A DNA stretch of 64,000 nucleotides from an uncultured Bacteroidales bacterium. Lineage in GTDB: Bacteria > Bacteroidota > Bacteroidia > Bacteroidales > P3. The position numbers and the translations under genes are program-made. The notes beneath the pieces are model-generated. The model saw only the letters and a list, made by a program, of their open reading frames with translations, made no database searches and was not told where the DNA came from. This document shows positions 1-64,000 of the stretch, piece after piece. Location of the stretch: positions 1 to 64,000 of the forward strand of contig CAJOHZ010000003.1 in the NCBI GenBank assembly GCA_905234695.1, written 5' to 3'. The number at the start of each line of letters is the position of its first letter. Position 1 is the stretch's first letter.

Positions 1-23
1 AGTTGAATATCAGCAGGGTAAGT

Positions 24-78
24 ACCGAAGGAAGGAAGAAGGATCATAAAAGGAACACCGAGAGACGACTAGGAGAAG
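24..78. repeat. 11-bp-period repeat block
   Basis: Five consecutive 11-base units (ACCGAAGGAAG, GAAGAAGGATC, ATAAAAGGAAC, ACCGAGAGACG, ACTAGGAGAAG) share the pattern purine-rich AGGA plus AC/AG/TC. Positions 24-65 recur in inverted orientation at 59459-59500 with 2 differences in 42 bases. The same unit type is seen at 44748-44780 and 59551-59649. No gene is visible here. Confidence 0.75.
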
Positions 79-101
79 ATTAAAACTAAAAACTAAAAAA
101 T

Positions 102-259
102 TCACGCATCACTGGTCACTCATCACTAGTCACTAATCACCCATCACTCATCACTAGTCACTATTCACTTGTCACTAATCACTAATCACTAATCACCTCC
201 GGCGGTTCGCCGGTAAACTTAAAACTAAAACTCACCAACCACTGGTCACAGGCCACCTG
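102..259. repeat. 7-bp tandem repeat array (TCACTnn)
   Basis: Fourteen uninterrupted heptamers of the form TCACTnn (TCACTGG, TCACTCA, TCACTAG, TCACTAA and variants) run from 102 to 199. Four more units (TCACCAA, CCACTGG, TCACAGG, CCACCTG) lie at 232-259. No open reading frame uses the block. The same heptamer fills the three intergenic gaps of the hydrogenase operon (49736-49838, 51632-51734, 53550-53650), there in both orientations. Confidence 0.85.
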
Positions 260-297
260 CCGAAATCTTAAACTTTCTGAAAAAACCAACCTTCTAG

Positions 298-325
298 TTT
301 GTTTCGGAAAAAAAGCGTATCTTTG
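298..325 (+). promoter_or_regulatory. Probable promoter of the giant surface-protein gene
   Basis: TATCTTTG at 318-325 fits the Bacteroidota -7 consensus TAnnTTTG, and a TTTG at 298-301 could be the -33 element. The 16-base spacing is shorter than the usual 19-21. Transcription would start near 332, giving a leader of about 185 bases before the ATG at 517. The rest of 1-516 holds only repeats and this promoter. Confidence 0.6.
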
Positions 326-516
326 CAGCTCTGCCTGAAAGTACGCCCCATTGGCTATTTATAATAATAACAATGCGGTGCACGTATTATGGGTGCGCGC
401 GCAGGAATGCCCGCGAGGCCCAAAAATACGCGCATGAAAGCGCACACAAGGCACAAATGCACCCCGGACAACCCGGAAAAAACAAAAAAAACACGAAAAA
501 AAACCACTTCGACAAT

Positions 517-3500
517 ATGCACTACACTCTTGCAAAGAAAGCGCTGTTTACCGTCCTGCTGACTGCCGGCGGTCTACTGTCCACTTCCACTGCCCTTGCC
601 CTCTCCGGCAAGACCACGGGTTCCAACCCCATGCCGACCGCGCGGCGTGTCGCGATGCAGGCTGTCTGCACCACCCCCACCTTGTCGACAAATTCCGATG
701 CCTTCCACGGTGAATATGTCATCGGCTCTTGTGCGGCTACCGACACCCTCTACTACGCCTTCGGTTCCGCCCCCGACCTGTCAGACCCTGACTGCGCCCG
801 CGTCACCGACGGCACCGGTACGCCCACTCCCGGCGGCGGCAACATCAGCGTGGACGGCGCGAGCGAAGGCGACGTGCTCTACGTGGTGGCTTGGCGCAAC
901 GGCAACGACCCCTCGGCCGTGGCCACCTACACCATCCACCGCTACAGCCCCCCCACAGTGCAACGCCACACTTCCACCCACGAACTGCGGGTGACCAACG
1001 GCAATACCGGCTACGGTACCGACAACAAGGTGTACTACACCACCGAGGGCAACCCCACCCTTTTGGACAGCCACCTCGACCAGAATATCAACGCCATCGA
1101 CTGTTCCACTCTGGCGATGGGCACCACCTTCCAGCTGTGCGTCATCGGCGACACCAAGTTCCCGTCGGCAGAGGTTAACTACTCCGCCAGCCGCTTCGCC
1201 CGCCCCAACATCGTGGGCTATATCCCTTACCGCGAAGCCGAAGGGGGCGTGGGAGCGCAGGATGCCACCGGCACTGTGCATTCCGACCCTGGCACCTGCA
1301 TCTACATCAACACCACCCACTTCGACAGTCCCGGTGTGTTGACCGACCCCAACCCCTTCGATGCCTCGACCTATGACGTCAAAGTGACCACCGGTTCCAG
1401 TATCAGCCTGCAGGCCGCCGAGTTCAAGATGGTGGCAGCAAGCTGTACGCCCTCCGAATACGGCGACAATTTCACCTCGATGGTGAACCACATCACCCCC
1501 GCCTACACCGGCTTCTGGGCCATGGGTTACACCGACGGCGAAGGGGTGACACACTACATGAGTTTCGACCCCGACAACCTGATCCTGCGCACCATCACCC
1601 AGTTCGACAACACCTGTCTTTGGATGCGCGACAACACCTACCACGACCTCTACTACACCCGCGAAGGCGTTCGCTACTATCTTACCGCCCAAGGCCTCTA
1701 CCTAAGAGCCTCCAGCACTCTGCCCGGAAATGAGGACTGGGCTCTAGACGGCAACCATCTGCTGCACTTGGGCCATGGTGGCAGCGGTATCACGATACGA
1801 CGAGTGATGTACTCCGACGGCGAATGGATGCTGACCGTCCTCGAGTCAGGCGAACGTCTGGAGATACGCCACGATGTACAGCAGGCCTCGGTGGCCTCGG
1901 GCTCCTACCCCATCGTGCGCTCCTTCACCCTCGACTCCATTGCCTCGACCGCCGAAGGCACTGCGACCGATGGCTTCAGCAACCATCCCTACCGTACCTG
2001 GCTGGCCTTCGACAGCGAGAACGAAAGCTACAGTCTCTCCGTCTATCCCACACTGATACTGGAGACCCGCTCCACCCCCACCCACAAACGCTACTACTTC
2101 GTTGACGATGAGAGCCGCACCCACGAGTATTTCGTCTATGCCAACCGCGCCTACACCGATGTGTATGCCATGCCCAGCGTCACCTCCCATGTGGAGGAGT
2201 TGCACCCCAACGCCAACATCACCTACGACTGGAACGTGAGCGGCGACGCAGCTCCCTGCTTTGTGTCCCTCGACGGTACAAACTCCTCACAAGTGTTACG
2301 ACGCAACAACACCACGGCGGCGCACCCGCTGGAGGGCACCCTCCAAGTGACGGCCCATTATGACAACAATGGCCTTACGGCCGATGCCGAGTCCGCCCCC
2401 ATTGCCCTCTTTGCCGAAAGCGTCACCACGCTCACCTACCGCAACAACAGCGGCACGCAAAGCGCCTTCGCCGACGGTCAACTCTACCTTCTGGCCAACT
2501 ATGGCGACAACGACTACACCCTCGACCTTGACGGGGAGGCGGTAGCAGTGGGTAACGTCACACGTCCCTCGCGCGTTTGGCGCATCCGACAGACCACCTA
2601 TGAGGCCCACACCGCATACACGCTCTACAACGAACTCGAAAACAAATACCTGGTAGCTTGGAACGACACAGCCTACAACACCAACCGGGCTGCCGCCCAC
2701 TTGGTGTCGCCCGGCGACCTGCCCAACGCCTCCGACCACCTCTTCGTCCTCACCCCCCATGCCGATGACGAGAACGGTACCTCCGTCACCCTGCAACCCT
2801 ACTCGCTGGCCTACGGCCGCACACCGGCCCTGCCCTACAGTCTCGCTCCGACCAACGGCACGTTGGCCGCCGATGCAGCGGTGCGGCAACTCAACAGCGA
2901 CCGTAGTTGGTATCAGGAATGGACGACCGACTACAACAAGCACTATAACGAGTCGCAACCCTCCGCCTTCTACCTCACACGGTGGCAACTGCAGACCCCC
3001 CACCTGGCACCACCCATTGTGAGCATGGACCCTGAAGGCGTCGTCACGCTGGCCTCCGTCACCGCCGGCCCCATCGGTCTCACCTACGGCACCGACTACC
3101 GCATCGTCTACCAAGTCAACGAAGGCAGCGGCTGGGGCGGCTGGCTGACCTACGACCCCGACAACAAGCCCGAACTGAGCCAAAACCACCAACTCCAAGC
3201 CCGCATCGAAGGTATGGGGAGCTACAGCTACCTCTCCGTCTCTGCCATCAGCGAGACGTTCACTGCCCGTAAGGTGATGACCCCTGTCCCTGCCCAGGAC
3301 GGCAATGACATCAGCTTCACCTGCGACCACGCCACCGACGGCACCCCCGTCGAAGGTCGGGTCTACTATACCGTCGATGGCAGCACCCCTGACGAGGGTG
3401 ACATCCTTTACACCGCCCCCTCCGACCCGATGCCCACCAGCTGCGGCATCAAGAGCATCGGATTTGCCGACAACTGCCTCAAGTCGGACGTGTACAACTT

Positions 3501-6500
3501 CACCTACGACGCCGAGCTGAACCTCACCGTGTCCACCGCCCAGAGCGATGCTCCCTACACGGTCACCATGACCGTGGACAACAGTCCCAGCCTGATAGCC
3601 GGCACACACTACAAGATTTGCTACACCCTCGACGGCACCACCCCCACGGCCAGCAGCACAGAATATGACTACGCCAACGGCCTCACCATCCCCGGCTACG
3701 CCTTCATCAAGGCCAAGGCCTTCCCGCTGGACGCCCTGGACGGCCACAGCTACAGCACCTCGACCGAGCAGCGGCTCTTCGTGGGAGAGCAACTGTATGC
3801 CTTCACCTACGTCTCGAACGGAGGCAATGCCAACGACACCAACGCCCTGCAGCCCTCTGCAGAGGGCGAGCCCGTCAACAGCAACGTGCCCCATATTAAC
3901 ATGATTTGGACTGGCCCCCGCACCGCTTATGTCAACAGCACGACGGGCGACCTCTTCTACAACGCCTACCACGATGCCTTCCTCGCGGTGGAGGACGAGC
4001 ACTACGCGCTGGTAAGCACCCCCGTGGCCAGCCATGCCAGCCTCTGGATTTATGGCGGCACCACCGGCGACAACGCCCACACGCTGCGCACCCGAGTCAA
4101 TGGCAACAACTACTACGTGGTCTTCGACCCATCGCTCAGCTACCCCACCAACGGCGGCGACTGGATTGCCACTACCACGCCCAACGGTTCTGACTACCAG
4201 AAGGCGGTGGCCTATCGCATGGATACCATCCGTCATGCCCACTCCGTCGTCGTCACCCCGGAAGGCGAACACACCCTGCAGTACGACCTGCTGCAACCCG
4301 AGGCATGGGACGCCACCGTGGCGGGCATCAATGCCGATCGTTATCCCATGGACGGCAACTGGGCCTCGCTGCGTAGCGGCGACGTGTTCCAGTTCCGCGT
4401 GGCCATCGACGTGGCCATCGACGAGGCCGTCTGCCCCGAGCATCTGGACTGCGCCATCTACCGCGGCGCAGCCGACGACGAGGTATGGCAGAACTGGCAC
4501 TACTCTTTCCAGACCCTGCAGTTCTATCAACGTGCCGAGGAATTCACCACCCACACAGCGACCCACCTCACCGGTGTCGACGAACACACCACCGTGGTGT
4601 GGGACAACGGTAGCGGCAACCTGGGCGCCTCGGGCAGCCTGGGCAGCTATTTCACCTATGCTGTCAGCGGCGACCAGAACGAGACCGTCACGCTGACGCG
4701 CAACGGCACTTCGACCGGCAGCGGTCCCAATTTCGGCACCGTGCTGGGCGTCACCGTCACCTTCACCCCGGCGGTAGGAGCCCCCATCAACTTCGGCCGC
4801 AAGGTGGGCCACATCTATGCCGAGACCAGCGCTAGCGTGCCCACGCTGAACAGCATCTCGGGCTACAAGATTCAACCCCACGGCAGCAGCCAATATCTCT
4901 CGCTGACCCCCGGTTCAGCGGTGGACTATCCGGAATACAACTACCTCACGGGGGAACGCATCGCAAGCTTGCAGAGCGACTATATGTCCGCTGCCACGTG
5001 GGACATCAAGACCACCCGTAACATCAGTGACGGTGTCACCGTCTACCGCCTGCACAACCTTACTGCGACATACGACAGCGTGCTGTGGCACACCCTGGCC
5101 GAGCAGAGTGTCAACACCAAGGGCACCCTCTACTTGTACGACCGTACCTCGGACGAAGCGCACAACTGGCGCATTGAGCAGGGCAACCCCTTCGCCGGCT
5201 ACCAGACAACCCATTTTGATTTTATGTTACGCACCTATGCGGGCGGGTACTATACTATAAGTCCCTACTGCAACACATACGGACTGGAGCCCACCGAATC
5301 GCCTATGAGCTCGCAACGCCTGTCGCTGGCCGCCAAAACCCCGGCCGAGAGTGCGAAACACAGCCATATCTCCACCGCCTACACTCTCTGGGGCGAGGGA
5401 CACAACGCCGCAGGCCCCGCCACCTTCTGGAAGAGCCGCTGGACCATTGCAGCCGCCACCCTCACCGAGCCGATCATCACCATGACCCCCGACGGCACGG
5501 TGACCTTCAACCACCGCGAGAGCGCGACACTAGGCAGCCACCTGAAATTCTACTACACCACCGACGGCAGCACCCCCACCACCTCGAGCAGCCTCTACGA
5601 CCCAGCCGCCAAGCCGGTGCTCACATACGGACAGACACTGAATGCTATCGCCCACCTCGACGCCGCCGTACCGGCGGCGGGCTACAGTGCGGGCAGTTCG
5701 CCAGTGGAAACCTTTACCCCCACCAAGTGCGCCACACCGGTATTCGTCATCGATGGTAGCAGTTTCACCTTCACCCACACCGAGGGCGACACGGTGGTAT
5801 ACAGTATCAACAACGGAGAGCCCCATTGGAACAGTCCCCTCGGCACCAGCATCTATCTCTATGACGGCGAATCGGTACCGGTACACACGGGCGACCTCTT
5901 CCTGGCACACGCCTTCCGGACCAACTGCTTCGAATCAGACTTGGTCAGCCACTCATTGGCCTCCCTTTGGATTTCGCCCACCTACACCGCTGGCGTGGGC
6001 ACCAGCACACCGCCCAGTATCACCCTGGCGGCGAAATACACTGCCGGCTACGAAGAGCGCGACGCCGAGCCAGGTCACTACGCCATCTATTGGACCACCA
6101 ACGACGCGGCCGACCTCAACAACCTCGACCCCAACAACCTGCCCGCTGGAGTGCACCTCTACTCTGGTCCCGTCAACACTGCCGAGGTATTCCCGTTGCG
6201 CACCCCCTTGATCTTCCGCGCCGTGGCCATCTCGGCCGGAAGCCAGACATTGTACAACGCCTCGGACGAGTACCACCAGACAGTGCTATGGGGATACGAG
6301 AGTTCTTCCACGCTGGCCAACGGCAGTGGCACCGAAGGCTCTCCCTACGAGGTACGCACCGCGGGCGACCTGATGACCGTGGTGTCCAACCCCTCCTATC
6401 ACGCCAGCGGTCTGTACTTCCGGGTCATGAATGACCTCGACATCACCGGCTGCGGCATCCCCTCTATCGCAGCACCCAACTTTGCCGGCCACTGGGATGG

Positions 6501-9500
6501 CAACTACAAAGTCATCACCGGTGCCTCTCAACCTCTCTTCGACGTGGTGAACGGGGCCCATATCTATAATGTAATCCTTGACAACCCCGCCATCGAGAGC
6601 ACCACCAACGCCAACGGCGACTGCGGCGCCATCTGCAACGAGGCCAACGGTGCGACGGTGATATGGAACAGCGGCATACGTAACAGCAACAACAACCACG
6701 GTAACATGGTGAAAGGCACCCGCTACGTGGGCGGCCTTGTGGGCTACCTGAACGGCACCTCGCGGGTGGTGAACTGCTACAACTACGCCCATGTCAGTTC
6801 CACCAACACCGCCGGCGGCATCGTGGGCTACCAAGCCACCGCCTCCACCGCCAGCGCCCAAGGGGCCATCGTATTCAACTGCGTAAACTACGGCAATGTC
6901 AGCGGAACCTCTGTGGCCGCCGTGGTGAACGGCAACTACACCAACAACGTCGGTAACACTGGCCTCAACACCTACAACTTCTTCCGCCACGGCATCGCAC
7001 TGAGCGGCACCCGCGTCTACGATGTCTCGGGCGAAGCCGACCCGCGGTTCCTGACCCGCTGGGAGTTCTACCGTTATATCCTCAACAGCAACAAGGAGCT
7101 CTGCGCTTGGTGGCTGCCCAGTGGCGCGGCGGTGGGCAAATGGGTGCTCGACACCGCTATCGCCTCCTACCCTATCGTCAAAACGTGGGGATTCTACTAC
7201 TCGCCCATCAACCCCAACTACGAGGCCGCCTCGACCGAGGCCAACGCCTACGAGGGCAAGAAGTTGGGCACGCTGACCGTCCACCTCAACCGCGGCAGCC
7301 ACGGCTCGGGGGCCAGCTCGAAGACCATCACCCTGACCATCACCGACATGGACACGGTGAACTACGACTACAACTACTACAAGGTGCAGATGCCCTACTA
7401 TCAGGACCACTTTGCCTATGCCAGCGAGGCCTGGATTGTCACCGGCTGGGACATCACCAGCATGGTGGGCGGCACAACCGGCACCTTCAGCACCCTCGGC
7501 GACAACGCCTATAACTTCGCCGACCGCAACTGCACCGCCAAGGATATCTATGCCACCAGCGGCCGCGTGTTCGCCCAGGGCGGCTACTTCAACGTGCCCG
7601 AAGGGGTGACAGAGATTACCGTCAACGCCCATTGGGCCAACGCCATCTACCTGAGCGAAAAATATTACGACTACACTAACTCTGGCACATACGGAAGCAC
7701 CTTTGATGTCACCTGCTACGGCTCCCGCGGCGATACATACAATGGCGCCACCGTCCGCCACACGCTCAGCGATGCCATGAATGCAGTAACCGACAGCGGC
7801 ACCGTCTACGACCATGCTATCGTGCTGGTGGGCAACTACCGGACCATTGGAGATGTATGGTATAAGAGCGATTACCGTCCCTTCACCGTGATGAGCGTGG
7901 ACGAGGACAACGACCACGAACCCGACTACCGCATCAGCCATGCCGGCGGCGGACGTATCCTAATCAACCCCGTGCGTTTCGACTTTGTGGCCTTAACAGG
8001 TCTCGGCATGCCCACCAAAGTGAACACCACTAATGCCGGTCCTGCCGCACTCCCCATCTACCGACCCAAAGGGCATTTTGAGATTACCGAGACCGCCCTC
8101 GCCCACTTCTGGCAAGTGGAGTATGACAGATACTCCGCCGGCGACAAACACACAGAGCCTTTGATTCTGCTAAACGGCACCTACGAACAGTTCGTTACAG
8201 CCAATGTGGCAGGTACCTGCAACCGAACCCTTTACATTCACGTGGGCGGCCATGCCTGGTTCAAGAAATTCAACCAAGGGTGCCATTACGAAAACGCAAG
8301 CACTACCTACTACTGCCCCGTCACCGCCACCGGTGGCGACTACAATGAGTTCTACCTCTCGGGCATCTACCATCCGGATGTCGCCAACAACGTAGGAAAC
8401 GTCTATTTATTTGCCAATGGCGGCCACTTCAAGAAATACGCCTCGGGCGGCCAAACGCAAATCAACGGCAACGCGACGGTGAAGGCCGACCATATCCTGG
8501 CCTGGGAATTCTATGGCGGCGGCACCAATGCGACCATCAACGGCGGCAAGAACATCACAGGCAGCATCGATGTGACCATCAACAACAGCATCGTGGGCAT
8601 TTATGCCGGCGGACCACAGGCTGGCGACATGGCCGCAGGCGAGACGGTGACCACCCGCGCCACCAACACCATTTTCGGCACCTATTACGGCGCTGGTTAC
8701 GGCGGCACCAGTATTCTTACCAAAACCGACCAAGCTCAATCCAACCCTGCAGACAGCTGGCTGCCGAACAAACTGAGGGATTATCGCCCCGGCGTTTTAT
8801 CCGGTTCCTCCATCTCCGTAAGCTACGGGGCTGAATTTATCCCTTACTCCAAGAGTCTCGATGTATCGCGTGTGGCCCGTTTCCACACGAATTATGCCTC
8901 GCTCTCGAAAGCCAACACCAACGGCGTAACCAGCACGCTGACCGACTGCACTGTAAAGAACAACTACTACGGTGCCGGATTCGTGGGCGTGGTGACTGGC
9001 AACGTCACCTCCACCCTGACCAACACCCATATCATGGGCAGCGCCTTCGGCGCGGGTAACTCGGCTACTGCACCGAAATGCCAAGTTTACAAAACCCCTG
9101 AACCTGCCTACTACAATGCCGTCAAATACGACTACTGGACCGGCTACTACACCTTCCCCCTCGAAGAGGAGTCGCCGAAGGAGTACACTTGGGTGCATGT
9201 GGGCAGCCTGACCTCGCCCTACCTCACCACATGGGAAGGCGACGGAGAGAAGACCATCAAGACCACCCAGTCGCTGGACAACCTGGGCCAAGTAACAGGC
9301 AACGTAACCCTCACCATTGAGGGCAACTCGGTTATCGACGGCTCAGTGTGTGGTGGCGGCGACGAAGCCCCCATGACCGGCAACACGATGGTGACAGTGA
9401 AGGATAACTCCCGCGTGCGCGACCGCGTGTTCGGCGGCGGCAACCTGGCCGCCGTGAACTCGGGCACTGCCACGGTAACCATCGGCGAGAACGGCCAAAG

Positions 9501-12500
9501 TGGCTCAGCCCACAGACCCTATATTGGCCATACCGTCTACGGCGGCGGCAACGCAGCCGACCTGGGCGGCAACTCCACCGTGAACATCTACGAGGGCATC
9601 ATGGGCTCTGTGTACGGCGGTGGCAACAAAGGGTCGGTGACCGGCAACAGCACGGTGAACGTCCAAGGCGGTTTCATTGGTTACACCATCGGCAAGGACA
9701 ACGGCGTGGAGAGCTTCAGCGTCGCGCCCGAGCCCATCCACCCCGCCACGGGACGTGACCGCGCCTTCTGCGGCGTGTACGGCGGCGGCTTCGGCGTGGG
9801 CACCACGGTGACGGGTACCGCCACAGTGACCATCGGCGCGGCCAGCAGCATGAATGGCGACGTGAAAGTGTACGGCTCGGTATACGGCGGCGGTGAGGCC
9901 GGACAGGTGGGCGGCGGCTACAAAGACGCACACCTCACCACCGGCGCCTCGCTAAGCTCGGGCTACTACTACTTCGACTTCGGCACAGGCAAATTCGTCC
10001 GCACCACCAGCGGCACCGCCCTGGAAGGAACAGATTACTATACCTACGTGGCTCCCACCTTCGACCGCACCACCACCTCGGTGACCCTGCTGTCGGACGG
10101 CGTGAAGACGGTGGACATCGCTGGCGCGGTGTACGGCGGCGGCCGCGGATACTACTACATCCTCAACGAGGAGGGTGTACTGGACGGCACCGAGGTGTCG
10201 TTCCAACGCCCCATTGCCGGCGCAGTGTACGGCAACACATCCGTGACCTCCGGCACAGTGGGCCAGGACACCAACTGGCTGCATGTGGGGTCGCTGACCT
10301 ACACTGCCGAATTCGACATTGCCGAGGAATACAAGGTACTGGATCCTGACTTGAAGTCGTCGGGCGCAGTGTTCTGGGAGCAGAACCTCTACGTGTACGA
10401 CTTGGACAACTTGAACTTCAAAGAAATCACCCCCGACCTGGTGGCAGTGCGTGTACGCGCCCGCGCCAAGAACGGCGGTGAGAAGATTGTCAACATCAGC
10501 GCAGGCGACTATGACGACGACCTGCAATACTACATCAGCTTCGGCCGCGTGTCGATGGCTGGCGGCGGCGAGCGGGGCCCCGTGTTCGGCAGCACCGCCT
10601 TCTACCACAGCGGCAGCGACCACCTGTTGCTGGACGACCGCCGCACCAAATATAGTTCGACCGCCACGGGCGGCAACTGCACGGTGACCGTCCACTCGGG
10701 CAAGATAGGCGACGTACAGTACCACGAGCAGCGTGTGGAAGGCGTGGTGAAGAACGTGGGCGAGGTGTACGGCGACATCTTCGGCGGCGGCCTGATGTCC
10801 GACGCCTACGGCGTGACGCGCATCATCTTCGACGGCCCGACGGCCTGGTGCTTGGGCGACGTGTACGGCGGCGGCAACATGGGTGCCGTGTATGCCTCGC
10901 GCCGCGCCTCGGAAAGCGCCACAACCACGGCCATCCAGGTGGACTTCCAGAAAGGCTGGGCGCGCAACGTGCATAGCGGTAACCAGCTGGCCGACCTGGG
11001 TGCCGGCTGCAACGAAATACTGAACATCGGCGTGCCCGCCTATGTCGGCATCGCCGACAACGACGCCCGCCACGAGGAGACCCTCATCAGCGAGTCGTGC
11101 TACGGCGGCTGCGGCTTCTCGCCCTCGAAGGGCAACACTACGGTGACCATGTACAGCGGCTGCGTGGGCTATGTACGCTCCGGCTACCCCATCAACACGG
11201 CAGGCTATGGCGAAGCGGGCGATGAAATGACAGAAGGGTCGAAAGGCGACGTGGTGCCTAACAACCAAGACCTGCTGTCGTATGAAGGCAACGTGTACGG
11301 CTCGGGCTTCGGCCCGCTGGCCGAGGTGTTGACTTCGCACGTCATCATCCATGGCGGCCGGATACGTAACGGTGTCTTCGGCGGCGGCGAGCTGGCAGCG
11401 GTCATCGACCGAAGCGAAGATCTCCCCGTCAGCACCTTCCACTACCGACACCTGCTGGAGGAGGGTAACCTGGATGAAGCCGATATTACCTACAAACCCG
11501 GCGCAGCCAACCTCATGCGGACCAACGTGGAGGTGTTCGGCGGCACGATGAGCATGGTGTGCGGCGGCGGCCGCGGATACACCAGCTTCCTGAAAGTGCT
11601 GGCACAGACCCCCGGCGCCATCATGGGTAACGCCCGTGTCTATATCGCCGGCGGCACAGTGGATTCAGTACACTATCCCGCCGCGCTGGGCGGTGGCTGC
11701 GTGTACGGCGGCGGTCTGGAAGGCATCGTGACGGGCAACTGCTACGTGCATGTGGTAAAGGGCACGGTGAAGAACCGCGTCTTCGGCGGCGGCCGAGGCT
11801 TCTCGGGCGCCCTGACGGGCGAATACGCCGACCCGGAAGAGGATGTGGCCAACCGCTCCACGACCGACGCAGGATCGGTGAAGGGCAACGTCTATGTCAC
11901 CATTAAAGACACCACCATCAGCGCGACAACCTACGCTCCCACCATCTGCGGCGGCGTGTACGGCGGCGGCGAGGGCAGCGTCTACTATGGCAGCCGCGGC
12001 CACTACATCGACAAAGACACCGTGGCCATCGTGGAAGGCAACGTGATAGTGAATATCAGCGCCGGCACCATCGGCGGCGGCCATACCGAAACCAACATGT
12101 CGGCACACGGCTCGTTCGCCGGCGGCCGCATCGCTCCGGTACACGGTTATGCCAACATCCATGTGTTCGGCACGACGGATATCGCCGGCGTCTTCGGCGG
12201 TAACGACATCACAGGCTATGTGAGCGGCAAGGACCGCCCGGCCACCAGCACCCACTTGAGCACTTACGCAGGTGCCTCGGGCATCACACGCGATACCGCC
12301 TCGACCTACGTACGCATCGACGGCAGCGCAACGGTGGGACGTGTGTTCGGCGGCGGCAACGGCGACTACAACTACTACGGTGACCCGGTATATGACTACC
12401 TGCACCTGAGCAAGCCCGTACAGCCCTCGTCCTACGTGGACATCGATATGAACCGCACCACCATGTCGGCCGGGAAACCGGCGACGAGCTTTGTGTCGCA

Positions 12501-15500
12501 GGCCTATGGCGGCGGCAACGCGGCATCGGTGGATACGGCACATGTATATATCTTCGGAAAGGGCCTGGTAGACACCGTGTTCGGCGGCGGTAACGCAGCC
12601 ACGGTGTACGAGAAGGCCATCATCCACTGCAATGCCGACCCCGACTTGACCGGCGACGGCAATGAGAACAACATCAACTATCTCTTCGGAGGCAACAACC
12701 AAGCCACCATGTCCATCCTGCCCGACGTGTACTTGAACAGCGGTATGCTGTACAATGTATATGGCGGCGGCAACGCCGGCGCGATGATCGGTGAAGAGGC
12801 ACGGCGCGACATCTTCAACAAGGTTGTATCTCCGCTGAGCACCTACCTGATTGTGAACAGCAACCGGATTACGGTGCGCGGCAGCCTGTACGGCGGCTGC
12901 AACCAGGCCCGTGTGCTGAACGGGGCCTACGTGGATGTGCGCAACACCACCACGTCGGGTACGCCCTATGGCATCGAAAACCTCTACGGTGGCAACGATA
13001 TCAGCGACACGGTGATATGGACCCGCGTGGACATCAACGGCGGCGTGATACACAACCTCTACGGCGGCGGCAACGGCCACTACAACTACACCGCCCAGGG
13101 CTACCGCTACATCGTCACCCCCTACGGCGACGACAACGTGGAGCACGCCATCGCCGCGCGTACCAACGGCCGCCCCTATGTGGACACGACCTTCCTGAAC
13201 ATCCAGGGCGGCACCATCAACTCCAACATCTACGGCGGCGGATGGGCCGGTAACTGCGGCACGACGCGCACAGTAGTCAACGACACGATGAACTACAGCC
13301 TGGCCACCGACAACGGCGCCTATCTGGAAATCACCAGCGGCCCCACGGCCGGCCAGCGGTACGGCTACGCCCACATCTCGGGTAAGATATTCGGTGGCGG
13401 CGAAGGCCTGCTGGAGCGCGTGAGAGACCATGGCACCCACGTGGGCAACGTGAGCCGGAAGGCAATCACTGACCTGAAGCACGTGACAGTGCTGGGCGAA
13501 GCCTATGTCTACGCAGGCGGCAACGCAGGCGATGTGCAGGATGCAGTGCTGACCGTCCACTCCGAATGGAACCAGAAACTATCGGCCCTCTACGGAGGCT
13601 GCTACGGCTCGGATGTGCTAGGAACCTCGCGCGTGTACATGAACTGCGACACCATCGCGGGCACCAACCAGTACAACGTGCGCATGCTGTACGGCGGCAA
13701 CGACTTCACCGGCACGGTGAAGAAGAGCATCCTGACCGTAAACAACGGTAAATACTTCAATGTGTACGGCGCCGGCAACGGCGACTACCCGGCAGGCGAC
13801 TACGGCGCTTCCTACTCCCTGCCGAACAGCGAAGAGCCTACAGTGACCTTCAACAACGGCTACGTGGACAACAACCTGTACGGCGGCGGTGACATGGGCC
13901 TCTGCTACAAAGGCGACACCACCACCGCTCACTCGGATGCGGACGACTACGCCCACGTGACAGTGAATGTACACAACGGCCAATTCCGCAACCACATCTA
14001 CTGCGGCGCTCATGGTGCATCGAACGGCCGTCAACTGGTGTATGGTTTGAAGCAGTTGAACATGGACGGCGGTGTAGTGCGCTGGAGTATCTATGGCGGT
14101 TCGGAGAACGTGCACGACGGCTACCCCAACGAATGCATCGCTGCCAACAACACCACCCAACGTCCCTCGACCATCCTCAACATCGTGGGCGGACAGGTTC
14201 AGAACCGTCTCTACGGCGGCGGGTACCTGGGTAACATCTACGGCTCGGTCTACGTGAACGTGGGTAAAGACGCCGTGAATGACTCACCGGTGTGGACCAA
14301 CACATATAACGGCACGGCGACAGCCTATGCCGACTACAAACCCGTGTTTGTGTCAACGCTGGTGGCCGACACTGCAGAGTACCTCATGCCGCACGATATC
14401 TACCTGCTGAACTCCATCTACAACGGCTCCGACTGGGGCGAGGCCCACGGCGTTTATATCTTCAATGTGCCGGGCTTCTACGGCGGAGAAAGCCGCATCC
14501 TGATCGACGGACATGGATACAATACCTCAGCATCGAGTAGCGGCTCGTCACTGCCCTTCATGGACATCGCAGGTTCGCTGATGGGGTCGGGCACCTCGAC
14601 CGAAGGCGGCGACGTGCACCGCAACATCACCCTGCGCAACTACGGTAACTGGGCATGCCCCAATCCCTCGAAGGAACTGAACACCATCCAGCGCGCCGAC
14701 GAGGTGCTGCTGGACAGCGTATTCATCGCGCTGGCAGGCTACCAGGACGGCTACAGCGCCTATGTGTCGCCCAACTACAGCCTATGCCGCATCGACGACT
14801 TGATTATGCGCGACCGCAACGTAATCATGCTGAACTCCCCCTCGGTGTATATCGGTCAAGTGCAGTTCCAGCACCCCGACGGGACCCTTGTGGAGAGCAG
14901 TGCCGATAAGCTTGCCCTGAAGAACCTGGAGGTCGACCCCGTGCTGGTGGGCTCGTATGCCGACATGTGCGACACGGCGACCTACCACATCAAACCGTGC
15001 GACTCCATCTCCTTCTGCGACAGAATTGGCAGCAACCTCACCAACAATCCCTACACCAACCTCATCGTGGGCGACGGCGTATATGTGGATGTACTGCCCT
15101 TCATCGATGACGGTACCGGCCAACAGTTGTCGAGTGCCGTGTACGGCCCGGTGATGGGCTACGCCCGCCTGCTGTCGAACGACGACTACCAAGCCTACTT
15201 TACCGCCCGATACAAAGAAGATGGTATAAGCAACGATGACGACGGCGGATTCTTCTCAGGCTGCGTATGTGAGAACAACCTCGGCGACGACGACGAGCTC
15301 AACTACCGCAACTACGGTACCAACTTCCGCGTCTGGACCACCGGCAACGGCCAGTTCCGTCGCAGTAGGCATATCTCCATCGTGGCACACTCGAATGTTG
15401 ACTACGATAAGCGCGAACTATCCTATAACCAACGGGTCTACAGAACCTCGACCACCTCAGGACTCTACTACAACCCCTCGCTCATCAACGTGGAGGATGC

Positions 15501-18500
15501 GGAAGTCTTCCGCAACACCCCCGCTTCAGGCTATATCCAAGTGGACACCAGCCGCATAAGCGAAGATATCGCCAACGGCTTGAGCGATTTCGCCATCTCG
15601 ACGGGGTCCATCAACCTGCCACCCTCAGCCTCTGGACACTACTACACCATCAGCTCGGTGGAGATTGACGAGGAGAACGGCGGCGAGATGCGCCTCATCA
15701 CCGCCACATGGGACACCACCGGAGGAAACAACGATTGGTACTATATGGCCGGTGCCACAGAACACGACGGCTCCGCCATCCGCCTTGACCCGAACTACAC
15801 CTTCGGCCTAATGTTCACCAGCGGCGAGAACTTCTCGGGCAACTGCCCCGACCACGCGGCCAACGGCAACCTGCCAGAGGGTCTTACCTCCAGCAACTGT
15901 TTCTTGAAAACGGTTATCTCAGGCAACGCCAACCTCACCACCATCGGTGGCTACCACTCCGATATGGTGGACAACCTCAATAACGTCTCCCCGAAACTAA
16001 ACGTGACCCTCACCTACTCTACCAAATTCAGCCAGACATTGACGCGCGACGTGGTGTTTACCCTGTTCGAGTATGACGAGAACGGCCATTTGGTGTCGCC
16101 CATCGACATGGTGGTGACCATCTCGACAGTCATCAAGGACTTTGTCGACAACGAGGAGACCGTATTGGCTATGTACAACGACGGCTTCAGCGACGAATAC
16201 TCGCGCAAACTGATGCTGCCCGCCTCGCTGACTCGCCGCACACTGTACCTGAAAGCAGTCAAATGGGAACCCACAACCGATAATGCGGATTACTTCCACA
16301 TGACCACTGCCGACGCACTTCCAGCCGACAACGTCCATTTCGGCCTCACGCTGACTCCCGAGGAGGTCATCACCAACAACCAGACTCCCAACGCAGGCTG
16401 GACCGAAATCAACGTAGACCCGGCATCGGTAGACATCTTCTCTATCGTGCAGTCGGCCACCAACACCGACATGACCGGTCACAGCGGCTCCACTGTCGGT
16501 GTGCTGGACAAAATGGGAGCAACAGTGACAGAGGGCTGGGTGCCCTTCACCGAGAACGGAGGCGACGGTCTCTGTATCGGTACACTGGACGGCCGCTATG
16601 CCGCCGCCCTGAACGTCCGACTGATTTTTGACGGCATGCTGCACTACCCGAAAGACGCTGTCGTCGGCAAGGTGTACCTGAAGTTCTACTACACCTCGGG
16701 CGTGGACGATGGCTATATGACCACCTTGATTAACGTCAAGACCCGCCCCAAGGGCGACACCATCTACCTGGCCTCGGCCAACAGCATCACCCGCAACGGT
16801 GTGACTCTGCACCCCTTCAACTGGAACGGTCTCACACTCGATCCCAGCATCCTGCCCACAAAAGATCAGGACGGTATCGGCGCAACACCCATCGGCACAG
16901 GCAAGAGCCCTGGACGCTACGTGCAGACCTTCGCCCAAGCCCTGCATTCGAACGTCTATCAAGACGGCGACGTGATTGCCATCATGGACAGCGTGGTGAT
17001 GACCGGTGAGGAGAACTACACCCTGCGCGGCTCTGACTATAGTTTAGTGCGCTTCATCCGCTACACCGGTACCCACTGGCAGATGCCCGGCAAGGCAGGC
17101 GCCTATCGTGGCCCGCTGATTGTGCTGAGAGACAACAGCCAGTTCGTCTGCTACAACACCCACTTCGACGGCGGCGGACTGACGAAGGTTAAACGGGGAA
17201 ACAACGCACGTCCAGCCAGATGCTTATATTCACTTGACGGAAGCAGCATACCCATAGACATCGTCGATAATAGCACCATCCCTGCAACCTTTGACTGTCT
17301 GAAAGCCCAAGACGGGCAATGGTACGACACCTTGGGAAGCAGCAGCAAGGACACCATCTGCGCCCACGGACCCATATTCATGGTGCTGGACGAATCCAAG
17401 GTGGTGCTGAACAACAAGGTGACGATAGCGAACAACTTCAACGCCGCCACCGGTGCAGGTGGCGATACGCTGTTCGGCGGCGCCATCCTCGTTCGCGGCA
17501 CGAACTCGAAGACCCCAGATGTCACCCTGCTGAATAACGTGACGATAGAGAAGAACGTGGTGAACCGTGCCGCTGCGATGACAAACCACAAGTCGACCGG
17601 CGCCGTCCACCTGCATCAAGGCAAACTGGAGCTGGGCTCGTCGCACGAGAGTTCATCGGTGAACATCACCCGCAACTACTACTACACCTTCGGTTCCAGC
17701 CCCGCCCCCTACACCGACGCCAGCGCCTCGGCCACAAAATACGTTTTCGACCCGACCCACATGGCCTCGCTGTCGAATGTCTTCCTGACACGCACGCCCG
17801 CCTCGTTGCCCCTCGACCCGGTGATGGACGATGCGATAAGCGACTACATCTCGTACAAATACAAGATACCTGCAAGCACCCGCATCAGCGTGAACAAATG
17901 GTTCCCCGGACGCGGCGCACATGTGCGCGACACCATCCAGATCGCCAACGTGACGGTGGCAAAGCAGCTGTGGGCCCAGTACGCACTGACCAACGGAAAC
18001 TTCCAGAACGATTCGGTGGAAACAACAAACGAGAACCCGTTCTACCACGCCACCCTCTCGCCCTACCGCATCTATCTGCAACGCTGCTCGACTTTCCAGA
18101 AACAGCTTTACACCGAGGACGGCGCCGGGAATCCCACCCACGTGCTGTACAGCCCTGCGGGTGGAAACATCTACCACCGCTCGGCAGTGGAGTACCGTGC
18201 GGGCGCATACTCGCAATGTCCCGACGGAGTTGACACGCTAATCTTCAACGTGTGCAGCGGATTCTATCCCTACACCTTCAAATGGGAGCGCAAGAACGGT
18301 GAAAACTGGAACACCTTCCGCACCTATACCACCCCCTACCCTGAAGACGAGGTACTGGCCGACGCAACCTACGCCAAGGCTGTCTCCTCGAACAGCGACA
18401 CCACCTTGGCCTACGGCATGGTAATGCCCAAAGGCACCACCGACCTGGCCAACCACTACCGTGTGACGGCCACCAACCTGCTGGGCTGCGAACTTCAGAA

Positions 18501-20706
18501 AGAGGTGGAAATCCAATGCGAGCTGTCCACCTCGGCAGAGACGGGCATCACCTACTCGGCTGTGCCCGAAGAGAAGTTCACTGACACCATACACAACGCC
18601 AGCCACCACGCCAAGGCCACCCGTACCTACCGCGGCTATACCACCTCGCTGGTGGTGCAGCCTGCCGGTGAGGGATGGGGTACCGCGGCCGCCTATTGGG
18701 ACTACAACGAAGACCCCTCGTCGATCATCGACTTGGCCAATACCGTCTTCTGCCCCGGCCAGCGGTTCGACCTGCATGCTTCACCCAACTCTGGCTACAA
18801 GTTCCTGATGTGGGACTTCGACCCCTTCGACAACCAGTCTACGGGATACATCAAGCCCAACACCAACGACCAAATCTACGCCTACTTCGCCCCGGAGGGC
18901 TACTGGAAAGACGCTGTGACCACAGAACCCGTTGGCTATGAGACCCGCTACAACGGCGATGTACACATCACCAACGAGAACGGTCTGGCCTGGCTCATCA
19001 GCGTGGTCAACGGTTTCAACGGACAGCAGATTCGCTCCTTCTACTTCGACACGGTCTTCATCCACGATGCCGCACACGGCGGAAAAGACCTGTACGATAT
19101 GAAGGCGTACCTGTGGACTCCTGTCGGCACCCGGGCATACAAGTTCCGCGGTCACTTCCTCGCCGACGAGAACGTGGTCATCAAAGGCCTCATCGTCGAC
19201 GAGCCGCAGATGGACTACGCGGGTATGTTCGCCCACCTCGACTCGGCAGTCATTGACAATGTGGTACTGCAACGCACCATCGTCCACGGCCACCAGTATG
19301 TCGGCGGACTGGCCGGTGCAGCCACCCACACCAAGGTAACCGACTGCCAGGTGGTGGACCACAACCCAGAAGGCGCCCTCATGTCGAACATCACGACCAA
19401 CTATGCCAGCGGCGGTCTCATCGGCAAGGCCGAAGACTGCGAAATGACTGGCATCACGACAGGCGCGAAGTTCATGGGCAGCGCCGTCTACTGCGGCGGT
19501 ATCATCGGCCTCGGCAACAACGTGAAGATATACGGCACGCAAGGCCGCTACATGCCCCGTCTGACGGCAGTGTACAGCGGCGGTACCGCGGGCTATATCA
19601 CCGGAGACGCCGACACCTCGGTATCGGCAGCCAAACGCGCCATCCATAGTTCGCATGTCGCCAACAACTACGTCCGTATCGAGAACCAAGGCAGCGCCCA
19701 GAACGTGGGCGGCTTGGTGGGCTTCGCCCAGAACACGTTGCTGGAGAACAACTACGTCTATGGCAGCACGGAGGGCACCACACTGCCCACCAGCGGCAGC
19801 CTGTCGGGCGGTATCGGCGCCGAGTTGTCGACGGGCGTGACCACCCGCAACTGCTACTACGCGGCAGGAACCGACCCGCGCGCTATCGGATATAACGAGC
19901 CTGGCAACCGCACAAGCGACACCGCCACCTTCCTCGGCAGCGGCAACAGCGTACGGATGAGCCAGCCGGCCTATGGCACAGACAACCTGGTGTTGGCCCT
20001 CAACAAGTGGGTACGCCAGCATCCCGACCAGGGCTTCTCGCTCTGGCGGTCGGACAACGCCGACGAGAACCAAGGCTACCCCGTGTTCGGCACGCCCGAC
20101 ATCATCCCGGTGTACGACACCGTGACGGGACGGAGTTGCGACTATTACGAGTTTGACGGTGTGCGCTACTACGAGAGCGGCGAATACCGCCACAGTGTAG
20201 TGGACAGCACCGAGATGGTGGACAGCATCTACACGCTGCTGCTGACCATTGACAGCAACATGACGACCACGCTGCTCGACACCATCGAACCGGGAACTGA
20301 CTACGAAGGCTACGGATTCTACCTGACCGCCGCCGAAATCGACCTGCTGCGCCGCACAGCACAGGAGGAGGGTTCGGCTACGGTAGTGGTGACTGACACG
20401 CTGCAAACCATCCACGGATGTGACAGCATCGTGATACTCTACCTCACCTTCCACACCGAAGGCATCACCCCGACGACTCCCTTGCGCATGAACGTCTACC
20501 CCAACCCGACGACCCACCACGTAACCGTGGAGGCCACCGGAATGCAGGAGGTGGAGGTGTATGACGCAGTGAGCCGCCGCGTGGCCCACCGCCGAGTGGA
20601 GAGCGACCAATGCCTCATCGACCTGTCCAGCTGCGCCGCCGGCACCTACTACCTGCGCGTCCACACCACGACAGGCACCGTCATCCAAAAAGTCATCAAA
20701 CGATAA
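517..20706 (+). CDS. Giant T9SS-exported surface protein with beta-helix repeats (6729 aa)
   Basis: Predicted exported cell-surface or secreted protein, probably an adhesin; no enzyme domain was recognised. The frame is open from 373, but the ATG at 517 is preferred because it begins a good signal peptide (MHYTLAKKALFTVLLTAGG... cut near TALA). In order: chitobiase/Fn3-associated-like segments with the motif YTxDGSTP (near 3360, 3620 and 5555); GLUG-type VGGLVGY/GGIVGYQ repeats near 6730-6850; a long region rich in V(Y/F)GGGN turns (8512-14235) that should fold as a right-handed beta helix; Ig- and PKD-like segments; more VGGLxG repeats near 19300-19750; CDSIvxLxLT repeats; and a C-terminal T9SS type A sorting domain (NVYPNPTTHHVTVEA to the end). 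It is extremely long even for T9SS cargo. The 70-aa and lipoprotein genes follow directly. Confidence 0.9.
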   Translation: MHYTLAKKALFTVLLTAGGLLSTSTALALSGKTTGSNPMPTARRVAMQAVCTTPTLSTNSDAFHGEYVIGSCAATDTLYYAFGSAPDLSDPDCARVTDGTGTPTPGGGNISVDGASEGDVLYVVAWRNGNDPSAVATYTIHRYSPPTVQRHTSTHELRVTNGNTGYGTDNKVYYTTEGNPTLLDSHLDQNINAIDCSTLAMGTTFQLCVIGDTKFPSAEVNYSASRFARPNIVGYIPYREAEGGVGAQDATGTVHSDPGTCIYINTTHFDSPGVLTDPNPFDASTYDVKVTTGSSISLQAAEFKMVAASCTPSEYGDNFTSMVNHITPAYTGFWAMGYTDGEGVTHYMSFDPDNLILRTITQFDNTCLWMRDNTYHDLYYTREGVRYYLTAQGLYLRASSTLPGNEDWALDGNHLLHLGHGGSGITIRRVMYSDGEWMLTVLESGERLEIRHDVQQASVASGSYPIVRSFTLDSIASTAEGTATDGFSNHPYRTWLAFDSENESYSLSVYPTLILETRSTPTHKRYYFVDDESRTHEYFVYANRAYTDVYAMPSVTSHVEELHPNANITYDWNVSGDAAPCFVSLDGTNSSQVLRRNNTTAAHPLEGTLQVTAHYDNNGLTADAESAPIALFAESVTTLTYRNNSGTQSAFADGQLYLLANYGDNDYTLDLDGEAVAVGNVTRPSRVWRIRQTTYEAHTAYTLYNELENKYLVAWNDTAYNTNRAAAHLVSPGDLPNASDHLFVLTPHADDENGTSVTLQPYSLAYGRTPALPYSLAPTNGTLAADAAVRQLNSDRSWYQEWTTDYNKHYNESQPSAFYLTRWQLQTPHLAPPIVSMDPEGVVTLASVTAGPIGLTYGTDYRIVYQVNEGSGWGGWLTYDPDNKPELSQNHQLQARIEGMGSYSYLSVSAISETFTARKVMTPVPAQDGNDISFTCDHATDGTPVEGRVYYTVDGSTPDEGDILYTAPSDPMPTSCGIKSIGFADNCLKSDVYNFTYDAELNLTVSTAQSDAPYTVTMTVDNSPSLIAGTHYKICYTLDGTTPTASSTEYDYANGLTIPGYAFIKAKAFPLDALDGHSYSTSTEQRLFVGEQLYAFTYVSNGGNANDTNALQPSAEGEPVNSNVPHINMIWTGPRTAYVNSTTGDLFYNAYHDAFLAVEDEHYALVSTPVASHASLWIYGGTTGDNAHTLRTRVNGNNYYVVFDPSLSYPTNGGDWIATTTPNGSDYQKAVAYRMDTIRHAHSVVVTPEGEHTLQYDLLQPEAWDATVAGINADRYPMDGNWASLRSGDVFQFRVAIDVAIDEAVCPEHLDCAIYRGAADDEVWQNWHYSFQTLQFYQRAEEFTTHTATHLTGVDEHTTVVWDNGSGNLGASGSLGSYFTYAVSGDQNETVTLTRNGTSTGSGPNFGTVLGVTVTFTPAVGAPINFGRKVGHIYAETSASVPTLNSISGYKIQPHGSSQYLSLTPGSAVDYPEYNYLTGERIASLQSDYMSAATWDIKTTRNISDGVTVYRLHNLTATYDSVLWHTLAEQSVNTKGTLYLYDRTSDEAHNWRIEQGNPFAGYQTTHFDFMLRTYAGGYYTISPYCNTYGLEPTESPMSSQRLSLAAKTPAESAKHSHISTAYTLWGEGHNAAGPATFWKSRWTIAAATLTEPIITMTPDGTVTFNHRESATLGSHLKFYYTTDGSTPTTSSSLYDPAAKPVLTYGQTLNAIAHLDAAVPAAGYSAGSSPVETFTPTKCATPVFVIDGSSFTFTHTEGDTVVYSINNGEPHWNSPLGTSIYLYDGESVPVHTGDLFLAHAFRTNCFESDLVSHSLASLWISPTYTAGVGTSTPPSITLAAKYTAGYEERDAEPGHYAIYWTTNDAADLNNLDPNNLPAGVHLYSGPVNTAEVFPLRTPLIFRAVAISAGSQTLYNASDEYHQTVLWGYESSSTLANGSGTEGSPYEVRTAGDLMTVVSNPSYHASGLYFRVMNDLDITGCGIPSIAAPNFAGHWDGNYKVITGASQPLFDVVNGAHIYNVILDNPAIESTTNANGDCGAICNEANGATVIWNSGIRNSNNNHGNMVKGTRYVGGLVGYLNGTSRVVNCYNYAHVSSTNTAGGIVGYQATASTASAQGAIVFNCVNYGNVSGTSVAAVVNGNYTNNVGNTGLNTYNFFRHGIALSGTRVYDVSGEADPRFLTRWEFYRYILNSNKELCAWWLPSGAAVGKWVLDTAIASYPIVKTWGFYYSPINPNYEAASTEANAYEGKKLGTLTVHLNRGSHGSGASSKTITLTITDMDTVNYDYNYYKVQMPYYQDHFAYASEAWIVTGWDITSMVGGTTGTFSTLGDNAYNFADRNCTAKDIYATSGRVFAQGGYFNVPEGVTEITVNAHWANAIYLSEKYYDYTNSGTYGSTFDVTCYGSRGDTYNGATVRHTLSDAMNAVTDSGTVYDHAIVLVGNYRTIGDVWYKSDYRPFTVMSVDEDNDHEPDYRISHAGGGRILINPVRFDFVALTGLGMPTKVNTTNAGPAALPIYRPKGHFEITETALAHFWQVEYDRYSAGDKHTEPLILLNGTYEQFVTANVAGTCNRTLYIHVGGHAWFKKFNQGCHYENASTTYYCPVTATGGDYNEFYLSGIYHPDVANNVGNVYLFANGGHFKKYASGGQTQINGNATVKADHILAWEFYGGGTNATINGGKNITGSIDVTINNSIVGIYAGGPQAGDMAAGETVTTRATNTIFGTYYGAGYGGTSILTKTDQAQSNPADSWLPNKLRDYRPGVLSGSSISVSYGAEFIPYSKSLDVSRVARFHTNYASLSKANTNGVTSTLTDCTVKNNYYGAGFVGVVTGNVTSTLTNTHIMGSAFGAGNSATAPKCQVYKTPEPAYYNAVKYDYWTGYYTFPLEEESPKEYTWVHVGSLTSPYLTTWEGDGEKTIKTTQSLDNLGQVTGNVTLTIEGNSVIDGSVCGGGDEAPMTGNTMVTVKDNSRVRDRVFGGGNLAAVNSGTATVTIGENGQSGSAHRPYIGHTVYGGGNAADLGGNSTVNIYEGIMGSVYGGGNKGSVTGNSTVNVQGGFIGYTIGKDNGVESFSVAPEPIHPATGRDRAFCGVYGGGFGVGTTVTGTATVTIGAASSMNGDVKVYGSVYGGGEAGQVGGGYKDAHLTTGASLSSGYYYFDFGTGKFVRTTSGTALEGTDYYTYVAPTFDRTTTSVTLLSDGVKTVDIAGAVYGGGRGYYYILNEEGVLDGTEVSFQRPIAGAVYGNTSVTSGTVGQDTNWLHVGSLTYTAEFDIAEEYKVLDPDLKSSGAVFWEQNLYVYDLDNLNFKEITPDLVAVRVRARAKNGGEKIVNISAGDYDDDLQYYISFGRVSMAGGGERGPVFGSTAFYHSGSDHLLLDDRRTKYSSTATGGNCTVTVHSGKIGDVQYHEQRVEGVVKNVGEVYGDIFGGGLMSDAYGVTRIIFDGPTAWCLGDVYGGGNMGAVYASRRASESATTTAIQVDFQKGWARNVHSGNQLADLGAGCNEILNIGVPAYVGIADNDARHEETLISESCYGGCGFSPSKGNTTVTMYSGCVGYVRSGYPINTAGYGEAGDEMTEGSKGDVVPNNQDLLSYEGNVYGSGFGPLAEVLTSHVIIHGGRIRNGVFGGGELAAVIDRSEDLPVSTFHYRHLLEEGNLDEADITYKPGAANLMRTNVEVFGGTMSMVCGGGRGYTSFLKVLAQTPGAIMGNARVYIAGGTVDSVHYPAALGGGCVYGGGLEGIVTGNCYVHVVKGTVKNRVFGGGRGFSGALTGEYADPEEDVANRSTTDAGSVKGNVYVTIKDTTISATTYAPTICGGVYGGGEGSVYYGSRGHYIDKDTVAIVEGNVIVNISAGTIGGGHTETNMSAHGSFAGGRIAPVHGYANIHVFGTTDIAGVFGGNDITGYVSGKDRPATSTHLSTYAGASGITRDTASTYVRIDGSATVGRVFGGGNGDYNYYGDPVYDYLHLSKPVQPSSYVDIDMNRTTMSAGKPATSFVSQAYGGGNAASVDTAHVYIFGKGLVDTVFGGGNAATVYEKAIIHCNADPDLTGDGNENNINYLFGGNNQATMSILPDVYLNSGMLYNVYGGGNAGAMIGEEARRDIFNKVVSPLSTYLIVNSNRITVRGSLYGGCNQARVLNGAYVDVRNTTTSGTPYGIENLYGGNDISDTVIWTRVDINGGVIHNLYGGGNGHYNYTAQGYRYIVTPYGDDNVEHAIAARTNGRPYVDTTFLNIQGGTINSNIYGGGWAGNCGTTRTVVNDTMNYSLATDNGAYLEITSGPTAGQRYGYAHISGKIFGGGEGLLERVRDHGTHVGNVSRKAITDLKHVTVLGEAYVYAGGNAGDVQDAVLTVHSEWNQKLSALYGGCYGSDVLGTSRVYMNCDTIAGTNQYNVRMLYGGNDFTGTVKKSILTVNNGKYFNVYGAGNGDYPAGDYGASYSLPNSEEPTVTFNNGYVDNNLYGGGDMGLCYKGDTTTAHSDADDYAHVTVNVHNGQFRNHIYCGAHGASNGRQLVYGLKQLNMDGGVVRWSIYGGSENVHDGYPNECIAANNTTQRPSTILNIVGGQVQNRLYGGGYLGNIYGSVYVNVGKDAVNDSPVWTNTYNGTATAYADYKPVFVSTLVADTAEYLMPHDIYLLNSIYNGSDWGEAHGVYIFNVPGFYGGESRILIDGHGYNTSASSSGSSLPFMDIAGSLMGSGTSTEGGDVHRNITLRNYGNWACPNPSKELNTIQRADEVLLDSVFIALAGYQDGYSAYVSPNYSLCRIDDLIMRDRNVIMLNSPSVYIGQVQFQHPDGTLVESSADKLALKNLEVDPVLVGSYADMCDTATYHIKPCDSISFCDRIGSNLTNNPYTNLIVGDGVYVDVLPFIDDGTGQQLSSAVYGPVMGYARLLSNDDYQAYFTARYKEDGISNDDDGGFFSGCVCENNLGDDDELNYRNYGTNFRVWTTGNGQFRRSRHISIVAHSNVDYDKRELSYNQRVYRTSTTSGLYYNPSLINVEDAEVFRNTPASGYIQVDTSRISEDIANGLSDFAISTGSINLPPSASGHYYTISSVEIDEENGGEMRLITATWDTTGGNNDWYYMAGATEHDGSAIRLDPNYTFGLMFTSGENFSGNCPDHAANGNLPEGLTSSNCFLKTVISGNANLTTIGGYHSDMVDNLNNVSPKLNVTLTYSTKFSQTLTRDVVFTLFEYDENGHLVSPIDMVVTISTVIKDFVDNEETVLAMYNDGFSDEYSRKLMLPASLTRRTLYLKAVKWEPTTDNADYFHMTTADALPADNVHFGLTLTPEEVITNNQTPNAGWTEINVDPASVDIFSIVQSATNTDMTGHSGSTVGVLDKMGATVTEGWVPFTENGGDGLCIGTLDGRYAAALNVRLIFDGMLHYPKDAVVGKVYLKFYYTSGVDDGYMTTLINVKTRPKGDTIYLASANSITRNGVTLHPFNWNGLTLDPSILPTKDQDGIGATPIGTGKSPGRYVQTFAQALHSNVYQDGDVIAIMDSVVMTGEENYTLRGSDYSLVRFIRYTGTHWQMPGKAGAYRGPLIVLRDNSQFVCYNTHFDGGGLTKVKRGNNARPARCLYSLDGSSIPIDIVDNSTIPATFDCLKAQDGQWYDTLGSSSKDTICAHGPIFMVLDESKVVLNNKVTIANNFNAATGAGGDTLFGGAILVRGTNSKTPDVTLLNNVTIEKNVVNRAAAMTNHKSTGAVHLHQGKLELGSSHESSSVNITRNYYYTFGSSPAPYTDASASATKYVFDPTHMASLSNVFLTRTPASLPLDPVMDDAISDYISYKYKIPASTRISVNKWFPGRGAHVRDTIQIANVTVAKQLWAQYALTNGNFQNDSVETTNENPFYHATLSPYRIYLQRCSTFQKQLYTEDGAGNPTHVLYSPAGGNIYHRSAVEYRAGAYSQCPDGVDTLIFNVCSGFYPYTFKWERKNGENWNTFRTYTTPYPEDEVLADATYAKAVSSNSDTTLAYGMVMPKGTTDLANHYRVTATNLLGCELQKEVEIQCELSTSAETGITYSAVPEEKFTDTIHNASHHAKATRTYRGYTTSLVVQPAGEGWGTAAAYWDYNEDPSSIIDLANTVFCPGQRFDLHASPNSGYKFLMWDFDPFDNQSTGYIKPNTNDQIYAYFAPEGYWKDAVTTEPVGYETRYNGDVHITNENGLAWLISVVNGFNGQQIRSFYFDTVFIHDAAHGGKDLYDMKAYLWTPVGTRAYKFRGHFLADENVVIKGLIVDEPQMDYAGMFAHLDSAVIDNVVLQRTIVHGHQYVGGLAGAATHTKVTDCQVVDHNPEGALMSNITTNYASGGLIGKAEDCEMTGITTGAKFMGSAVYCGGIIGLGNNVKIYGTQGRYMPRLTAVYSGGTAGYITGDADTSVSAAKRAIHSSHVANNYVRIENQGSAQNVGGLVGFAQNTLLENNYVYGSTEGTTLPTSGSLSGGIGAELSTGVTTRNCYYAAGTDPRAIGYNEPGNRTSDTATFLGSGNSVRMSQPAYGTDNLVLALNKWVRQHPDQGFSLWRSDNADENQGYPVFGTPDIIPVYDTVTGRSCDYYEFDGVRYYESGEYRHSVVDSTEMVDSIYTLLLTIDSNMTTTLLDTIEPGTDYEGYGFYLTAAEIDLLRRTAQEEGSATVVVTDTLQTIHGCDSIVILYLTFHTEGITPTTPLRMNVYPNPTTHHVTVEATGMQEVEVYDAVSRRVAHRRVESDQCLIDLSSCAAGTYYLRVHTTTGTVIQKVIKR
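8512..14235 (+). repeat. Coding repeat region: V(Y/F)GGGN beta-helix turns
   Basis: About 1900 codons of the giant gene carry dozens of copies of VYGGGN, VFGGGN, IYGGGW or LYGGCN, typically 30-60 residues apart and alternating with TVNI- or TVTI-type beta strands. At DNA level the motif is often TACGGCGGCGG, so the region is a large field of similar sequence that could recombine or misassemble. Regular G-rich turns between short beta strands are typical of parallel beta helices; the fold itself is inferred. Confidence 0.75.
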
Positions 20707-20719
20707 AAACATCACTACC

Positions 20720-20932
20720 ATGAATAAGAAACAAACTTATGTAAGACCCGAAATAGAGGAATTCGCCTATCGCCCAGAGCTAGGCTACGGCGGCTCGATG
20801 GTGGACCCCATGCACTATGAGGAAAGCGGGCGCCTGTTCTTGGGTGGAAACCCCCAGAACCTGGCCACCGGCGAGGAAATCACCGAGTATACCGACGCCA
20901 GCGGCGAATATACCATGGGTTCATGGGAATAA
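20720..20932 (+). CDS. Small protein of unknown function (70 aa)
   Basis: Starts 13 bases after the giant gene. It begins MNKKQTYVRPEIEEFAYRPE and is acidic and Gly/Tyr-rich, with no signal peptide, no Cys and no membrane segment. Short Bacteroidota proteins with a K-x-Y-x-x-P-x-x-E-like start are often seen beside exported-protein genes, but I know no function for them. The position between two surface-protein genes suggests co-expression. It could be a peptide or a small chaperone-like partner; this is speculative. The reading frame is credible because it fits the gap exactly and lies just upstream of the next gene. Confidence 0.6.
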   Translation: MNKKQTYVRPEIEEFAYRPELGYGGSMVDPMHYEESGRLFLGGNPQNLATGEEITEYTDASGEYTMGSWE

Positions 20933-20958
20933 TGACAACACAACAACCTAAACACAGG

Positions 20959-23268
20959 ATGAAAGCAATGAGAAAATATAGCTTATGGCTGATGGCCTTG
21001 CTAGTGTTGGCCACGGGATGCAAGAAAGAGAAGGTGGCAGTGCGGTTCCTCGTAACCGCAGAGGCCCCTCAGCAGGAAAGCGCCGAGAAAACCCACCTGG
21101 TGGACGAGAAATATGTCTGCTGGGACAATGGCGACCAATTCACCATCAATAGCAACTTGGAGGGTCAGGCCCCCACGGTAGCTACCTACGAAAGCGGCCA
21201 GTACAACGCCTATTTCGAGAGCTATCTGGACTTCGACGCCAACAAGTTCTGCGCCCTGTTTCCGCACAGCAGCAACAACGTTATCCAGATGAACGATGCG
21301 GGTACGGTGCTTGAACTCAAATGCGACTTCCCCGCCTCCCAGCCTTTCCGCGATGACTATACCTTCGGTACCAACGCATGCCCGATGGTGGCCTATGAGA
21401 CCGAGACGAGCGAACCTCCGTTCCACATGGAATTCCACAACCTCTGTGGCATCACGCGTATAGAACTCTACGGTACCGGTACCGTGAAAGAGGTACGTAA
21501 GGTGGAATTCGTCGAGGCTAACGGGAAACAGATTTCAGGAATGTTCACCGTGAACGACCACGACACCTACAATCCTTACCTGACGGCCACCAACCCCGGG
21601 ACCGATGCCTCGAAGAAAATCACCATCGATTGCTCCCGCCGAATCGGCTCGGGAGAGACGATGATGACCTTCTACCTCGTGCTGCCCGCCCTAGGGGGAA
21701 CCACGTCGTACAAACTGCACATGACGGTGACCAACAACGAGGGCAACCAGTACAAGAAGACCCTGACGGTGCCCATCCGCCGCAATGGTATCACCAAGAC
21801 TCCCGCCATCGCCATCTCTGAATGGGGTGTGCCCGCCGCGGGCGGCACCGGAAGCGGATCGATTACCATCACCGGCAACGGCACCAAATCGCGTCCCTTC
21901 CAGATTTACACCGCCGCCGAACTGGCCTATCTGCGCGACAAGAACAACGCCGGTGCCACGGTGAATACCTACACCCTCACCAAAGACACCTACATCCAGA
22001 TCATGCGGTCGGACATCGTGCTGACCACCTCGAACTGGACCAGCGGTTTCAGCGGATTCCAAGGCCACTTCATCTACAATAGTTCCGCCTCTTCCAACCC
22101 TGGCATCACGAACAACAGCAACCAGCCCATCTTCACCAGTATCAGCAACAACGGTGTGGTGGAAGGGCTAACCGTGAAGGGGTCCTCCACACAGAACACC
22201 GCCGAAGCAAAGGAGTTCTCTCCCCTTTGCAACAGCAACAGCGGTAAGATTATCGACTGCAAGGTGGCCTCGAATGCCAGTTTCACCCTGACGAGCACCA
22301 ACCCCAGCACCGGTACCGGTATCGCGGGTATCTGCGTCCACAACAACGACGGTGCACTCATCGAAGGTTGCGGCTGCAGCGGTCAGCTGGACTCGCGCGA
22401 CCACGTGGTGGCCGGTATCTGCCTGCACAACCACAACGGCGGCACCATCCGCGGCTGCCACATCACCTCACCCATGCTGGCCACACGCTGCCTGGAGGCC
22501 GCCGGCATCTGCTATGACAACATCGCGGGCGGCATTATCGAGAACTGCTACTTTGCAGCCAACACCAACAGCAGCACCTCGCACTGGGGCGGTATCGTTT
22601 ACAAGAACTCCGGCAACATCAGCCGCTGCTTCGTAGACCGCTCGGGTGTCATCAGCACCACCCGTTCGGTGGGCGGCATCGTGAATACCAACAACAATGG
22701 CATTGTCGACCGCTGCTGGAACACCACCGACCGTATGCAGTCCACCAGCACCGTCAACGACGGCGTGGGCGGCCTTGTACGCTTTATGAACGGCGGCGAG
22801 ATACGCAACAGCTACTGCAACATCCCCAACGCCGAATTCTCATCTGCGACAGGCTGGGTGGGCGGCGCCATCGCCGAAATGAGCGGAGGCTATGCCTACA
22901 ACAGCTACTCCTTCAGCAAGCAAACTCAGGTGAATGGACGCAAAGGTTCCTTCGTTGGCAACCTCACCGGCGGCACCGTAGAGAACTGCTACGGACGGAG
23001 CCTGTTCGTCGAGACACGCTTCTACGGCGCAAAGGCGGGTACCCCCACCGTGACGCACTGCTGCGACTATGCTGCCACAGGCGTTGCCCCCGACGGCATC
23101 ACCTACCCTGCCGACATTACCGCCCTGCTAATCTACCTCAACGGCTGGACCCCTGCAGAGCCCTCCAACTATTTCCAGTGGGTGAACTCCACTGGTGCCA
23201 ACGCCACCTCGGTACACAACACCTCCTCGACCTACCCCTCGGGAGCCAAGCGTCCCGCCCGACGCTAA
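20959..23268 (+). CDS. Surface lipoprotein with fimbrillin-like N-terminal region and GLUG-type repeats
   Basis: The ATG at 20959 (or 20968) starts a lipoprotein signal, MKAMRKYSLWLMALLVLATGC, with a clear lipobox (LATGC). The open frame from 20923 overlaps the preceding gene and lacks a sensible N-terminus. After the Cys, about 270 residues resemble fimbrillin-like proteins of Bacteroidota (KTHLVDEKYVCWDNGDQF, FHNLCGITRIEL). The rest is a repeat domain with GIxxxNxGxIxxC, GGIVNTNNNGIVDRC and VGGLVRFMNGGEI turns, related to GLUG repeats in the giant protein upstream. It probably sits on the cell surface and is probably co-transcribed with that protein; whether the two interact is unknown. Confidence 0.75.
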   Translation: MKAMRKYSLWLMALLVLATGCKKEKVAVRFLVTAEAPQQESAEKTHLVDEKYVCWDNGDQFTINSNLEGQAPTVATYESGQYNAYFESYLDFDANKFCALFPHSSNNVIQMNDAGTVLELKCDFPASQPFRDDYTFGTNACPMVAYETETSEPPFHMEFHNLCGITRIELYGTGTVKEVRKVEFVEANGKQISGMFTVNDHDTYNPYLTATNPGTDASKKITIDCSRRIGSGETMMTFYLVLPALGGTTSYKLHMTVTNNEGNQYKKTLTVPIRRNGITKTPAIAISEWGVPAAGGTGSGSITITGNGTKSRPFQIYTAAELAYLRDKNNAGATVNTYTLTKDTYIQIMRSDIVLTTSNWTSGFSGFQGHFIYNSSASSNPGITNNSNQPIFTSISNNGVVEGLTVKGSSTQNTAEAKEFSPLCNSNSGKIIDCKVASNASFTLTSTNPSTGTGIAGICVHNNDGALIEGCGCSGQLDSRDHVVAGICLHNHNGGTIRGCHITSPMLATRCLEAAGICYDNIAGGIIENCYFAANTNSSTSHWGGIVYKNSGNISRCFVDRSGVISTTRSVGGIVNTNNNGIVDRCWNTTDRMQSTSTVNDGVGGLVRFMNGGEIRNSYCNIPNAEFSSATGWVGGAIAEMSGGYAYNSYSFSKQTQVNGRKGSFVGNLTGGTVENCYGRSLFVETRFYGAKAGTPTVTHCCDYAATGVAPDGITYPADITALLIYLNGWTPAEPSNYFQWVNSTGANATSVHNTSSTYPSGAKRPARR

Positions 23269-23316
23269 CCTTCCAGGAAGACATCGCCGTGGTTTTGTAG
23301 TAGTCGACAAAAAAAA

Positions 23317-23348
23317 TTTGTCCATGTCGGAGAAAAGGCGTATCTTTG
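23317..23348 (+). promoter_or_regulatory. Promoter of tRNA-Gln
   Basis: TTTG at 23317-23320 and TATCTTTG at 23341-23348 are separated by 20 bases, matching the Bacteroidota -33/-7 consensus. Initiation near 23355 gives a leader of about 58 bases before the tRNA. Confidence 0.8.
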
Positions 23349-23412
23349 CAAACTCAAACGGGGAGTTCCCATGCTGTCAAAAAGCAGCGCAGCCCCTTGA
23401 GAAATAAATGAT

Positions 23413-23483
23413 TGTCCAATGGTGTAATGGCAGCACTCCAGATTTTGGTTCTGTCAGTCCAGGTTCGAGTCCTGGTTGGACAA
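23413..23483 (+). tRNA. tRNA-Gln (TTG)
   Basis: The acceptor stem TGTCCAA (23413-23419) pairs with TTGGACA (23476-23482), followed by discriminator A. The T arm is CCAGG-TTCGAGT-CCTGG. The anticodon loop TTTTGGT between CAGA and TCTG gives anticodon TTG (Gln). The CCA end is not encoded. A promoter lies upstream and a strong terminator 8 bases downstream, so this is a single-gene unit. Confidence 0.95.
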
Positions 23484-23490
23484 CACAAAA

Positions 23491-23527
23491 AATCCCCCGG
23501 AAGATGACTTCCGGGGGATTTTTTTCT
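23491..23527. terminator. Bidirectional rho-independent terminator
   Basis: A 13-bp perfect stem (23491-23503 with 23508-23520, loop ATGA) is followed by a T run to 23527 and preceded by an A run. It can end both the tRNA transcript and the convergent nitroreductase transcript. Confidence 0.9.
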
Positions 23528-23531
23528 TTCC

Positions 23532-24167
23532 TCAGATAAGCAAGTCCCGCGCAGGGATTTTGGGAACGTAATGGACACCATCGCGGCGGTAATATGCGTG
23601 GCTGTCACCGGATGCGATGGGGGTAATCTCAATTTTCTCGATGCCCTTGCCGATGGCAAGTATCATCAACGGATCAAGCGGCAACTGAAGGTCACGCTTG
23701 ATATGCTCTTTATGGAACGCCCCGATGACAATGCCGTTAAGGCCCATCTCGACGGCCTTGAGAAGCATGCTCTGAAGGGCGATGCCGAGGTCGACATCGA
23801 CCATGCGGTCTTCGGGGACAGTGCTGCAGACCACGATGAAGGCTTCGGGCTCAGTACCGGGAAACGGCAGGTGCAACTCAGGCAAGGCGGCGCCGAGTTT
23901 GATATGCTGCAGGACGAGGTCGGCACCCGTGTCGCGGGTCACCAACCGGAATCGCAGCACCTGCTGGTTACGGGCCGACGGAATGCGGCTGCATACGCCC
24001 ACGATACGCTCCAACTCGGCTCGGCTCACCACATAGTCCTTATGGTAGCCCCGCTGGCTGCGGTTGCGCAGCAACAGGTCGTCGAGCGGATGCCCCACCC
24101 TCTTCACTTTGGTACGTCCTGCTCCAAAGATTTCTTCGTAACGTTTTTCCAGATAGTTGTCGGCCAT
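23532..24167 (-). CDS. Nitroreductase family protein
   Basis: About 211 aa. It should be a cytoplasmic FMN-dependent oxidoreductase; the substrate cannot be predicted. The N-terminal RxSxR-type stretch (LLRNRSQRGYHKDYVV), the SARNQQVLRF segment, the EAFIVVCS strand and GIALQSMLLKAVEMGLNGIVIG are characteristic of the family (flavin contacts and dimer core). The start MADNYLEKRYEE at 24167 is preferred because upstream Met codons overlap the end of the solute-binding gene (stop at 24182). With only 14 bases between them the two genes are probably one transcript. Confidence 0.85.
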   Translation of the reverse strand: MADNYLEKRYEEIFGAGRTKVKRVGHPLDDLLLRNRSQRGYHKDYVVSRAELERIVGVCSRIPSARNQQVLRFRLVTRDTGADLVLQHIKLGAALPELHLPFPGTEPEAFIVVCSTVPEDRMVDVDLGIALQSMLLKAVEMGLNGIVIGAFHKEHIKRDLQLPLDPLMILAIGKGIEKIEITPIASGDSHAYYRRDGVHYVPKIPARDLLI

Positions 24168-24181
24168 GGGAACAGGGGGAT

Positions 24182-25006
24182 TCAACATGCCTTGGAGAAG
24201 CAACTGGTCTTACAGAAATAGTAGGGGTTGGAGAAAAGCACCTGGTTGGCACGGTCGGGGGTGATGAACATGTTGGACACCGCCGCGTCGGCTTTCTCGG
24301 AATGCAGTATCGCCACAATCTCGTCGAAGGCATAGCCGTTGAAATGCACCGGCCGACCGGCATATAGACTGAACCGGAGCATCAGCTCTACCTCCATGCC
24401 CGTCCAGTGGTTATCCTTGTAAAAACTAAACGGGGCGTTGTCGGCCAAGGTAGCCACCTCGAAAGGATGCCCCTTCAGTTCGGCCAAGTCGGGCATAAGT
24501 GGCATGGAAACGGTGTCGAAACGGGTGTTGCACCAACGGGCAAGCATCTCGTCGAGGAGACCTGTTGCCTTGATTTGCACAAGGAAGTCATTGAACTGAC
24601 GACACAGATCCTCGTCCTTGGGGTTGAATGCCGCCGCCACGTCAAAACCGCCAGGGAGGTTGAAATCGACCGCAAGCCCGTGGGTCTCCATTGCCAGCGT
24701 CATCAGCACCACCGAGTCGGTGATGCCACAGTCGGCCGTGCCCTCCTCCACAGTATCGATAATGCCTGACGGTGTGATGCAGCGGACAAGGCTGATGTTG
24801 GGGAAATTGTCGGTGTCGCTCAGCAGCACATCGCTAGTACTGCCCGCCACCACGGCCACCGTCTTGCCGTCCAAATCCTCGAGCGTGCGATAGTCCGCCA
24901 CCGTAGCGGGCTGCGGGTCGCCGCCACAGGCGGCAAAGAGGGAGAACACAAGGAGATACGCCGCGACGCGGATTTTTCCAAGAAGATGTATAAATTTGTT
25001 TCTCAT
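24182..25006 (-). CDS. Solute-binding lipoprotein with SBP_bac_3-like halves in swapped order
   Basis: About 274 aa. A lipoprotein signal (MRNKFIHLLGKIRVAAYLLV, then SLFAAC) anchors it in a membrane facing the periplasm. Two segments resemble family 3 solute-binding proteins but occur in reverse of the canonical order: first DLDGKTVAVVAGSTSDVL with a following GTADCGITDSVV, normally the second half; then APFSFYKDNHWTGMEVELML with ITPDRANQVLFSNPYY, normally the first half. The protein ends ten residues after SNPYY (FCKTSCFSKAC). It may be a permuted or domain-truncated form of a two-domain receptor. No transporter permease or ATPase is adjacent, so the ligand is unknown. The ATG at 25006 is preferred over 25018 because the shorter N-terminus fits the signal better. 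Confidence 0.75.
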   Translation of the reverse strand: MRNKFIHLLGKIRVAAYLLVFSLFAACGGDPQPATVADYRTLEDLDGKTVAVVAGSTSDVLLSDTDNFPNISLVRCITPSGIIDTVEEGTADCGITDSVVLMTLAMETHGLAVDFNLPGGFDVAAAFNPKDEDLCRQFNDFLVQIKATGLLDEMLARWCNTRFDTVSMPLMPDLAELKGHPFEVATLADNAPFSFYKDNHWTGMEVELMLRFSLYAGRPVHFNGYAFDEIVAILHSEKADAAVSNMFITPDRANQVLFSNPYYFCKTSCFSKAC

Positions 25007-25081
25007 GGTATTGCACATATATTAAGAAATTCATTCCACTGCACAAAAATACATTTTTTTTCTTAATAAAGATAAATTTTG

Positions 25082-25089
25082 TAACTTTG
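25082..25089 (+). promoter_or_regulatory. Promoter -7 element of the LRR protein gene
   Basis: TAACTTTG matches TAnnTTTG; the expected -33 position near 25058 holds a T run rather than TTTG. It lies 75 bases upstream of the ATG at 25164. Confidence 0.6.
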
Positions 25090-25163
25090 CAGCCGTCAAG
25101 CAGATAAGGATTTGCACTGCAAGCCTTTATCGCATAACGACATACGCCAAAACAAACCCTTGT

Positions 25164-25958
25164 ATGAAACTGAAAATCTTTCTATTCGCTACATTGTTGC
25201 TGCCGTTGTGCGGCACCCTGAATGCCCAAGTGAACAATATCGTGGTGCAAGATAGCAACGACCTGTATTACAATATTGTCGACTACCGTCTTCCGGGAGT
25301 GGAGGTCACCTATCCCAACAAAAAACAATGCGACCTGTGGAAAGGGCATACGCTGCCGTCGGGCATCATCATCTTCCCCGGCACCATCCACTACAACGAC
25401 CGCACCTACGAGGTGGCTGAGGTTGCCCCATGGACCTTCTCGAATTGCACCGGCATCGTCGACGTGCAGTTCACCGAGCATCTGCTGGCCATCGGATTCT
25501 CGTCGTTCTCGTTCTGCGAAGGACTGACTGAGATGGTGCTTCCGTCGACCGTCAACAGCATCGGCGGCTGCGCCTTCCTGGCTTGCCGCAACCTAAAAAG
25601 CATCAACCTTCCCGAAGGGGTGACCGTCATCAAGGGGCACACCTTTGCCGACTGTGGGGCGTTGACCGCTATCACCCTGCCGGGCAAGCTGACCCGTATC
25701 GGCCGCAGTGCCTTCGACCGTAGCGGACTCACCCATATCGAGATTCCCGCCTCGGTACAGGAAATCGCCCACTACGCCTTCCGCGGATGCAAACAGCTGG
25801 CCTCTGTCAAAGTGCATGCCTCCCTGCCGCCTGCGGTGGCTGAGGACGCCTTTGAGGGCATCGCCGAAGGGGCAGTGCTCTACATTCCTTTCGGCAGCCG
25901 CACCGCCTACATGGGCGACCCCGCCTGGAGCCGCTTCTCTCGGATAGAAGAATTCTAA
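25164..25958 (+). CDS. BspA-type leucine-rich-repeat secreted protein
   Basis: 264 aa with an N-terminal signal peptide (MKLKIFLFATLLLPLCGTLNAQ). Residues of about 75-240 form successive BspA/LRR_5 units such as AFLACRNLKSINLPEGVTVI and AFDRSGLTHIEIPASVQEI, each about 23 aa with the pattern I-G-x-x-A-F-x-x-C-x-x-L-x-x-I-x-L-P. It ends with the usual LYIPFGSRTAYMGDPAWSRF capping segment. Such proteins are exported and often bind ligands or other cells. No C-terminal T9SS sorting domain is visible. It is monocistronic, with its own promoter and a convergent hairpin after it. Confidence 0.85.
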   Translation: MKLKIFLFATLLLPLCGTLNAQVNNIVVQDSNDLYYNIVDYRLPGVEVTYPNKKQCDLWKGHTLPSGIIIFPGTIHYNDRTYEVAEVAPWTFSNCTGIVDVQFTEHLLAIGFSSFSFCEGLTEMVLPSTVNSIGGCAFLACRNLKSINLPEGVTVIKGHTFADCGALTAITLPGKLTRIGRSAFDRSGLTHIEIPASVQEIAHYAFRGCKQLASVKVHASLPPAVAEDAFEGIAEGAVLYIPFGSRTAYMGDPAWSRFSRIEEF

Positions 25959-25985
25959 GCCACCCGTCGGCTGAGAACCGTCATA

Positions 25986-26017
25986 CACCCGCTGGAGGCT
26001 TCGGCATTCAGCGGGTG
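25986..26017. terminator. Convergent hairpin between LRR gene and response regulator
   Basis: The arms CACCCGCTG (25986-25994) and CAGCGGGTG (26009-26017) are perfect complements with a 14-base loop. The right arm includes the stop codon of the minus-strand regulator gene. There is no T run, so it may slow transcription or protect 3' ends rather than terminate intrinsically. Confidence 0.5.
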
Positions 26018-26766
26018 AACCATTCTTTGAACTCGCGGGTGCGGGCCTTGCTGAGGATGATGCGCTCGGGGGTCTTCACCCTGAGTGTCACGGCCAGCTT
26101 GCCGAGCGGCCAAACGAGGATTTCCTTGACCGCCCTGCGGGAGATAAGATACTGCCGATTGGCGCGGAAGAAGCGGTCGGGGTCCAATTGCTCTGTCAGA
26201 ATATCCAACGGCTTGTCAATGGCATAGGCGTCGCCCTCGTACGTCAGCGCACGGCTGAGTTTGTTCTCCAGATAGAAGCAGGCGATGTCGTCCACCTGCA
26301 ACGGCACCAGCTTGTCGCGCACAGGGATAAGAAAATAACTCTTGTAGATACGATACTGGCGGCCAAAGGCCTCCAACAGTTTGTCGAGCCGCCCGTCGTC
26401 GGCATGGCCGACGAGGCGTTCGGCCTTCGCCAACGCCCGCTGCAAGTCGTCCTTGTCAATGGGCTTTAACAGATAGTCGATGCTGTTGACCTTGAAGGCG
26501 TCGAGGGCGTACTGGTCGTAGGCGGTGGTGAAGATTATCGGACAGTCGACCGTCACCTTATCGAAGATGCGGAAGGCCAGGCCGTCGGCCAGATGGATGT
26601 CCATGAAACAGATGTCGGGCATGGGCTGCTCGGAGAAATACTCCACAGACTCCTCGATGCTCTGCAGCACCGCAACCACCTCGATGTCGGCCGAGACCTC
26701 GGCCAGCCTGCGCCGAAGGTTCTGCACAGCAATCTGCTCGTCTTCTATGATGAGGGCTTTCTTCAT
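26008..26766 (-). CDS. LytTR-family response regulator
   Basis: 252 aa. The receiver domain (1-120) has acidic residues E8/D9/E10, phosphoacceptor D56 in CFMDIHL, T80/T81 in IIFTTAYD and K101 in LLKPID. A LytTR DNA-binding domain follows (about 145-252: KSYFLIPVRDKLVPLQVDDI, then FFRANRQYLISRRAVKEI). Its ATG overlaps the kinase stop in an ATGA arrangement, so the pair is translationally coupled. As the last gene of the efflux operon it probably controls that operon in response to the kinase signal. Confidence 0.92.
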   Translation of the reverse strand: MKKALIIEDEQIAVQNLRRRLAEVSADIEVVAVLQSIEESVEYFSEQPMPDICFMDIHLADGLAFRIFDKVTVDCPIIFTTAYDQYALDAFKVNSIDYLLKPIDKDDLQRALAKAERLVGHADDGRLDKLLEAFGRQYRIYKSYFLIPVRDKLVPLQVDDIACFYLENKLSRALTYEGDAYAIDKPLDILTEQLDPDRFFRANRQYLISRRAVKEILVWPLGKLAVTLRVKTPERIILSKARTREFKEWFTR

Positions 26767-27809
26767 TTCGTGGATTCGATAAAGGGAATCTCGACGGCGA
26801 ACAGCTGGTCGGACTCCTCGATGCTGATATCCTGATGGAACAGCAACTGGTAACGCTTGCCGAGGTTGGCCAGCCCGATGCCGGCCCCTTCGGGGGTGTC
26901 CGCCTTGGGTTGGCGCGGGTTGCTGACCCGCAGCGTGCCATGGTCGGTGGTCGCGATGGTGATGGTGAGCGGATGACGGTCGCTGATGACGTTGTGCTTG
27001 ATGGCGTTCTCGAGCAACAGCTGCAGGCTGATGGGCACCACCTGCGCGTCGAGAAAGGCCTCATCAATATGACGGATTACGGTGAGGTTGCTGCCATAGC
27101 GTATTTGCATCAGATAGATGTAACTGTCGGCAAAGGCCAGCTCGTCGGACAGCGATACCTGTTGTTGCTGCTGGATGATGTAGCGGTAGGTGGAGGCCAG
27201 TTGCTGCAGGTAGTTGTGGGCTCGCGCATCGTCCTCGCCGATGAGGCCGTCGAGGGTGTTGAGGCTGTTGAAGAGGAAATGGGGGTCGACCTGGTTCTCC
27301 AGCGACGTATAGCGCACCCGTATGTTCTCGGCCTGCAGTTGCTCGTTCTCCAGCGTCATCTGCTGGCGGCGGGTGATGTTGAACAGCAAGGCCGTGATGA
27401 GCAGCACCGTCAGGGCCACCACACCGTCCTTGATGATGTCGATGTCAATCCGCCCGTCGAACATCCGCTCGCCATACAGCCAGAGGTTGACCGCCTGAGA
27501 AAGAAGCGTGTAGAGCGCGGTGAGGGCCAGCGTGCCCAGCGTGGCCACGAAGTAGCGTTTGGCCACTCCCCAATCCCGCTTCATGATGTGGAAGTTGTAG
27601 AGGAAAAGCACAAAGAAAAGCAGGAAGTTGATGACGGCCATCAGCACCGTATGGAACCGGGCGTCGAGGGTCTGCTCGGCGGTGTAGATGTTGCCCAGAA
27701 GCATCATGCCGGTATGAATCACCCCGCCCGCCAGCGACAGCCAGAAGGCGGTGGCGGTGGTCATGGGGTGCACAACGGGCAACAGGTGTTTCAACTTCGG
27801 GGTTTCCAT
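26763..27809 (-). CDS. LytS/YehU-type sensor histidine kinase
   Basis: 348 aa. Four hydrophobic segments lie at roughly 16-42, 52-76, 87-112 and 125-145, followed by a short coiled coil. The His_kinase domain has H177 in QVDPHFLFNSLNTL, the N-box LLLENAIKHN and the G-box GIGLANLGKRY. No periplasmic sensing domain of useful size is present, so the membrane region probably senses directly. It begins 35 bases after the ABC-2 permease stop and overlaps the regulator by 4 bases. Confidence 0.92.
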   Translation of the reverse strand: METPKLKHLLPVVHPMTTATAFWLSLAGGVIHTGMMLLGNIYTAEQTLDARFHTVLMAVINFLLFFVLFLYNFHIMKRDWGVAKRYFVATLGTLALTALYTLLSQAVNLWLYGERMFDGRIDIDIIKDGVVALTVLLITALLFNITRRQQMTLENEQLQAENIRVRYTSLENQVDPHFLFNSLNTLDGLIGEDDARAHNYLQQLASTYRYIIQQQQQVSLSDELAFADSYIYLMQIRYGSNLTVIRHIDEAFLDAQVVPISLQLLLENAIKHNVISDRHPLTITIATTDHGTLRVSNPRQPKADTPEGAGIGLANLGKRYQLLFHQDISIEESDQLFAVEIPFIESTK

Positions 27810-27844
27810 ATATCCACTAACGTCAACGGTATGAAATTATTGTA

Positions 27845-29047
27845 TCACCTTCTATATTTCTTGAGGAACCGCAACGAGGCACAGGAGGTGAGGAAGTAGA
27901 CCCCCGTCTGAATCCAAAGCATGATGTACTCGAACTTGACCTCGCTGAGGTGTGCCCCCATGGAGTTGATGCGGATGAAACCCTGGATGCCATGCGTGGA
28001 GGGGAAGAGATAGCCGAACCAGCGCCAGAAGGCCGGCATGTTGCACTGCGGCCATACCGCCCCCGAGAGGAACAGCAGGACGACACTGAAGAAGATGGTG
28101 CAGATGATACCACTGTCGCGGTGGCGGACAAAGGTGGACACGGTCATGCTGAAGAAGATGGTGGCCAGCAGGAAGGGCAACACGAAAAGGACCAAATCGG
28201 TCAACTCTCCCACATGGGGCAGGCCAAACAGGCGGGGCAGCCACAGCAGCACCACGGCACTGAGGGGGATGTAGATGCCCAGATAGGCCAGCGCACGGCC
28301 GGTCGTCACACGACGGCGGCGGCGGTTGCGCAGCCGCGGCGGAACTGCCCGCAGGCTGCGCTTGGCATCCTGCGCCGTGCCACCTAAGATGCCGATGCCG
28401 AGGAAGAGCGTCTGGTGGAGCACCAACATCAGCAACGCCGGCACCAGGAAACTGGTGAAGCCGCCCGATTGGCTGTAGAGCTTCACATCCTCGTAGGGGA
28501 TGGGGGTGACCAGTTCATCGGCACTCTCGCCCGTGATGCCGGCCAGCGAGTAGCGGTCGAGCTGTATCTGCCTCATCTCGTCCACCAGCACCGCGCTCGC
28601 GCCGGTATAGACACTACGGTAGTAGAGGAAACTGCTCATGTCGCAGAAGAGACCGATACGCGCCGTCTCGTGGCGGGCCAGCCGCTGGGTGTAGTCGCGC
28701 GGGAAGTAGACGATGCCGTTGATGTCGCGGTCTTTCATCAGCCGCTCGGCCTCGGCCATGGTGCGGCATTTGTAGGCCACATTGACCTCGGGCGTGGCAT
28801 CGAGCTTCTTCACAAAGCGGCGGCTGTCGTCGCTCTGCGACTCGTCCACCACGGCCACGGGCAGGTTGCGCACCAGCTCGTTCTTGTAGATGGCACCGAA
28901 TATCAAGGGGTACAGCAGCGTGGCCACGACGAATATCAGCACCACGCCCCCATCGGAGAAGATGCGGCGCACCTCGCCCACATAGACATCCCAGATGTCG
29001 TGCAACGCCGACAGGGTATCCTCGTGGAGTTTCTTTATGCCTTTCAT
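27845..29047 (-). CDS. ABC-2 type efflux permease (second copy)
   Basis: 400 aa. The N-terminal membrane segment (GGVVLIFVVATLLYPLIFGAIY) is followed by a large extracytoplasmic domain (VRNLPVAVVDESQSDDSRRF, DATPEVNVAYKC) and five more membrane segments, the YhgE/YbhR-like ABC-2 layout. The gene overlaps the upstream permease by 4 bases (ATGA). It resembles the neighbouring permease and the two probably form a heterodimer. No ATPase gene is present in the operon. Confidence 0.88.
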   Translation of the reverse strand: MKGIKKLHEDTLSALHDIWDVYVGEVRRIFSDGGVVLIFVVATLLYPLIFGAIYKNELVRNLPVAVVDESQSDDSRRFVKKLDATPEVNVAYKCRTMAEAERLMKDRDINGIVYFPRDYTQRLARHETARIGLFCDMSSFLYYRSVYTGASAVLVDEMRQIQLDRYSLAGITGESADELVTPIPYEDVKLYSQSGGFTSFLVPALLMLVLHQTLFLGIGILGGTAQDAKRSLRAVPPRLRNRRRRRVTTGRALAYLGIYIPLSAVVLLWLPRLFGLPHVGELTDLVLFVLPFLLATIFFSMTVSTFVRHRDSGIICTIFFSVVLLFLSGAVWPQCNMPAFWRWFGYLFPSTHGIQGFIRINSMGAHLSEVKFEYIMLWIQTGVYFLTSCASLRFLKKYRR

Positions 29048-30219
29048 ACGGCCAGCCCCTCCTCTCCTTTATATTCGCGGCGCATCTGACGCGCCATCAG
29101 CAATGCCCCCATCAAACCCGCCAACACGAACAGCAGCAACGCACACACATGCGGCCAGCACTGCGACCAGCCACAGCCGTAGAGTGCGGTCTTGGCGTAT
29201 ATCATGTAGTAGTGCCGCAGGGGGAAGAGGTTGCTGCAGGCCTGCAAGGGAGCTGGCATGCTGGTGACGGGATAGGAAAAGCCCGACATCGAGAACGACA
29301 GCGCACCATAGATGGCACAGAGGCAGACGGCCATGTGCATGTCGGACAGCAAGGCCGAGAGAAACACCCCCATGGCCTGCGCCGCCAGCACCAACAGCAC
29401 AACGGCAAGCACCAACAGCCAAAAGCTGCCCAGCATCGTATAGTGGCAGGGCCCAAAGAAGATGATATTGCCCACGACGCCCAGCAGCGAGAACCAGAAC
29501 GTGTAGGGCAGCAACTTGCCCGCCAGGGCACACAGCAGATTCCCATTGGCCGAGGCCAGCCACGCTTGCGCACTGCGCTCTTTCTGCTCCCGCGAGACTT
29601 CGTAGGCGGTGAAGAGCAGCACCATCAACGCCACGATGCCGGGCAGGATGGTGGTGAGCACATAGGGTTGGTAATTGGCGGTGGGGTTGCTCACCAGATG
29701 GGTGTCGAACTCGACCGGCTGGATGAGTCCCATAATCTTTTCGTCGGGCAACCCTTTCTTGCGCAGCACCTCGCGCTGCACCGCCGCCGACGCCAACTTG
29801 CCCATGGTGGCCAGCGTCTTGTAACTCAGACTGCCGGCCAGCAGGAAGGCGTTGTTGGAATAGAGCGCGACATGGGGAGTCTTGAAGTCCAGCATCTCGC
29901 TATAGGTCTGCTCGGGAATTTCGAGGAAAGCAAATATCTCCTGCCGCTGCATGGCCTTGCGCGCCTCGGCATGGGTGGGGTATACCGCCACCACCCGCAC
30001 CCCCTGTGTGGCGTTGAACTCGTGACAGAGGCGGCGGGAGAGGTAGCTCCCGTCGTGGTCTACCACGGCCACCGGCAACTCCTCGGGTTGCCCTTCCTGC
30101 ATGAGTGTCAGGAAGAAGAGATAACTGAAGGCAATGCCCAGCGTCATCAACAGCAGGTAACGCGGACTGTCGACCGCCCTGTGCAACTCGCGACGTATGG
30201 TATGGAGGAGATGGTTCAT
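29044..30219 (-). CDS. ABC-2 type efflux permease (first copy)
   Basis: 391 aa with the same design as the next gene: membrane segment YLLLMTLGIAFSYLFFLTLM, extracytoplasmic domain (ELPVAVVDHDGSYLSRRL, GVRVVAVYPTHAEARKAM), then at least five membrane segments including ILPGIVALMVLLFTAYE and SFWLLVLAVVLLVLAAQAMG. It overlaps both neighbours by 4 bases. It should move an unknown compound from the inner membrane into the HlyD/TolC conduit. Confidence 0.88.
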   Translation of the reverse strand: MNHLLHTIRRELHRAVDSPRYLLLMTLGIAFSYLFFLTLMQEGQPEELPVAVVDHDGSYLSRRLCHEFNATQGVRVVAVYPTHAEARKAMQRQEIFAFLEIPEQTYSEMLDFKTPHVALYSNNAFLLAGSLSYKTLATMGKLASAAVQREVLRKKGLPDEKIMGLIQPVEFDTHLVSNPTANYQPYVLTTILPGIVALMVLLFTAYEVSREQKERSAQAWLASANGNLLCALAGKLLPYTFWFSLLGVVGNIIFFGPCHYTMLGSFWLLVLAVVLLVLAAQAMGVFLSALLSDMHMAVCLCAIYGALSFSMSGFSYPVTSMPAPLQACSNLFPLRHYYMIYAKTALYGCGWSQCWPHVCALLLFVLAGLMGALLMARQMRREYKGEEGLAV

Positions 30220-31202
30220 GAGGCTTTAATGACCGCCGTCATGCCGGGACGAAGGCCCTCAATGGCTTCCGTGGGCACCAATTTCAGGTCGAAACTCTTC
30301 ACATCGTACTGGCCGTTGGTCTTTGTGGCGCGCCAGGTGGCGTAGCTGGCCATGGCCTTCATATTAGTCACCTTGGCGGGGTAGGTCTGCTCGCCGAGGG
30401 CGGGAATCTGTACCTGCACCACCTGTCCGGGCTGCAAACCTCCGATCAGGTCCTCGCGCACGCTGAAAGTGAACCACACATCGCTCATGTCCAGTATGTT
30501 CATCACTGGAGAACCCGTGCCAATCAGGTCGCTGCGCTTGGAAAAGATGTCGGTCACCTCGCCATCACAGGGGGCTGTGATGTAACGCTCATTGACGTAC
30601 GAGGTCACCTCCCTGATGGCACCGTCGGCCTGGGCCACCAATGCGTTAGCGGCCTCCTTGTCCTCCTCTTGGGCACCGGCGCAGGCCAGGTCGTATTGCG
30701 ACTTGGCGGCGTTGGCCGTAGCCACGGCAGCACGATACTGAGCCTCCACCTCGTCGCGCTTCTGGGCCGAGACGACCTTCTTGTCGTACAACGACTGTAC
30801 ACGGTCGTATGACTTTTTGGCGATGTCCACGCCTACCTGTGCTTTCTGCCACATCTCGTAGGCACCGGCAATCTGCTGCTGGCGGGCACCGTTCTGTGCC
30901 TTGGTGCTCTGCGCATTGGCCGCATTGCGGGCCGCACGGGCCTGCTGCATCTTGGCATCCACCTCAGGGCTGTCGATATAGGCCAGCGTATCGCCTGCCT
31001 GCACCGTCTGTCCCTCTTCCACATAGATGACGGCCACACGGCCGGGCACTTTGTTGGAGACCCGGTATTCCGACGCGGCCACCTCGCCTGTCAACATTTC
31101 CGGCTCGGGACGGAGGGCAATCCATCCCGTCAGGGCCACGACGGCCACGATGGCCAGCACCACGCCGATGCCTATCCACAATGATTTCTGACTTTTGTTC
31201 AT
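30216..31202 (-). CDS. HlyD-family membrane fusion protein
   Basis: 328 aa. A single N-terminal membrane anchor (IGIGVVLAIVAVVALTGWIA), a biotinyl-lipoyl-like half (NKVPGRVAVIYVEEGQTVQA), a long alpha-helical hairpin rich in Ala/Gln (about 85-185), the second lipoyl half (ITAPCDGEVTDIFSKRSDLI) and a beta-barrel region make it an efflux adaptor. It overlaps the first permease by 4 bases and follows TolC by 21 bases. Confidence 0.92.
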   Translation of the reverse strand: MNKSQKSLWIGIGVVLAIVAVVALTGWIALRPEPEMLTGEVAASEYRVSNKVPGRVAVIYVEEGQTVQAGDTLAYIDSPEVDAKMQQARAARNAANAQSTKAQNGARQQQIAGAYEMWQKAQVGVDIAKKSYDRVQSLYDKKVVSAQKRDEVEAQYRAAVATANAAKSQYDLACAGAQEEDKEAANALVAQADGAIREVTSYVNERYITAPCDGEVTDIFSKRSDLIGTGSPVMNILDMSDVWFTFSVREDLIGGLQPGQVVQVQIPALGEQTYPAKVTNMKAMASYATWRATKTNGQYDVKSFDLKLVPTEAIEGLRPGMTAVIKAS

Positions 31203-31223
31203 GGTATTTCGTTTGATGATGTT

Positions 31224-32720
31224 TTACTTGTCTTGGTTCGCTTGTGTCGCACCGATGGCCTGGCAGAGGTAGAGGTGACTCATGCGAATCTCTATCTCGG
31301 CATCCGACACCTCGGTGCGAGCCGACAGCCAGGCCGTCTGGGCCTGCATGAGGTCGCTCGCGCTGGCCACACCCGCCTTGAAGCTCTCGTCGGCCAGCCG
31401 CAGGTTCTCCTCAGCATTGGCGAGGTTGCTCTGCGCCTGCCGCATCTTCTCGTTGGCCACCTGCAGCTCGAAGTTCAGTTTGTTGACCTGCAATTCGATT
31501 TTCTCCTGCGCCTCGGCCACCTGATACTGCACCTCCTTGCGACGATGCTTGGCGGCCTTGAGGGCATAGATGGCATCGGCATGACCGATGGGGATGTTGA
31601 CCACCACGCCGGCGGTGAACATACCGCCGAACTCCTTCTGGAAACCGTTGTACATATTGGGGTTGGTCACCACATAGCTGCCCGTCAGCCCCACATTGGG
31701 CAGCAGGGCCGCGGTGGCCGCCTGAACGCCTGCCGCAGCCATCTTGTCCGACAGTTGCAGCATCTTCATCTCCTTGCGGTTGTCCCAGACCTGCTGCATG
31801 TCCACATCGTTCATCGGCTGGAAGTTGGACAGCACGGTGTCTTCCAACAATTCATATTCCGCGTTGAGCGGCAACCCACACATCTGGTTCAACAACATAC
31901 GGCTCAGCGTCACACCGTTGGAGGCCTTGGTCAAGTTCATCTGCGCCTCGTTGAGTTTCACACGCACCTTCGTGCGGTCGGCCTGCGTGGCCACCTCGGC
32001 ATCGACCATGGCATCGACATCCTGACTCAGCTTGGTCAGCAGGTCGCAATACTGCTGCGCCAGTCGCTGCTTATGCTGCAGCGAGATTACCCGCCAGTAG
32101 GCCTCGTCGACCGCAATGAGTTGCTCCTCCTCTTTCTGGCTGTACTGAATCTGCGCCAACTCGTTGACCGCATGGGCCGACTTGTACAACGCCCGCAACT
32201 TCCCGCCCATATAGAGGGGCTGTGTCACCGTCGCCGCGCCGGCGACGAGGTGCGTCATGTCGATATTCATGGCGTCGGTGATGTCGCGTCCCACAGCGTT
32301 GAGGTCGGCTTCCGCATCGGTGCGCCCAAAGAGCGAGGCCAGCTCCGCCGCCAGGCCCGGGTCCATGCCGCGCGCCTCCAGCCGCTCCTGCACGTTGGTT
32401 TCCACCCGGTTTGTGGCCGTGGTACCCATGTGGTTGATGCGGTCCTCCTGCTCATCGCTAAGCAGCCGGACGTTCTTCTGGTTCCATATGTAAGTGCCGT
32501 TGACCGAGAGCTTAGGGAAGAACTGGCTCAGGGCCATCTTCTCCAACGCATCGGCCTCAGCCACCTTCTCCTGCTGTATCTTCAACCCCTTGTTGGCCTC
32601 CAAAGCCCGATGCCGGCACTCGTCCAACGTCATTACCGTCTGCGCCGCCAACGGTCTTGCCCACCCTAGGGCCGTGACAGTAGTCACTATAAAAATCAAT
32701 ACCTTACACTTGTTCTTCAT
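31224..32720 (-). CDS. TolC-family outer-membrane efflux protein
   Basis: 498 aa. The ATG at 32720 begins a signal peptide (MKNKCKVLIFIVTTVTALGW, then ARPLAAQ); the open frame extends to 33083 but that part runs across the promoter and is not protein-like. Two OEP-like repeats are rich in coiled coil (LDECRHRALEANKGLKIQQE; later KIELQVNKLNFELQVANEKM). It is the outer-membrane channel of the efflux system and the first gene of the six-gene operon. Confidence 0.92.
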   Translation of the reverse strand: MKNKCKVLIFIVTTVTALGWARPLAAQTVMTLDECRHRALEANKGLKIQQEKVAEADALEKMALSQFFPKLSVNGTYIWNQKNVRLLSDEQEDRINHMGTTATNRVETNVQERLEARGMDPGLAAELASLFGRTDAEADLNAVGRDITDAMNIDMTHLVAGAATVTQPLYMGGKLRALYKSAHAVNELAQIQYSQKEEEQLIAVDEAYWRVISLQHKQRLAQQYCDLLTKLSQDVDAMVDAEVATQADRTKVRVKLNEAQMNLTKASNGVTLSRMLLNQMCGLPLNAEYELLEDTVLSNFQPMNDVDMQQVWDNRKEMKMLQLSDKMAAAGVQAATAALLPNVGLTGSYVVTNPNMYNGFQKEFGGMFTAGVVVNIPIGHADAIYALKAAKHRRKEVQYQVAEAQEKIELQVNKLNFELQVANEKMRQAQSNLANAEENLRLADESFKAGVASASDLMQAQTAWLSARTEVSDAEIEIRMSHLYLCQAIGATQANQDK

Positions 32721-32746
32721 CTTATTTTTCTTGCCTTTTGTGAGTG

Positions 32747-32754
32747 CAAAATTA
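32747..32754 (-). promoter_or_regulatory. Promoter -7 element of the efflux operon
   Basis: On the minus strand TAATTTTG fits TAnnTTTG, 27 bases before the tolC-like ATG. No clear TTTG is seen at the -33 position. The 32755-32857 stretch contains a few short GC-rich inverted repeats and nothing else. Confidence 0.5.
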
Positions 32755-32857
32755 CACACTCCGCCTGGGCCGGTGCCGTAAAAACCGTCCCAAACGGAAG
32801 AAAACGCCTCCCAAGCGTCCGGAAACCCGCTCGAAGCGGCCTTATGTCTGGTGGAAT

Positions 32858-33763
32858 TTATATTTGATGAAACGCCATAGCCACCGCCTCGTCGTAACGG
32901 CGGAGGGTGGTGGATTTCATGATGGCCTTCTTCTGCTTGTGCGGGATGTCGAGATACTCCCAGAAGGCGTGGAGGCGGGAGAGGATTTGGCTGTCGCCGC
33001 AGAGGTGATCTGTGGCGTGACGATAGACGATGGCGTGCATGTCCTTCAGCACTTCGCGGGGCGCTCTGTCGCCCAGCAGCCACGGCCGCGCCAGCAGGCC
33101 ACGCCCCAGCATAAACCCTTTCAGTCGCGGGAACTCGCCACGCAGTTCAGCCATCTGCGCGGGTTCCGTTATGTCGCCGTTATAGACCATCGGATGTTTG
33201 CACTCCTCATAAAAGCGACGGAACGCCTCGCGGTCGGGCATACCCTTGTACTGCTGCCGACCGAGACGCGGATGCAATGTGACATGAAGCAGCGGCATGT
33301 CGTTAATTATCGGCATGAGTGCCGCCCCCTCATCGACACATTCCTGTCCCAGCCGCATCTTGACAGAGAAGGTCACCTCGGGGCGGTGCTGCATCTCTCT
33401 CAGTATCTCCCCCACCCTGTCGGGGTGTTGCAGCAGTCCGCTGCCGCGCCCGGATTTCACCTGCATGGGGAACGGACAGCCCATATTGAGGTCTATCCTC
33501 CCCCACCCTTGACCTTGCAATGCATCGCAGAGGTGGGCGAACTCGTTGCCGTCGCGCGCTATCACCTGCGGCACTGTTGGCACTCCCTCGTCGGCCGCAG
33601 GGTCGGTATCCCGCAAGTCTTTCCGCCGAACCTCGCCACTCTCGATCCTCACAAACGGCGTATAGTACTCGTCCACCCCGCCGACACACTCGTGGTGAGC
33701 CCGCCGGTAGACCGCATCGGTATATCCTTGCAGCGGCGCGAAAGCGATGTAAAATCCGTTCAT
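32858..33763 (-). CDS. tRNA-dihydrouridine synthase
   Basis: 301 aa. FMN-dependent reduction of uridine to dihydrouridine in tRNA D-loops. The start MNGFYIAFAPLQGYTDAVYR carries the family N-terminal motif (APLxGxTD). The catalytic Cys is in NMGCPFPMQVKSGRGSGLL, and SVKMRLG and MVYNGDI are conserved FMN/RNA segments. The frame is open further upstream, but that part overlaps the cupin gene; the ATG at 33763 overlaps the cupin stop by 4 bases, showing coupling. Confidence 0.9.
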   Translation of the reverse strand: MNGFYIAFAPLQGYTDAVYRRAHHECVGGVDEYYTPFVRIESGEVRRKDLRDTDPAADEGVPTVPQVIARDGNEFAHLCDALQGQGWGRIDLNMGCPFPMQVKSGRGSGLLQHPDRVGEILREMQHRPEVTFSVKMRLGQECVDEGAALMPIINDMPLLHVTLHPRLGRQQYKGMPDREAFRRFYEECKHPMVYNGDITEPAQMAELRGEFPRLKGFMLGRGLLARPWLLGDRAPREVLKDMHAIVYRHATDHLCGDSQILSRLHAFWEYLDIPHKQKKAIMKSTTLRRYDEAVAMAFHQI

Positions 33764-34347
33764 TCGTGTGGCACGGACAGCGGCGTGCCCTTCTGTGAGA
33801 GGTAGAACATATAGAGGATGGCGGGTTTGGTGCCACGGTTCTCGCCATGGTGGATAGTGCCAACCATCTCGACGACGGCCTCGCCCTCGTGGACGACCTT
33901 CTCCGTCCCGTCCTGCGCGACGATGGTCAGCTCGCCCTGTACCAGCACACCGCAGTTCATCACGTCGTGGTGGTGCCATCCGAGTTTCTTGCCAGCGGGG
34001 AACACATATTTCATCGCCACCAACTCGGGGCGTCCCTGCGGGTAGTCGGGCAGCGCGGCGCCGTCCCAGCTCTGCGACGTGCGGACGAGTTCCGTGGTCT
34101 CCACCGACTTCACCTCCGCCAGCTTCTCGCAGATACGGTCTTCGCGGATAATCTTCGGGGCCGACTTTCCGGCCAGCACTAAAATCTTTTTACCGTTACG
34201 GTAGATATGCAGCTGTCGCGAGCGCACCACGGCGGTCAGTTCAGGGTCGTCCTGCAGTGCCTGCCAGATGCGGTGGTATTCGCCGCCCTCGTCAAACAGC
34301 TTCCGCCGCAGGTGCGAGCACATATTGGTGGTGTCGATAGTTGTCAT
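33760..34347 (-). CDS. Cupin-domain protein
   Basis: 195 aa. The C-terminal part (about 105-190) is a single cupin barrel: GWHHHDVMNCGVLVQGELTI with metal-binding HHH, a later Glu, and GTIHHGENRG. The first 90 residues are unfamiliar (RQLHIYRNGKKILVLAGKSA, PKIIREDRICEKL) and include a strand-rich segment. It may be a metal-dependent enzyme or a small-molecule sensor; no substrate can be assigned. It shares a transcript with the dihydrouridine synthase. Confidence 0.8.
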   Translation of the reverse strand: MTTIDTTNMCSHLRRKLFDEGGEYHRIWQALQDDPELTAVVRSRQLHIYRNGKKILVLAGKSAPKIIREDRICEKLAEVKSVETTELVRTSQSWDGAALPDYPQGRPELVAMKYVFPAGKKLGWHHHDVMNCGVLVQGELTIVAQDGTEKVVHEGEAVVEMVGTIHHGENRGTKPAILYMFYLSQKGTPLSVPHE

Positions 34348-34368
34348 TCCTTATATGGTTTCATTTTG

Positions 34369-34376
34369 CAAAGATA
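34369..34376 (-). promoter_or_regulatory. Promoter -7 element of the cupin-dus operon
   Basis: TATCTTTG on the minus strand, 22 bases before the cupin ATG. No good -33 element. The 34348-34705 gap holds this promoter, the fic promoter and the 24-bp repeats. Confidence 0.65.
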
Positions 34377-34513
34377 CGAGTTTTTCTTTGGTCGATAAGA
34401 ATTATTTTCCATGATATGAATTCTGGTAACGCCAAACACTAATAACAGAGACGCATTCTTTTACAATAATAGTAAAAAGTAGTAAAAAACATAAATCTAT
34501 AATAATTAAAAAA

Positions 34514-34553
34514 TATTTTACTGATTAAGAAAAAGTTTGTATCTTTGCAGCGC
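34514..34553 (+). promoter_or_regulatory. Promoter of the first fic gene (cassette type)
   Basis: TATCTTTG lies at 34540-34547. The surrounding 40 bases (ATTTT...TAAGAAAA...GTATCTTTGCAGCG) are largely the same as the promoters in front of the DUF1016 gene (36291-36324) and qatA (37416-37449), so the three island cassettes share one promoter design. The -33 site is T-rich. Confidence 0.7.
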
Positions 34554-34575
34554 CAAAAACTAATGATAGTAGCAA

Positions 34576-34647
34576 AGAATATACTAATAATAACTACACA
34601 GAATACACTAACAATAGTAATACAAAATACACTAATAGCAATAGGTA
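34576..34647 (+). repeat. Three 24-bp tandem repeats in the fic leader
   Basis: Three adjoining 24-base units lie at 34576-34599, 34600-34623 and 34624-34647; each contains AATAyACTAA near its start. They sit inside the transcribed leader between the promoter (TSS near 34554) and the fic ATG at 34706. A short overlapping frame would read repeated QNTL-type hydrophobic residues, but it runs into fic in another frame and is probably not a gene. Confidence 0.75.
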
Positions 34648-34705
34648 ATCTATTACTTAATCTGATACTAAAAATTAATTTTATCAATAGTAAAACACCA
34701 CCAAT

Positions 34706-36214
34706 ATGGCGACATTACAGGAAAAACTGGCAAAATCCATGGAGATATTGAAGGCATTCCAAGATTCCCATGGGGATAATTTGGTGATCCAAGGTGCTGA
34801 TACATTAGGCCGGGTTCATACTGAACGGTTGGTGAATAGTGGATATCTGCAGATGGTCATCAAGGGTTGGTATATCCCATCGATGCCGGGAAGAGAAGGA
34901 GATTCCACAGTATGGTATGTGTCGTACTGGAGTTTCGTAACCTCATATCTAAACAAAAAATTCAATGAAGCGTGGTGCCTGTCGCCAGAGCTGTCGCTTT
35001 ATTTTTATAGTGGGAATACAGTTATCCCAAAACAACTTATTGTTCGCAGTGAATCCGGTACGAACAACATTCTTCAACTTCCATTCGGGACATCCATTGT
35101 GGACATCAAAGCCACATTACCTCTGAATGTGGTCCAGGAATCCCGCTATGGAGTACGATTATATCCAATGGAATATGCCCTTTTGATGGTGGGGCCTGAT
35201 TATTATCGACGTAATGCACTAGAAGCAAGGACGTGTTTGGCCAGTTTGAAAGATGTGTCACCATTGGTGTCGGCAGCCATTGACGGGGGACACACAACAC
35301 GTGCGGGGCGCGTGGCTGGCGCGTTGCGTTCCATTGGCCGTGAGGAGATGGCCGACGAGATACTACGAATAATGCGCCAAGTGGGTTATACCGTGTCGGA
35401 AGAGAATCCGTTTGATGAGAATGTGCGGATGGTAGTATTTGCAGAATCGCCGTATGCATCTCGGATACGGCTGATGTGGATGCAGATGCGGAAGGTGGTA
35501 ATGGAAATCGTAAATATTAAACCGGTGAAGCAAGATGCAGCATCCGTGTTGGCCATGATGGATGCGACATATGTGAAGGATAGCTACAACTCCTTGTCGA
35601 TAGAGGGATATAAGATTACAGAGGAATTGCTGGAGCGTGTTCGTAGTGGTAACTGGAACCCGGCGAAAGACGAAGAAGACAAGGAACGCAAAGACGCGTT
35701 GGCTGCTCGCGGTTATTATCAAGCGTATGAATTACTGAAACAGGGGGTAGCTGACTGCTTTTCAGGTCAGGCACCTGCACAGTTATATGTCAAAGGGCAT
35801 CAAAACTGGCACTTTCAGTTGTTTGAGCCGTGCATTAGAGCTGGCATAGTGAAAGCGACAGATTTGTTAGGATACCGCAAGAGTCAGGTATATATCCGAA
35901 ACTCTATGCATACGCCTTTGAATCCAGATGCCTTGCTGGATGCAATGAGCACATTGTCGGATCTGATGACGAAAGAGGACAATGCATTGGTGCGCGCTAT
36001 TTTAGGACATTTCTTCTTTGTGTATATCCATCCATACATGGATGGAAACGGGCGCACCGCTCGATTTGTGATGAACAGTCAACTGGTGACAGCGGGCTAC
36101 CCTTGGGTAGTGGTCCCCGTGAATCGCCGTCAGGAATATATGGAAGCGTTGGAGCAAGCGAGCGTTTGTGAGAACATCGAAGCATTTGCACGATTCGTAC
36201 AGAGTTTGATATAA
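34706..36214 (+). CDS. Fic-family protein with AbiEi-like N-terminus
   Basis: 502 aa. The Fic active-site motif HPYMDGNGRTAR is at 442-453, so it should transfer AMP or a related group to a protein target. An inhibitory motif S-x-x-x-E-G is at 296-301 (SLSIEG), placing it with Fic proteins inhibited by an N-terminal helix in cis. The first 150 residues (GRVHTERLVNSGYLQMVIKG, then WYIP) resemble winged-helix AbiEi-type antitoxin regions and could bind DNA or autoregulate. It is AT-richer than its chromosomal neighbours. It is followed by a DUF1016 C-terminal relic, suggesting it replaced that gene. Confidence 0.88.
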   Translation: MATLQEKLAKSMEILKAFQDSHGDNLVIQGADTLGRVHTERLVNSGYLQMVIKGWYIPSMPGREGDSTVWYVSYWSFVTSYLNKKFNEAWCLSPELSLYFYSGNTVIPKQLIVRSESGTNNILQLPFGTSIVDIKATLPLNVVQESRYGVRLYPMEYALLMVGPDYYRRNALEARTCLASLKDVSPLVSAAIDGGHTTRAGRVAGALRSIGREEMADEILRIMRQVGYTVSEENPFDENVRMVVFAESPYASRIRLMWMQMRKVVMEIVNIKPVKQDAASVLAMMDATYVKDSYNSLSIEGYKITEELLERVRSGNWNPAKDEEDKERKDALAARGYYQAYELLKQGVADCFSGQAPAQLYVKGHQNWHFQLFEPCIRAGIVKATDLLGYRKSQVYIRNSMHTPLNPDALLDAMSTLSDLMTKEDNALVRAILGHFFFVYIHPYMDGNGRTARFVMNSQLVTAGYPWVVVPVNRRQEYMEALEQASVCENIEAFARFVQSLI

Positions 36215-36226
36215 TCTAAGTTCGGC

Positions 36227-36274
36227 GATCAGGAGGCCGCCCGCCAGCGCTGGGAGAATCGCACAGAGGACTAA
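36227..36274 (+). pseudogene. C-terminal relic of a DUF1016/YhcG-type gene
   Basis: The codons read DQEAARQRWENRTED-stop, nearly identical to the intact downstream gene's end (GLEAARQRWENCTED-stop, to 37399). The match starts abruptly 18 bases after the fic stop. It is part of the left copy of the 97-bp direct repeat (36232-36328). A second DUF1016 gene must once have ended here. Confidence 0.85.
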
Positions 36275-36328
36275 CTGCTAAAGATTATTTTGCCAAATAA
36301 GAAAAGATTCGTATCTTTGCAGCGGGAA
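36232..36328 (+). repeat. Left direct repeat of the DUF1016 cassette
   Basis: 97 bases with 6 differences from 37357-37453. It contains the last 14 codons of a DUF1016 gene plus the promoter of the next gene (TATCTTTG at 36312-36319). The repeats flank the intact DUF1016 gene. Confidence 0.9.
36312..36319 (+). promoter_or_regulatory. Promoter -7 element of the DUF1016 gene
   Basis: TATCTTTG. Transcription near 36326 would leave a leader of only about 6 bases to the ATG at 36332, or about 21 to the alternative ATG at 36347. Confidence 0.75.
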
Positions 36329-36331
36329 AAT

Positions 36332-37399
36332 ATGAGAACCAAAGACATGGATAAAACCACAGAAACAGTACCGGTTCGAACATTATTGATTGACGACTTG
36401 CGGTCAATAATCAACCGCGCAAGAGCGAATGTTGCCTTAAAAGCCAATGCAGAATTAATTCTGATGTTCTGGGAGATTGGTGAACGAATTAATCGCGAAG
36501 TCCTTGGCAATAAAAGGGCCACCTATGGGCAGCAAATTGTGTCGCAGGTTGCGACACAATTGCAGGCGGAGTTTGGCAAGAAAGGATTTGGCGTTAGAAG
36601 CATACGTAGGATGATGCAGTTTGCCGAATACTTCCCCGACAATAAGATTGTGTCGCAGGTTGCGACACAATTAAGCTGGTCTCATATTATTGAAATATTG
36701 CCATTCAAAGATGCCATTCAAAGAGAATTCTATTTAACAATGGCATCAACGGAACATTGGGGAAGAGATGTGTTGCGAGCAAAAATTGACGGCATGCTGT
36801 ACGAGCGCACCGCCATTGCGACGAAACCAGACGAACTGATCAAACAGGAGCTGTCGGAACTGCGGGAGAGCAATGTCCTTACCCCAGACCTGGTTTTCAA
36901 GAGCCCCTACTTCCTTGAGTTTACTGGTCTCAAGGGGATGTACAGCGAGAAGAGCCTCGAGGATAGCTTGGTGGCGCATCTGGAGCAGTTTATACTGGAG
37001 TTGGGCAATGGCTTCACCTTTGTCGAGCGGCAGAAGCGGATGATTATTGACGGGGAGGACTTCTACCTCGACCTGCTTTTCTACCATCGTAGGCTGCACC
37101 GGCTGATAGCCATCGACTTGAAACTCGGCAAGTTCAAGGCGCAGTACAAAGGCCAGATGGAGTTGTATCTGCGTTGGCTCGAAGCCCACGAGATGGAGGC
37201 TGGCGAGGAACAACCCCTCGGCCTGTTGCTCTGTACCGAAGGTGGCGACGAGCAGATAGAGCTGCTGCAACTCGACAAATCGGGTATCAAGGTGGCACAG
37301 TATATGACCGAACTGCCATCCAAAGAGCTGCTGCAACGCCAACTGCACAAAGGCCTGGAGGCCGCCCGCCAGCGCTGGGAGAATTGCACGGAGGACTAA
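36332..37399 (+). CDS. DUF1016/YhcG-type PDDEXK nuclease-domain protein
   Basis: About 355 aa. The N-terminal DUF1016_N helical domain (LKANAELILMFWEIGERINR, GVRSIRRMMQFAEYFPDN, LSWSHIIEILPF) is followed by a PDDEXK-like nuclease fold: FYLDLLFYHRRLHRLIAIDL and K supply D-x(n)-D-x-K. These proteins occur widely beside restriction systems and in defence islands; activity on DNA is inferred from the fold. The segment IVSQVATQL occurs twice (residues of about 70 and 107), each encoded by the same palindromic 26 bases. The start at 36332 or 36347 is chosen because the promoter lies at 36312-36319. It is flanked by direct repeats. Confidence 0.88.
   Translation: MRTKDMDKTTETVPVRTLLIDDLRSIINRARANVALKANAELILMFWEIGERINREVLGNKRATYGQQIVSQVATQLQAEFGKKGFGVRSIRRMMQFAEYFPDNKIVSQVATQLSWSHIIEILPFKDAIQREFYLTMASTEHWGRDVLRAKIDGMLYERTAIATKPDELIKQELSELRESNVLTPDLVFKSPYFLEFTGLKGMYSEKSLEDSLVAHLEQFILELGNGFTFVERQKRMIIDGEDFYLDLLFYHRRLHRLIAIDLKLGKFKAQYKGQMELYLRWLEAHEMEAGEEQPLGLLLCTEGGDEQIELLQLDKSGIKVAQYMTELPSKELLQRQLHKGLEAARQRWENCTED
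36535..36561. repeat. In-gene palindrome, copy 1
   Basis: Arms AATTGTGTCGCA and TGCGACACAATT (12 bp, perfect) around GGT. Lies inside the DUF1016 gene and encodes part of QIVSQVATQLQ. 26 bases (36536-36561) are identical to copy 2. Confidence 0.9.
36647..36672. repeat. In-gene palindrome, copy 2
   Basis: The same 26 bases as copy 1, starting 111 bases downstream, with 11-bp perfect arms. Encodes part of KIVSQVATQLSW. Confidence 0.9.
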
Positions 37400-37453
37400 T
37401 CGCTAAAGATTATTTTGTCAAATAAGAAAAGATTCGTATCTTTGCAGCGTGAA
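37357..37453 (+). repeat. Right direct repeat of the DUF1016 cassette and qatA promoter
   Basis: Matches 36232-36328 at 91 of 97 positions. It covers the true end of the DUF1016 gene (stop 37397-37399) and TATCTTTG at 37437-37444, which serves qatA (ATG 37477). Confidence 0.9.
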
Positions 37454-37476
37454 ATTTACAGAAAAATATAAATAAT

Positions 37477-39342
37477 ATGTGGCCAGATAAGGAATCTGAA
37501 AGGGATTATTTGAATTATAGGTATATGGTTGATTTGATAGTGGATATTGCGACCAATAAATCGCTTTCACCTTCTACCATCGGTTTATACGGAGACTGGG
37601 GTAGCGGTAAATCAACCCTTATGAAACTTGCTAAAGATGCCATTGAACAGAAAGCAAAGGAAAGAAGCAAAAAATGGAAAATGAAGGATGGCGAAATGGA
37701 TGTTGATATGCCCCAAACGCTTTGTGTTGAGTTTAATGGATGGCTGTTTGAAGGATATGAAGACACCAAAACATCTCTTTGTGGAACGATACTTGATGCC
37801 TTGGCTGACGAAAAACGATTTGGGCCAAATGTCGTTGATTATGCCAAAGAACTGCGAAAAAAGATAGATGTCAAAAAAATAGTAGGGAAAGGGGTAAAGT
37901 ATGGCCTAGATTACTTCCTGACAGGTGGAATAGGAGCCCTTACCGATTTGACATTGAGCAATGTACTCTCTTCTATAAAAACCAATATGAATGACGTTCA
38001 GGCAAAAGATGTTGAAGAGGTGCTTTCCAAATTCAAAAAGGATGATAAAACTCGTACAGAAATAAAAAACTTCAGAGAAGAATTCTCCAAACTATTAAAA
38101 AAAAGCAAAGTAGAAAACCTTGTGGTTTTTATTGATGAGCTTGACCGTTGTTTGCCAGATACTATATTGGAGATATTTGAAGCAATACGATTATTCCTCT
38201 ATGTAGATGGTATGTCATTTGTGATTGGTGCTGATGAACGATTGATACAGTTTGCTATAAAAACAAAGTACAAAGAGGTCCCAGGAAATAATCTTGATAT
38301 TGGTAAAGAGTATCTTGAGAAAGTAATTCAATATCCCATTTCTATTCCTCCGTTGAATCATGCAGAGGTCAACCAATATTTATCGTGCCTGCTACTTGAA
38401 AATACGCTTATTGAAGAGGGTGAGTTTGACGCTTTTTTGAAAGTTGTTCATAGTATAGGACCTGATCAAGAACTGACTATCGAACTTTTAGAGAAGAATG
38501 TTCGCCAAATAACTGAAAAGTGCAAGCCTGACATGGCTTTTGCAAAACAGATTTCTTCGGTATTAGCTCCTAGCATAAATGGCAATCCACGCCAATGCAA
38601 GCGATTCCTCAATACTCTTTATATGCGGATGAATCTTGCCAAATCTCGAGGGATTGAGTTGAACAAAAATATTTTAGCCAAATTACTCCTTGCCGAGTAT
38701 TTCAAGTCAGATTTCTTCGATGTTTTGGTAAAAGAGGCTAACTGGGATAATTTCAAGAGTTTTGAAAAAGGAGAGGCATTAGAGGACACTAATCCTTTTG
38801 CCGTCTGGAAAGACGATACATGGGTGAAAACATGGAACAATAACGGGACTATAATTGGTAATGAAAAATTAGATAAATATGTTTATTTCGCTAATATTAA
38901 GAACTGTTATAATCACTCTAAACTTGACATGCTGAGTCCAACAGCAAGAAAAAGTTTTGATCTGTTGGCCAGTGGAACGGACTCGGGAAGAAATCAAGGC
39001 GTGAAAATAGCCAAGGAACTTTCGGCAGGAGAAAAAGCTATCATTGCATCTGAATTGTTTGTAATTGTAGAAACTGCACCTGAGATGAATAATGAGGTGT
39101 TGCGTTCTTTTACAGATGTATGTGCTGAAGTTGACATGATGGATTATGCTTTAAAGAAATTAATGGAGTTGCCTGCCGAAAAATATACATTTGAAACATA
39201 TGGACAACTAACAACCTTCTTGAATAAACTGGATGAGGAAAGAAAGACGCAATTGGTTTCATACTTGTCTTCAAATCAACAGCTGAATAATACTATTCAA
39301 AGAACAAATCAATTAACTAGTTCTTTCAAAAAGAAAAAATAA
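37477..39342 (+). CDS. qatA: QatA, KAP-family P-loop NTPase of the Qat defence system
   Basis: 621 aa. Walker A GDWGSGKST at 39-47 and Walker B with LVVFIDELDRCLPD near 215 identify a KAP NTPase. The following helical region (DTILEIFEAIRLFLYVDGMS, FVIGADERLI) is typical of the family. In the published four-gene Qat anti-phage system the KAP ATPase is the first gene. Here it is followed by QatB, a QueC-like protein and a TatD-like nuclease with overlapping ends, matching the full system. No membrane segment is evident. The AT-rich codon use suggests transfer. The ATPase probably powers or gates the effector; the mechanism is not known from the sequence. Confidence 0.9.
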   Translation: MWPDKESERDYLNYRYMVDLIVDIATNKSLSPSTIGLYGDWGSGKSTLMKLAKDAIEQKAKERSKKWKMKDGEMDVDMPQTLCVEFNGWLFEGYEDTKTSLCGTILDALADEKRFGPNVVDYAKELRKKIDVKKIVGKGVKYGLDYFLTGGIGALTDLTLSNVLSSIKTNMNDVQAKDVEEVLSKFKKDDKTRTEIKNFREEFSKLLKKSKVENLVVFIDELDRCLPDTILEIFEAIRLFLYVDGMSFVIGADERLIQFAIKTKYKEVPGNNLDIGKEYLEKVIQYPISIPPLNHAEVNQYLSCLLLENTLIEEGEFDAFLKVVHSIGPDQELTIELLEKNVRQITEKCKPDMAFAKQISSVLAPSINGNPRQCKRFLNTLYMRMNLAKSRGIELNKNILAKLLLAEYFKSDFFDVLVKEANWDNFKSFEKGEALEDTNPFAVWKDDTWVKTWNNNGTIIGNEKLDKYVYFANIKNCYNHSKLDMLSPTARKSFDLLASGTDSGRNQGVKIAKELSAGEKAIIASELFVIVETAPEMNNEVLRSFTDVCAEVDMMDYALKKLMELPAEKYTFETYGQLTTFLNKLDEERKTQLVSYLSSNQQLNNTIQRTNQLTSSFKKKK

Positions 39343-40190
39343 TGGGAACATCAAGCCTCTATGGAGGACCAAAGAAAACGGTTCTTTTGCCATCGGATTA
39401 CAATCCAGAAGAGACCCCTTGGAGTGTGGATCAGAATGTAGAACAGCCAGAACTATGGGAGCCTGAAAATGAGGATTCTAATAAGGAACAATTAGGTGGT
39501 AATTCAGATTCTAACAACCTAATGCTACTAGAAATATCATGGAGTGACATTCGACGTTCTATTACTCATTCCATGAATCACATGACAGCGAGAAATGTCA
39601 AAAAAGCTATCCGAAACTACACAAAAGCTCTTGGTGGCCATACGAATGCTACTCGACAAGCAAAGACAGCTCGACATACTGCTACTAAAATAATCAGTTA
39701 CTTTAGTGGCACTCCAGAAACCATCCGAACTCGTTTTGAAAATGCTGGCATTCGATTTGAAAACCGCCCGACAAAGGATATACTCAATGACATATGCCTA
39801 TTGTTAGCACCTATGCCTAATGACATTGAGGATTCTTTAGCCAATAGTGCATTGGATAAGACAATTGCAGATATTGCAATGGATGAGACGATAGATCTTA
39901 GTTTATTGGAAAGTTTCAGTGAGGAGCTACTTCAAAACATGGTGGGCGGTTTCATAAAGCATTATGTGTATGATAAACTAATCCAACAATCGGAACAAGG
40001 TGCATTGGCAAGATGCAATGATTTAGCGAAACTAAACAAGCTTGAAAAAAGCATCAAAAAGTATATAGATGGGATTGTGGATGGTATTGTTCCCGATTTC
40101 ATTCGTTCGGGAATGGTCCAATCTGATATTAATAAAATGGTTGATGGTTTGTTTGATGCTGCTTATCAACAAATGGAGGAACTACAATGA
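39342..40190 (+). CDS. qatB: QatB, Qat system component of unknown function
   Basis: 282 aa. The start overlaps the qatA stop (TAATG). A low-complexity acidic N-terminus (LLPSDYNPEETPWSVDQNVE) precedes an all-helical body (SWSDIRRSITHSMNHMTARN, VKKAIRNYTKALGGH). No catalytic motif is visible. It is called QatB from its position between the KAP ATPase and the QueC-like gene. Confidence 0.82.
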   Translation: MGTSSLYGGPKKTVLLPSDYNPEETPWSVDQNVEQPELWEPENEDSNKEQLGGNSDSNNLMLLEISWSDIRRSITHSMNHMTARNVKKAIRNYTKALGGHTNATRQAKTARHTATKIISYFSGTPETIRTRFENAGIRFENRPTKDILNDICLLLAPMPNDIEDSLANSALDKTIADIAMDETIDLSLLESFSEELLQNMVGGFIKHYVYDKLIQQSEQGALARCNDLAKLNKLEKSIKKYIDGIVDGIVPDFIRSGMVQSDINKMVDGLFDAAYQQMEELQ

Positions 40191-41491
40191 AAAATAGTTT
40201 TGTTTTTATACTCTCAAACCACGATTGTTTTTCAATAACTGGGGCACAAAGAGTTAATATCAATGATTCTTCACAACTGCGCTATACTTTTTGGCATCCT
40301 CGGGTTGGTGGAGGAAGGAAACAAATGTATAAAACCCCTCAGTATTTCGCGGCTGAAGCTCTTGACCTGCTTTATCTGTCACTTGCGGTATTTTATGTTG
40401 ACAAAAAAGTAAATCGAAAAGTACAAGATGATGCTTGGACACGTAATCTTGAGGTTTATTTACCTGTCAAAGAATATCAAAAATGGGAATCTTGCAAACA
40501 AATCATAACGGATGCATTGAATTATCTTACTGGCGACCACTGGTCTCTGCATTTTCGTGAACGTACAGATTTGACTGAAGATGAATATCGTTATAGGAAA
40601 GGACGCTATACTTATAGAAACTCAGTAAAATGGATTGACACAGACTCATTCTGTATGCTTTCTGGTGGGTTGGATTCCTTCATTGGCGCAATCAATCTAC
40701 TTTGCGAAGATAAAAGTCCTGTTTTTGTTGGTAATTACAACGGTGGGAAAGGAGTTAAGAATTACCAAGATGCGGTTGTGAAATCTTTAGTTGCCCGGTA
40801 CAAAGTCTCAGAAGACCACTTTTTCCGTTTCTACGCAGCCCCCGTTAGTTGCCTTGAGGACTCAACCAGATCTCGTTCACTAATGTTTTTTGCTCACGCC
40901 ATAGCTGTGGCATCTGGGATGGGACATCATGTTGATTTATTTATTCCTGAAAACGGCGTTATATCGTTGAATATTCCTTTAACCGTAATGCGACTCGGAA
41001 GTCTGAGTACCCGAACCACCCATCCGTATTTCATGGGATTGCTGCAAAAAATCATTACACAATTAGGAATAGATGTTACCTTGAAGAATCCATTCCAGTT
41101 TCAGACCAAGGGCGAAATGATGATACGATGTTTGGATAAGATTTTTTTGAACGATAATTTCAATAAAACAATGTCCTGTTCTCACCCTGATCAAGGTAGG
41201 TGGACTGGCGACAAACGTCCTTGCCATTGTGGAACATGTCTACCATGTACAATTCGTCGTGCTGCCATAAAAGCTGCTGGCTTGACGGATAATTCTAACT
41301 ATAGGGACCCGAACTATTTGAAGCCAGAAGCTCGTAAGAATTTGATATCATATCGTCAGGGTTTGTTAGAGAATAAATATCCTCTCTCTGCCATACAAAT
41401 GTCCGGTCCAATATATGACGACTTTAAGCTTTACACTGAGTTATATGAGCATGGTATACAAGAAATGAAAGACTTTATTGATACAATATGA
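40187..41491 (+). CDS. qatC: QatC, QueC-like PP-loop protein of the Qat system
   Basis: 434 aa, overlapping qatB by 4 bases. The PP-loop ATP pyrophosphatase motif SGGLDSF is at about 159-165, and a QueC-type zinc site is at 346-354 (CHCGTCLPC, with an upstream Cys in MSCSHPDQGRW). QueC makes preQ0 in queuosine synthesis; the extra N-terminal 150 residues and the operon context indicate the Qat homologue, possibly modifying a nucleobase or a protein. Confidence 0.88.
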   Translation: MKNSFVFILSNHDCFSITGAQRVNINDSSQLRYTFWHPRVGGGRKQMYKTPQYFAAEALDLLYLSLAVFYVDKKVNRKVQDDAWTRNLEVYLPVKEYQKWESCKQIITDALNYLTGDHWSLHFRERTDLTEDEYRYRKGRYTYRNSVKWIDTDSFCMLSGGLDSFIGAINLLCEDKSPVFVGNYNGGKGVKNYQDAVVKSLVARYKVSEDHFFRFYAAPVSCLEDSTRSRSLMFFAHAIAVASGMGHHVDLFIPENGVISLNIPLTVMRLGSLSTRTTHPYFMGLLQKIITQLGIDVTLKNPFQFQTKGEMMIRCLDKIFLNDNFNKTMSCSHPDQGRWTGDKRPCHCGTCLPCTIRRAAIKAAGLTDNSNYRDPNYLKPEARKNLISYRQGLLENKYPLSAIQMSGPIYDDFKLYTELYEHGIQEMKDFIDTI

Positions 41492-42192
41492 TGGAGCACT
41501 TACATGATTCTCACTTTCATCTTGATTTACAACAAAACCGTACAGCTGCAATACAGCATATAGAGGACAATAGAATTTATACGATTGCTGTTACAAATTT
41601 ACCCGACTTGTATCGACGTGAATCAGGTGGAGTGGCAAGTAAGTATATACGATTTGCCCTTGGGTTTCATCCAGAGTTAGTACACCAATTCAAGAATCAG
41701 ATACCTTTGATGTGGACTTTATTGCCAAATGTCCGTTATATTGGTGAGGTCGGTTTGGACTTCGTCGATACATCATTTCAAAATGAACAGGTCGCTTTTT
41801 TTTCAGAATTGATAGAGCTTTGCAGAAATGATCATAACAAGATTATTACCATTCATTCTCGTAGAGCGGTGAAGCATGTAATAAGGATAATTGGAAAAAA
41901 CTTTCAATTTAAACCGATTCTACACTGGTTTACTGGAAATAAAGAGGAGTTATTAAGTGCGATTGATGCTGGTTTTTACATTTCGGTGAATGGTATGATG
42001 ATGAACTCAAGTCGGTTTTTGTCAATACTTCCAATAATTCCAGCTAATCGTATATTGGTTGAAACCGATAGCCCCTTTACACAATACTTAATAAACCATG
42101 CATCCACATTGAGAAGCATTGTATCCTCTATTAATAAGTTCAGGCCTGATGTTGATGTTTTTGCCAATTTTGACAATCTTATAACTGAATAA
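41488..42192 (+). CDS. qatD: QatD, TatD-like metal-dependent nuclease of the Qat system
   Basis: 234 aa, overlapping qatC by 4 bases. TatD metal ligands are visible: HFH in HDSHFHLD, Glu in RYIGEVGLDF, His in ITIHSRRAV, His in ILHWFTG and Asp in LVETDSPF. It is a little shorter than housekeeping TatD (about 260 aa). It is the predicted DNA-cutting component and last gene of the operon. Confidence 0.9.
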   Translation: MMEHLHDSHFHLDLQQNRTAAIQHIEDNRIYTIAVTNLPDLYRRESGGVASKYIRFALGFHPELVHQFKNQIPLMWTLLPNVRYIGEVGLDFVDTSFQNEQVAFFSELIELCRNDHNKIITIHSRRAVKHVIRIIGKNFQFKPILHWFTGNKEELLSAIDAGFYISVNGMMMNSSRFLSILPIIPANRILVETDSPFTQYLINHASTLRSIVSSINKFRPDVDVFANFDNLITE

Positions 42193-42238
42193 TAAATTGT
42201 GAACAAAAAAAACTAAACGATGTTCCCTAATTAATTTG

Positions 42239-42246
42239 TACCTTTG
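42239..42246 (+). promoter_or_regulatory. Promoter -7 element upstream of the methylase genes
   Basis: TACCTTTG fits TAnnTTTG; the -33 site is unclear. Initiation near 42253 gives a leader of about 215 bases before the ATG at 42468, containing the folded element at 42337-42444. Confidence 0.6.
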
Positions 42247-42336
42247 CAAACAAAATAACAACCAAAAAAGACAACATATAGAAACAGAATAATAGAAGAT
42301 AAATAACATAAAATAAAGCGTTTTTGCTTTTCAAGT

Positions 42337-42444
42337 GATTGGAAATCTGGACAATTTCTTATCCCAACGAGAAGGCAGAAATGCTCGCGGTGATATCCGT
42401 GGGCTTTCTCGTTTTGGGATATAGGCAGTCCAGAGCCTCCAATC
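42337..42444 (+). ncRNA. Long structured leader element or small RNA
   Basis: A nested inverted repeat of 108 bases. GATTGGA (42337-42343) pairs with TCCAATC (42438-42444); TCTGGAC (42346-42352) with GTCCAGA (42428-42434); TATCCCAA (42360-42367) with TTGGGATA (42414-42421); CGAGAA (42368-42373) with TTCTCG (42406-42411). An apical CGCGG/CCGTG stem carries loop TGATAT (42391-42396). All pairs are colinear, giving a rod with small internal loops. An open frame runs through it from 42339 but looks non-coding. It could be a regulatory leader, an sRNA or a small mobile palindrome; I do not recognise a known family. Confidence 0.6.
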
Positions 42445-42467
42445 AGACAGAAGTTCACGGATTTTTT

Positions 42468-43157
42468 ATGCCTAGCAACGATAAAACAAAATCACAGATT
42501 AAGAGCCGCCAACGGGTGGCTCAACACGGCGAGGTGTTCACCAATCCACGCGAGGTGAATGCTATGCTCGACTTGGTGCGGGATGAGTCGTTCCGGCTCG
42601 ACAGCCGTTTTCTTGAGCCCGCCTGTGGCGACGGCAATTTTCTTATAGAGATTCTGCGCCGCAAACTTTCACTTCTTTCTTCTGTAAAGTCTTTGACGGA
42701 ATGGGAATTTAAGAGCCTTATTGCCGTGGGCTCTTGTTATGGGATCGAGCTGTTGGAGGATAATGCCGAGGCATGCCGGGAGAGGCTGTATCGCGAGGTG
42801 ATTGACACATATTCCTGTTCACTGCACACCCCCTCCCCCCTTCGGGGTACTCCCCCTAACTTAGGGGGAGAGCCGAGTTACCTTAAGTCACTCAAATATA
42901 TGCTGCAGAAGAATATCGTCTGCGGGGATGCGCTGACGTATCGCACTGCGGACGGTAAGCCGATTACTTTCTGTGAGTGGACTCCCATCGCGGGGAGTAT
43001 GCAGTTTGCGCGACGCGACTTTCAGTTTGACTTTCTGGTCAACCAGACACACCAGTATTCTCTCTTCGACGAGCAGGGCGAGGCACAGAGCTTCGACGAA
43101 CCTGTCAAGTCGTACCCACCAGTCCACTACACGCAATTGTTTACTCAAACAGAATAA
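42468..43157 (+). CDS. Short DNA adenine methylase-like protein (motif I only)
   Basis: 229 aa. The start at 42468 (MPSNDKTKSQIKSRQRVAQH) is preferred over the frame opening at 42339, which would translate the structured element. EVFTNPREVNAMLDL and the SAM-binding motif I FLEPACGDGNFLIEILRRK are clear, as is GIELLEDNAEACRERL. The catalytic NPPY motif is absent; the corresponding stretch reads FDFLVNQTHQYSLF. A GC-rich palindromic insert (42828-42874) adds about 15 codons (HTPSPLRGTPPNLGGEP). It may be a helper of the full methylase downstream or a decayed enzyme. Confidence 0.7.
   Translation: MPSNDKTKSQIKSRQRVAQHGEVFTNPREVNAMLDLVRDESFRLDSRFLEPACGDGNFLIEILRRKLSLLSSVKSLTEWEFKSLIAVGSCYGIELLEDNAEACRERLYREVIDTYSCSLHTPSPLRGTPPNLGGEPSYLKSLKYMLQKNIVCGDALTYRTADGKPITFCEWTPIAGSMQFARRDFQFDFLVNQTHQYSLFDEQGEAQSFDEPVKSYPPVHYTQLFTQTE
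42828..42874. repeat. GC-rich palindromic insert inside the methylase-like gene
   Basis: A small CCCC-TTC-GGGG hairpin is followed by a perfect palindrome, CTCCCCCTAA (42850-42859), C, TTAGGGGGAG (42861-42870). It is read in frame as PSPLRGTPPNLGGE, a sequence unlike the rest of the protein. Confidence 0.75.
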
Positions 43158-43160
43158 TAC

Positions 43161-43222
43161 TTAACACGAATTACCGCGAATTATCCATTAATTATATGGC
43201 CAATTACATGGCAATTCGTGTA
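43161..43222. repeat. Inverted repeat between the two methylase genes
   Basis: TTAACACGAATT (43161-43172) and AATTCGTGTAA (43213-43223) are complementary apart from one bulged A. The intervening 40 bases repeat GAATTA and CCAATTA motifs. It fills the 81-base gap and could be a transcript hairpin or a small repeat element. Confidence 0.6.
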
Positions 43223-43238
43223 AAAAAGCACATAGAAC

Positions 43239-44738
43239 ATGAAAGAACGATATTCACCCGATATCTTGAACTGCTTGGCCAACCTCAGCAGTGACGAGGT
43301 CTTTACCTCGCCGGAGCTGGCCAACAGTATGCTCGATCTGCTGCCGCAGGAGTTGTTCCATAGTCCGAAGACTCGCTTTCTCGATCCCTGTGCGAAGAGT
43401 GGTGTCTTCCTGCGCGAGATTGCCAAGCGACTGCTTGCCGGGCTGGAAGCGGAGTTTCCAAACTTGCAAAAGCGTATCGACCACATTATGACCCGACAGG
43501 TCTTCGGCATCGCCTGTACCGACCTCACCGCCGAGATGAGCCGCCGGACGCTCTACTGCTCCAAACATGCCAATGGTGAGTACAGCGTCAGCACCGCCTT
43601 CCGCGACCAGCAAGGCAATCTCCGCTACGACCGCTGCCAGCATACTTGGAACGCGCAAGGCCGCTGTGAGTACTGCGGCGCCAGCAAAGGCGAGTACCTC
43701 CGCACCGACAGCCGCGAGACCTACGCCTATCCCTTTATCCATAAATCAATCAAAGAAATATTCAAGAAAGATATGCAATTCGACGTAATCATAGGCAACC
43801 CACCGTACCAGCTCGACGATGGTGGTGCACAGGCAAGTGCAAGTCCAATATACCAGTTATTTGTCATGCAGTCAATGAAGTTAAAGCCTCGATATTTTAG
43901 TATGATTATTCCCGCTCGCTGGTATGGTGGAGGTAAAGGACTTGATGATTTTAGGAAAGATATGATAGAGGATAAACGCGTCAGAATACTGCATGATTAT
44001 ATGAACGCCGCTGATTGTTTTCCTGGTGTGGAAATAAAGGGAGGTGTATGCTATTTCCTATGGGATATATCATATAACGATAAGTGTCATATCTACACAC
44101 ATACAGGAGAAAAGGTGATTGAACAAAAGCCAAGATTTTTAAAAGAAGAGGGTAGTGATGTATTTATTCGTTATGAAATTGGTGTAGATATTCTTAACAA
44201 AGTGAAGAAAAAGAGGGAAAAAACAGTTGATACCATAGTTAGTTCTCAGAAACCATTCGGATTAAGGACATTTGTTCAAGGAGAAGAGCATCCTTTTGCA
44301 GGGAGCTTAACACTTTACCAAAATGGAGGTGTTGGTTATATTGACCGTTTGCAAATCGAAAAAGGGAAGGAATTATTAAACAAACATAAGGTTTTTGTCT
44401 CACGGGCATATAATGCAGGTGATAATTATCCCCATCAAATAATAGGAAAACCCATTTACGGAGGGCCTAATACATGTTGTACAGAGACATACGTAACAAT
44501 AGGGCCTTTCTGTGACAAGGTCAGCACAGAGAACTTTATATCATACCTTTCGACACGTTTCTTTCGATTCATGGTTTTTCTATCAAAGGTATCACAAATG
44601 GCTCCTGCAAAAGTCTACCAATTCGTCCCCCTCCAAGACTTCTCCCATCCGTGGACGGACGAGATGCTGTACAAGAAATACGGCCTAACGAAGGATGAGA
44701 TTGCTTTTATCGAAAGTATGATACGACCGATGGAATAG
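43239..44738 (+). CDS. Eco57I-type DNA adenine methylase
   Basis: 499 aa. Motif I is in TRFLDPCAKSGVFLREIAKR and the catalytic NPPYQ in FDVIIGNPPYQLDD. A four-ligand zinc-ribbon-like stretch (CQHTWNAQGRCEYC) lies between them. The remaining 250 residues are a probable target-recognition region (SMIIPARWYGGGKGLDDFRK, KVYQFVPLQDF). It should methylate adenine in a specific DNA sequence as the modification part of the restriction system whose helicase/nuclease gene lies at 45554-48123. Codon use is GC-rich at the 5' end and AT-rich after about 43800, hinting at a mosaic gene. Confidence 0.88.
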   Translation: MKERYSPDILNCLANLSSDEVFTSPELANSMLDLLPQELFHSPKTRFLDPCAKSGVFLREIAKRLLAGLEAEFPNLQKRIDHIMTRQVFGIACTDLTAEMSRRTLYCSKHANGEYSVSTAFRDQQGNLRYDRCQHTWNAQGRCEYCGASKGEYLRTDSRETYAYPFIHKSIKEIFKKDMQFDVIIGNPPYQLDDGGAQASASPIYQLFVMQSMKLKPRYFSMIIPARWYGGGKGLDDFRKDMIEDKRVRILHDYMNAADCFPGVEIKGGVCYFLWDISYNDKCHIYTHTGEKVIEQKPRFLKEEGSDVFIRYEIGVDILNKVKKKREKTVDTIVSSQKPFGLRTFVQGEEHPFAGSLTLYQNGGVGYIDRLQIEKGKELLNKHKVFVSRAYNAGDNYPHQIIGKPIYGGPNTCCTETYVTIGPFCDKVSTENFISYLSTRFFRFMVFLSKVSQMAPAKVYQFVPLQDFSHPWTDEMLYKKYGLTKDEIAFIESMIRPME

Positions 44739-44747
44739 GCCAACATC

Positions 44748-44780
44748 GCCGAAGGATCACCGAAGGATCGCCGAAGGATC
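44748..44780. repeat. Three 11-bp tandem units
   Basis: GCCGAAGGATC, ACCGAAGGATC, GCCGAAGGATC, in immediate succession. Same family as 24-78 and 59551-59649. The rest of the 44739-45002 gap shows only a small CCGAG/CTCGG hairpin near 44900. Confidence 0.85.
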
Positions 44781-45002
44781 GAAGAACCCACGTAGTTGCC
44801 TGACCGCAGGGAATGGCTTGCGTGGTAAGACCTGCGAGCACCACTAAATAGATTAACTATAGCGAGTCAACTTGATGAGCAAACCCACGCCGAGGGGAAA
44901 GACTCGGCAAAAAACAATAACAGAGCGCTCTTTGAAATAAAAATGTGATAGCAATGCAATAAAAACGACAACCTTGCGTTACAGATACAAAAGGAGATTA
45001 AC

Positions 45003-45212
45003 ATGACCGAAATAACATTAAGAGTCACTAACGAAAGCCTTCTGCCTAGTTTCCGCAAGTTGATACGGAGTATCGATGGTATAGACATTGTGCCCACTAA
45101 ACGTAAACGCAAGAGCGGAATTGAGCAGGCACTTGAAGACGTTGCTGCCGGACGGGTGACCGAGTGGAAAAGTGCAGATGAAATGTTCAAAACATTGATG
45201 GCGGAGGCATAA
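45003..45212 (+). CDS. Antitoxin of a YafQ-type module
   Basis: 69 aa: MTEITLRVTNESLLPSFRKL, then IRSIDGIDIVPTKRKRKSG, then IEQALEDVAAGRVTEWKSAD. The N-terminal beta strand and helix suit a DNA-binding, dimerising antitoxin head; the acidic C-terminal helix would wrap the toxin. It is not an obvious DinJ homologue, but the one-base TAATG overlap with the toxin gene and the size support the role. Confidence 0.8.
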   Translation: MTEITLRVTNESLLPSFRKLIRSIDGIDIVPTKRKRKSGIEQALEDVAAGRVTEWKSADEMFKTLMAEA

Positions 45213-45487
45213 TGTATAGTGTACGAACCACAAAGAATTACGAGCGTGCTTTCAAAAAGTGTGTTCGTCGTGGACTGCCAATGGACAAGTTGGACAAGGT
45301 TGTGAAAACGCTTGAAGCCACAGGTACACTTCCTCAAAAGTATCGTCCCCACAAGTTGTCTGGTTTTGTTGGCAACAATGTCTGGGAATGCCATATACAG
45401 CCCGACTGGCTTTTGGTATGGCAACAATTCGACGAAGAACTGGTGCTGTTGATGCTCGACACGGGTACACACTCTGACATCTTCTAA
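45212..45487 (+). CDS. YafQ-family mRNA interferase toxin
   Basis: 91 aa, RelE superfamily. The residues used by YafQ for ribosome-dependent mRNA cleavage are present: H47, H61, D65, W66 and H87, with the C-terminal Phe at 91. GGAGG precedes its overlapping start, unusual for this genome. It lies between the methylase and the restriction helicase, so it may stabilise the locus or add an abortive response. Confidence 0.9.
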   Translation: MYSVRTTKNYERAFKKCVRRGLPMDKLDKVVKTLEATGTLPQKYRPHKLSGFVGNNVWECHIQPDWLLVWQQFDEELVLLMLDTGTHSDIF

Positions 45488-45505
45488 ACTATCACATCTT
45501 TATTT

Positions 45506-45559
45506 CTGCATAAGAGCGTCTGTTTGAAACGATAACGGACAAACTGATATATTATGCAG
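45506..45559 (+). promoter_or_regulatory. Inverted repeat enclosing a start codon
   Basis: CTGCATAA (45506-45513) is complementary to TTATGCAG (45552-45559), which contains the ATG of the GIY-YIG/helicase gene. An inner GTTTG/CAAAC pair (45522-45526, 45540-45544) extends the hairpin. It could hide the start codon or be an operator. Confidence 0.45.
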
Positions 45560-45991
45560 ACGACAGAACAGATACTCCCCGAGATGCGGCGGGCGATGCC
45601 GCAGATTTATATGTACGACGACACGTCGTTTCCCGGTTGGATCAAAATCGGGCAGACGACGCGGGCTGACGTGCGGCAGCGCATCGACGAGCAGCACCCA
45701 ATCACGGAACCGCACAAGACCTACCACTTGCTGTGGCACGACAACGCCTTCTATGCCGACGGCAGCGGCGAGAGCTTCAGCGACCACGACCTGCACGAAG
45801 TGCTGCGCCGTATGGGCAAGGAGCTGACTCTCTGCGCGAGGCCAAGGCCGCCTACGTGGCGGTGCGCCATCGCGACACCCATATCGAGACTGTGCGCGAC
45901 CTCGACTATAAGATGCGCCCCGAGCAGGAGCTGGCCGTGCAGCAGACGGCCGACTACTTCGCCATGATGGATGCTGAAGAGGCCGAACGAT

Positions 45992-46008
45992 GCAGGCGGG
46001 ACGCCTGC
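45992..46008. repeat. GC palindrome inserted before the helicase Walker A motif
   Basis: GCAGGCG, GGA, CGCCTGC, followed by CGCTCCCAGG. It is in frame (CRRDACAPRPS) just ahead of WNAKMRFGKT. Confidence 0.65.
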
Positions 46009-46215
46009 GCTCCCAGGCCCAGCCACTATCTGTGGAATGCCAAGATGCGCTTCGGCAAGACCTTTGCCACCTATCAGCTGGCAAAGAGGATGAATGCAAA
46101 GCGGGTGCTGGTGCTCACCTTCAAACCCGCCGTGGAAGACTCGTGGCGCGACGACCTGCTGCGTCACCGCGACTTCGAAGGGTGGCGGTATTACAGTAGT
46201 CGTGACGCGGATGCC

Positions 46216-46252
46216 ACTAACGCATTAACGCATTCACACACTAACGCATTCC
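46216..46252. repeat. ACTAACGCATT-type repeat inside the helicase gene
   Basis: ACTAACGCATTAACGCATTC (46216-46235), then ACACACTAACGCATTCC, in frame as TNALTHSHTNAF. The 20-base unit recurs inverted at 48140-48159 with one difference. Confidence 0.75.
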
Positions 46253-48139
46253 CTTTGGTTGTCTTTGGCTCCTTCCAAGACTACCTCGGCAGAGACCGCT
46301 ACGGTAACATCAAACCCAAGAATGAGTGGGTACACAGTATCAACTGGGACCTCATCGTATTGGACGAGTACCACTTCGGCGCTTGGAACGACAATGCCAA
46401 GAGTCTGCTCGACCTCGGCGATGCCGATGCCAAGCGTCGGCAGGCGGAAGAGGACGAGGTGATGAGCGAGAGCGGCATCGACGTGGAGAGCGGCCGCGCG
46501 TGGGACGACGAGGACATCCCCATCACCGGCAAGCATTTCCTCTACCTCAGCGGCACCCCATTCCGTGCTCTCGCCACAGGCGAGTTTATGGAGAACCAGA
46601 TATTCAACTGGACCTATCAGGAAGAGCAGGCACGGAAAGAGGCCGTCGGCGGCCCCTATTTAGAGATGCCCACCATGGTGATGCTGACCTACCAGATGCC
46701 ACAGGACCTCGGCGCCATGATAGAGCAATGGGATATGGACGGCTTCGACCTCAACGAGTTCTTCAGAGCCGAAGTCGTGCGCGACCGTAAGGGAGCGAAC
46801 GGTGGCAAATCTGAAGGAGTTGCCACTTTCGTCCATGAAAAGGCGGTGCAGAAGTGGCTCGACATCATCCGAGGCAAGACGCCCATCTATGGCGACAGCA
46901 GTTCGCCGCTCAACGATCATCCGCCCCTGCCCTTCGAAGACACCCGTCTGCTCGACCTCTGCGCCCACACGATGTGGTTCCTGCCCAACGTGGCCTCGTG
47001 CGACGCCATGGAGGCACTGCTGCGACGTCCGGCCAATGGTTTCTACCAGACCTATCAAATCATCAACTGTAGCGGCAGCAAGGCCGGTATTGGCGTGGAC
47101 GCCCTCGGACCTGTGCGCGATGCCATGGGCGAAAACCCATTGACGACACGCACCATCACGCTGACCTGCGGCAAGCTGACCACTGGTGTCACCCTTCGCC
47201 CATTGGGCGGACTGTTGATGCTTCGCAATTGCTCTTCGCCCGAGACCTATTTCCAGACAGCCTTCCGAGTACAGAGTCCCTGGACAGCCACCGACAAGGA
47301 CGACCCCACAAAGAAGACCATCTTGAAGCCCACCTGCTATGTCTTCGACTTCGCCCCCAACCGTGCCCTGCGCGAGGTGGTGACCTACGCCAACCAGCTG
47401 GACGTCGACAGCAACCGCCGCATCACCGACAAGGTGAACGACTTCATCAACTTCCTGCCCATCCTCCAGTTCGACGGCAGCTCGATGAAGCGAGTGGATG
47501 CCACCGAGATACTCGACTTCGTGGACAACGGCACCAGCGGCACCCTGCTGGCACGCAGATGGAACAGCGCCCAGTTGGTCAACGTTGACAACGCCACTCT
47601 GCAACGTGTACTCGACAACCCCGAGGCGCTGGCTACCATCATGAAGATAGAGGGTTTCCGTGCCCTGGGCAACGACATCATTGAAAATATCGTCAACCGC
47701 GCGGAGCGGATAAAGAAATTGAAACGCGAGGCGGGTGACAACTCCAAGAAAAAGAAGGAGCTGACCGCCGAAGAGAAAGAATATCGTTCCAAACGGCGCG
47801 AGGTGCAAGAGAAACTGATGAAGTTCGCTACGCGCATCCCCATCTTCATGTATCTGACCGACTACCGTGAGGAGAGCCTCGAGGATGTCATCCGCAAACT
47901 GGAGCCATCGCTATTTGAACGAGTCACCGGCCTCACCATCGACGACTTCGACCTGCTACTGCGCATTGGTGTCTTCAACCGTGCCCAGATGAACGATGCC
48001 ATCTTGAAGTTCCGCCGCTACGAGGATGCCTCGTTAGCCTATACCGGCGTGAACCGTCACGCTTCGGACACCCGCATCGGTTTGATGGACAGCACCGTGC
48101 CCATTGAGGCACTGGTGGAGTAATTATAGAAGACGTAAA

Positions 48140-48159
48140 GAATGTGTTAATGCGTTAGT
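48140..48159. repeat. Inverted copy of the ACTAACGCATT repeat after the helicase gene
   Basis: The reverse complement matches 46216-46235 at 19 of 20 bases. It lies 17 bases after the helicase stop, in the 170-base gap before the second fic gene. Confidence 0.75.
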
Positions 48160-48229
48160 GGGATACGTTAATGTAAGAATGGGGAATGTGGACATACGGC
48201 AGTGAAACTCCATGTTTTTCGCAAATAAA

Positions 48230-48261
48230 TTTGCCGGTATCGGCAAAAAGTTGTATCTTTG
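48230..48261 (+). promoter_or_regulatory. Promoter of the second fic gene
   Basis: TTTG (48230-48233) and TATCTTTG (48254-48261) with 20-base spacing, an ideal match. The ATG is at 48294. Confidence 0.8.
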
Positions 48262-48293
48262 CAGCGTGTTTTAATGATAAACTTGCCGACAGA

Positions 48294-49175
48294 ATGGTAT
48301 ATTTATCTGTTATTCAGTATGCCGAAAAATATGGCATCAGTGAGCGTACCGCCCGAAACTACTGCGCCTCCGGGAAAATAGAAGGCGCATTCCTGACAGG
48401 GAAAACGTGGAACATCCCTGCCGACGCTCCGTTGCCGAAAAAAAACAGGCATAAATGCTCTCCGTTGCTTTCACGGTTGATTGAAGAAAAGGAGAGTAAA
48501 CTCAAAGGCGGCATCTATCACCGCACACAGATTGACCTCACATACAATTCAAACCACATTGAGGGTAGTCGTCTGACGAAGGAACAAACCCGCTATATTT
48601 TTGAGACCAACACGCTCGGCATCACCACAGAGAACACCCGCATCGACGATATTATGGAAACGGTCAACCATTTCCGTTGTATAGACTATATCATCGACCA
48701 TGCTTCAGGAAAAATCACAGAGGCACACATCAAGCATATGCACGGGTTGCTGAAGACAAACACGTCTGACAGCCAAAAGGATTGGTTTGCAGTAGGCGAC
48801 TACAAACGACTGGCAAATGAGGTGGGCGGCAAGGAAACGGCGAAACCCGAAGAGGTACATAAAAGAATGAAAACACTGGTGTCTCATTACAATGCGTTGA
48901 AACAGGTGACGTTTGACGATATTCTGGACTTTCACGTACAGTTCGAGCGCATTCATCCTTTTCAGGATGGCAACGGCCGCATCGGACGTCTGCTGATGTT
49001 CTGGCAATGCCTGCAGACAAGTACGGTGCCTTTTATCATCACAGAAGAGTTACGCCTTTACTATTATCGCGGCATACAGAAATGGGGTGAGGTAAACGGA
49101 TATTTGCGCGATACATGCCTAACGGCACAAGACCACTATAAAACATCGCTTGACTATTTCAAAATCAGATACTGA
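48294..49175 (+). CDS. Fic-family protein with N-terminal helix-turn-helix
   Basis: 293 aa. The ATG at 48294 is preferred over the longer frame because the promoter is at 48230-48261. An N-terminal excisionase-like helix-turn-helix (LSVIQYAEKYGISERTARNY, SGKIEGAFLTGKTWNIP) is followed by the inhibitory motif S-x-x-x-E-G at 86-91 (SNHIEG) and the Fic core HPFQDGNGRIGR at 221-232. It should AMPylate a protein target and be autoinhibited until activated; the HTH suggests self-regulation. It is unlike the first Fic protein in length and N-terminus. Confidence 0.9.
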   Translation: MVYLSVIQYAEKYGISERTARNYCASGKIEGAFLTGKTWNIPADAPLPKKNRHKCSPLLSRLIEEKESKLKGGIYHRTQIDLTYNSNHIEGSRLTKEQTRYIFETNTLGITTENTRIDDIMETVNHFRCIDYIIDHASGKITEAHIKHMHGLLKTNTSDSQKDWFAVGDYKRLANEVGGKETAKPEEVHKRMKTLVSHYNALKQVTFDDILDFHVQFERIHPFQDGNGRIGRLLMFWQCLQTSTVPFIITEELRLYYYRGIQKWGEVNGYLRDTCLTAQDHYKTSLDYFKIRY

Positions 49176-49206
49176 TTTGCGGTCGACATACCGTCTTAAC
49201 AAAAAA

Positions 49207-49240
49207 GCAACCGAGCCGCCCATCGGGTGGCTCGGTTTGC
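49207..49240. terminator. Convergent terminator between fic and the hydrogenase operon
   Basis: CCGAGCC (49211-49217) pairs with GGCTCGG (49229-49235), extended by GC-rich inner pairs around an ATC loop. An A run lies on the left and T residues on the right, so it can serve both strands. Confidence 0.85.
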
Positions 49241-49258
49241 ATTTCAATCCTTGTGGGA

Positions 49259-49735
49259 TTATTTGTACTCGGCGATGATGCCGGGGATTTGGTCGGGGGT
49301 GAGGCGGCCATAGACCTTGTCGCCAATCATGGCAACGGGGGCCAGACCACAGGCACCAACGCAACGGAGGGTGTTCAGCGAGAACTTTCCGTCGGCGGTG
49401 CACTTGCCAATCTGCACGTTGAGCTCGCGAGCGAAGGCGTCCAGCACCTTCTCGGCACCACGCACATAGCAAGCGGTACCCAGGCAGACATCGATGGGAT
49501 GCTCACCCTTGGGCTCCATGGTGAAGAAGCTGTAGAAGGAGACGATGCCATACACACGCGACACCGGGATGCTGAGCTCGTGGGCAACCACTTCCTGCAC
49601 TTCGGCGGGGAGGTAGCCGAACTTGCCCTGCACCTGATGGAGGACATTGATGACTTCGCCAGGCTTGTTACCAAAAGATTTTGCAATCTCTTTGATGGTA
49701 TTTATTTTCTCTGCGGATAACTTAATATTAGCCAT
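49259..49735 (-). CDS. hydC: HydC/NuoE-like [2Fe-2S] subunit of bifurcating hydrogenase
   Basis: 158 aa. Four Cys at 84, 89, 125 and 129 (CLGTAC, CVGAC) hold a [2Fe-2S] cluster in the thioredoxin-like NuoE fold; the N-terminal helical bundle (VINVLHQVQGKFGYLPAEVQ) is typical. With HydA and HydB it forms a soluble complex that couples NADH and reduced ferredoxin to H2 formation. It is the last gene of the operon and ends at a bidirectional terminator. Confidence 0.93.
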   Translation of the reverse strand: MANIKLSAEKINTIKEIAKSFGNKPGEVINVLHQVQGKFGYLPAEVQEVVAHELSIPVSRVYGIVSFYSFFTMEPKGEHPIDVCLGTACYVRGAEKVLDAFARELNVQIGKCTADGKFSLNTLRCVGACGLAPVAMIGDKVYGRLTPDQIPGIIAEYK

Positions 49736-49838
49736 TGTTATTTTGTTTTGGGTGATTGGTGATTAGTGACTAGTGAATCGACAAATGGGGATAATCTCCA
49801 ATCTATTCACTCATCACTAATCACTCATCACTGATTAT
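49736..49838. repeat. Heptamer inverted repeat in the hydA-hydC gap
   Basis: GTGATTnGTGATTAGTGA-type units on the left and ATTCACTCATCACTAATCAC-type units on the right are complementary over about 27 bases with 4 mismatches, around a 26-base loop. The gap has no reading frame. Confidence 0.8.
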
Positions 49839-51631
49839 TTACTTTGTTGCTTCCAATTTATCGGACTTGTCGAAGTAGTGCGTATGCAGCTGCTCGTGGC
49901 TGAGATGACCGCAGGGTTCGCCGTAGTACTCCTTGTAGATCGCCAAGACCTCGGGGTTCTCGTGGCTCTTGCGGATGGGCTTGCCCTCGTCCTCGCGGTA
50001 GATGGCTTCCATGCGCTTGCGGATAATCTCGCTGTTGCCGTGGTGGTAGGGCTGGCCGGCACCGCCGATGCAGCCGCCGGGGCATGCCATGACCTCGATG
50101 AAGTGGTAGCCGTTGGGGTTGCCCTGGCGCACCTGCTCCATCATCTTGCGGGCGTTGGCGAGGCTGTAGACGACAGCAATCTTCAAGGGGAATCCATCGA
50201 CATCGATGGTAGCTTCCTTGACACCGTCGAAGCCGCGGGTCTCGTGGAACTCGACCTTCGGAAGGGTCTTGCCGGTATGCACCTCGTAGGCGGTACGGAG
50301 AGCAGCCTCCATAACACCGCCGGTAGCGCCGAAGATAACGGCGGCACCTGTGGACTGGCCGAGCGGGCTGTCGAAGTCCTCTTCGGGCATGTCGTTGAGG
50401 TCGAGGTTGCACTGACGGATCATGTGAGCCAGCTCGCGGGTGCTGAGGGTGAAGTTCACATCGGGATCGCCGTTGACGGCCAGTTCCTCGCGGGCGCGCT
50501 CACTCTTCTTGGCGAGGCAGGGCATGATGGAGACGACGATGAGGTCCTCACGCTTCACACCGAGCTTGGGAGCCAGGTAGTTCTTGGCGACAGCGCCGAA
50601 CATGCCCTGGGGCGACTTGGCGGTCGAAGGATATTCAAGCAGATCGGGGAAGTTCTTCTCGTAGAAGGTAACCCATGCGGGGCAGCAAGAGGTGAACATA
50701 GGCAGTTTCACGGGCTCGCCAGCGAGGGCTTTCTTCAGACGGCCGAGGAGCTCGGTGCCTTCCTCCATGATGGTGAGGTCAGCGCTCCAGTCGGTGTCGT
50801 ACACCTGGTCGAAACCGAGGCGGCGGAGGGCAGCAGCCATCTTGCCGGTGACGATCTCGCCGGGTTTCATGCCGAACTCTTCGCCGAGGGCGACGCGGAC
50901 GGCGGGAGCGGTCTGGACAACGACCTTCTTGGTCGGGTCGGCGATGGCCTTGAGAACATCGCTGATGTTGTCGACGAGGGTGAGGGCACCCACGGGGCAC
51001 ACCTGGACGCACTGGCCGCAGTTGACGCAACTGCTGTCGCCGAGGTTCTGCTCGAAGGCAGGCGACACGACGGCCTGGAAGCCACGGTTGACACCGCTCA
51101 GGGCACCGGCGGTCATGAACTTGTTGCACATGGTCTCGCAGCGGCGGCACATGACGCACTTGTCCATATCGCGGTAGACGCTGAGGGTGCTGTCCTTACG
51201 TAGACGCTGAGGGTGCTGTCCTTACGGTAGGTGGACTGAGCACCGCGGAAGGGAATTTCCTTGATGCCGAGGCGTTTGGTCAGACTCTGCAGTTCGCAGT
51301 CGCCGTTCTTCTCGCACTGGAGGCAATCGTTGGGGTGGTCGCTGAGGATAAGCTCAACGACAGTTTTGCGGGCGTTGATGACGCGGGCGCTGTGGGTCAG
51401 CACTTCCATGCCTTCCATCACATCGGTGGCGCAGGCGGGGGCCAGGTTGCGGCGACCCTTGACCTCGACGACACAGACGCGGCATCCGCCGGGTTTGTTT
51501 TCAAAATTCATCCCATCGAGCTCGAAATGGCACAGGGTGGGAATATCGATACCGTTCATGCGGGCAGCCTTGAGAATAGTGGTGCCTTCGGGAACCTGAA
51601 TCGGTTTGTTATCTATGGTGAGATTAATCAT
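49839..51631 (-). CDS. hydA: HydA, catalytic [FeFe]-hydrogenase subunit, frameshifted by a 26-bp duplication
   Basis: With one repeat copy removed the frame encodes about 588 aa: an N-terminal [2Fe-2S] domain (IDIPTLCHFELDG, GGCRVCVVEVKG), a His/Cys [4Fe-4S] site (HPNDCLQCEKNGDC), two [4Fe-4S] clusters (CVMCRRCETMC; CVNCGQCVQVCPVGAL) and an intact H-cluster domain (TSCCPAW, MPCLAKKSE, ACPGGCIGGAGQP). As given, an exact 26-base tandem duplication at 51175-51226 splits it into a 172-aa N-terminal frame and a 442-aa C-terminal frame starting MDKCVMC. The active-site half is undamaged, so an assembly error or a recent mutation is more likely than old decay. Confidence 0.9.
51175..51226. repeat. 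26-bp exact tandem duplication in hydA
   Basis: 51175-51200 and 51201-51226 are identical (begin TAGACGCTGAGG, end TGTCCTTACG). 26 is not a multiple of three, so the second copy breaks the frame. Deleting one copy restores YRKDSTLSVYRDMDKCVMC. Confidence 0.95.
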
Positions 51632-51734
51632 TTTGTTTCTTTTGTTTTAGGGTGATTAGTGATTGGCGATGAGTGATTAGACATTACCATTTGTCATTTC
51701 ACGATTCACTTTTCACTTGTCACTATTCACTAAT
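51632..51734. repeat. Heptamer inverted repeat in the hydB-hydA gap
   Basis: Left half GTGATTAGTGATTGGCGATGAGTGA; right half is a run of TTCACTT, GTCACTA and TTCACTAA units. They are partly complementary. Same layout and length as the other two gaps of the operon. Confidence 0.75.
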
Positions 51735-53549
51735 TTATTTAATTGAGATTGCACCGAATTTGCAATTGTTGATGCAGGCACCGCACTTGATACACTTGGC
51801 GCTGTCGATGGCCATGGAAGCCAGCTTGTGGCCGGGGGCGGTGTAGTCGGTACGGCTGATGGCCGACACGGGGCAGCCCTTGGCGCAGGCGCCGCAGCCG
51901 ATGCACTTCTCGCGGTCGATGACATAGCTCATGAGTTTCTTGCAGACGCCGGCACGGCACTTCTTGTCGACCACGTGCTCCACGTACTCGTCCCAGAAGT
52001 TGTCGAGGGTGCTGAGCACGGGGTTCGGGGAGGTCTGGCCAAGGCCGCAGAGGGCGGTATCCTTAATGACAGCGGCGAGGTTGCGCAGTTCCTGGAGGTC
52101 TTCCATGGTACCGCGACCGTCGGTAATCTTCTCAAGGATTTCGCAGAGGCGCTTGTTGCCGATACGGCAGGGGGTGCACTTACCGCAGCTCTCCTCGCAA
52201 GTGAATTCGAGGTAGAACTTGGCGATGGCGGGCATACAGCTGGTCTCGTCCATGACGACCATACCGCCGGAGCCCATCATCGAACCAGCAGCCACGAGGC
52301 TGTCGTAGTCGATAGCGGTGTCGAGGTGCTTGGCAGTCAAGCAGCCGCCCGAAGGACCACCGGTCTGGACAGCCTTGAACTGACGGCCACCCTTGATGCC
52401 GCCGCCGATTTCGTAGATAATCTCACGCAGGGTGATGCCCATCGGGACCTCAATCAGACCCACGTTGTTGATCTGACCGGCCAGGGCGAACACCTTGGTA
52501 CCTTTAGACTTCTCGGTTCCGATGCTGCTGAACCATGCGGCGCCCTTGGTGATGATGACGGGCACGTTGGCGAAGGTCTCGACGTTGTTCACGTTCGAGG
52601 GCTTGCCCATGTAGCCGCTGACAGCGGGGAACGGGGGTTTCAGCGTGGGCTCGCCGCGCTGGCCTTCCATGGAGTGGATCAGAGCAGTCTCCTCACCGCA
52701 CACGAAAGCGCCGGCACCATAGCGGAGCTCGATGTCGAAGTTGAAACCAGTGCCGAGGATATCCTCGCCCAGCAGGCCGTACTCGCGAGCCTGGCGGATG
52801 GCAATCTTCAGACGCTCGATGGCCAGAGGATATTCAGCGCGGATATACACCAGACCCTTGCTGGCGCCGATGGCGTAACCGCAGATGGCCATAGCCTCGA
52901 CGATGCTGTTGGGGTCACCTTCCAGGATGGAACGATCCATGAAGGCACCGGGGTCACCCTCGTCAGCGTTGCAGATGACATACTTCTGGTCGGCCTTGTT
53001 CTTGGCGCAGAGTTCCCACTTCAGACCGGTGGGGAAGCCGGCGCCGCCACGACCGCGAAGGCCGGAAGCCTTCACCTCGGCAATCACCTGTTCGGGGGTC
53101 ATCTCGGTCAAGCACTTGGCCAATGCCTCGTAGCCGCCGCGGGAGATGCACTCCTCGATATTCTCGGGATCCACAAAGCCGCAGTTGCGCAGGGCGATAC
53201 GGATCTGCTTGCGATAGAAGTCCATGTGCTTGGAGTCGCTCACATGCTCCTTGTTCTCGGGGTTGGTGTACAGCAGATCGCCGACCTTACGACCCTTGAT
53301 GAGGTGCTCGTTGACGATGCGCTCGACATCCTCAGGCTTCACCTGGGTGTAGAAGGTGTTGTCGGGCATAATCTTGACGATGGGGCCCTGTTCGCAGAAG
53401 CCGAAGCAACCGGTCTTGATGACCTGCACTTCGTCCTGCATATTCTTTTCCTTCAGTATTTTCTCGAAGTTTTCGATAATCTGCAGGCTGTTGCTGGATT
53501 TGCAACCGGTGCCGCCGCAGATAAGAACGTGGTTTTTGTATTTTGCCAT
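51735..53549 (-). CDS. hydB: HydB, NuoF-like flavin/NADH subunit of bifurcating hydrogenase
   Basis: 604 aa. An N-terminal thioredoxin-like [2Fe-2S] domain (C11, C16, C48, C52), a NADH- and FMN-binding core (GLRGRGGAGFPTGLKWEL near 163-180; NADEGDPGAFMD near 194-205), a NuoF [4Fe-4S] site (CEESCGKCTPCRIG) and a C-terminal 2x[4Fe-4S] ferredoxin domain (CIGCGACAKGCPVS; CIKCGACINNC). This domain order is that of bifurcating hydrogenase HydB. The FMN is where electrons from NADH and ferredoxin are joined or split. Confidence 0.95.
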   Translation of the reverse strand: MAKYKNHVLICGGTGCKSSNSLQIIENFEKILKEKNMQDEVQVIKTGCFGFCEQGPIVKIMPDNTFYTQVKPEDVERIVNEHLIKGRKVGDLLYTNPENKEHVSDSKHMDFYRKQIRIALRNCGFVDPENIEECISRGGYEALAKCLTEMTPEQVIAEVKASGLRGRGGAGFPTGLKWELCAKNKADQKYVICNADEGDPGAFMDRSILEGDPNSIVEAMAICGYAIGASKGLVYIRAEYPLAIERLKIAIRQAREYGLLGEDILGTGFNFDIELRYGAGAFVCGEETALIHSMEGQRGEPTLKPPFPAVSGYMGKPSNVNNVETFANVPVIITKGAAWFSSIGTEKSKGTKVFALAGQINNVGLIEVPMGITLREIIYEIGGGIKGGRQFKAVQTGGPSGGCLTAKHLDTAIDYDSLVAAGSMMGSGGMVVMDETSCMPAIAKFYLEFTCEESCGKCTPCRIGNKRLCEILEKITDGRGTMEDLQELRNLAAVIKDTALCGLGQTSPNPVLSTLDNFWDEYVEHVVDKKCRAGVCKKLMSYVIDREKCIGCGACAKGCPVSAISRTDYTAPGHKLASMAIDSAKCIKCGACINNCKFGAISIK

Positions 53550-53650
53550 TTCTTGTGATTTTGGGTGATTAGTGATTTGTGATTAGTGATTGGAGAAATG
53601 AGTTGTTACATCAAGTTCTATTCACTACTCACCATTCACTATTCACTAAT
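53550..53650. repeat. Heptamer inverted repeat in the gap upstream of hydB
   Basis: GTGATTAGTGATTTGTGATTAGTGATTGG on one side and ATTCACTACTCACCATTCACTATTCACTAA on the other, partly complementary, as in the other two gaps. Confidence 0.75.
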
Positions 53651-54046
53651 TTACTTGTCAATCGTTTCGTAGTTCACGGGGATGATACCCTCGACCAATT
53701 CGCCATTCATAACATACTTGGTCAGGATTTCATCGGCGCGGTCGTTGTCGACATGGCCGAAGACAATAGGATCTTTGCCAGGGACACGCACTTCCAGCGT
53801 CGGCTCGGCATGGCAATAGCCCATGCAGCCCGTCTGCGTGAAAACAGCGGCAATCTTCAGTTCCTCTGCCTTGGCCATCATGTGTTCCATAACTTGCTTG
53901 GCACCGGCGGCGATACCGCAGGTGGCCATGGCGACTTTGATTTGCACAAGCGACTCAGGATGTTCGGCTTTTTCACGAATCTCCAAGGTCGACTGGAGCT
54001 TTTCCCTCATGGCTTTGAGGTCAGCTAACGATTTTACTTTTGTCAT
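53651..54046 (-). CDS. Thioredoxin-like [2Fe-2S] ferredoxin protein, first gene of the hyd operon
   Basis: 131 aa. Cysteines in MATCGIAAGAKQVM and TGCMGYCHAEP match the thioredoxin-like [2Fe-2S] fold (as in the HydB N-terminus and HndB of NADP-reducing hydrogenases). The N-terminal helix (LADLKAMREKLQSTLEI) may be a docking segment. Probably an electron-transfer or assembly partner of HydABC. Confidence 0.85.
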   Translation of the reverse strand: MTKVKSLADLKAMREKLQSTLEIREKAEHPESLVQIKVAMATCGIAAGAKQVMEHMMAKAEELKIAAVFTQTGCMGYCHAEPTLEVRVPGKDPIVFGHVDNDRADEILTKYVMNGELVEGIIPVNYETIDK

Positions 54047-54110
54047 GTGTAAACTCCTTATTTGTTTTGGATTAATATTATATTATTGCTAATTAAATAG
54101 TTATACTTTA

Positions 54111-54141
54111 TCCGCACGCAGAGTGCGGACTTGCAAAGATA
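54111..54141 (-). promoter_or_regulatory. hyd operon promoter with palindrome at the start site
   Basis: On the minus strand TATCTTTG is at 54141-54134, so transcription should start near 54127. A 7-bp perfect palindrome, TCCGCAC (54111-54117), GCAGA, GTGCGGA (54123-54129), lies at about +1 to +17. It could be an operator or a 5' hairpin on the mRNA. Confidence 0.6.
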
Positions 54142-54210
54142 CACATTTTCTGCATATATAATAACTTTTCTAGAAAATATTTTTTGCGCCCATGCGTTAT
54201 TACTGTAAAC

Positions 54211-56115
54211 ATGCAACTTACAAGTCCACTATCCGACCTTCAGCGGCAAGCCTCCCTTCTCCGCACAGAGATGGAGTACGAACGCGAAACGTATGCCGCC
54301 CGTCTCGCCGACAGCGCCCTCTCCGGGCGGGTACACGAGGCGGGATGCCTCTATCCCGTCACCCTCGGCGAAAGCCGATACAACGCTCTCGACCAGTTGC
54401 TGTTGACCCTCACATTCACCCCCGACGACGATACCGAGAATGACTTCGAACCCGGAAAACCCGTTGCCTTCTTCCACCTCACCGACAATGCCGCCAAGGA
54501 ACTTCCGCACCAGTGTTATATTGAACAGGTGGGCAGCGGATTCCTCACCGTCTCCGTGCCCGGTCGGAGCGCATTGATGTCCCTCCGCGACACCGCCGAC
54601 CACCGACTGCTAGGAGTGCGGCTCTGCGTCGACACCACCAGCTACCGCGTCATGCTCGACGCCCTCCACGAAGCCTCCCGCAACGAAAACGAGCGGTTCG
54701 TCCACCTCCGCGACACCCTTTTGGGCACCCTGCAGCCGCAGTTCCGTTCCCTCCCCCGCATTTTCCTCCCTTGGCTCAACCCCAGCCAGCAACAAGCCGT
54801 GCAGCAGGTCATCGAGGCCCGTGAGACCGCCATCATCCACGGCCCTCCGGGAACAGGAAAGACCACCACCCTTGTCGAAGCCATCATCGAAACCCTGCGC
54901 CACGAGACGCAGGTGCTAGTCTGCGCCCCCAGCAACGCCGCTGTGGATTGGATCAGCGGACAACTCTCGCGCCGCGGCGTACCCGTTCTGCGCGTAGGCA
55001 ACCCCCTGCGTATGAGCAACGAAATGCTTGACTGCAGCTACGAGCGTCGTTTCGCCGCCCACCCCGACTATGCCGAACTCTGGAGCATCCGACGCACCCT
55101 CCGCGACAGCCAAGGCAAGGGGCGCGAACAGCAGGCCCGCCTGTCGAAGCTGCGCGACCGCGCCACCGAACTGGAGATACGCATCAACGCCGACCTCTTC
55201 GACCAAGCCCGTGTGGTGTCGTGCACCCTCATCGGCAGCGCCTACCACATCCTCGAACACCGCCACTTCCCCACCCTCTTCATCGACGAAGCCGCCCAGG
55301 CCCTCGAACCCGCCTGCTGGGCCGCCATCCTCAAATGCGACCGCGTCATCTTCAGCGGCGACCCGCAACAGCTCCCGCCCACCGTCAAATGTCCCGAGGC
55401 CGCGCATGCGGGGCTTTCCGTGACCCTGATGCAGAAAGTGACGGAAACCAAGCCCGCCTGCGTCACCCTCCTCACCGTGCAGTACCGTATGCACCGCGAC
55501 ATTATGGGCTTCTCCTCCCGATGGTTCTACCACGGCCGCCTCACCGCCGACCCCGCCGTGGCCGACCGGCTGGTATCGCCCCTCGACACCCCGCTGACAT
55601 GGGTCGACACCTCCCAATGCCGTTTCGGCGAACGCGCAAGCCGCACCGGCAGCCGTTCCAACGCCGAGGAGGCTCGGTTGCTTATCCACTCCCTGCGCGA
55701 CTACATTGACATGATAGGGTTTGAAAAGATTCAGAACGAGCGCACCGACTTCGGCATCATCTCGCCCTACCGCGCCCAGGTGCGCCTCGTCCGGCGGCTG
55801 CTCAAACTGCAGAAATTCTTCCGCACCATGCGCCATCAAATCACCGTCAACACCGTCGACGGTTTCCAAGGGCAGGAGCGCGACGTCATTGTCATCAGCA
55901 TGGTGCGCGACAACGACGAAGGAGCCGTTGGATTCCTCGGCGACCTCCGCCGCATGAACGTGGCCATGACCCGCGCCCGCATGAAACTCATTGTCGTCGG
56001 CAACGCCGAAACCCTCTCACGCCACCGTTTCTACGCACAACTGGCCGAGTGGTTCCAAGCCCACGGCGACTTCGTCACCCTCCCCGCCCCCGACGGGGAA
56101 CAGGAAACTGTTTGA
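54211..56115 (+). CDS. UPF1/DNA2-like superfamily 1 helicase
   Basis: 634 aa. The ATG at 54211 (MQLTSPLSDLQRQ) is preferred; the frame opens slightly upstream only with TTG. A beta-barrel-like N-terminal region is followed by helicase motifs: I GPPGTGKTTT, Ia CAPSNAAVDWI, II FIDEAAQALEP, III FSGDPQQLPPT, IV YRMHRDIM, V VNTVDGFQGQERDV and VI NVAMTRARMKL. It is shorter than DNA2 and lacks a nuclease domain, as in IGHMBP2-like bacterial proteins. It probably unwinds DNA or RNA during repair. It stands alone on the plus strand between two minus-strand hydrogenase units. Confidence 0.9.
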   Translation: MQLTSPLSDLQRQASLLRTEMEYERETYAARLADSALSGRVHEAGCLYPVTLGESRYNALDQLLLTLTFTPDDDTENDFEPGKPVAFFHLTDNAAKELPHQCYIEQVGSGFLTVSVPGRSALMSLRDTADHRLLGVRLCVDTTSYRVMLDALHEASRNENERFVHLRDTLLGTLQPQFRSLPRIFLPWLNPSQQQAVQQVIEARETAIIHGPPGTGKTTTLVEAIIETLRHETQVLVCAPSNAAVDWISGQLSRRGVPVLRVGNPLRMSNEMLDCSYERRFAAHPDYAELWSIRRTLRDSQGKGREQQARLSKLRDRATELEIRINADLFDQARVVSCTLIGSAYHILEHRHFPTLFIDEAAQALEPACWAAILKCDRVIFSGDPQQLPPTVKCPEAAHAGLSVTLMQKVTETKPACVTLLTVQYRMHRDIMGFSSRWFYHGRLTADPAVADRLVSPLDTPLTWVDTSQCRFGERASRTGSRSNAEEARLLIHSLRDYIDMIGFEKIQNERTDFGIISPYRAQVRLVRRLLKLQKFFRTMRHQITVNTVDGFQGQERDVIVISMVRDNDEGAVGFLGDLRRMNVAMTRARMKLIVVGNAETLSRHRFYAQLAEWFQAHGDFVTLPAPDGEQETV

Positions 56116-56147
56116 ATTTCACCCAAACAGTCCCTCATAAAACAAAA

Positions 56148-57524
56148 CTATCTTGTCCGTGGCGGCTCGCCGTCCACAATGGGGTCGGCGCCCCACACGG
56201 CGCTGGTGGCCGCGAGACACTCCTGACGGGTGATGTCGTCCAGCCGCTCCAGATGGCGCTGGTAAAACACACAGCGCGTCAGGCCCACCTGCTTGCAGAC
56301 TACATCGGTGGCAAAAGCCTCGCAGGTCGGCGCACCGCACATGCCACAGTCCACCCGCGGCAGGTACATCTTCAACTTGTTGATCATCTCCAGTTTCTTG
56401 AACGCCTTGGACATATCCTTGTCCAGCACCAGCATCGAGCGCGGCTGCACCGCCTCGACACCCACGTTTTCCAACAGATACTCCTTGTAGGCATCCATCT
56501 CGCGGTCGCGAGCCATCTCGCCGTTGCGTTCCCGCTCGGCAGCCTTGCGTGCACGGGCATACATCCGCTCGCCACACAGGAAACGGTTCTCACACGACAG
56601 CATGGCACCGGCACAACTCTGGTCGCAGGCCCTCAGTTCAAGAAACTCCACTCCCTCGACCTCGTCGTTCTCCAACTTCTCCAGGAAGTCCATCACATTC
56701 TCTATGCCGTCGATGGCGTAGGAGCGTTTGGCCATGCAGATGCGCCGCTCACCGTTGGTGAGGGTCGACAGGATGGCATCGGCCGACAGGCGTGGGGTCT
56801 TCAACTGGGCGTATTCGTGGTTTTTGCCCTGCTCCTTGATTTTGCGGTACACCTTGTTGAACAGAGCATCCATATTGATAACCCCATCGATGATGGAACG
56901 TTTCTCGCCCACGGGGTTCTTCACGGCGGCAATCTTGGCCGCGCAGGGGGTGACATAGAAAATGCCTATCTCCTCGCGCGGGATACCGCTGTCGGTAAGG
57001 GTCTTGATGGCATACATGGCCGAAATGTCCAGCGGAGCCTTCACGGGGATGATATTCTCCACCAGCGAAGGAAAGCGAATCTGGATAAGGCGCACGATGG
57101 CGGGACAGAAACTCGAAATCAACGGCTCCTGGTCTTTATGTTTTTGGGCGTAGCGGTTCTTGGCGTCGGCATAGATGCCGGCCGCCGACTCCACCTCGAA
57201 GACATGCTTGAATCCCAAATCCTTCAACGCGGCATAGATGCGCGACACGCGGATGTCGTCGGGGAACTGTCCCAAAAACACCGACGGCACCAAAGCGATG
57301 GAATGGGGAAACTCATGCACCTTCTTGAAGTCGTCCTGCTTGATGTAGATGGCATCCACCGGGCAGGCCGAATGGCACTTCCCACAATCAATGCAACGCT
57401 CTTCCTGGATGGCGGCCTTGCCGTTAAGGATACGGATAGCCTCGGTGGGGCATACCTTCATGCAGCGCGAACAACCAATACAGTTGCCATTGTCGATTTC
57501 AAGTGCGTGGTAAAACATTTTCAA
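56148..57524 (-). CDS. Sensory-type [FeFe]-hydrogenase (HydS-like)
   Basis: 458 aa. N-terminal 2x[4Fe-4S] (C15/18/21/25 and C44/47/50/54), then an H-cluster domain with all four cluster Cys kept (C140 in SSFCPA, C194 in VTPC, C300 and C304 in RACDQSC). The proton-relay Cys next to C140 is Phe, and MPC has become TPC. A C-terminal [4Fe-4S] domain (LPRVDCGMCGAPTCEAFATD) ends it. These changes fit slow, sensing group C/D enzymes rather than H2 producers. It overlaps the ATPase-like gene by 4 bases; together with the DRTGG protein they could report H2 to control metabolism. Confidence 0.88.
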   Translation of the reverse strand: MKMFYHALEIDNGNCIGCSRCMKVCPTEAIRILNGKAAIQEERCIDCGKCHSACPVDAIYIKQDDFKKVHEFPHSIALVPSVFLGQFPDDIRVSRIYAALKDLGFKHVFEVESAAGIYADAKNRYAQKHKDQEPLISSFCPAIVRLIQIRFPSLVENIIPVKAPLDISAMYAIKTLTDSGIPREEIGIFYVTPCAAKIAAVKNPVGEKRSIIDGVINMDALFNKVYRKIKEQGKNHEYAQLKTPRLSADAILSTLTNGERRICMAKRSYAIDGIENVMDFLEKLENDEVEGVEFLELRACDQSCAGAMLSCENRFLCGERMYARARKAAERERNGEMARDREMDAYKEYLLENVGVEAVQPRSMLVLDKDMSKAFKKLEMINKLKMYLPRVDCGMCGAPTCEAFATDVVCKQVGLTRCVFYQRHLERLDDITRQECLAATSAVWGADPIVDGEPPRTR

Positions 57525-57934
57525 ACGAAATTAACTTCCATCTCCACGGTGGTGCCGACGCCCACCTCGGAGGTAACGTTGAGTTTGTCGACATTCTTCT
57601 GCATGTTGGGCAAACCCATGCCGGCGCCGAAGCCCATGTCGCGCACCTCGGGCCGCGCGGTGGAGTAGCCCTCCTGCATGGCCAAGGCGATGTCGGGGAT
57701 GCCCGGACCCTTGTCGGCCACAACCATCCGGATTTTGTCGGCCTCGATGTCGACCAGCACCTTGCCGCCATAGGCATGGGCGATGGCGTTCACCTCGGCC
57801 TCATAGAGAGCCACCACAACGCGCTTCACCACCTGCGGGTTCACGCCAATCTGTTTTAGGGTTTTCTTCACCGAACTGGACGCGGTGCCGGCATTGACAA
57901 AATCGCCTTCAATTACTGTGTATTCCTGGTGCAT
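57521..57934 (-). CDS. Histidine-kinase-like ATPase (anti-sigma kinase type)
   Basis: 137 aa, a lone HATPase_c domain: N-box EAEVNAIAHAYGG, G1 DKGPGIPD, G2 GFGAGMGLPNM. No histidine phosphotransfer domain. Similar to RsbW/SpoIIAB-type proteins; in hydrogenase clusters it usually stands beside a DRTGG protein and a sensory hydrogenase, as here. Probably the output or switching part of an H2-sensing unit. Confidence 0.88.
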   Translation of the reverse strand: MHQEYTVIEGDFVNAGTASSSVKKTLKQIGVNPQVVKRVVVALYEAEVNAIAHAYGGKVLVDIEADKIRMVVADKGPGIPDIALAMQEGYSTARPEVRDMGFGAGMGLPNMQKNVDKLNVTSEVGVGTTVEMEVNFV

Positions 57935-57949
57935 TTCGTAAATTGTTAT

Positions 57950-58291
57950 TTAGTACAGCGGTTTCACACCTGCCTCGTACAGCAGGCCGCAGGTCTTGAA
58001 CATGGAATAGGCGGTGGCAAGGAGCACCATGCCGTTCTCCTCGGCCAGCTCCACCATGTCCTCGGTGGGCTTCTTGTTGCGCACGAAGACCACAATGTCC
58101 AGCGTGGCCATGTCGCAGGTGCGGATGGTCTGCACATTGCACAGTCCCGTGACGAGCATCGGCGTCTCCTTCAAAGTCAGCACGTCGCTCATCAAGTCGG
58201 AGGCGAAAGCGGTCTCCACCTCCTCGTCCAGACGCTCCTCGCCAAGGTATACGGAAGCGTTCAGTATCTTGATTATTTCTCTCAATGTCAT
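57950..58291 (-). CDS. DRTGG-domain protein
   Basis: 113 aa from the ATG at 58291 (MTLREIIKILNASVYLGEER); the frame opens at 58339 but the promoter at 58337-58344 rules out the longer start. ASDLMSDVLTLKETPMLVTG and TIRTCDMATLDIVVFVRNKK are typical of the DRTGG fold. First gene of the HydS unit; probably a ligand- or phosphate-binding regulator. Confidence 0.85.
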   Translation of the reverse strand: MTLREIIKILNASVYLGEERLDEEVETAFASDLMSDVLTLKETPMLVTGLCNVQTIRTCDMATLDIVVFVRNKKPTEDMVELAEENGMVLLATAYSMFKTCGLLYEAGVKPLY

Positions 58292-58336
58292 GTCGAAAGG
58301 GGTTTTCTGGTAGTTTTTATTGTTAGTTTGAGGGTG

Positions 58337-58344
58337 CAAATATA
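58337..58344 (-). promoter_or_regulatory. Promoter -7 element of the sensory hydrogenase unit
   Basis: TATATTTG on the minus strand, 45 bases before the DRTGG ATG. The -33 site is not clear. Confidence 0.6.
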
Positions 58345-58436
58345 CGACTTTTTTAGAAAATAAACGTTAAATCGGCAAAAAATATTCCGTCGGACGCCGC
58401 CACAATAAGCTGCGCCCCGTTGCGTTATATTAGGGT

Positions 58437-59351
58437 ATGACAACACCTCGCTATCTGCAACCGGGCGACTGTGTGGCCCTTGCGGCCACGGCCCGCAAAG
58501 TGTCGCCCGCCGAGATGGATGCCGCCGTCCGCCTCCTCACCTCTTGGGAACTCCGTGTGCGGCAACCCGAAGGGCTGTATGCCGACTGCCACCAGTTCGC
58601 CGGCGACGACCGTACCCGCGCCGCCCTCCTCCAACAGCAACTCGACGACCCCAACGTGCGCGCCATTGTCTGCGTCCGCGGCGGCTACGGCACCGTCCGC
58701 ATCATCGACCGGCTGGACTTCTCTCGGTTTGCCCACAACCCCAAATGGATTGTGGGTTATAGCGACGTCACCGTGCTCCACAGCCATGTCCACCGCCATC
58801 TCGGTGTCGAAACCCTCCACGCAACCATGCCCATTGACATCCCGCCCGACGCAGACCGTACCTCCTACCCCGCCACCGACACCCTGCGCCGTGCCCTCTT
58901 CGGCGAAGCCCTCACCTACCGTTTCGACCCTGCCAACGGCAACCGCACTGGCGAAGCCGAGGCCCCTCTCGTGGGCGGCAACCTCTCCATACTCTACAGC
59001 CTCTGCGGCTCGCCCAGCGACATCGACACCGATGGCAAGATACTCTTCATCGAAGACCTTGACGAATACCTCTACCATATCGACCGCATGATGCAGAACC
59101 TGCGCCGATGTGGCAAATTGGCCCGCCTGCGCGGGCTCGTGGTCGGTGCCCTCAGCAAGATGCACGACAACACCATCCCCTTTGGCCGCACCGCCGAGGA
59201 AATTGTCGCCGATGCCGTCCGCGACTACGACTATCCTGTCTGTTTCGGTGCCCCTGCCGGCCACATTGGCACCGACAACCACGCCCTTATCCTCGGCCGC
59301 ACCGTCCAACTGCGGGTAACCGCCAGCGAGACGATTCTCGGAAGTAATTGA
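58437..59351 (+). CDS. LD-carboxypeptidase (peptidase S66)
   Basis: 304 aa. Cleaves the terminal D-Ala from tetrapeptides in murein recycling. The nucleophilic Ser is in WIVGYSDVTVL; the catalytic Glu and His are in FIEDLDEYLYHIDRM and PAGHIGTDNHALI. VCVRGGYGTVRIID is a conserved family segment. No signal peptide, so cytoplasmic. Monocistronic; starts 93 bases from the divergent hydrogenase promoter. Confidence 0.92.
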   Translation: MTTPRYLQPGDCVALAATARKVSPAEMDAAVRLLTSWELRVRQPEGLYADCHQFAGDDRTRAALLQQQLDDPNVRAIVCVRGGYGTVRIIDRLDFSRFAHNPKWIVGYSDVTVLHSHVHRHLGVETLHATMPIDIPPDADRTSYPATDTLRRALFGEALTYRFDPANGNRTGEAEAPLVGGNLSILYSLCGSPSDIDTDGKILFIEDLDEYLYHIDRMMQNLRRCGKLARLRGLVVGALSKMHDNTIPFGRTAEEIVADAVRDYDYPVCFGAPAGHIGTDNHALILGRTVQLRVTASETILGSN

Positions 59352-59458
59352 TAACCAAAAGCGAACGCATATTGAATTTGTTCACTATGCCGAGCCAAAG
59401 AACCGTCAACAAAGTTTCCTCTCACCTTTCGCTTCTCACCATTCACCTCTCACAACCT

Positions 59459-59500
59459 TCTCTCGGTGTTCCTTTTATGATCCTTTTCCCTTCCTTCGGT
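59459..59500. repeat. Inverted copy of the 24-65 element
   Basis: The reverse complement matches 24-65 with 2 differences in 42 bases. Lies in the 427-base gap after the LD-carboxypeptidase gene, next to CTCACC/TTCACC heptamer-like units (59421-59460). Confidence 0.9.
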
Positions 59501-59517
59501 TCTTATCTTACACATTT

Positions 59518-59649
59518 CCAACTGTTCTCCCTCTGTTCTCCCCTATATACGTTGGAGAACTGTTGGAGAAGTGTAGGAGAACTGTTGGAGAACAACCGAA
59601 GGAACACCGAAAGATCACCGGAAGATCACCGAAGGATCACCGAGACCAC
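59518..59649. repeat. 11-bp-period tandem array with inverted head
   Basis: Nine consecutive 11-mers fill 59551-59649: GTTGGAGAACT, GTTGGAGAAGT, GTAGGAGAACT, GTTGGAGAACA, ACCGAAGGAAC, ACCGAAAGATC, ACCGGAAGATC, ACCGAAGGATC, ACCGAGACCAC. Just before them, 59518-59540 carries AACTGTTCTCC and CTCTGTTCTCC, inverted copies of the first units. No gene is present. Confidence 0.85.
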
Positions 59650-59750
59650 TCCCTTGTCACCTGGTAGCCGTAGCGGGGCCAATTAGGCACTAAGGAACAT
59701 ATAAGGGCTAGGTGACGGGGACAGATTTCCGTTATTTCAAAAAAAAGTTG

Positions 59751-59758
59751 TATCTTTG
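59751..59758 (+). promoter_or_regulatory. Promoter -7 element of the deacetylase-like gene
   Basis: TATCTTTG, 21 bases before the ATG; TTTC at 59726-59729 may act as -33. Confidence 0.7.
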
Positions 59759-59778
59759 CATTTTCAAAGCGACAGCTT

Positions 59779-61086
59779 ATGCTGCTGATACATGTACCGA
59801 AACTGACCAACAGGCTGGGGTATACGCTCCATGTGGTGATGCACGACCTCCTGCACACGGATTTCTCCACCACCACTTCCGAGGAGGTGTACTCACGCCA
59901 CGAGGGGCCTCGCCTGTGCTACGGTCCCCGACGGGTAGGACCCGAGGGGGACATTCACCTCAAATCGTGCCACCTGCTGTTCGAAACCACCATCGAGGAA
60001 CAGGACTGCCATTGCTTCCGCCACGAGGGACAGCCGGCGTTGTTCCCGGTGTACGGACGCGACATCGCATTGCCATTCGACCCACTGGCGGCGATCTTCT
60101 ACATGCTGTCGCGCTACGAGGAGTACCTGCCCCATCGCAACGACGAACACGGCCGTTTCCCCGCCACCGAGAGTCTGGCCTGGCGCGAAGGATTTCTGGG
60201 TACCGCAGTGGTGGACCGATGGGCGCTGATGGTGCGCGACATCATCCTGCGCCGTTACCCGGAAGCCTCTTTCGGCGCCCGCCCCTTCGAGTTTGTGCAG
60301 ACGGTCGACATCGACGCCGCCTACTGCTACAAGAACAAGAGCCTGCCACGGGTATTGATGGGAATCGTCCGCGACTTCCGCCAACCCCGCGAGGTGCGCC
60401 GTCGGATGCGGGTGATGCGTGGCAAGGAGCATGACCCGTTCGACACCTTTGAGTATATCCTCGAACTCAAGGAGCGCACCCGCCATTCGCACCTGGTGTT
60501 CTTCCCCCTGCTGAGCGACTACGACATGTACGACAAACCCACATCGTACCACAACGACGAGTTCCGCCTGCTGTTGCAGCATCTGGGCGACTATGCAAAG
60601 CTGGGCATCCACTGCTCGTATTATTCCTCCGACGAGCCCGAGCGCATCGAGACCGAAATCGAGCGGCTGAACGACATCCTACACCGTACCATTGTCCGCA
60701 ATCGGTTCCACTTCATCCGTTTCCGCCTGCCCACCTCCTACCGCCTGCTCGTGCGCTACGGCATCCGCCACGACTACTCGATGGGCTTTGCCGACCTATG
60801 CGGCTTCCGCTGCGGCACCTGCTCGATATTCCCGTTCTACGACCTCGGGTCCGACTCTGAGATGGAACTATATATCCATCCTTTCGCGGCCATGGACACC
60901 ACTCTCCACAACCACATGCAGCTCGGCCCCGAAGCCGCCACAACACAGTTGCACGCCCTCGTCGACGAGGTGCGTGCCGTGGGAGGGACTTTCAGCTGCA
61001 TCTTCCACAACCAGAACCTCTGCGACGACTACGGCTGGCAAGGTTGGCGCGCCGTCTACGAGGATTTGATGCTGTACACCCGCTAA
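59779..61086 (+). CDS. Polysaccharide-deacetylase-like protein (DUF7033 type)
   Basis: 435 aa. Resembles large Bacteroidota proteins with an N-terminal DUF7033-like region (DPLAAIFYMLSRYEEYLPHR) and a deacetylase-like C-terminal barrel (FEFVQTVDIDAAYCYKNKSL, LGIHCSYYSSDEPERI, GIRHDYSMGFADLCGFRCGT). The classic NodB TFDDG motif is replaced by TVDIDAA. Likely role in cell-wall or surface polysaccharide processing; the substrate is unknown. The gap to the next gene is 20 bases, so it is probably co-transcribed with it. Confidence 0.8.
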   Translation: MLLIHVPKLTNRLGYTLHVVMHDLLHTDFSTTTSEEVYSRHEGPRLCYGPRRVGPEGDIHLKSCHLLFETTIEEQDCHCFRHEGQPALFPVYGRDIALPFDPLAAIFYMLSRYEEYLPHRNDEHGRFPATESLAWREGFLGTAVVDRWALMVRDIILRRYPEASFGARPFEFVQTVDIDAAYCYKNKSLPRVLMGIVRDFRQPREVRRRMRVMRGKEHDPFDTFEYILELKERTRHSHLVFFPLLSDYDMYDKPTSYHNDEFRLLLQHLGDYAKLGIHCSYYSSDEPERIETEIERLNDILHRTIVRNRFHFIRFRLPTSYRLLVRYGIRHDYSMGFADLCGFRCGTCSIFPFYDLGSDSEMELYIHPFAAMDTTLHNHMQLGPEAATTQLHALVDEVRAVGGTFSCIFHNQNLCDDYGWQGWRAVYEDLMLYTR

Positions 61087-61106
61087 CCGTCCCGAAAACA
61101 AGCACC

Positions 61107-61628
61107 ATGATAAACTACAAAGAGAAACTGCACCCCATCCGGGCCTTCGTGTTCGACTTCGACGGCGTGATGACCGACGGGAGTGTCTGGACTTATGCCG
61201 ACCGCGAGACCGTGCGGTGCGGCAACATCAAGGACGGCTATGCCCTGCAATACGCCGTCAAGAAGGGCTATATCGTCGCCATTATCTCGGGAGCCACCTC
61301 CCTCAGTATCGACCACCGCATGGCCGCCCTGGGGGTGACGCAGTGTTTCACGGGCTGCGCCAACAAGATGAGCACCTACCGCCAGTTTCTGGCCGACAAC
61401 GGGCTGGAGCCCGCCGAAGTGGTATGCATGGGCGATGACATTCCCGACTACGAAATCATGTCGCACTGCGGCGTGGCAGCCTGCCCCGCCGACGCGGCGG
61501 TCGAAATCAAGGAGATCAGCGACTACATCTCCCCCTTCGGTGGCGGACGGGGCTGTGTGCGCGACATCATAGAACAGGTGTTGCGACTGCACGGAAAATG
61601 GTTCCACCCCGACGCCGTCAACTGGTAG
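61107..61628 (+). CDS. KdsC-like HAD phosphatase
   Basis: 173 aa, the usual KdsC size. HAD motif I FDFDGVMTDG (nucleophile Asp), motif II IISGAT, conserved Lys in CANKMSTY, motif III MGDDIPDYE. It would release phosphate from KDO-8-phosphate for lipopolysaccharide synthesis. The ATG at 61107 is preferred because the longer frame overlaps the upstream gene. Confidence 0.9.
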   Translation: MINYKEKLHPIRAFVFDFDGVMTDGSVWTYADRETVRCGNIKDGYALQYAVKKGYIVAIISGATSLSIDHRMAALGVTQCFTGCANKMSTYRQFLADNGLEPAEVVCMGDDIPDYEIMSHCGVAACPADAAVEIKEISDYISPFGGGRGCVRDIIEQVLRLHGKWFHPDAVNW

Positions 61629-61698
61629 TACACATTATTTCCCACTGTATATACACACGGATATTTATAGAAATATATTCATATTCCTCGTCGCGCTG

Positions 61699-62643
61699 AT
61701 GCCGCTGTGCCTGCCGTTGCAGGCCCAGCCGAGCGTCGCCACACCCCAGGGAAAGGTCCGCACCATGTGGGGCACCTACTATGCCGACTATTTTGTGGGG
61801 CGAAAGACCTCCTGCGGTGAGGTGTTCCGGCAAAACCAATATACCGCCGCCCACCGCACCATTCCCTGCGGCACTTACCTGCTGGTTCACAATCCCTACA
61901 CGGGACTGGAGGTGGTGGTGCGGGTCAACGACCGCTGCCCACGGCAAAACGTGCTGGACATGACCAAACTGGCCATCCACACACTGGGCATCAAGGGAGC
62001 CCGCCGAGTGGAGGTAACCTTTCTCGACGAGGAGACTGGCCACCGCCTGTGGGCCGCGCAGGACACCCTGGCAATGACCGCGGAGGAATATCTGGCCTTC
62101 AAAGACCGCAGCCGACACCGACGCATCACCCCCTTCGACACCCCCGCCGAGCTAGCCAGCCGCCTCCCCGAAAAGTGCCCCCCACAAACCAAACCCAAAT
62201 CCGCCGGGAAACTAACCGGAAAAGCGCCCGAGGTGGCCGAGGCGGTAGTGACAGAAGAGGAGGAACCCGAGACCGAACTGGACAAGCCGACACCCGTGGT
62301 GGTACAGAGCCAGCCGGCTGTCATCATATCGGCACAAGGAACCCCGCGCGACACCGTGACCGACGACGACTCCACCCCTGCCAAACAGCGGAAATACGAC
62401 ATCGAACTCTGTATCGTAGGCTCGCACAGGGCCGCCATGAAGGTCATCGACCGCCTGCCCGCCAACCTGCAGCGAAAGACCACACTGGAATACGTACATC
62501 ACCGAAAACAGGTACGCGTCGTCCTTACGTTGGCGTCGTCGCGCAGCCATGCCGTCCGCACCCAGGAAATGCTGCTTGAAGACTTCCCCGACAGCTACCT
62601 TTTCATCCACCAAGACCCACACAAAGCGACGGAAAAACCCTAG
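61699..62643 (+). CDS. RlpA-like double-psi beta-barrel protein (start uncertain)
   Basis: At least 314 aa. The DPBB domain (GTYYADYFVGRKTSCGEVFR, CGTYLLVHNPYTG, VVRVNDRCPRQNVLDMTKLA) matches RlpA-type peptidoglycan-associated proteins. A long charged Pro/Glu linker and a C-terminal region (YDIELCIVGSHRAAMKVIDR) that may be SPOR-like follow. The ATG at 61699 leaves a clipped signal peptide (MPLCLPLQAQ). The frame upstream reads IYRNIFIFLVAL, a perfect start of that signal, but has no ATG, GTG or TTG. Either a rare start (ATT at 61663) or a lost start codon must be invoked. Confidence 0.75.
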   Translation: MPLCLPLQAQPSVATPQGKVRTMWGTYYADYFVGRKTSCGEVFRQNQYTAAHRTIPCGTYLLVHNPYTGLEVVVRVNDRCPRQNVLDMTKLAIHTLGIKGARRVEVTFLDEETGHRLWAAQDTLAMTAEEYLAFKDRSRHRRITPFDTPAELASRLPEKCPPQTKPKSAGKLTGKAPEVAEAVVTEEEEPETELDKPTPVVVQSQPAVIISAQGTPRDTVTDDDSTPAKQRKYDIELCIVGSHRAAMKVIDRLPANLQRKTTLEYVHHRKQVRVVLTLASSRSHAVRTQEMLLEDFPDSYLFIHQDPHKATEKP

Positions 62644-62714
62644 TCCGGACCCCCCGAAATGAAAAAAAAGAGAAAAAAAATAAAAAAAAAGCGTGCCATG
62701 TAAATAATTATTCC

Positions 62715-62722
62715 TATCTTTG
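62715..62722 (+). promoter_or_regulatory. Promoter -7 element of the PorP/SprF gene
   Basis: TATCTTTG; a leader of about 85 bases to the ATG at 62813. The 62644-62714 stretch is A-rich and otherwise empty. Confidence 0.7.
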
Positions 62723-62812
62723 CAAGTCAAAACTTTGTATGCTTTCCCCCCGGAGAAGCATTCAAAGTATATACATACACAACAGAATATTAGATATTTA
62801 GATGATATTGTC

Positions 62813-63847
62813 ATGAACGTGCACATGAAAATCAAGGCATGGAAAAAGCTGTCACTTTTGGTGATTGCAATGGGATTTTCATGTGTTGCCACCGCCCAGC
62901 AGGAGCCTCAGTTCACAGAATACATGTTCAACCGGATGTCGTACAACCCCGGTTACGCAGGTAGTTCTGGATCCATCTGCGCCACGGCCATGTACCGCAA
63001 CCAGTGGATGGGGCTCACCCTTGACAAGCCCTATGCCGATGCGAAAGAAACTGGCTCCACGCCGACCGACATACTGTTCACCTTCGACATGCCCGTGCAG
63101 TTCCTCCATGGCGGTTGGGGACTCACCTTTGTTTCCGACAAAATCGGTTTCCATGACAACGTGGAGGTCGACTTGGATTATGCCTTCCGTATGTTCTGGG
63201 GCTCGGGCAACCTCTCCGCCGGCGCGGAGGTCAACCTCCTCAATAGCACACTCGATTACACCTACCTGAGAGGCCCCGACGACTTGTCTGGCGACCCTTC
63301 CAACCCCGTCAGTTCCAGTAACGACCCGCTGTTGCAGGGGCAGACTGCCTCGGCCTTCATGTTTGACGTCTCCGTCGGTGCCTACTATCAAGTGCCGGGT
63401 AAATATTACGTGGGATTCTCTGTAAAGAACCTTCTGGGTTCGCACAGCGACGAGATACACTTCTCCAACGCCCGTACCGTCTATGCGATGGGTGGATACG
63501 ACTACACGCCCTCCTCGGCACCCTCCATTCGCATCCGTCCTTCCTTCTTACTCAAGACCGCCAATTTCAGCATCTTCCAAGCCGATGTCTCTTGTTTGGT
63601 GGACTACCGCAACGCCGTGTGGGGAGGTCTCTCCTATCGTGTACAGGACGCCTTCTCGGTGTTGGCAGGCGTACACTGGTGGAAACTGCGTGTGGGCGTG
63701 GCTTACGACTTCACCACCAGCCGACTGGGTACGTTCAAGAGTAACCGAAGCAACGGTTCTCTGGAGCTCTATCTGCGCTTCTGCTTCAAGGTGGTCATCC
63801 CGCGCAAACCTGCCACCTCGTATGGCAATACCATCTACCTGCTGTAA
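62813..63847 (+). CDS. PorP/SprF-family T9SS membrane protein
   Basis: 344 aa (or 340 from 62825). Signal peptide MKIKAWKKLSLLVIAMGFSC, then VATAQQ. Family signature QEPQFTEYMFNRMSYNPGYAGS near the mature N-terminus, then an outer-membrane beta barrel (GGWGLTFVSDKIGFHDNVEV, YYVGFSVKNLLGS, AVWGGLSYRVQDAFSVLAGV). Such proteins help T9SS export or anchor surface proteins, in agreement with the T9SS-sorted giant protein in this window. Confidence 0.92.
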   Translation: MNVHMKIKAWKKLSLLVIAMGFSCVATAQQEPQFTEYMFNRMSYNPGYAGSSGSICATAMYRNQWMGLTLDKPYADAKETGSTPTDILFTFDMPVQFLHGGWGLTFVSDKIGFHDNVEVDLDYAFRMFWGSGNLSAGAEVNLLNSTLDYTYLRGPDDLSGDPSNPVSSSNDPLLQGQTASAFMFDVSVGAYYQVPGKYYVGFSVKNLLGSHSDEIHFSNARTVYAMGGYDYTPSSAPSIRIRPSFLLKTANFSIFQADVSCLVDYRNAVWGGLSYRVQDAFSVLAGVHWWKLRVGVAYDFTTSRLGTFKSNRSNGSLELYLRFCFKVVIPRKPATSYGNTIYLL

Positions 63848-63967
63848 CCTCTCCAACTGTTAGAAAAACATAAAAAACGAAACTTTTTTAACATTTCTCC
63901 GTATAATAACAGAAAGTCAATCCAGACAAAGCAAACAAACAAAAACGACAATTAATAAATTACGAAT

Positions 63968-64000
63968 ATGAAAAGATTGTTTTTCGTACTTGCAGCATCA
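63968..64000 (+). CDS. Start of an exported protein, cut by the window end
   Basis: ATG AAA AGA TTG TTT TTC GTA CTT GCA GCA TCA reads MKRLFFVLAAS, the beginning of a signal peptide. Genes after PorP/SprF proteins are often OmpA-like or Fn3/TPR lipoproteins; this one cannot be identified. The 120-base gap before it shows no clear promoter. Confidence 0.6.
   Translation, partial: MKRLFFVLAAS

Follow-up and report, generated by a model that had tools for sequence, protein, structure and literature searches.

Truncated 3' ends of a predicted DUF1016 nuclease gene and the promoter behind it recur at the joints of a variable defense island in a genus of rumen Bacteroidales

Introduction

By what route defense islands acquire and shed genes when no mobile element is evident is, to our knowledge, an open question. 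In integron cassettes and in the recombinase-associated interbacterial defense arrays of Bacteroidales, exchangeable genes are separated by a recurring sequence. The stretch of DNA analyzed here, 64,000 nucleotides from an uncultured Bacteroidales bacterium (positions 1 to 64,000 of contig CAJOHZ010000003.1, assembly GCA_905234695.1; hereafter, the window), contains an intact DUF1016 gene between two copies of a direct repeat, the first of which places a remnant of a DUF1016 gene behind a Fic gene. What was the parent of this remnant, how did it come to follow Fic, and does the repeat take part in the exchange of neighboring genes? Since the repeated end of a candidate defense nuclease gene, together with a promoter, marks the joints, exchange at this locus can be followed and measured.

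Results

The genes of interest lie on the forward strand in the order Fic, relic, DUF1016, Qat, MT1, and MT2, and are followed by a helicase-like gene. The Fic/DOC gene (34706 to 36214, 502 amino acids; PF02661, SoFic, PDC-S04) precedes the relic, which is followed by the intact DUF1016/YhcG gene (36335 to 37399, 354 amino acids from 36335; PDC-S02). Next come a Qat system (37477 to 42192), complete and in the order qatA-qatB-qatC-qatD according to PADLOC, then MT1, a short methyltransferase-like gene (42468 to 43157), and MT2, an Eco57I-type methyltransferase gene (43239 to 44738). The DUF1016 protein, a predicted PD-(D/E)XK nuclease, scored 149.7 bits with PF17761 (DUF1016_N) and 150.1 bits with PF06250 (YhcG_C), the cut-offs being 32.8 and 32.5. 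Residues D246 and K263 are invariant in 41 of 41 aligned DUF1016 sequences, and in our own reading they represent the PD-(D/E)XK signature as set out in the sections of PMC1189080 consulted, which relate the nuclease domain of the DUF1016/YhcG family to YraN-like Holliday-junction resolvases. The window protein shares both domains and the nuclease signature with the family described there. No structure-solved relative was found by sequence. A second DUF1016 gene of the same genome (G000:C19:55769-56740) is 34% identical.

An earlier note on this DNA, made from the sequence alone, had reported that 36232 to 36328 and 37357 to 37453 agree at 91 of 97 bases, and the same count was obtained here. 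Both copies extend to 107 nucleotides (36232 to 36338 and 37357 to 37463, forward strand), 97 of which are identical, and identity drops to 1 to 6 of 10 in the flanking ten-base blocks just beyond. Also in keeping with that note, each copy holds the last ~14 DUF1016 codons, the TAA stop, and the next promoter, which is that of DUF1016 on the left and that of qatA on the right. Judged from sequence comparison, the repeat comprises the end of a predicted DUF1016 nuclease gene plus the promoter of the gene that follows, and this promoter fits what we take to be the Bacteroidales consensus (TTTG, 19 bases, TATCTTTG). The relic proper (36232 to 36274) consists of roughly the last 14 codons and the stop and has no start codon. 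It had been described as fused just after the Fic stop; it does follow Fic, but begins 17 nucleotides past the stop at 36214 and not directly on it.

A search of the window's own genome (2.47 Mb, 70 contigs) with the left copy retrieved the right copy at an E value of 1.9e-37. At least 44 further matches were obtained with 40 of 117 candidates scored, all of them from query base 53 onward and hence confined to the promoter part. Among the matches listed, the coding part occurs in just these two places, and the genome has one relic only. The promoter region of Fic (34500 to 34558, forward strand) likewise resembles the promoter part of the repeats (74% over 58 nucleotides; 79% over 52 nucleotides).

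The 264-nucleotide DUF1016 end was then used as a query against 120 genomes of the genus, which comprises rumen bacteria (E ≤ 1e-12, with six or fewer candidates per genome scored). Matches were found in 43 genomes, at two or more places in 15 of these, and 77 of the 120 had no match at this threshold. The same search with the MT2 end, likewise with at most six candidates scored per genome, matched 37 of the 120 genomes, with two places in 3; it serves as a less biased control that tallies places, not relics. Together with the window, 48 stretches around matched places gave a sample of 49 stretches from 43 genomes, in which a nucleotide profile of the last 156 DUF1016 codons detected 34 truncated DUF1016 3' ends. 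Their starts fall at codons 317 to 325 (24 relics), at 327 to 333 (7 relics), and at 251, 305, and 341 (the window relic); being ranged yet clustered, they are unlike what uniformly random breakage or a single exact site would give. One of the 34, which starts at codon 330 in L044 (loci are designated by L and a number), looks like an internal DUF1016 deletion and not a fusion. Relative to the window gene, 13 of 34 relics contain an in-frame stop or frameshift. Because the relics retain some codon periodicity and the other 21 have neither defect, some of them may be young or homogenized. When a stricter rule was applied to the 49 stretches, 3' relics lacking a body numbered 27 for DUF1016, 1 for the helicase gene, and 0 each for Fic, MT1, and MT2, counts that lean toward DUF1016 because the stretches were collected by its end.

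A search for relics outside the genus covered 80 named loci; 11 have a C-terminal relic, and each of these 11 is 78% or more identical to the window protein. Other named loci yielded promoter matches and three odd pieces: 45 nucleotides at codons 272 to 287 (L078), seven codons plus promoter (L097), and codons 217 to 250 at 69% (L109). DNA searches with the locus returned zero matches from phage collections and 141 records from plasmid collections; these were all 60 to 80% identical, and each covered less than 80% of the query.

What stands ahead of the relics differs among genomes. Nineteen of the 34 start 0 to 58 nucleotides past the stop of an upstream open reading frame, which encodes Fic (6), a second Fic (2), a divergent DUF1016 (5), AAA_14/DUF4143 (4), or a protein of unknown family (2); no upstream frame stops within that distance of the other 15, for which the nearest ends are farther off or doubtful. 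A Fic about 91% identical to that of the window precedes the relic in six loci (the window, L041, L048, L139, L160, and L166), the second Fic does so in L044 and L045, and the divergent DUF1016, 93 to 97% alike in the pairs compared, in L039, L040, L041, L042, and L144. AAA_14/DUF4143 is found before the relic in L047, L140, and L142, a more distant AAA_14/DUF4143 in L141 and L154, and unnamed families in L145 to L147 and in L159 and L162. The Fic-relic fusion, which the window's genome shares with the genomes of five other species, thus exemplifies a pattern found across the genus. Its junction has two alignable forms. That of the window starts as in L160 and L166, is shorter by ~95 bases, and looks like a trimmed version of theirs, its remnant of ~14 codons having probably arisen by later deletion; L161 has the same spacer without a relic. 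By eye, the ~57-nucleotide spacer just past the Fic stop in L160, L161, and L166 resembles the 3' end of another gene, the one preceding the DUF1016 fragment in L140 (5330 to 5430), and is perhaps a second layer of gene-end relics.

Two sets of loci bear on the fate of the DUF1016 body. L140, L141, and L154 each retain the N-terminal part of a DUF1016 gene, which stops at codons 113 to 116, then AAA_14, then a C-terminal relic. L139 carries Fic, tail, promoter, and cargo; in place of Fic, L039 carries a full DUF1016 gene, with a tail and promoter that closely resemble those of L139 and with cargo homologues (75% and 92%), the two loci diverging at about codon 323. As the comparison of loci shows, Fic took over the place of a DUF1016 body and left its end and promoter. 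Also by eye, three exact or near copies of TTTTGTAAAATAACGCAGT lie upstream of AAA_14/DUF4143 in L154 (6280 to 6385), and similar pieces occur in L140.

The gene after the relic is variable too. Behind Fic, DUF1016 follows the relic in the window, L160, and L048 (truncated) and is absent from L139, L166, and L041; behind the divergent DUF1016, it is present in L039, L040, and L042 and absent from L144 and L041; and behind AAA_14, it is present in L047 and absent from L140 and L142. For three families of upstream gene, loci with and without a following DUF1016 thus exist, which makes plausible the excision by recombination between the repeats that the earlier note had proposed. The arrangement predicted for the excised product is seen in L139, L144, L140, and L142, where a single tail, with no DUF1016, separates the upstream gene from the cargo; in this comparison between species, either loss or gain of DUF1016 could have produced it. 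The window DUF1016, lying between two tails, could be lost in this way to give Fic, tail, and Qat. L053 has the order DUF1016, tail, and Fic, opposite to that of the window.

A DUF1016 end precedes MT1 in 20 loci, of which 4 are empty, with 252 to 312 bp from the DUF1016 end to MT1, and 16 are filled. The filled slots hold 15 cargo sets without mutual similarity (blastp, 1e-10), L039 and L139 being the only pair alike; in the window the cargo is Qat. Six of 10 cargo proteins matched PADLOC defense models (PDC-S60, E1-E2, PDC-M46 with weaker Lamassu similarity, a DRT reverse transcriptase, NsnA/PD-T4-2, and HEC-01), and 4 of 10 had no match at 1e-8. Three further loci carry a reverse transcriptase, an N6 methyltransferase, and a HerA helicase as cargo by Pfam. 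The slot has what characterizes a defense hotspot, namely, conserved flanks, differing defense cargo, and empty sites. Foreign genes stop just ahead of a DUF1016 tail and cargo begins after one, and across these loci DUF1016 ends are shown to be the usual left edge of the cargo slot in a restriction-modification island of the genus; L151 has MT1 without a tail. MT1 is the fixed right flank, and a conserved, putatively structured leader (42310 to 42482, forward strand) forms the right edge of the slot.

This leader, which ends at the MT1 start codon, is conserved in 19 aligned loci, with at least one compensatory change in 14 of 32 predicted pairs; it had no match in Rfam at E ≤ 0.1. Inspection by eye suggests that in many loci one strand complements both an upstream strand and the start-codon strand, as in a two-state switch, and that the window leader retains the upstream pairing only.

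The DUF1016 gene itself contains two in-frame palindromes on the forward strand. Palindrome 1 (36535 to 36561; AATTGTGTCGCA-GGT-TGCGACACAATT) pairs at 12 of 12 arm positions around a 3-nucleotide center and codes for IVSQVATQL, and palindrome 2 (36646 to 36672) pairs at 11 of 12 and codes for the same peptide before SWSH. No other instance of the pattern was found in the window's genome at up to 3 mismatches, and the second DUF1016 gene of that genome has no palindrome of 9 or more pairs. A set of 80 genes was made up of the window gene and those of the named loci other than L135, which lacks the part (79 of 80); almost all are classed as Bacteroidota. With 53 and 50 distinct sequences at sites 1 and 2, arm pairing averaged 10.5 and 10.4 of 12, versus 5.5 and 5.3 when synonymous codons were redrawn. 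In a phylum set of 30 loci that gave 21 usable reading frames, including that of the window, palindromes of at least 11 of 12 were present in 14 genes, versus 2 of 210 codon-shuffled controls; 13 of them lie at codons 87 to 124 and one (L197) at codon 18. Among 17 plasmid genes chosen by hand from plasmid-search records (456 matching records in one search), 8, from six phyla, reached this level, versus 5 of 340 controls. The remaining 7 of 21 and 9 of 17 genes fell below 11 of 12 and, like the second DUF1016 gene of the window's genome, speak against the feature being general.

At the expected place, 338 of 396 arm pairs were complementary (33 of 38 genes with the anchor motif). The covariation score was 0.503 for 81 distinct sequences, compared with 0.139 ± 0.011 after shuffling and at most 0.133 after sliding. 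Palindromes numbered 42 in 31 kb of DUF1016 genes, versus none in ~69 kb of Fic, MT1, MT2, and helicase genes. On the strength of these counts, palindromes that differ in sequence and keep their symmetry occupy the same position in DUF1016 genes from many genera and several phyla. The divergent DUF1016 of L041 (4543 to 5760) has a different palindrome of its own, present twice (ATTTGGCA...TGCCAAAT, 11 and 10 of 12; WQAVPAKL).

Discussion

Comparison among loci shows replacement of DUF1016 bodies, common tails, presence or absence of DUF1016 after the relic, and turnover of cargo. We consider it probable that these have one explanation, in which DUF1016 bodies were replaced, their tails serve as the edge of the slot, and homologous recombination would act at the tail-promoter copies, along with illegitimate joints. 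Recombination between tail-plus-promoter copies of ~100 to 160 bp would allow genes to enter, leave, and reorder, each retaining a promoter, and occasional illegitimate joints would give rise to new gene-tail fusions. The retained ~100 to 160 bp would double as homology and promoter. This recombination reading is based on comparison between species, mostly of metagenome bins. Also counting against it are the 15 relics that have no upstream stop within 0 to 58 nucleotides, the 77 genomes of the genus without a match, the single relic in the window's own genome, and the clustered yet spread-out relic starts.

The earlier note had favored a more local course of events, in which two tandem DUF1016 genes existed and Fic replaced most of the first. 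One part of this agrees with our results, as the relic has a DUF1016 parent whose body was replaced by another gene in L140, L141, and L154 and in L139 relative to L039. The other part has no counterpart among the loci compared: related loci with two intact tandem DUF1016 genes were looked for and occur in none of the 49 stretches. The nearest is L154, where the gutted DUF1016 stands directly ahead of the start of another, and this arrangement does favor a tandem duplication with Fic inserted over the first copy and nothing special about the tail. Such a local history nonetheless seems unlikely, given that relics follow unrelated genes in many genomes, that a DUF1016 end bounds the cargo slot, and that the intact pair is missing. 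We give little credence to a site-specific cassette system, with the tail as a recombinase crossover of the integron or rAID kind and a unit made up of tail, promoter, and gene. The clustering at codons 317 to 325 and the 19 relics lying close behind an upstream stop would suit it, but starts range from codon 251 to codon 341, the clustering is partly due to shared descent (Fic junctions; divergent DUF1016), and no integrase or recombinase domain was detected in 29 Pfam-scanned proteins, a subset of the island genes.

Could the relic have no DUF1016 parent and be either a short gene in its own right or a conserved regulatory element, a case that the earlier note had named as counter to its reading? 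The retention of the tail together with its promoter, the conservation of blocks such as CAACGCCAGC in relics, and the 21 of 34 relics that are unbroken would fit this. Against this, 13 of 34 are broken, N-terminal DUF1016 fragments lie across the foreign gene in L140, L141, and L154, and L161 has Fic and DUF1016 without a relic; on the first two grounds the short gene was rejected, and we regard this whole alternative as extremely improbable. An assembly artefact has almost no chance of being the answer: the named records are mostly MAGs, but the two copies differ, the same junctions recur in several genomes, and the host differs among the named relatives. A classic integration at the 3' end was also rejected. 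It would place the displaced att copy downstream of the insert, whereas the relic of the window lies ahead of the intact gene, and what precedes it is Fic, not a DUF1016 body.

The defense hotspots of Escherichia coli, in the portions of PMC10121019 consulted, resemble the slot in having fixed flanking genes, varying defense cargo, and empty sites. Their contents are for the most part prophages, integrative elements, and transposons; here, a candidate defense nuclease gene, surviving as 3' relics, itself forms the edge, and the proteins scanned included no integrase. A variable defense locus of Streptococcus suis is likewise a single chromosomal locus whose defense elements shift between strains; it differs in that the term "direct repeat" is absent from its text (PMC5398294). 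Relative to integrons and the Bacteroidales defense arrays, the recurring sequence here is the end of a protein gene plus a promoter, and no recombinase was found among the proteins scanned.

The palindromes are an unexplained feature of much of the DUF1016 family and point to a specific and testable idea about the substrate of DUF1016 proteins. A literature search found no report of palindromes in a DUF1016 gene; the consulted sections of PMC1189080 do not mention them in treating the family, and PMC4316617, as far as consulted, refers to DUF1016 and to Rickettsia palindromic elements in separate places. An RNA hairpin as sole cause is not favored because G-T and A-C mismatches are about equally frequent at site 1 (30 versus 30 in 53 distinct sequences) and in the distant set (12 versus 9); site 2 leans toward G-T (21 versus 10 in 50 distinct sequences). 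An inserted element is not favored either, since by eye the second DUF1016 has ILHDFVQNL, of equal length, at that place without a palindrome. Candidate causes are a nuclease acting on structure, a co-evolving binding site, and template switching. Template switching is described as homogenizing inverted-repeat arms and can mimic compensatory change (PMC8604942 and PMC8794818, in the parts consulted); alone, it leaves unexplained why the palindrome occupies a single place in one gene family across phyla.

It is conceivable, though in our view highly unlikely, that DUF1016 promotes recombination and builds the island around itself: the nuclease, predicted to be Holliday-junction-resolvase-like, would act on the hairpin or cruciform of its own palindrome, the breaks would drive gene conversion and replacement, and the 3' relics would be the scars. 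Hints of a link between palindromes and relics come only from inspection by eye, namely, an apparent join of palindromes 1 and 2 in L155 and N-terminal fragments in L140 and L154 that end just past palindrome 2.

Two further features were noted beyond MT2. Two short overlapping genes at 45003 to 45487 look like a toxin-antitoxin pair from their reading frames. The helicase-like gene (45554 to 48123) is broken into two frames (45554 to 45967 and 45733 to 48123), reflecting either a frameshift or a sequencing error; in L041 and L048 it is a single frame of 842 amino acids.
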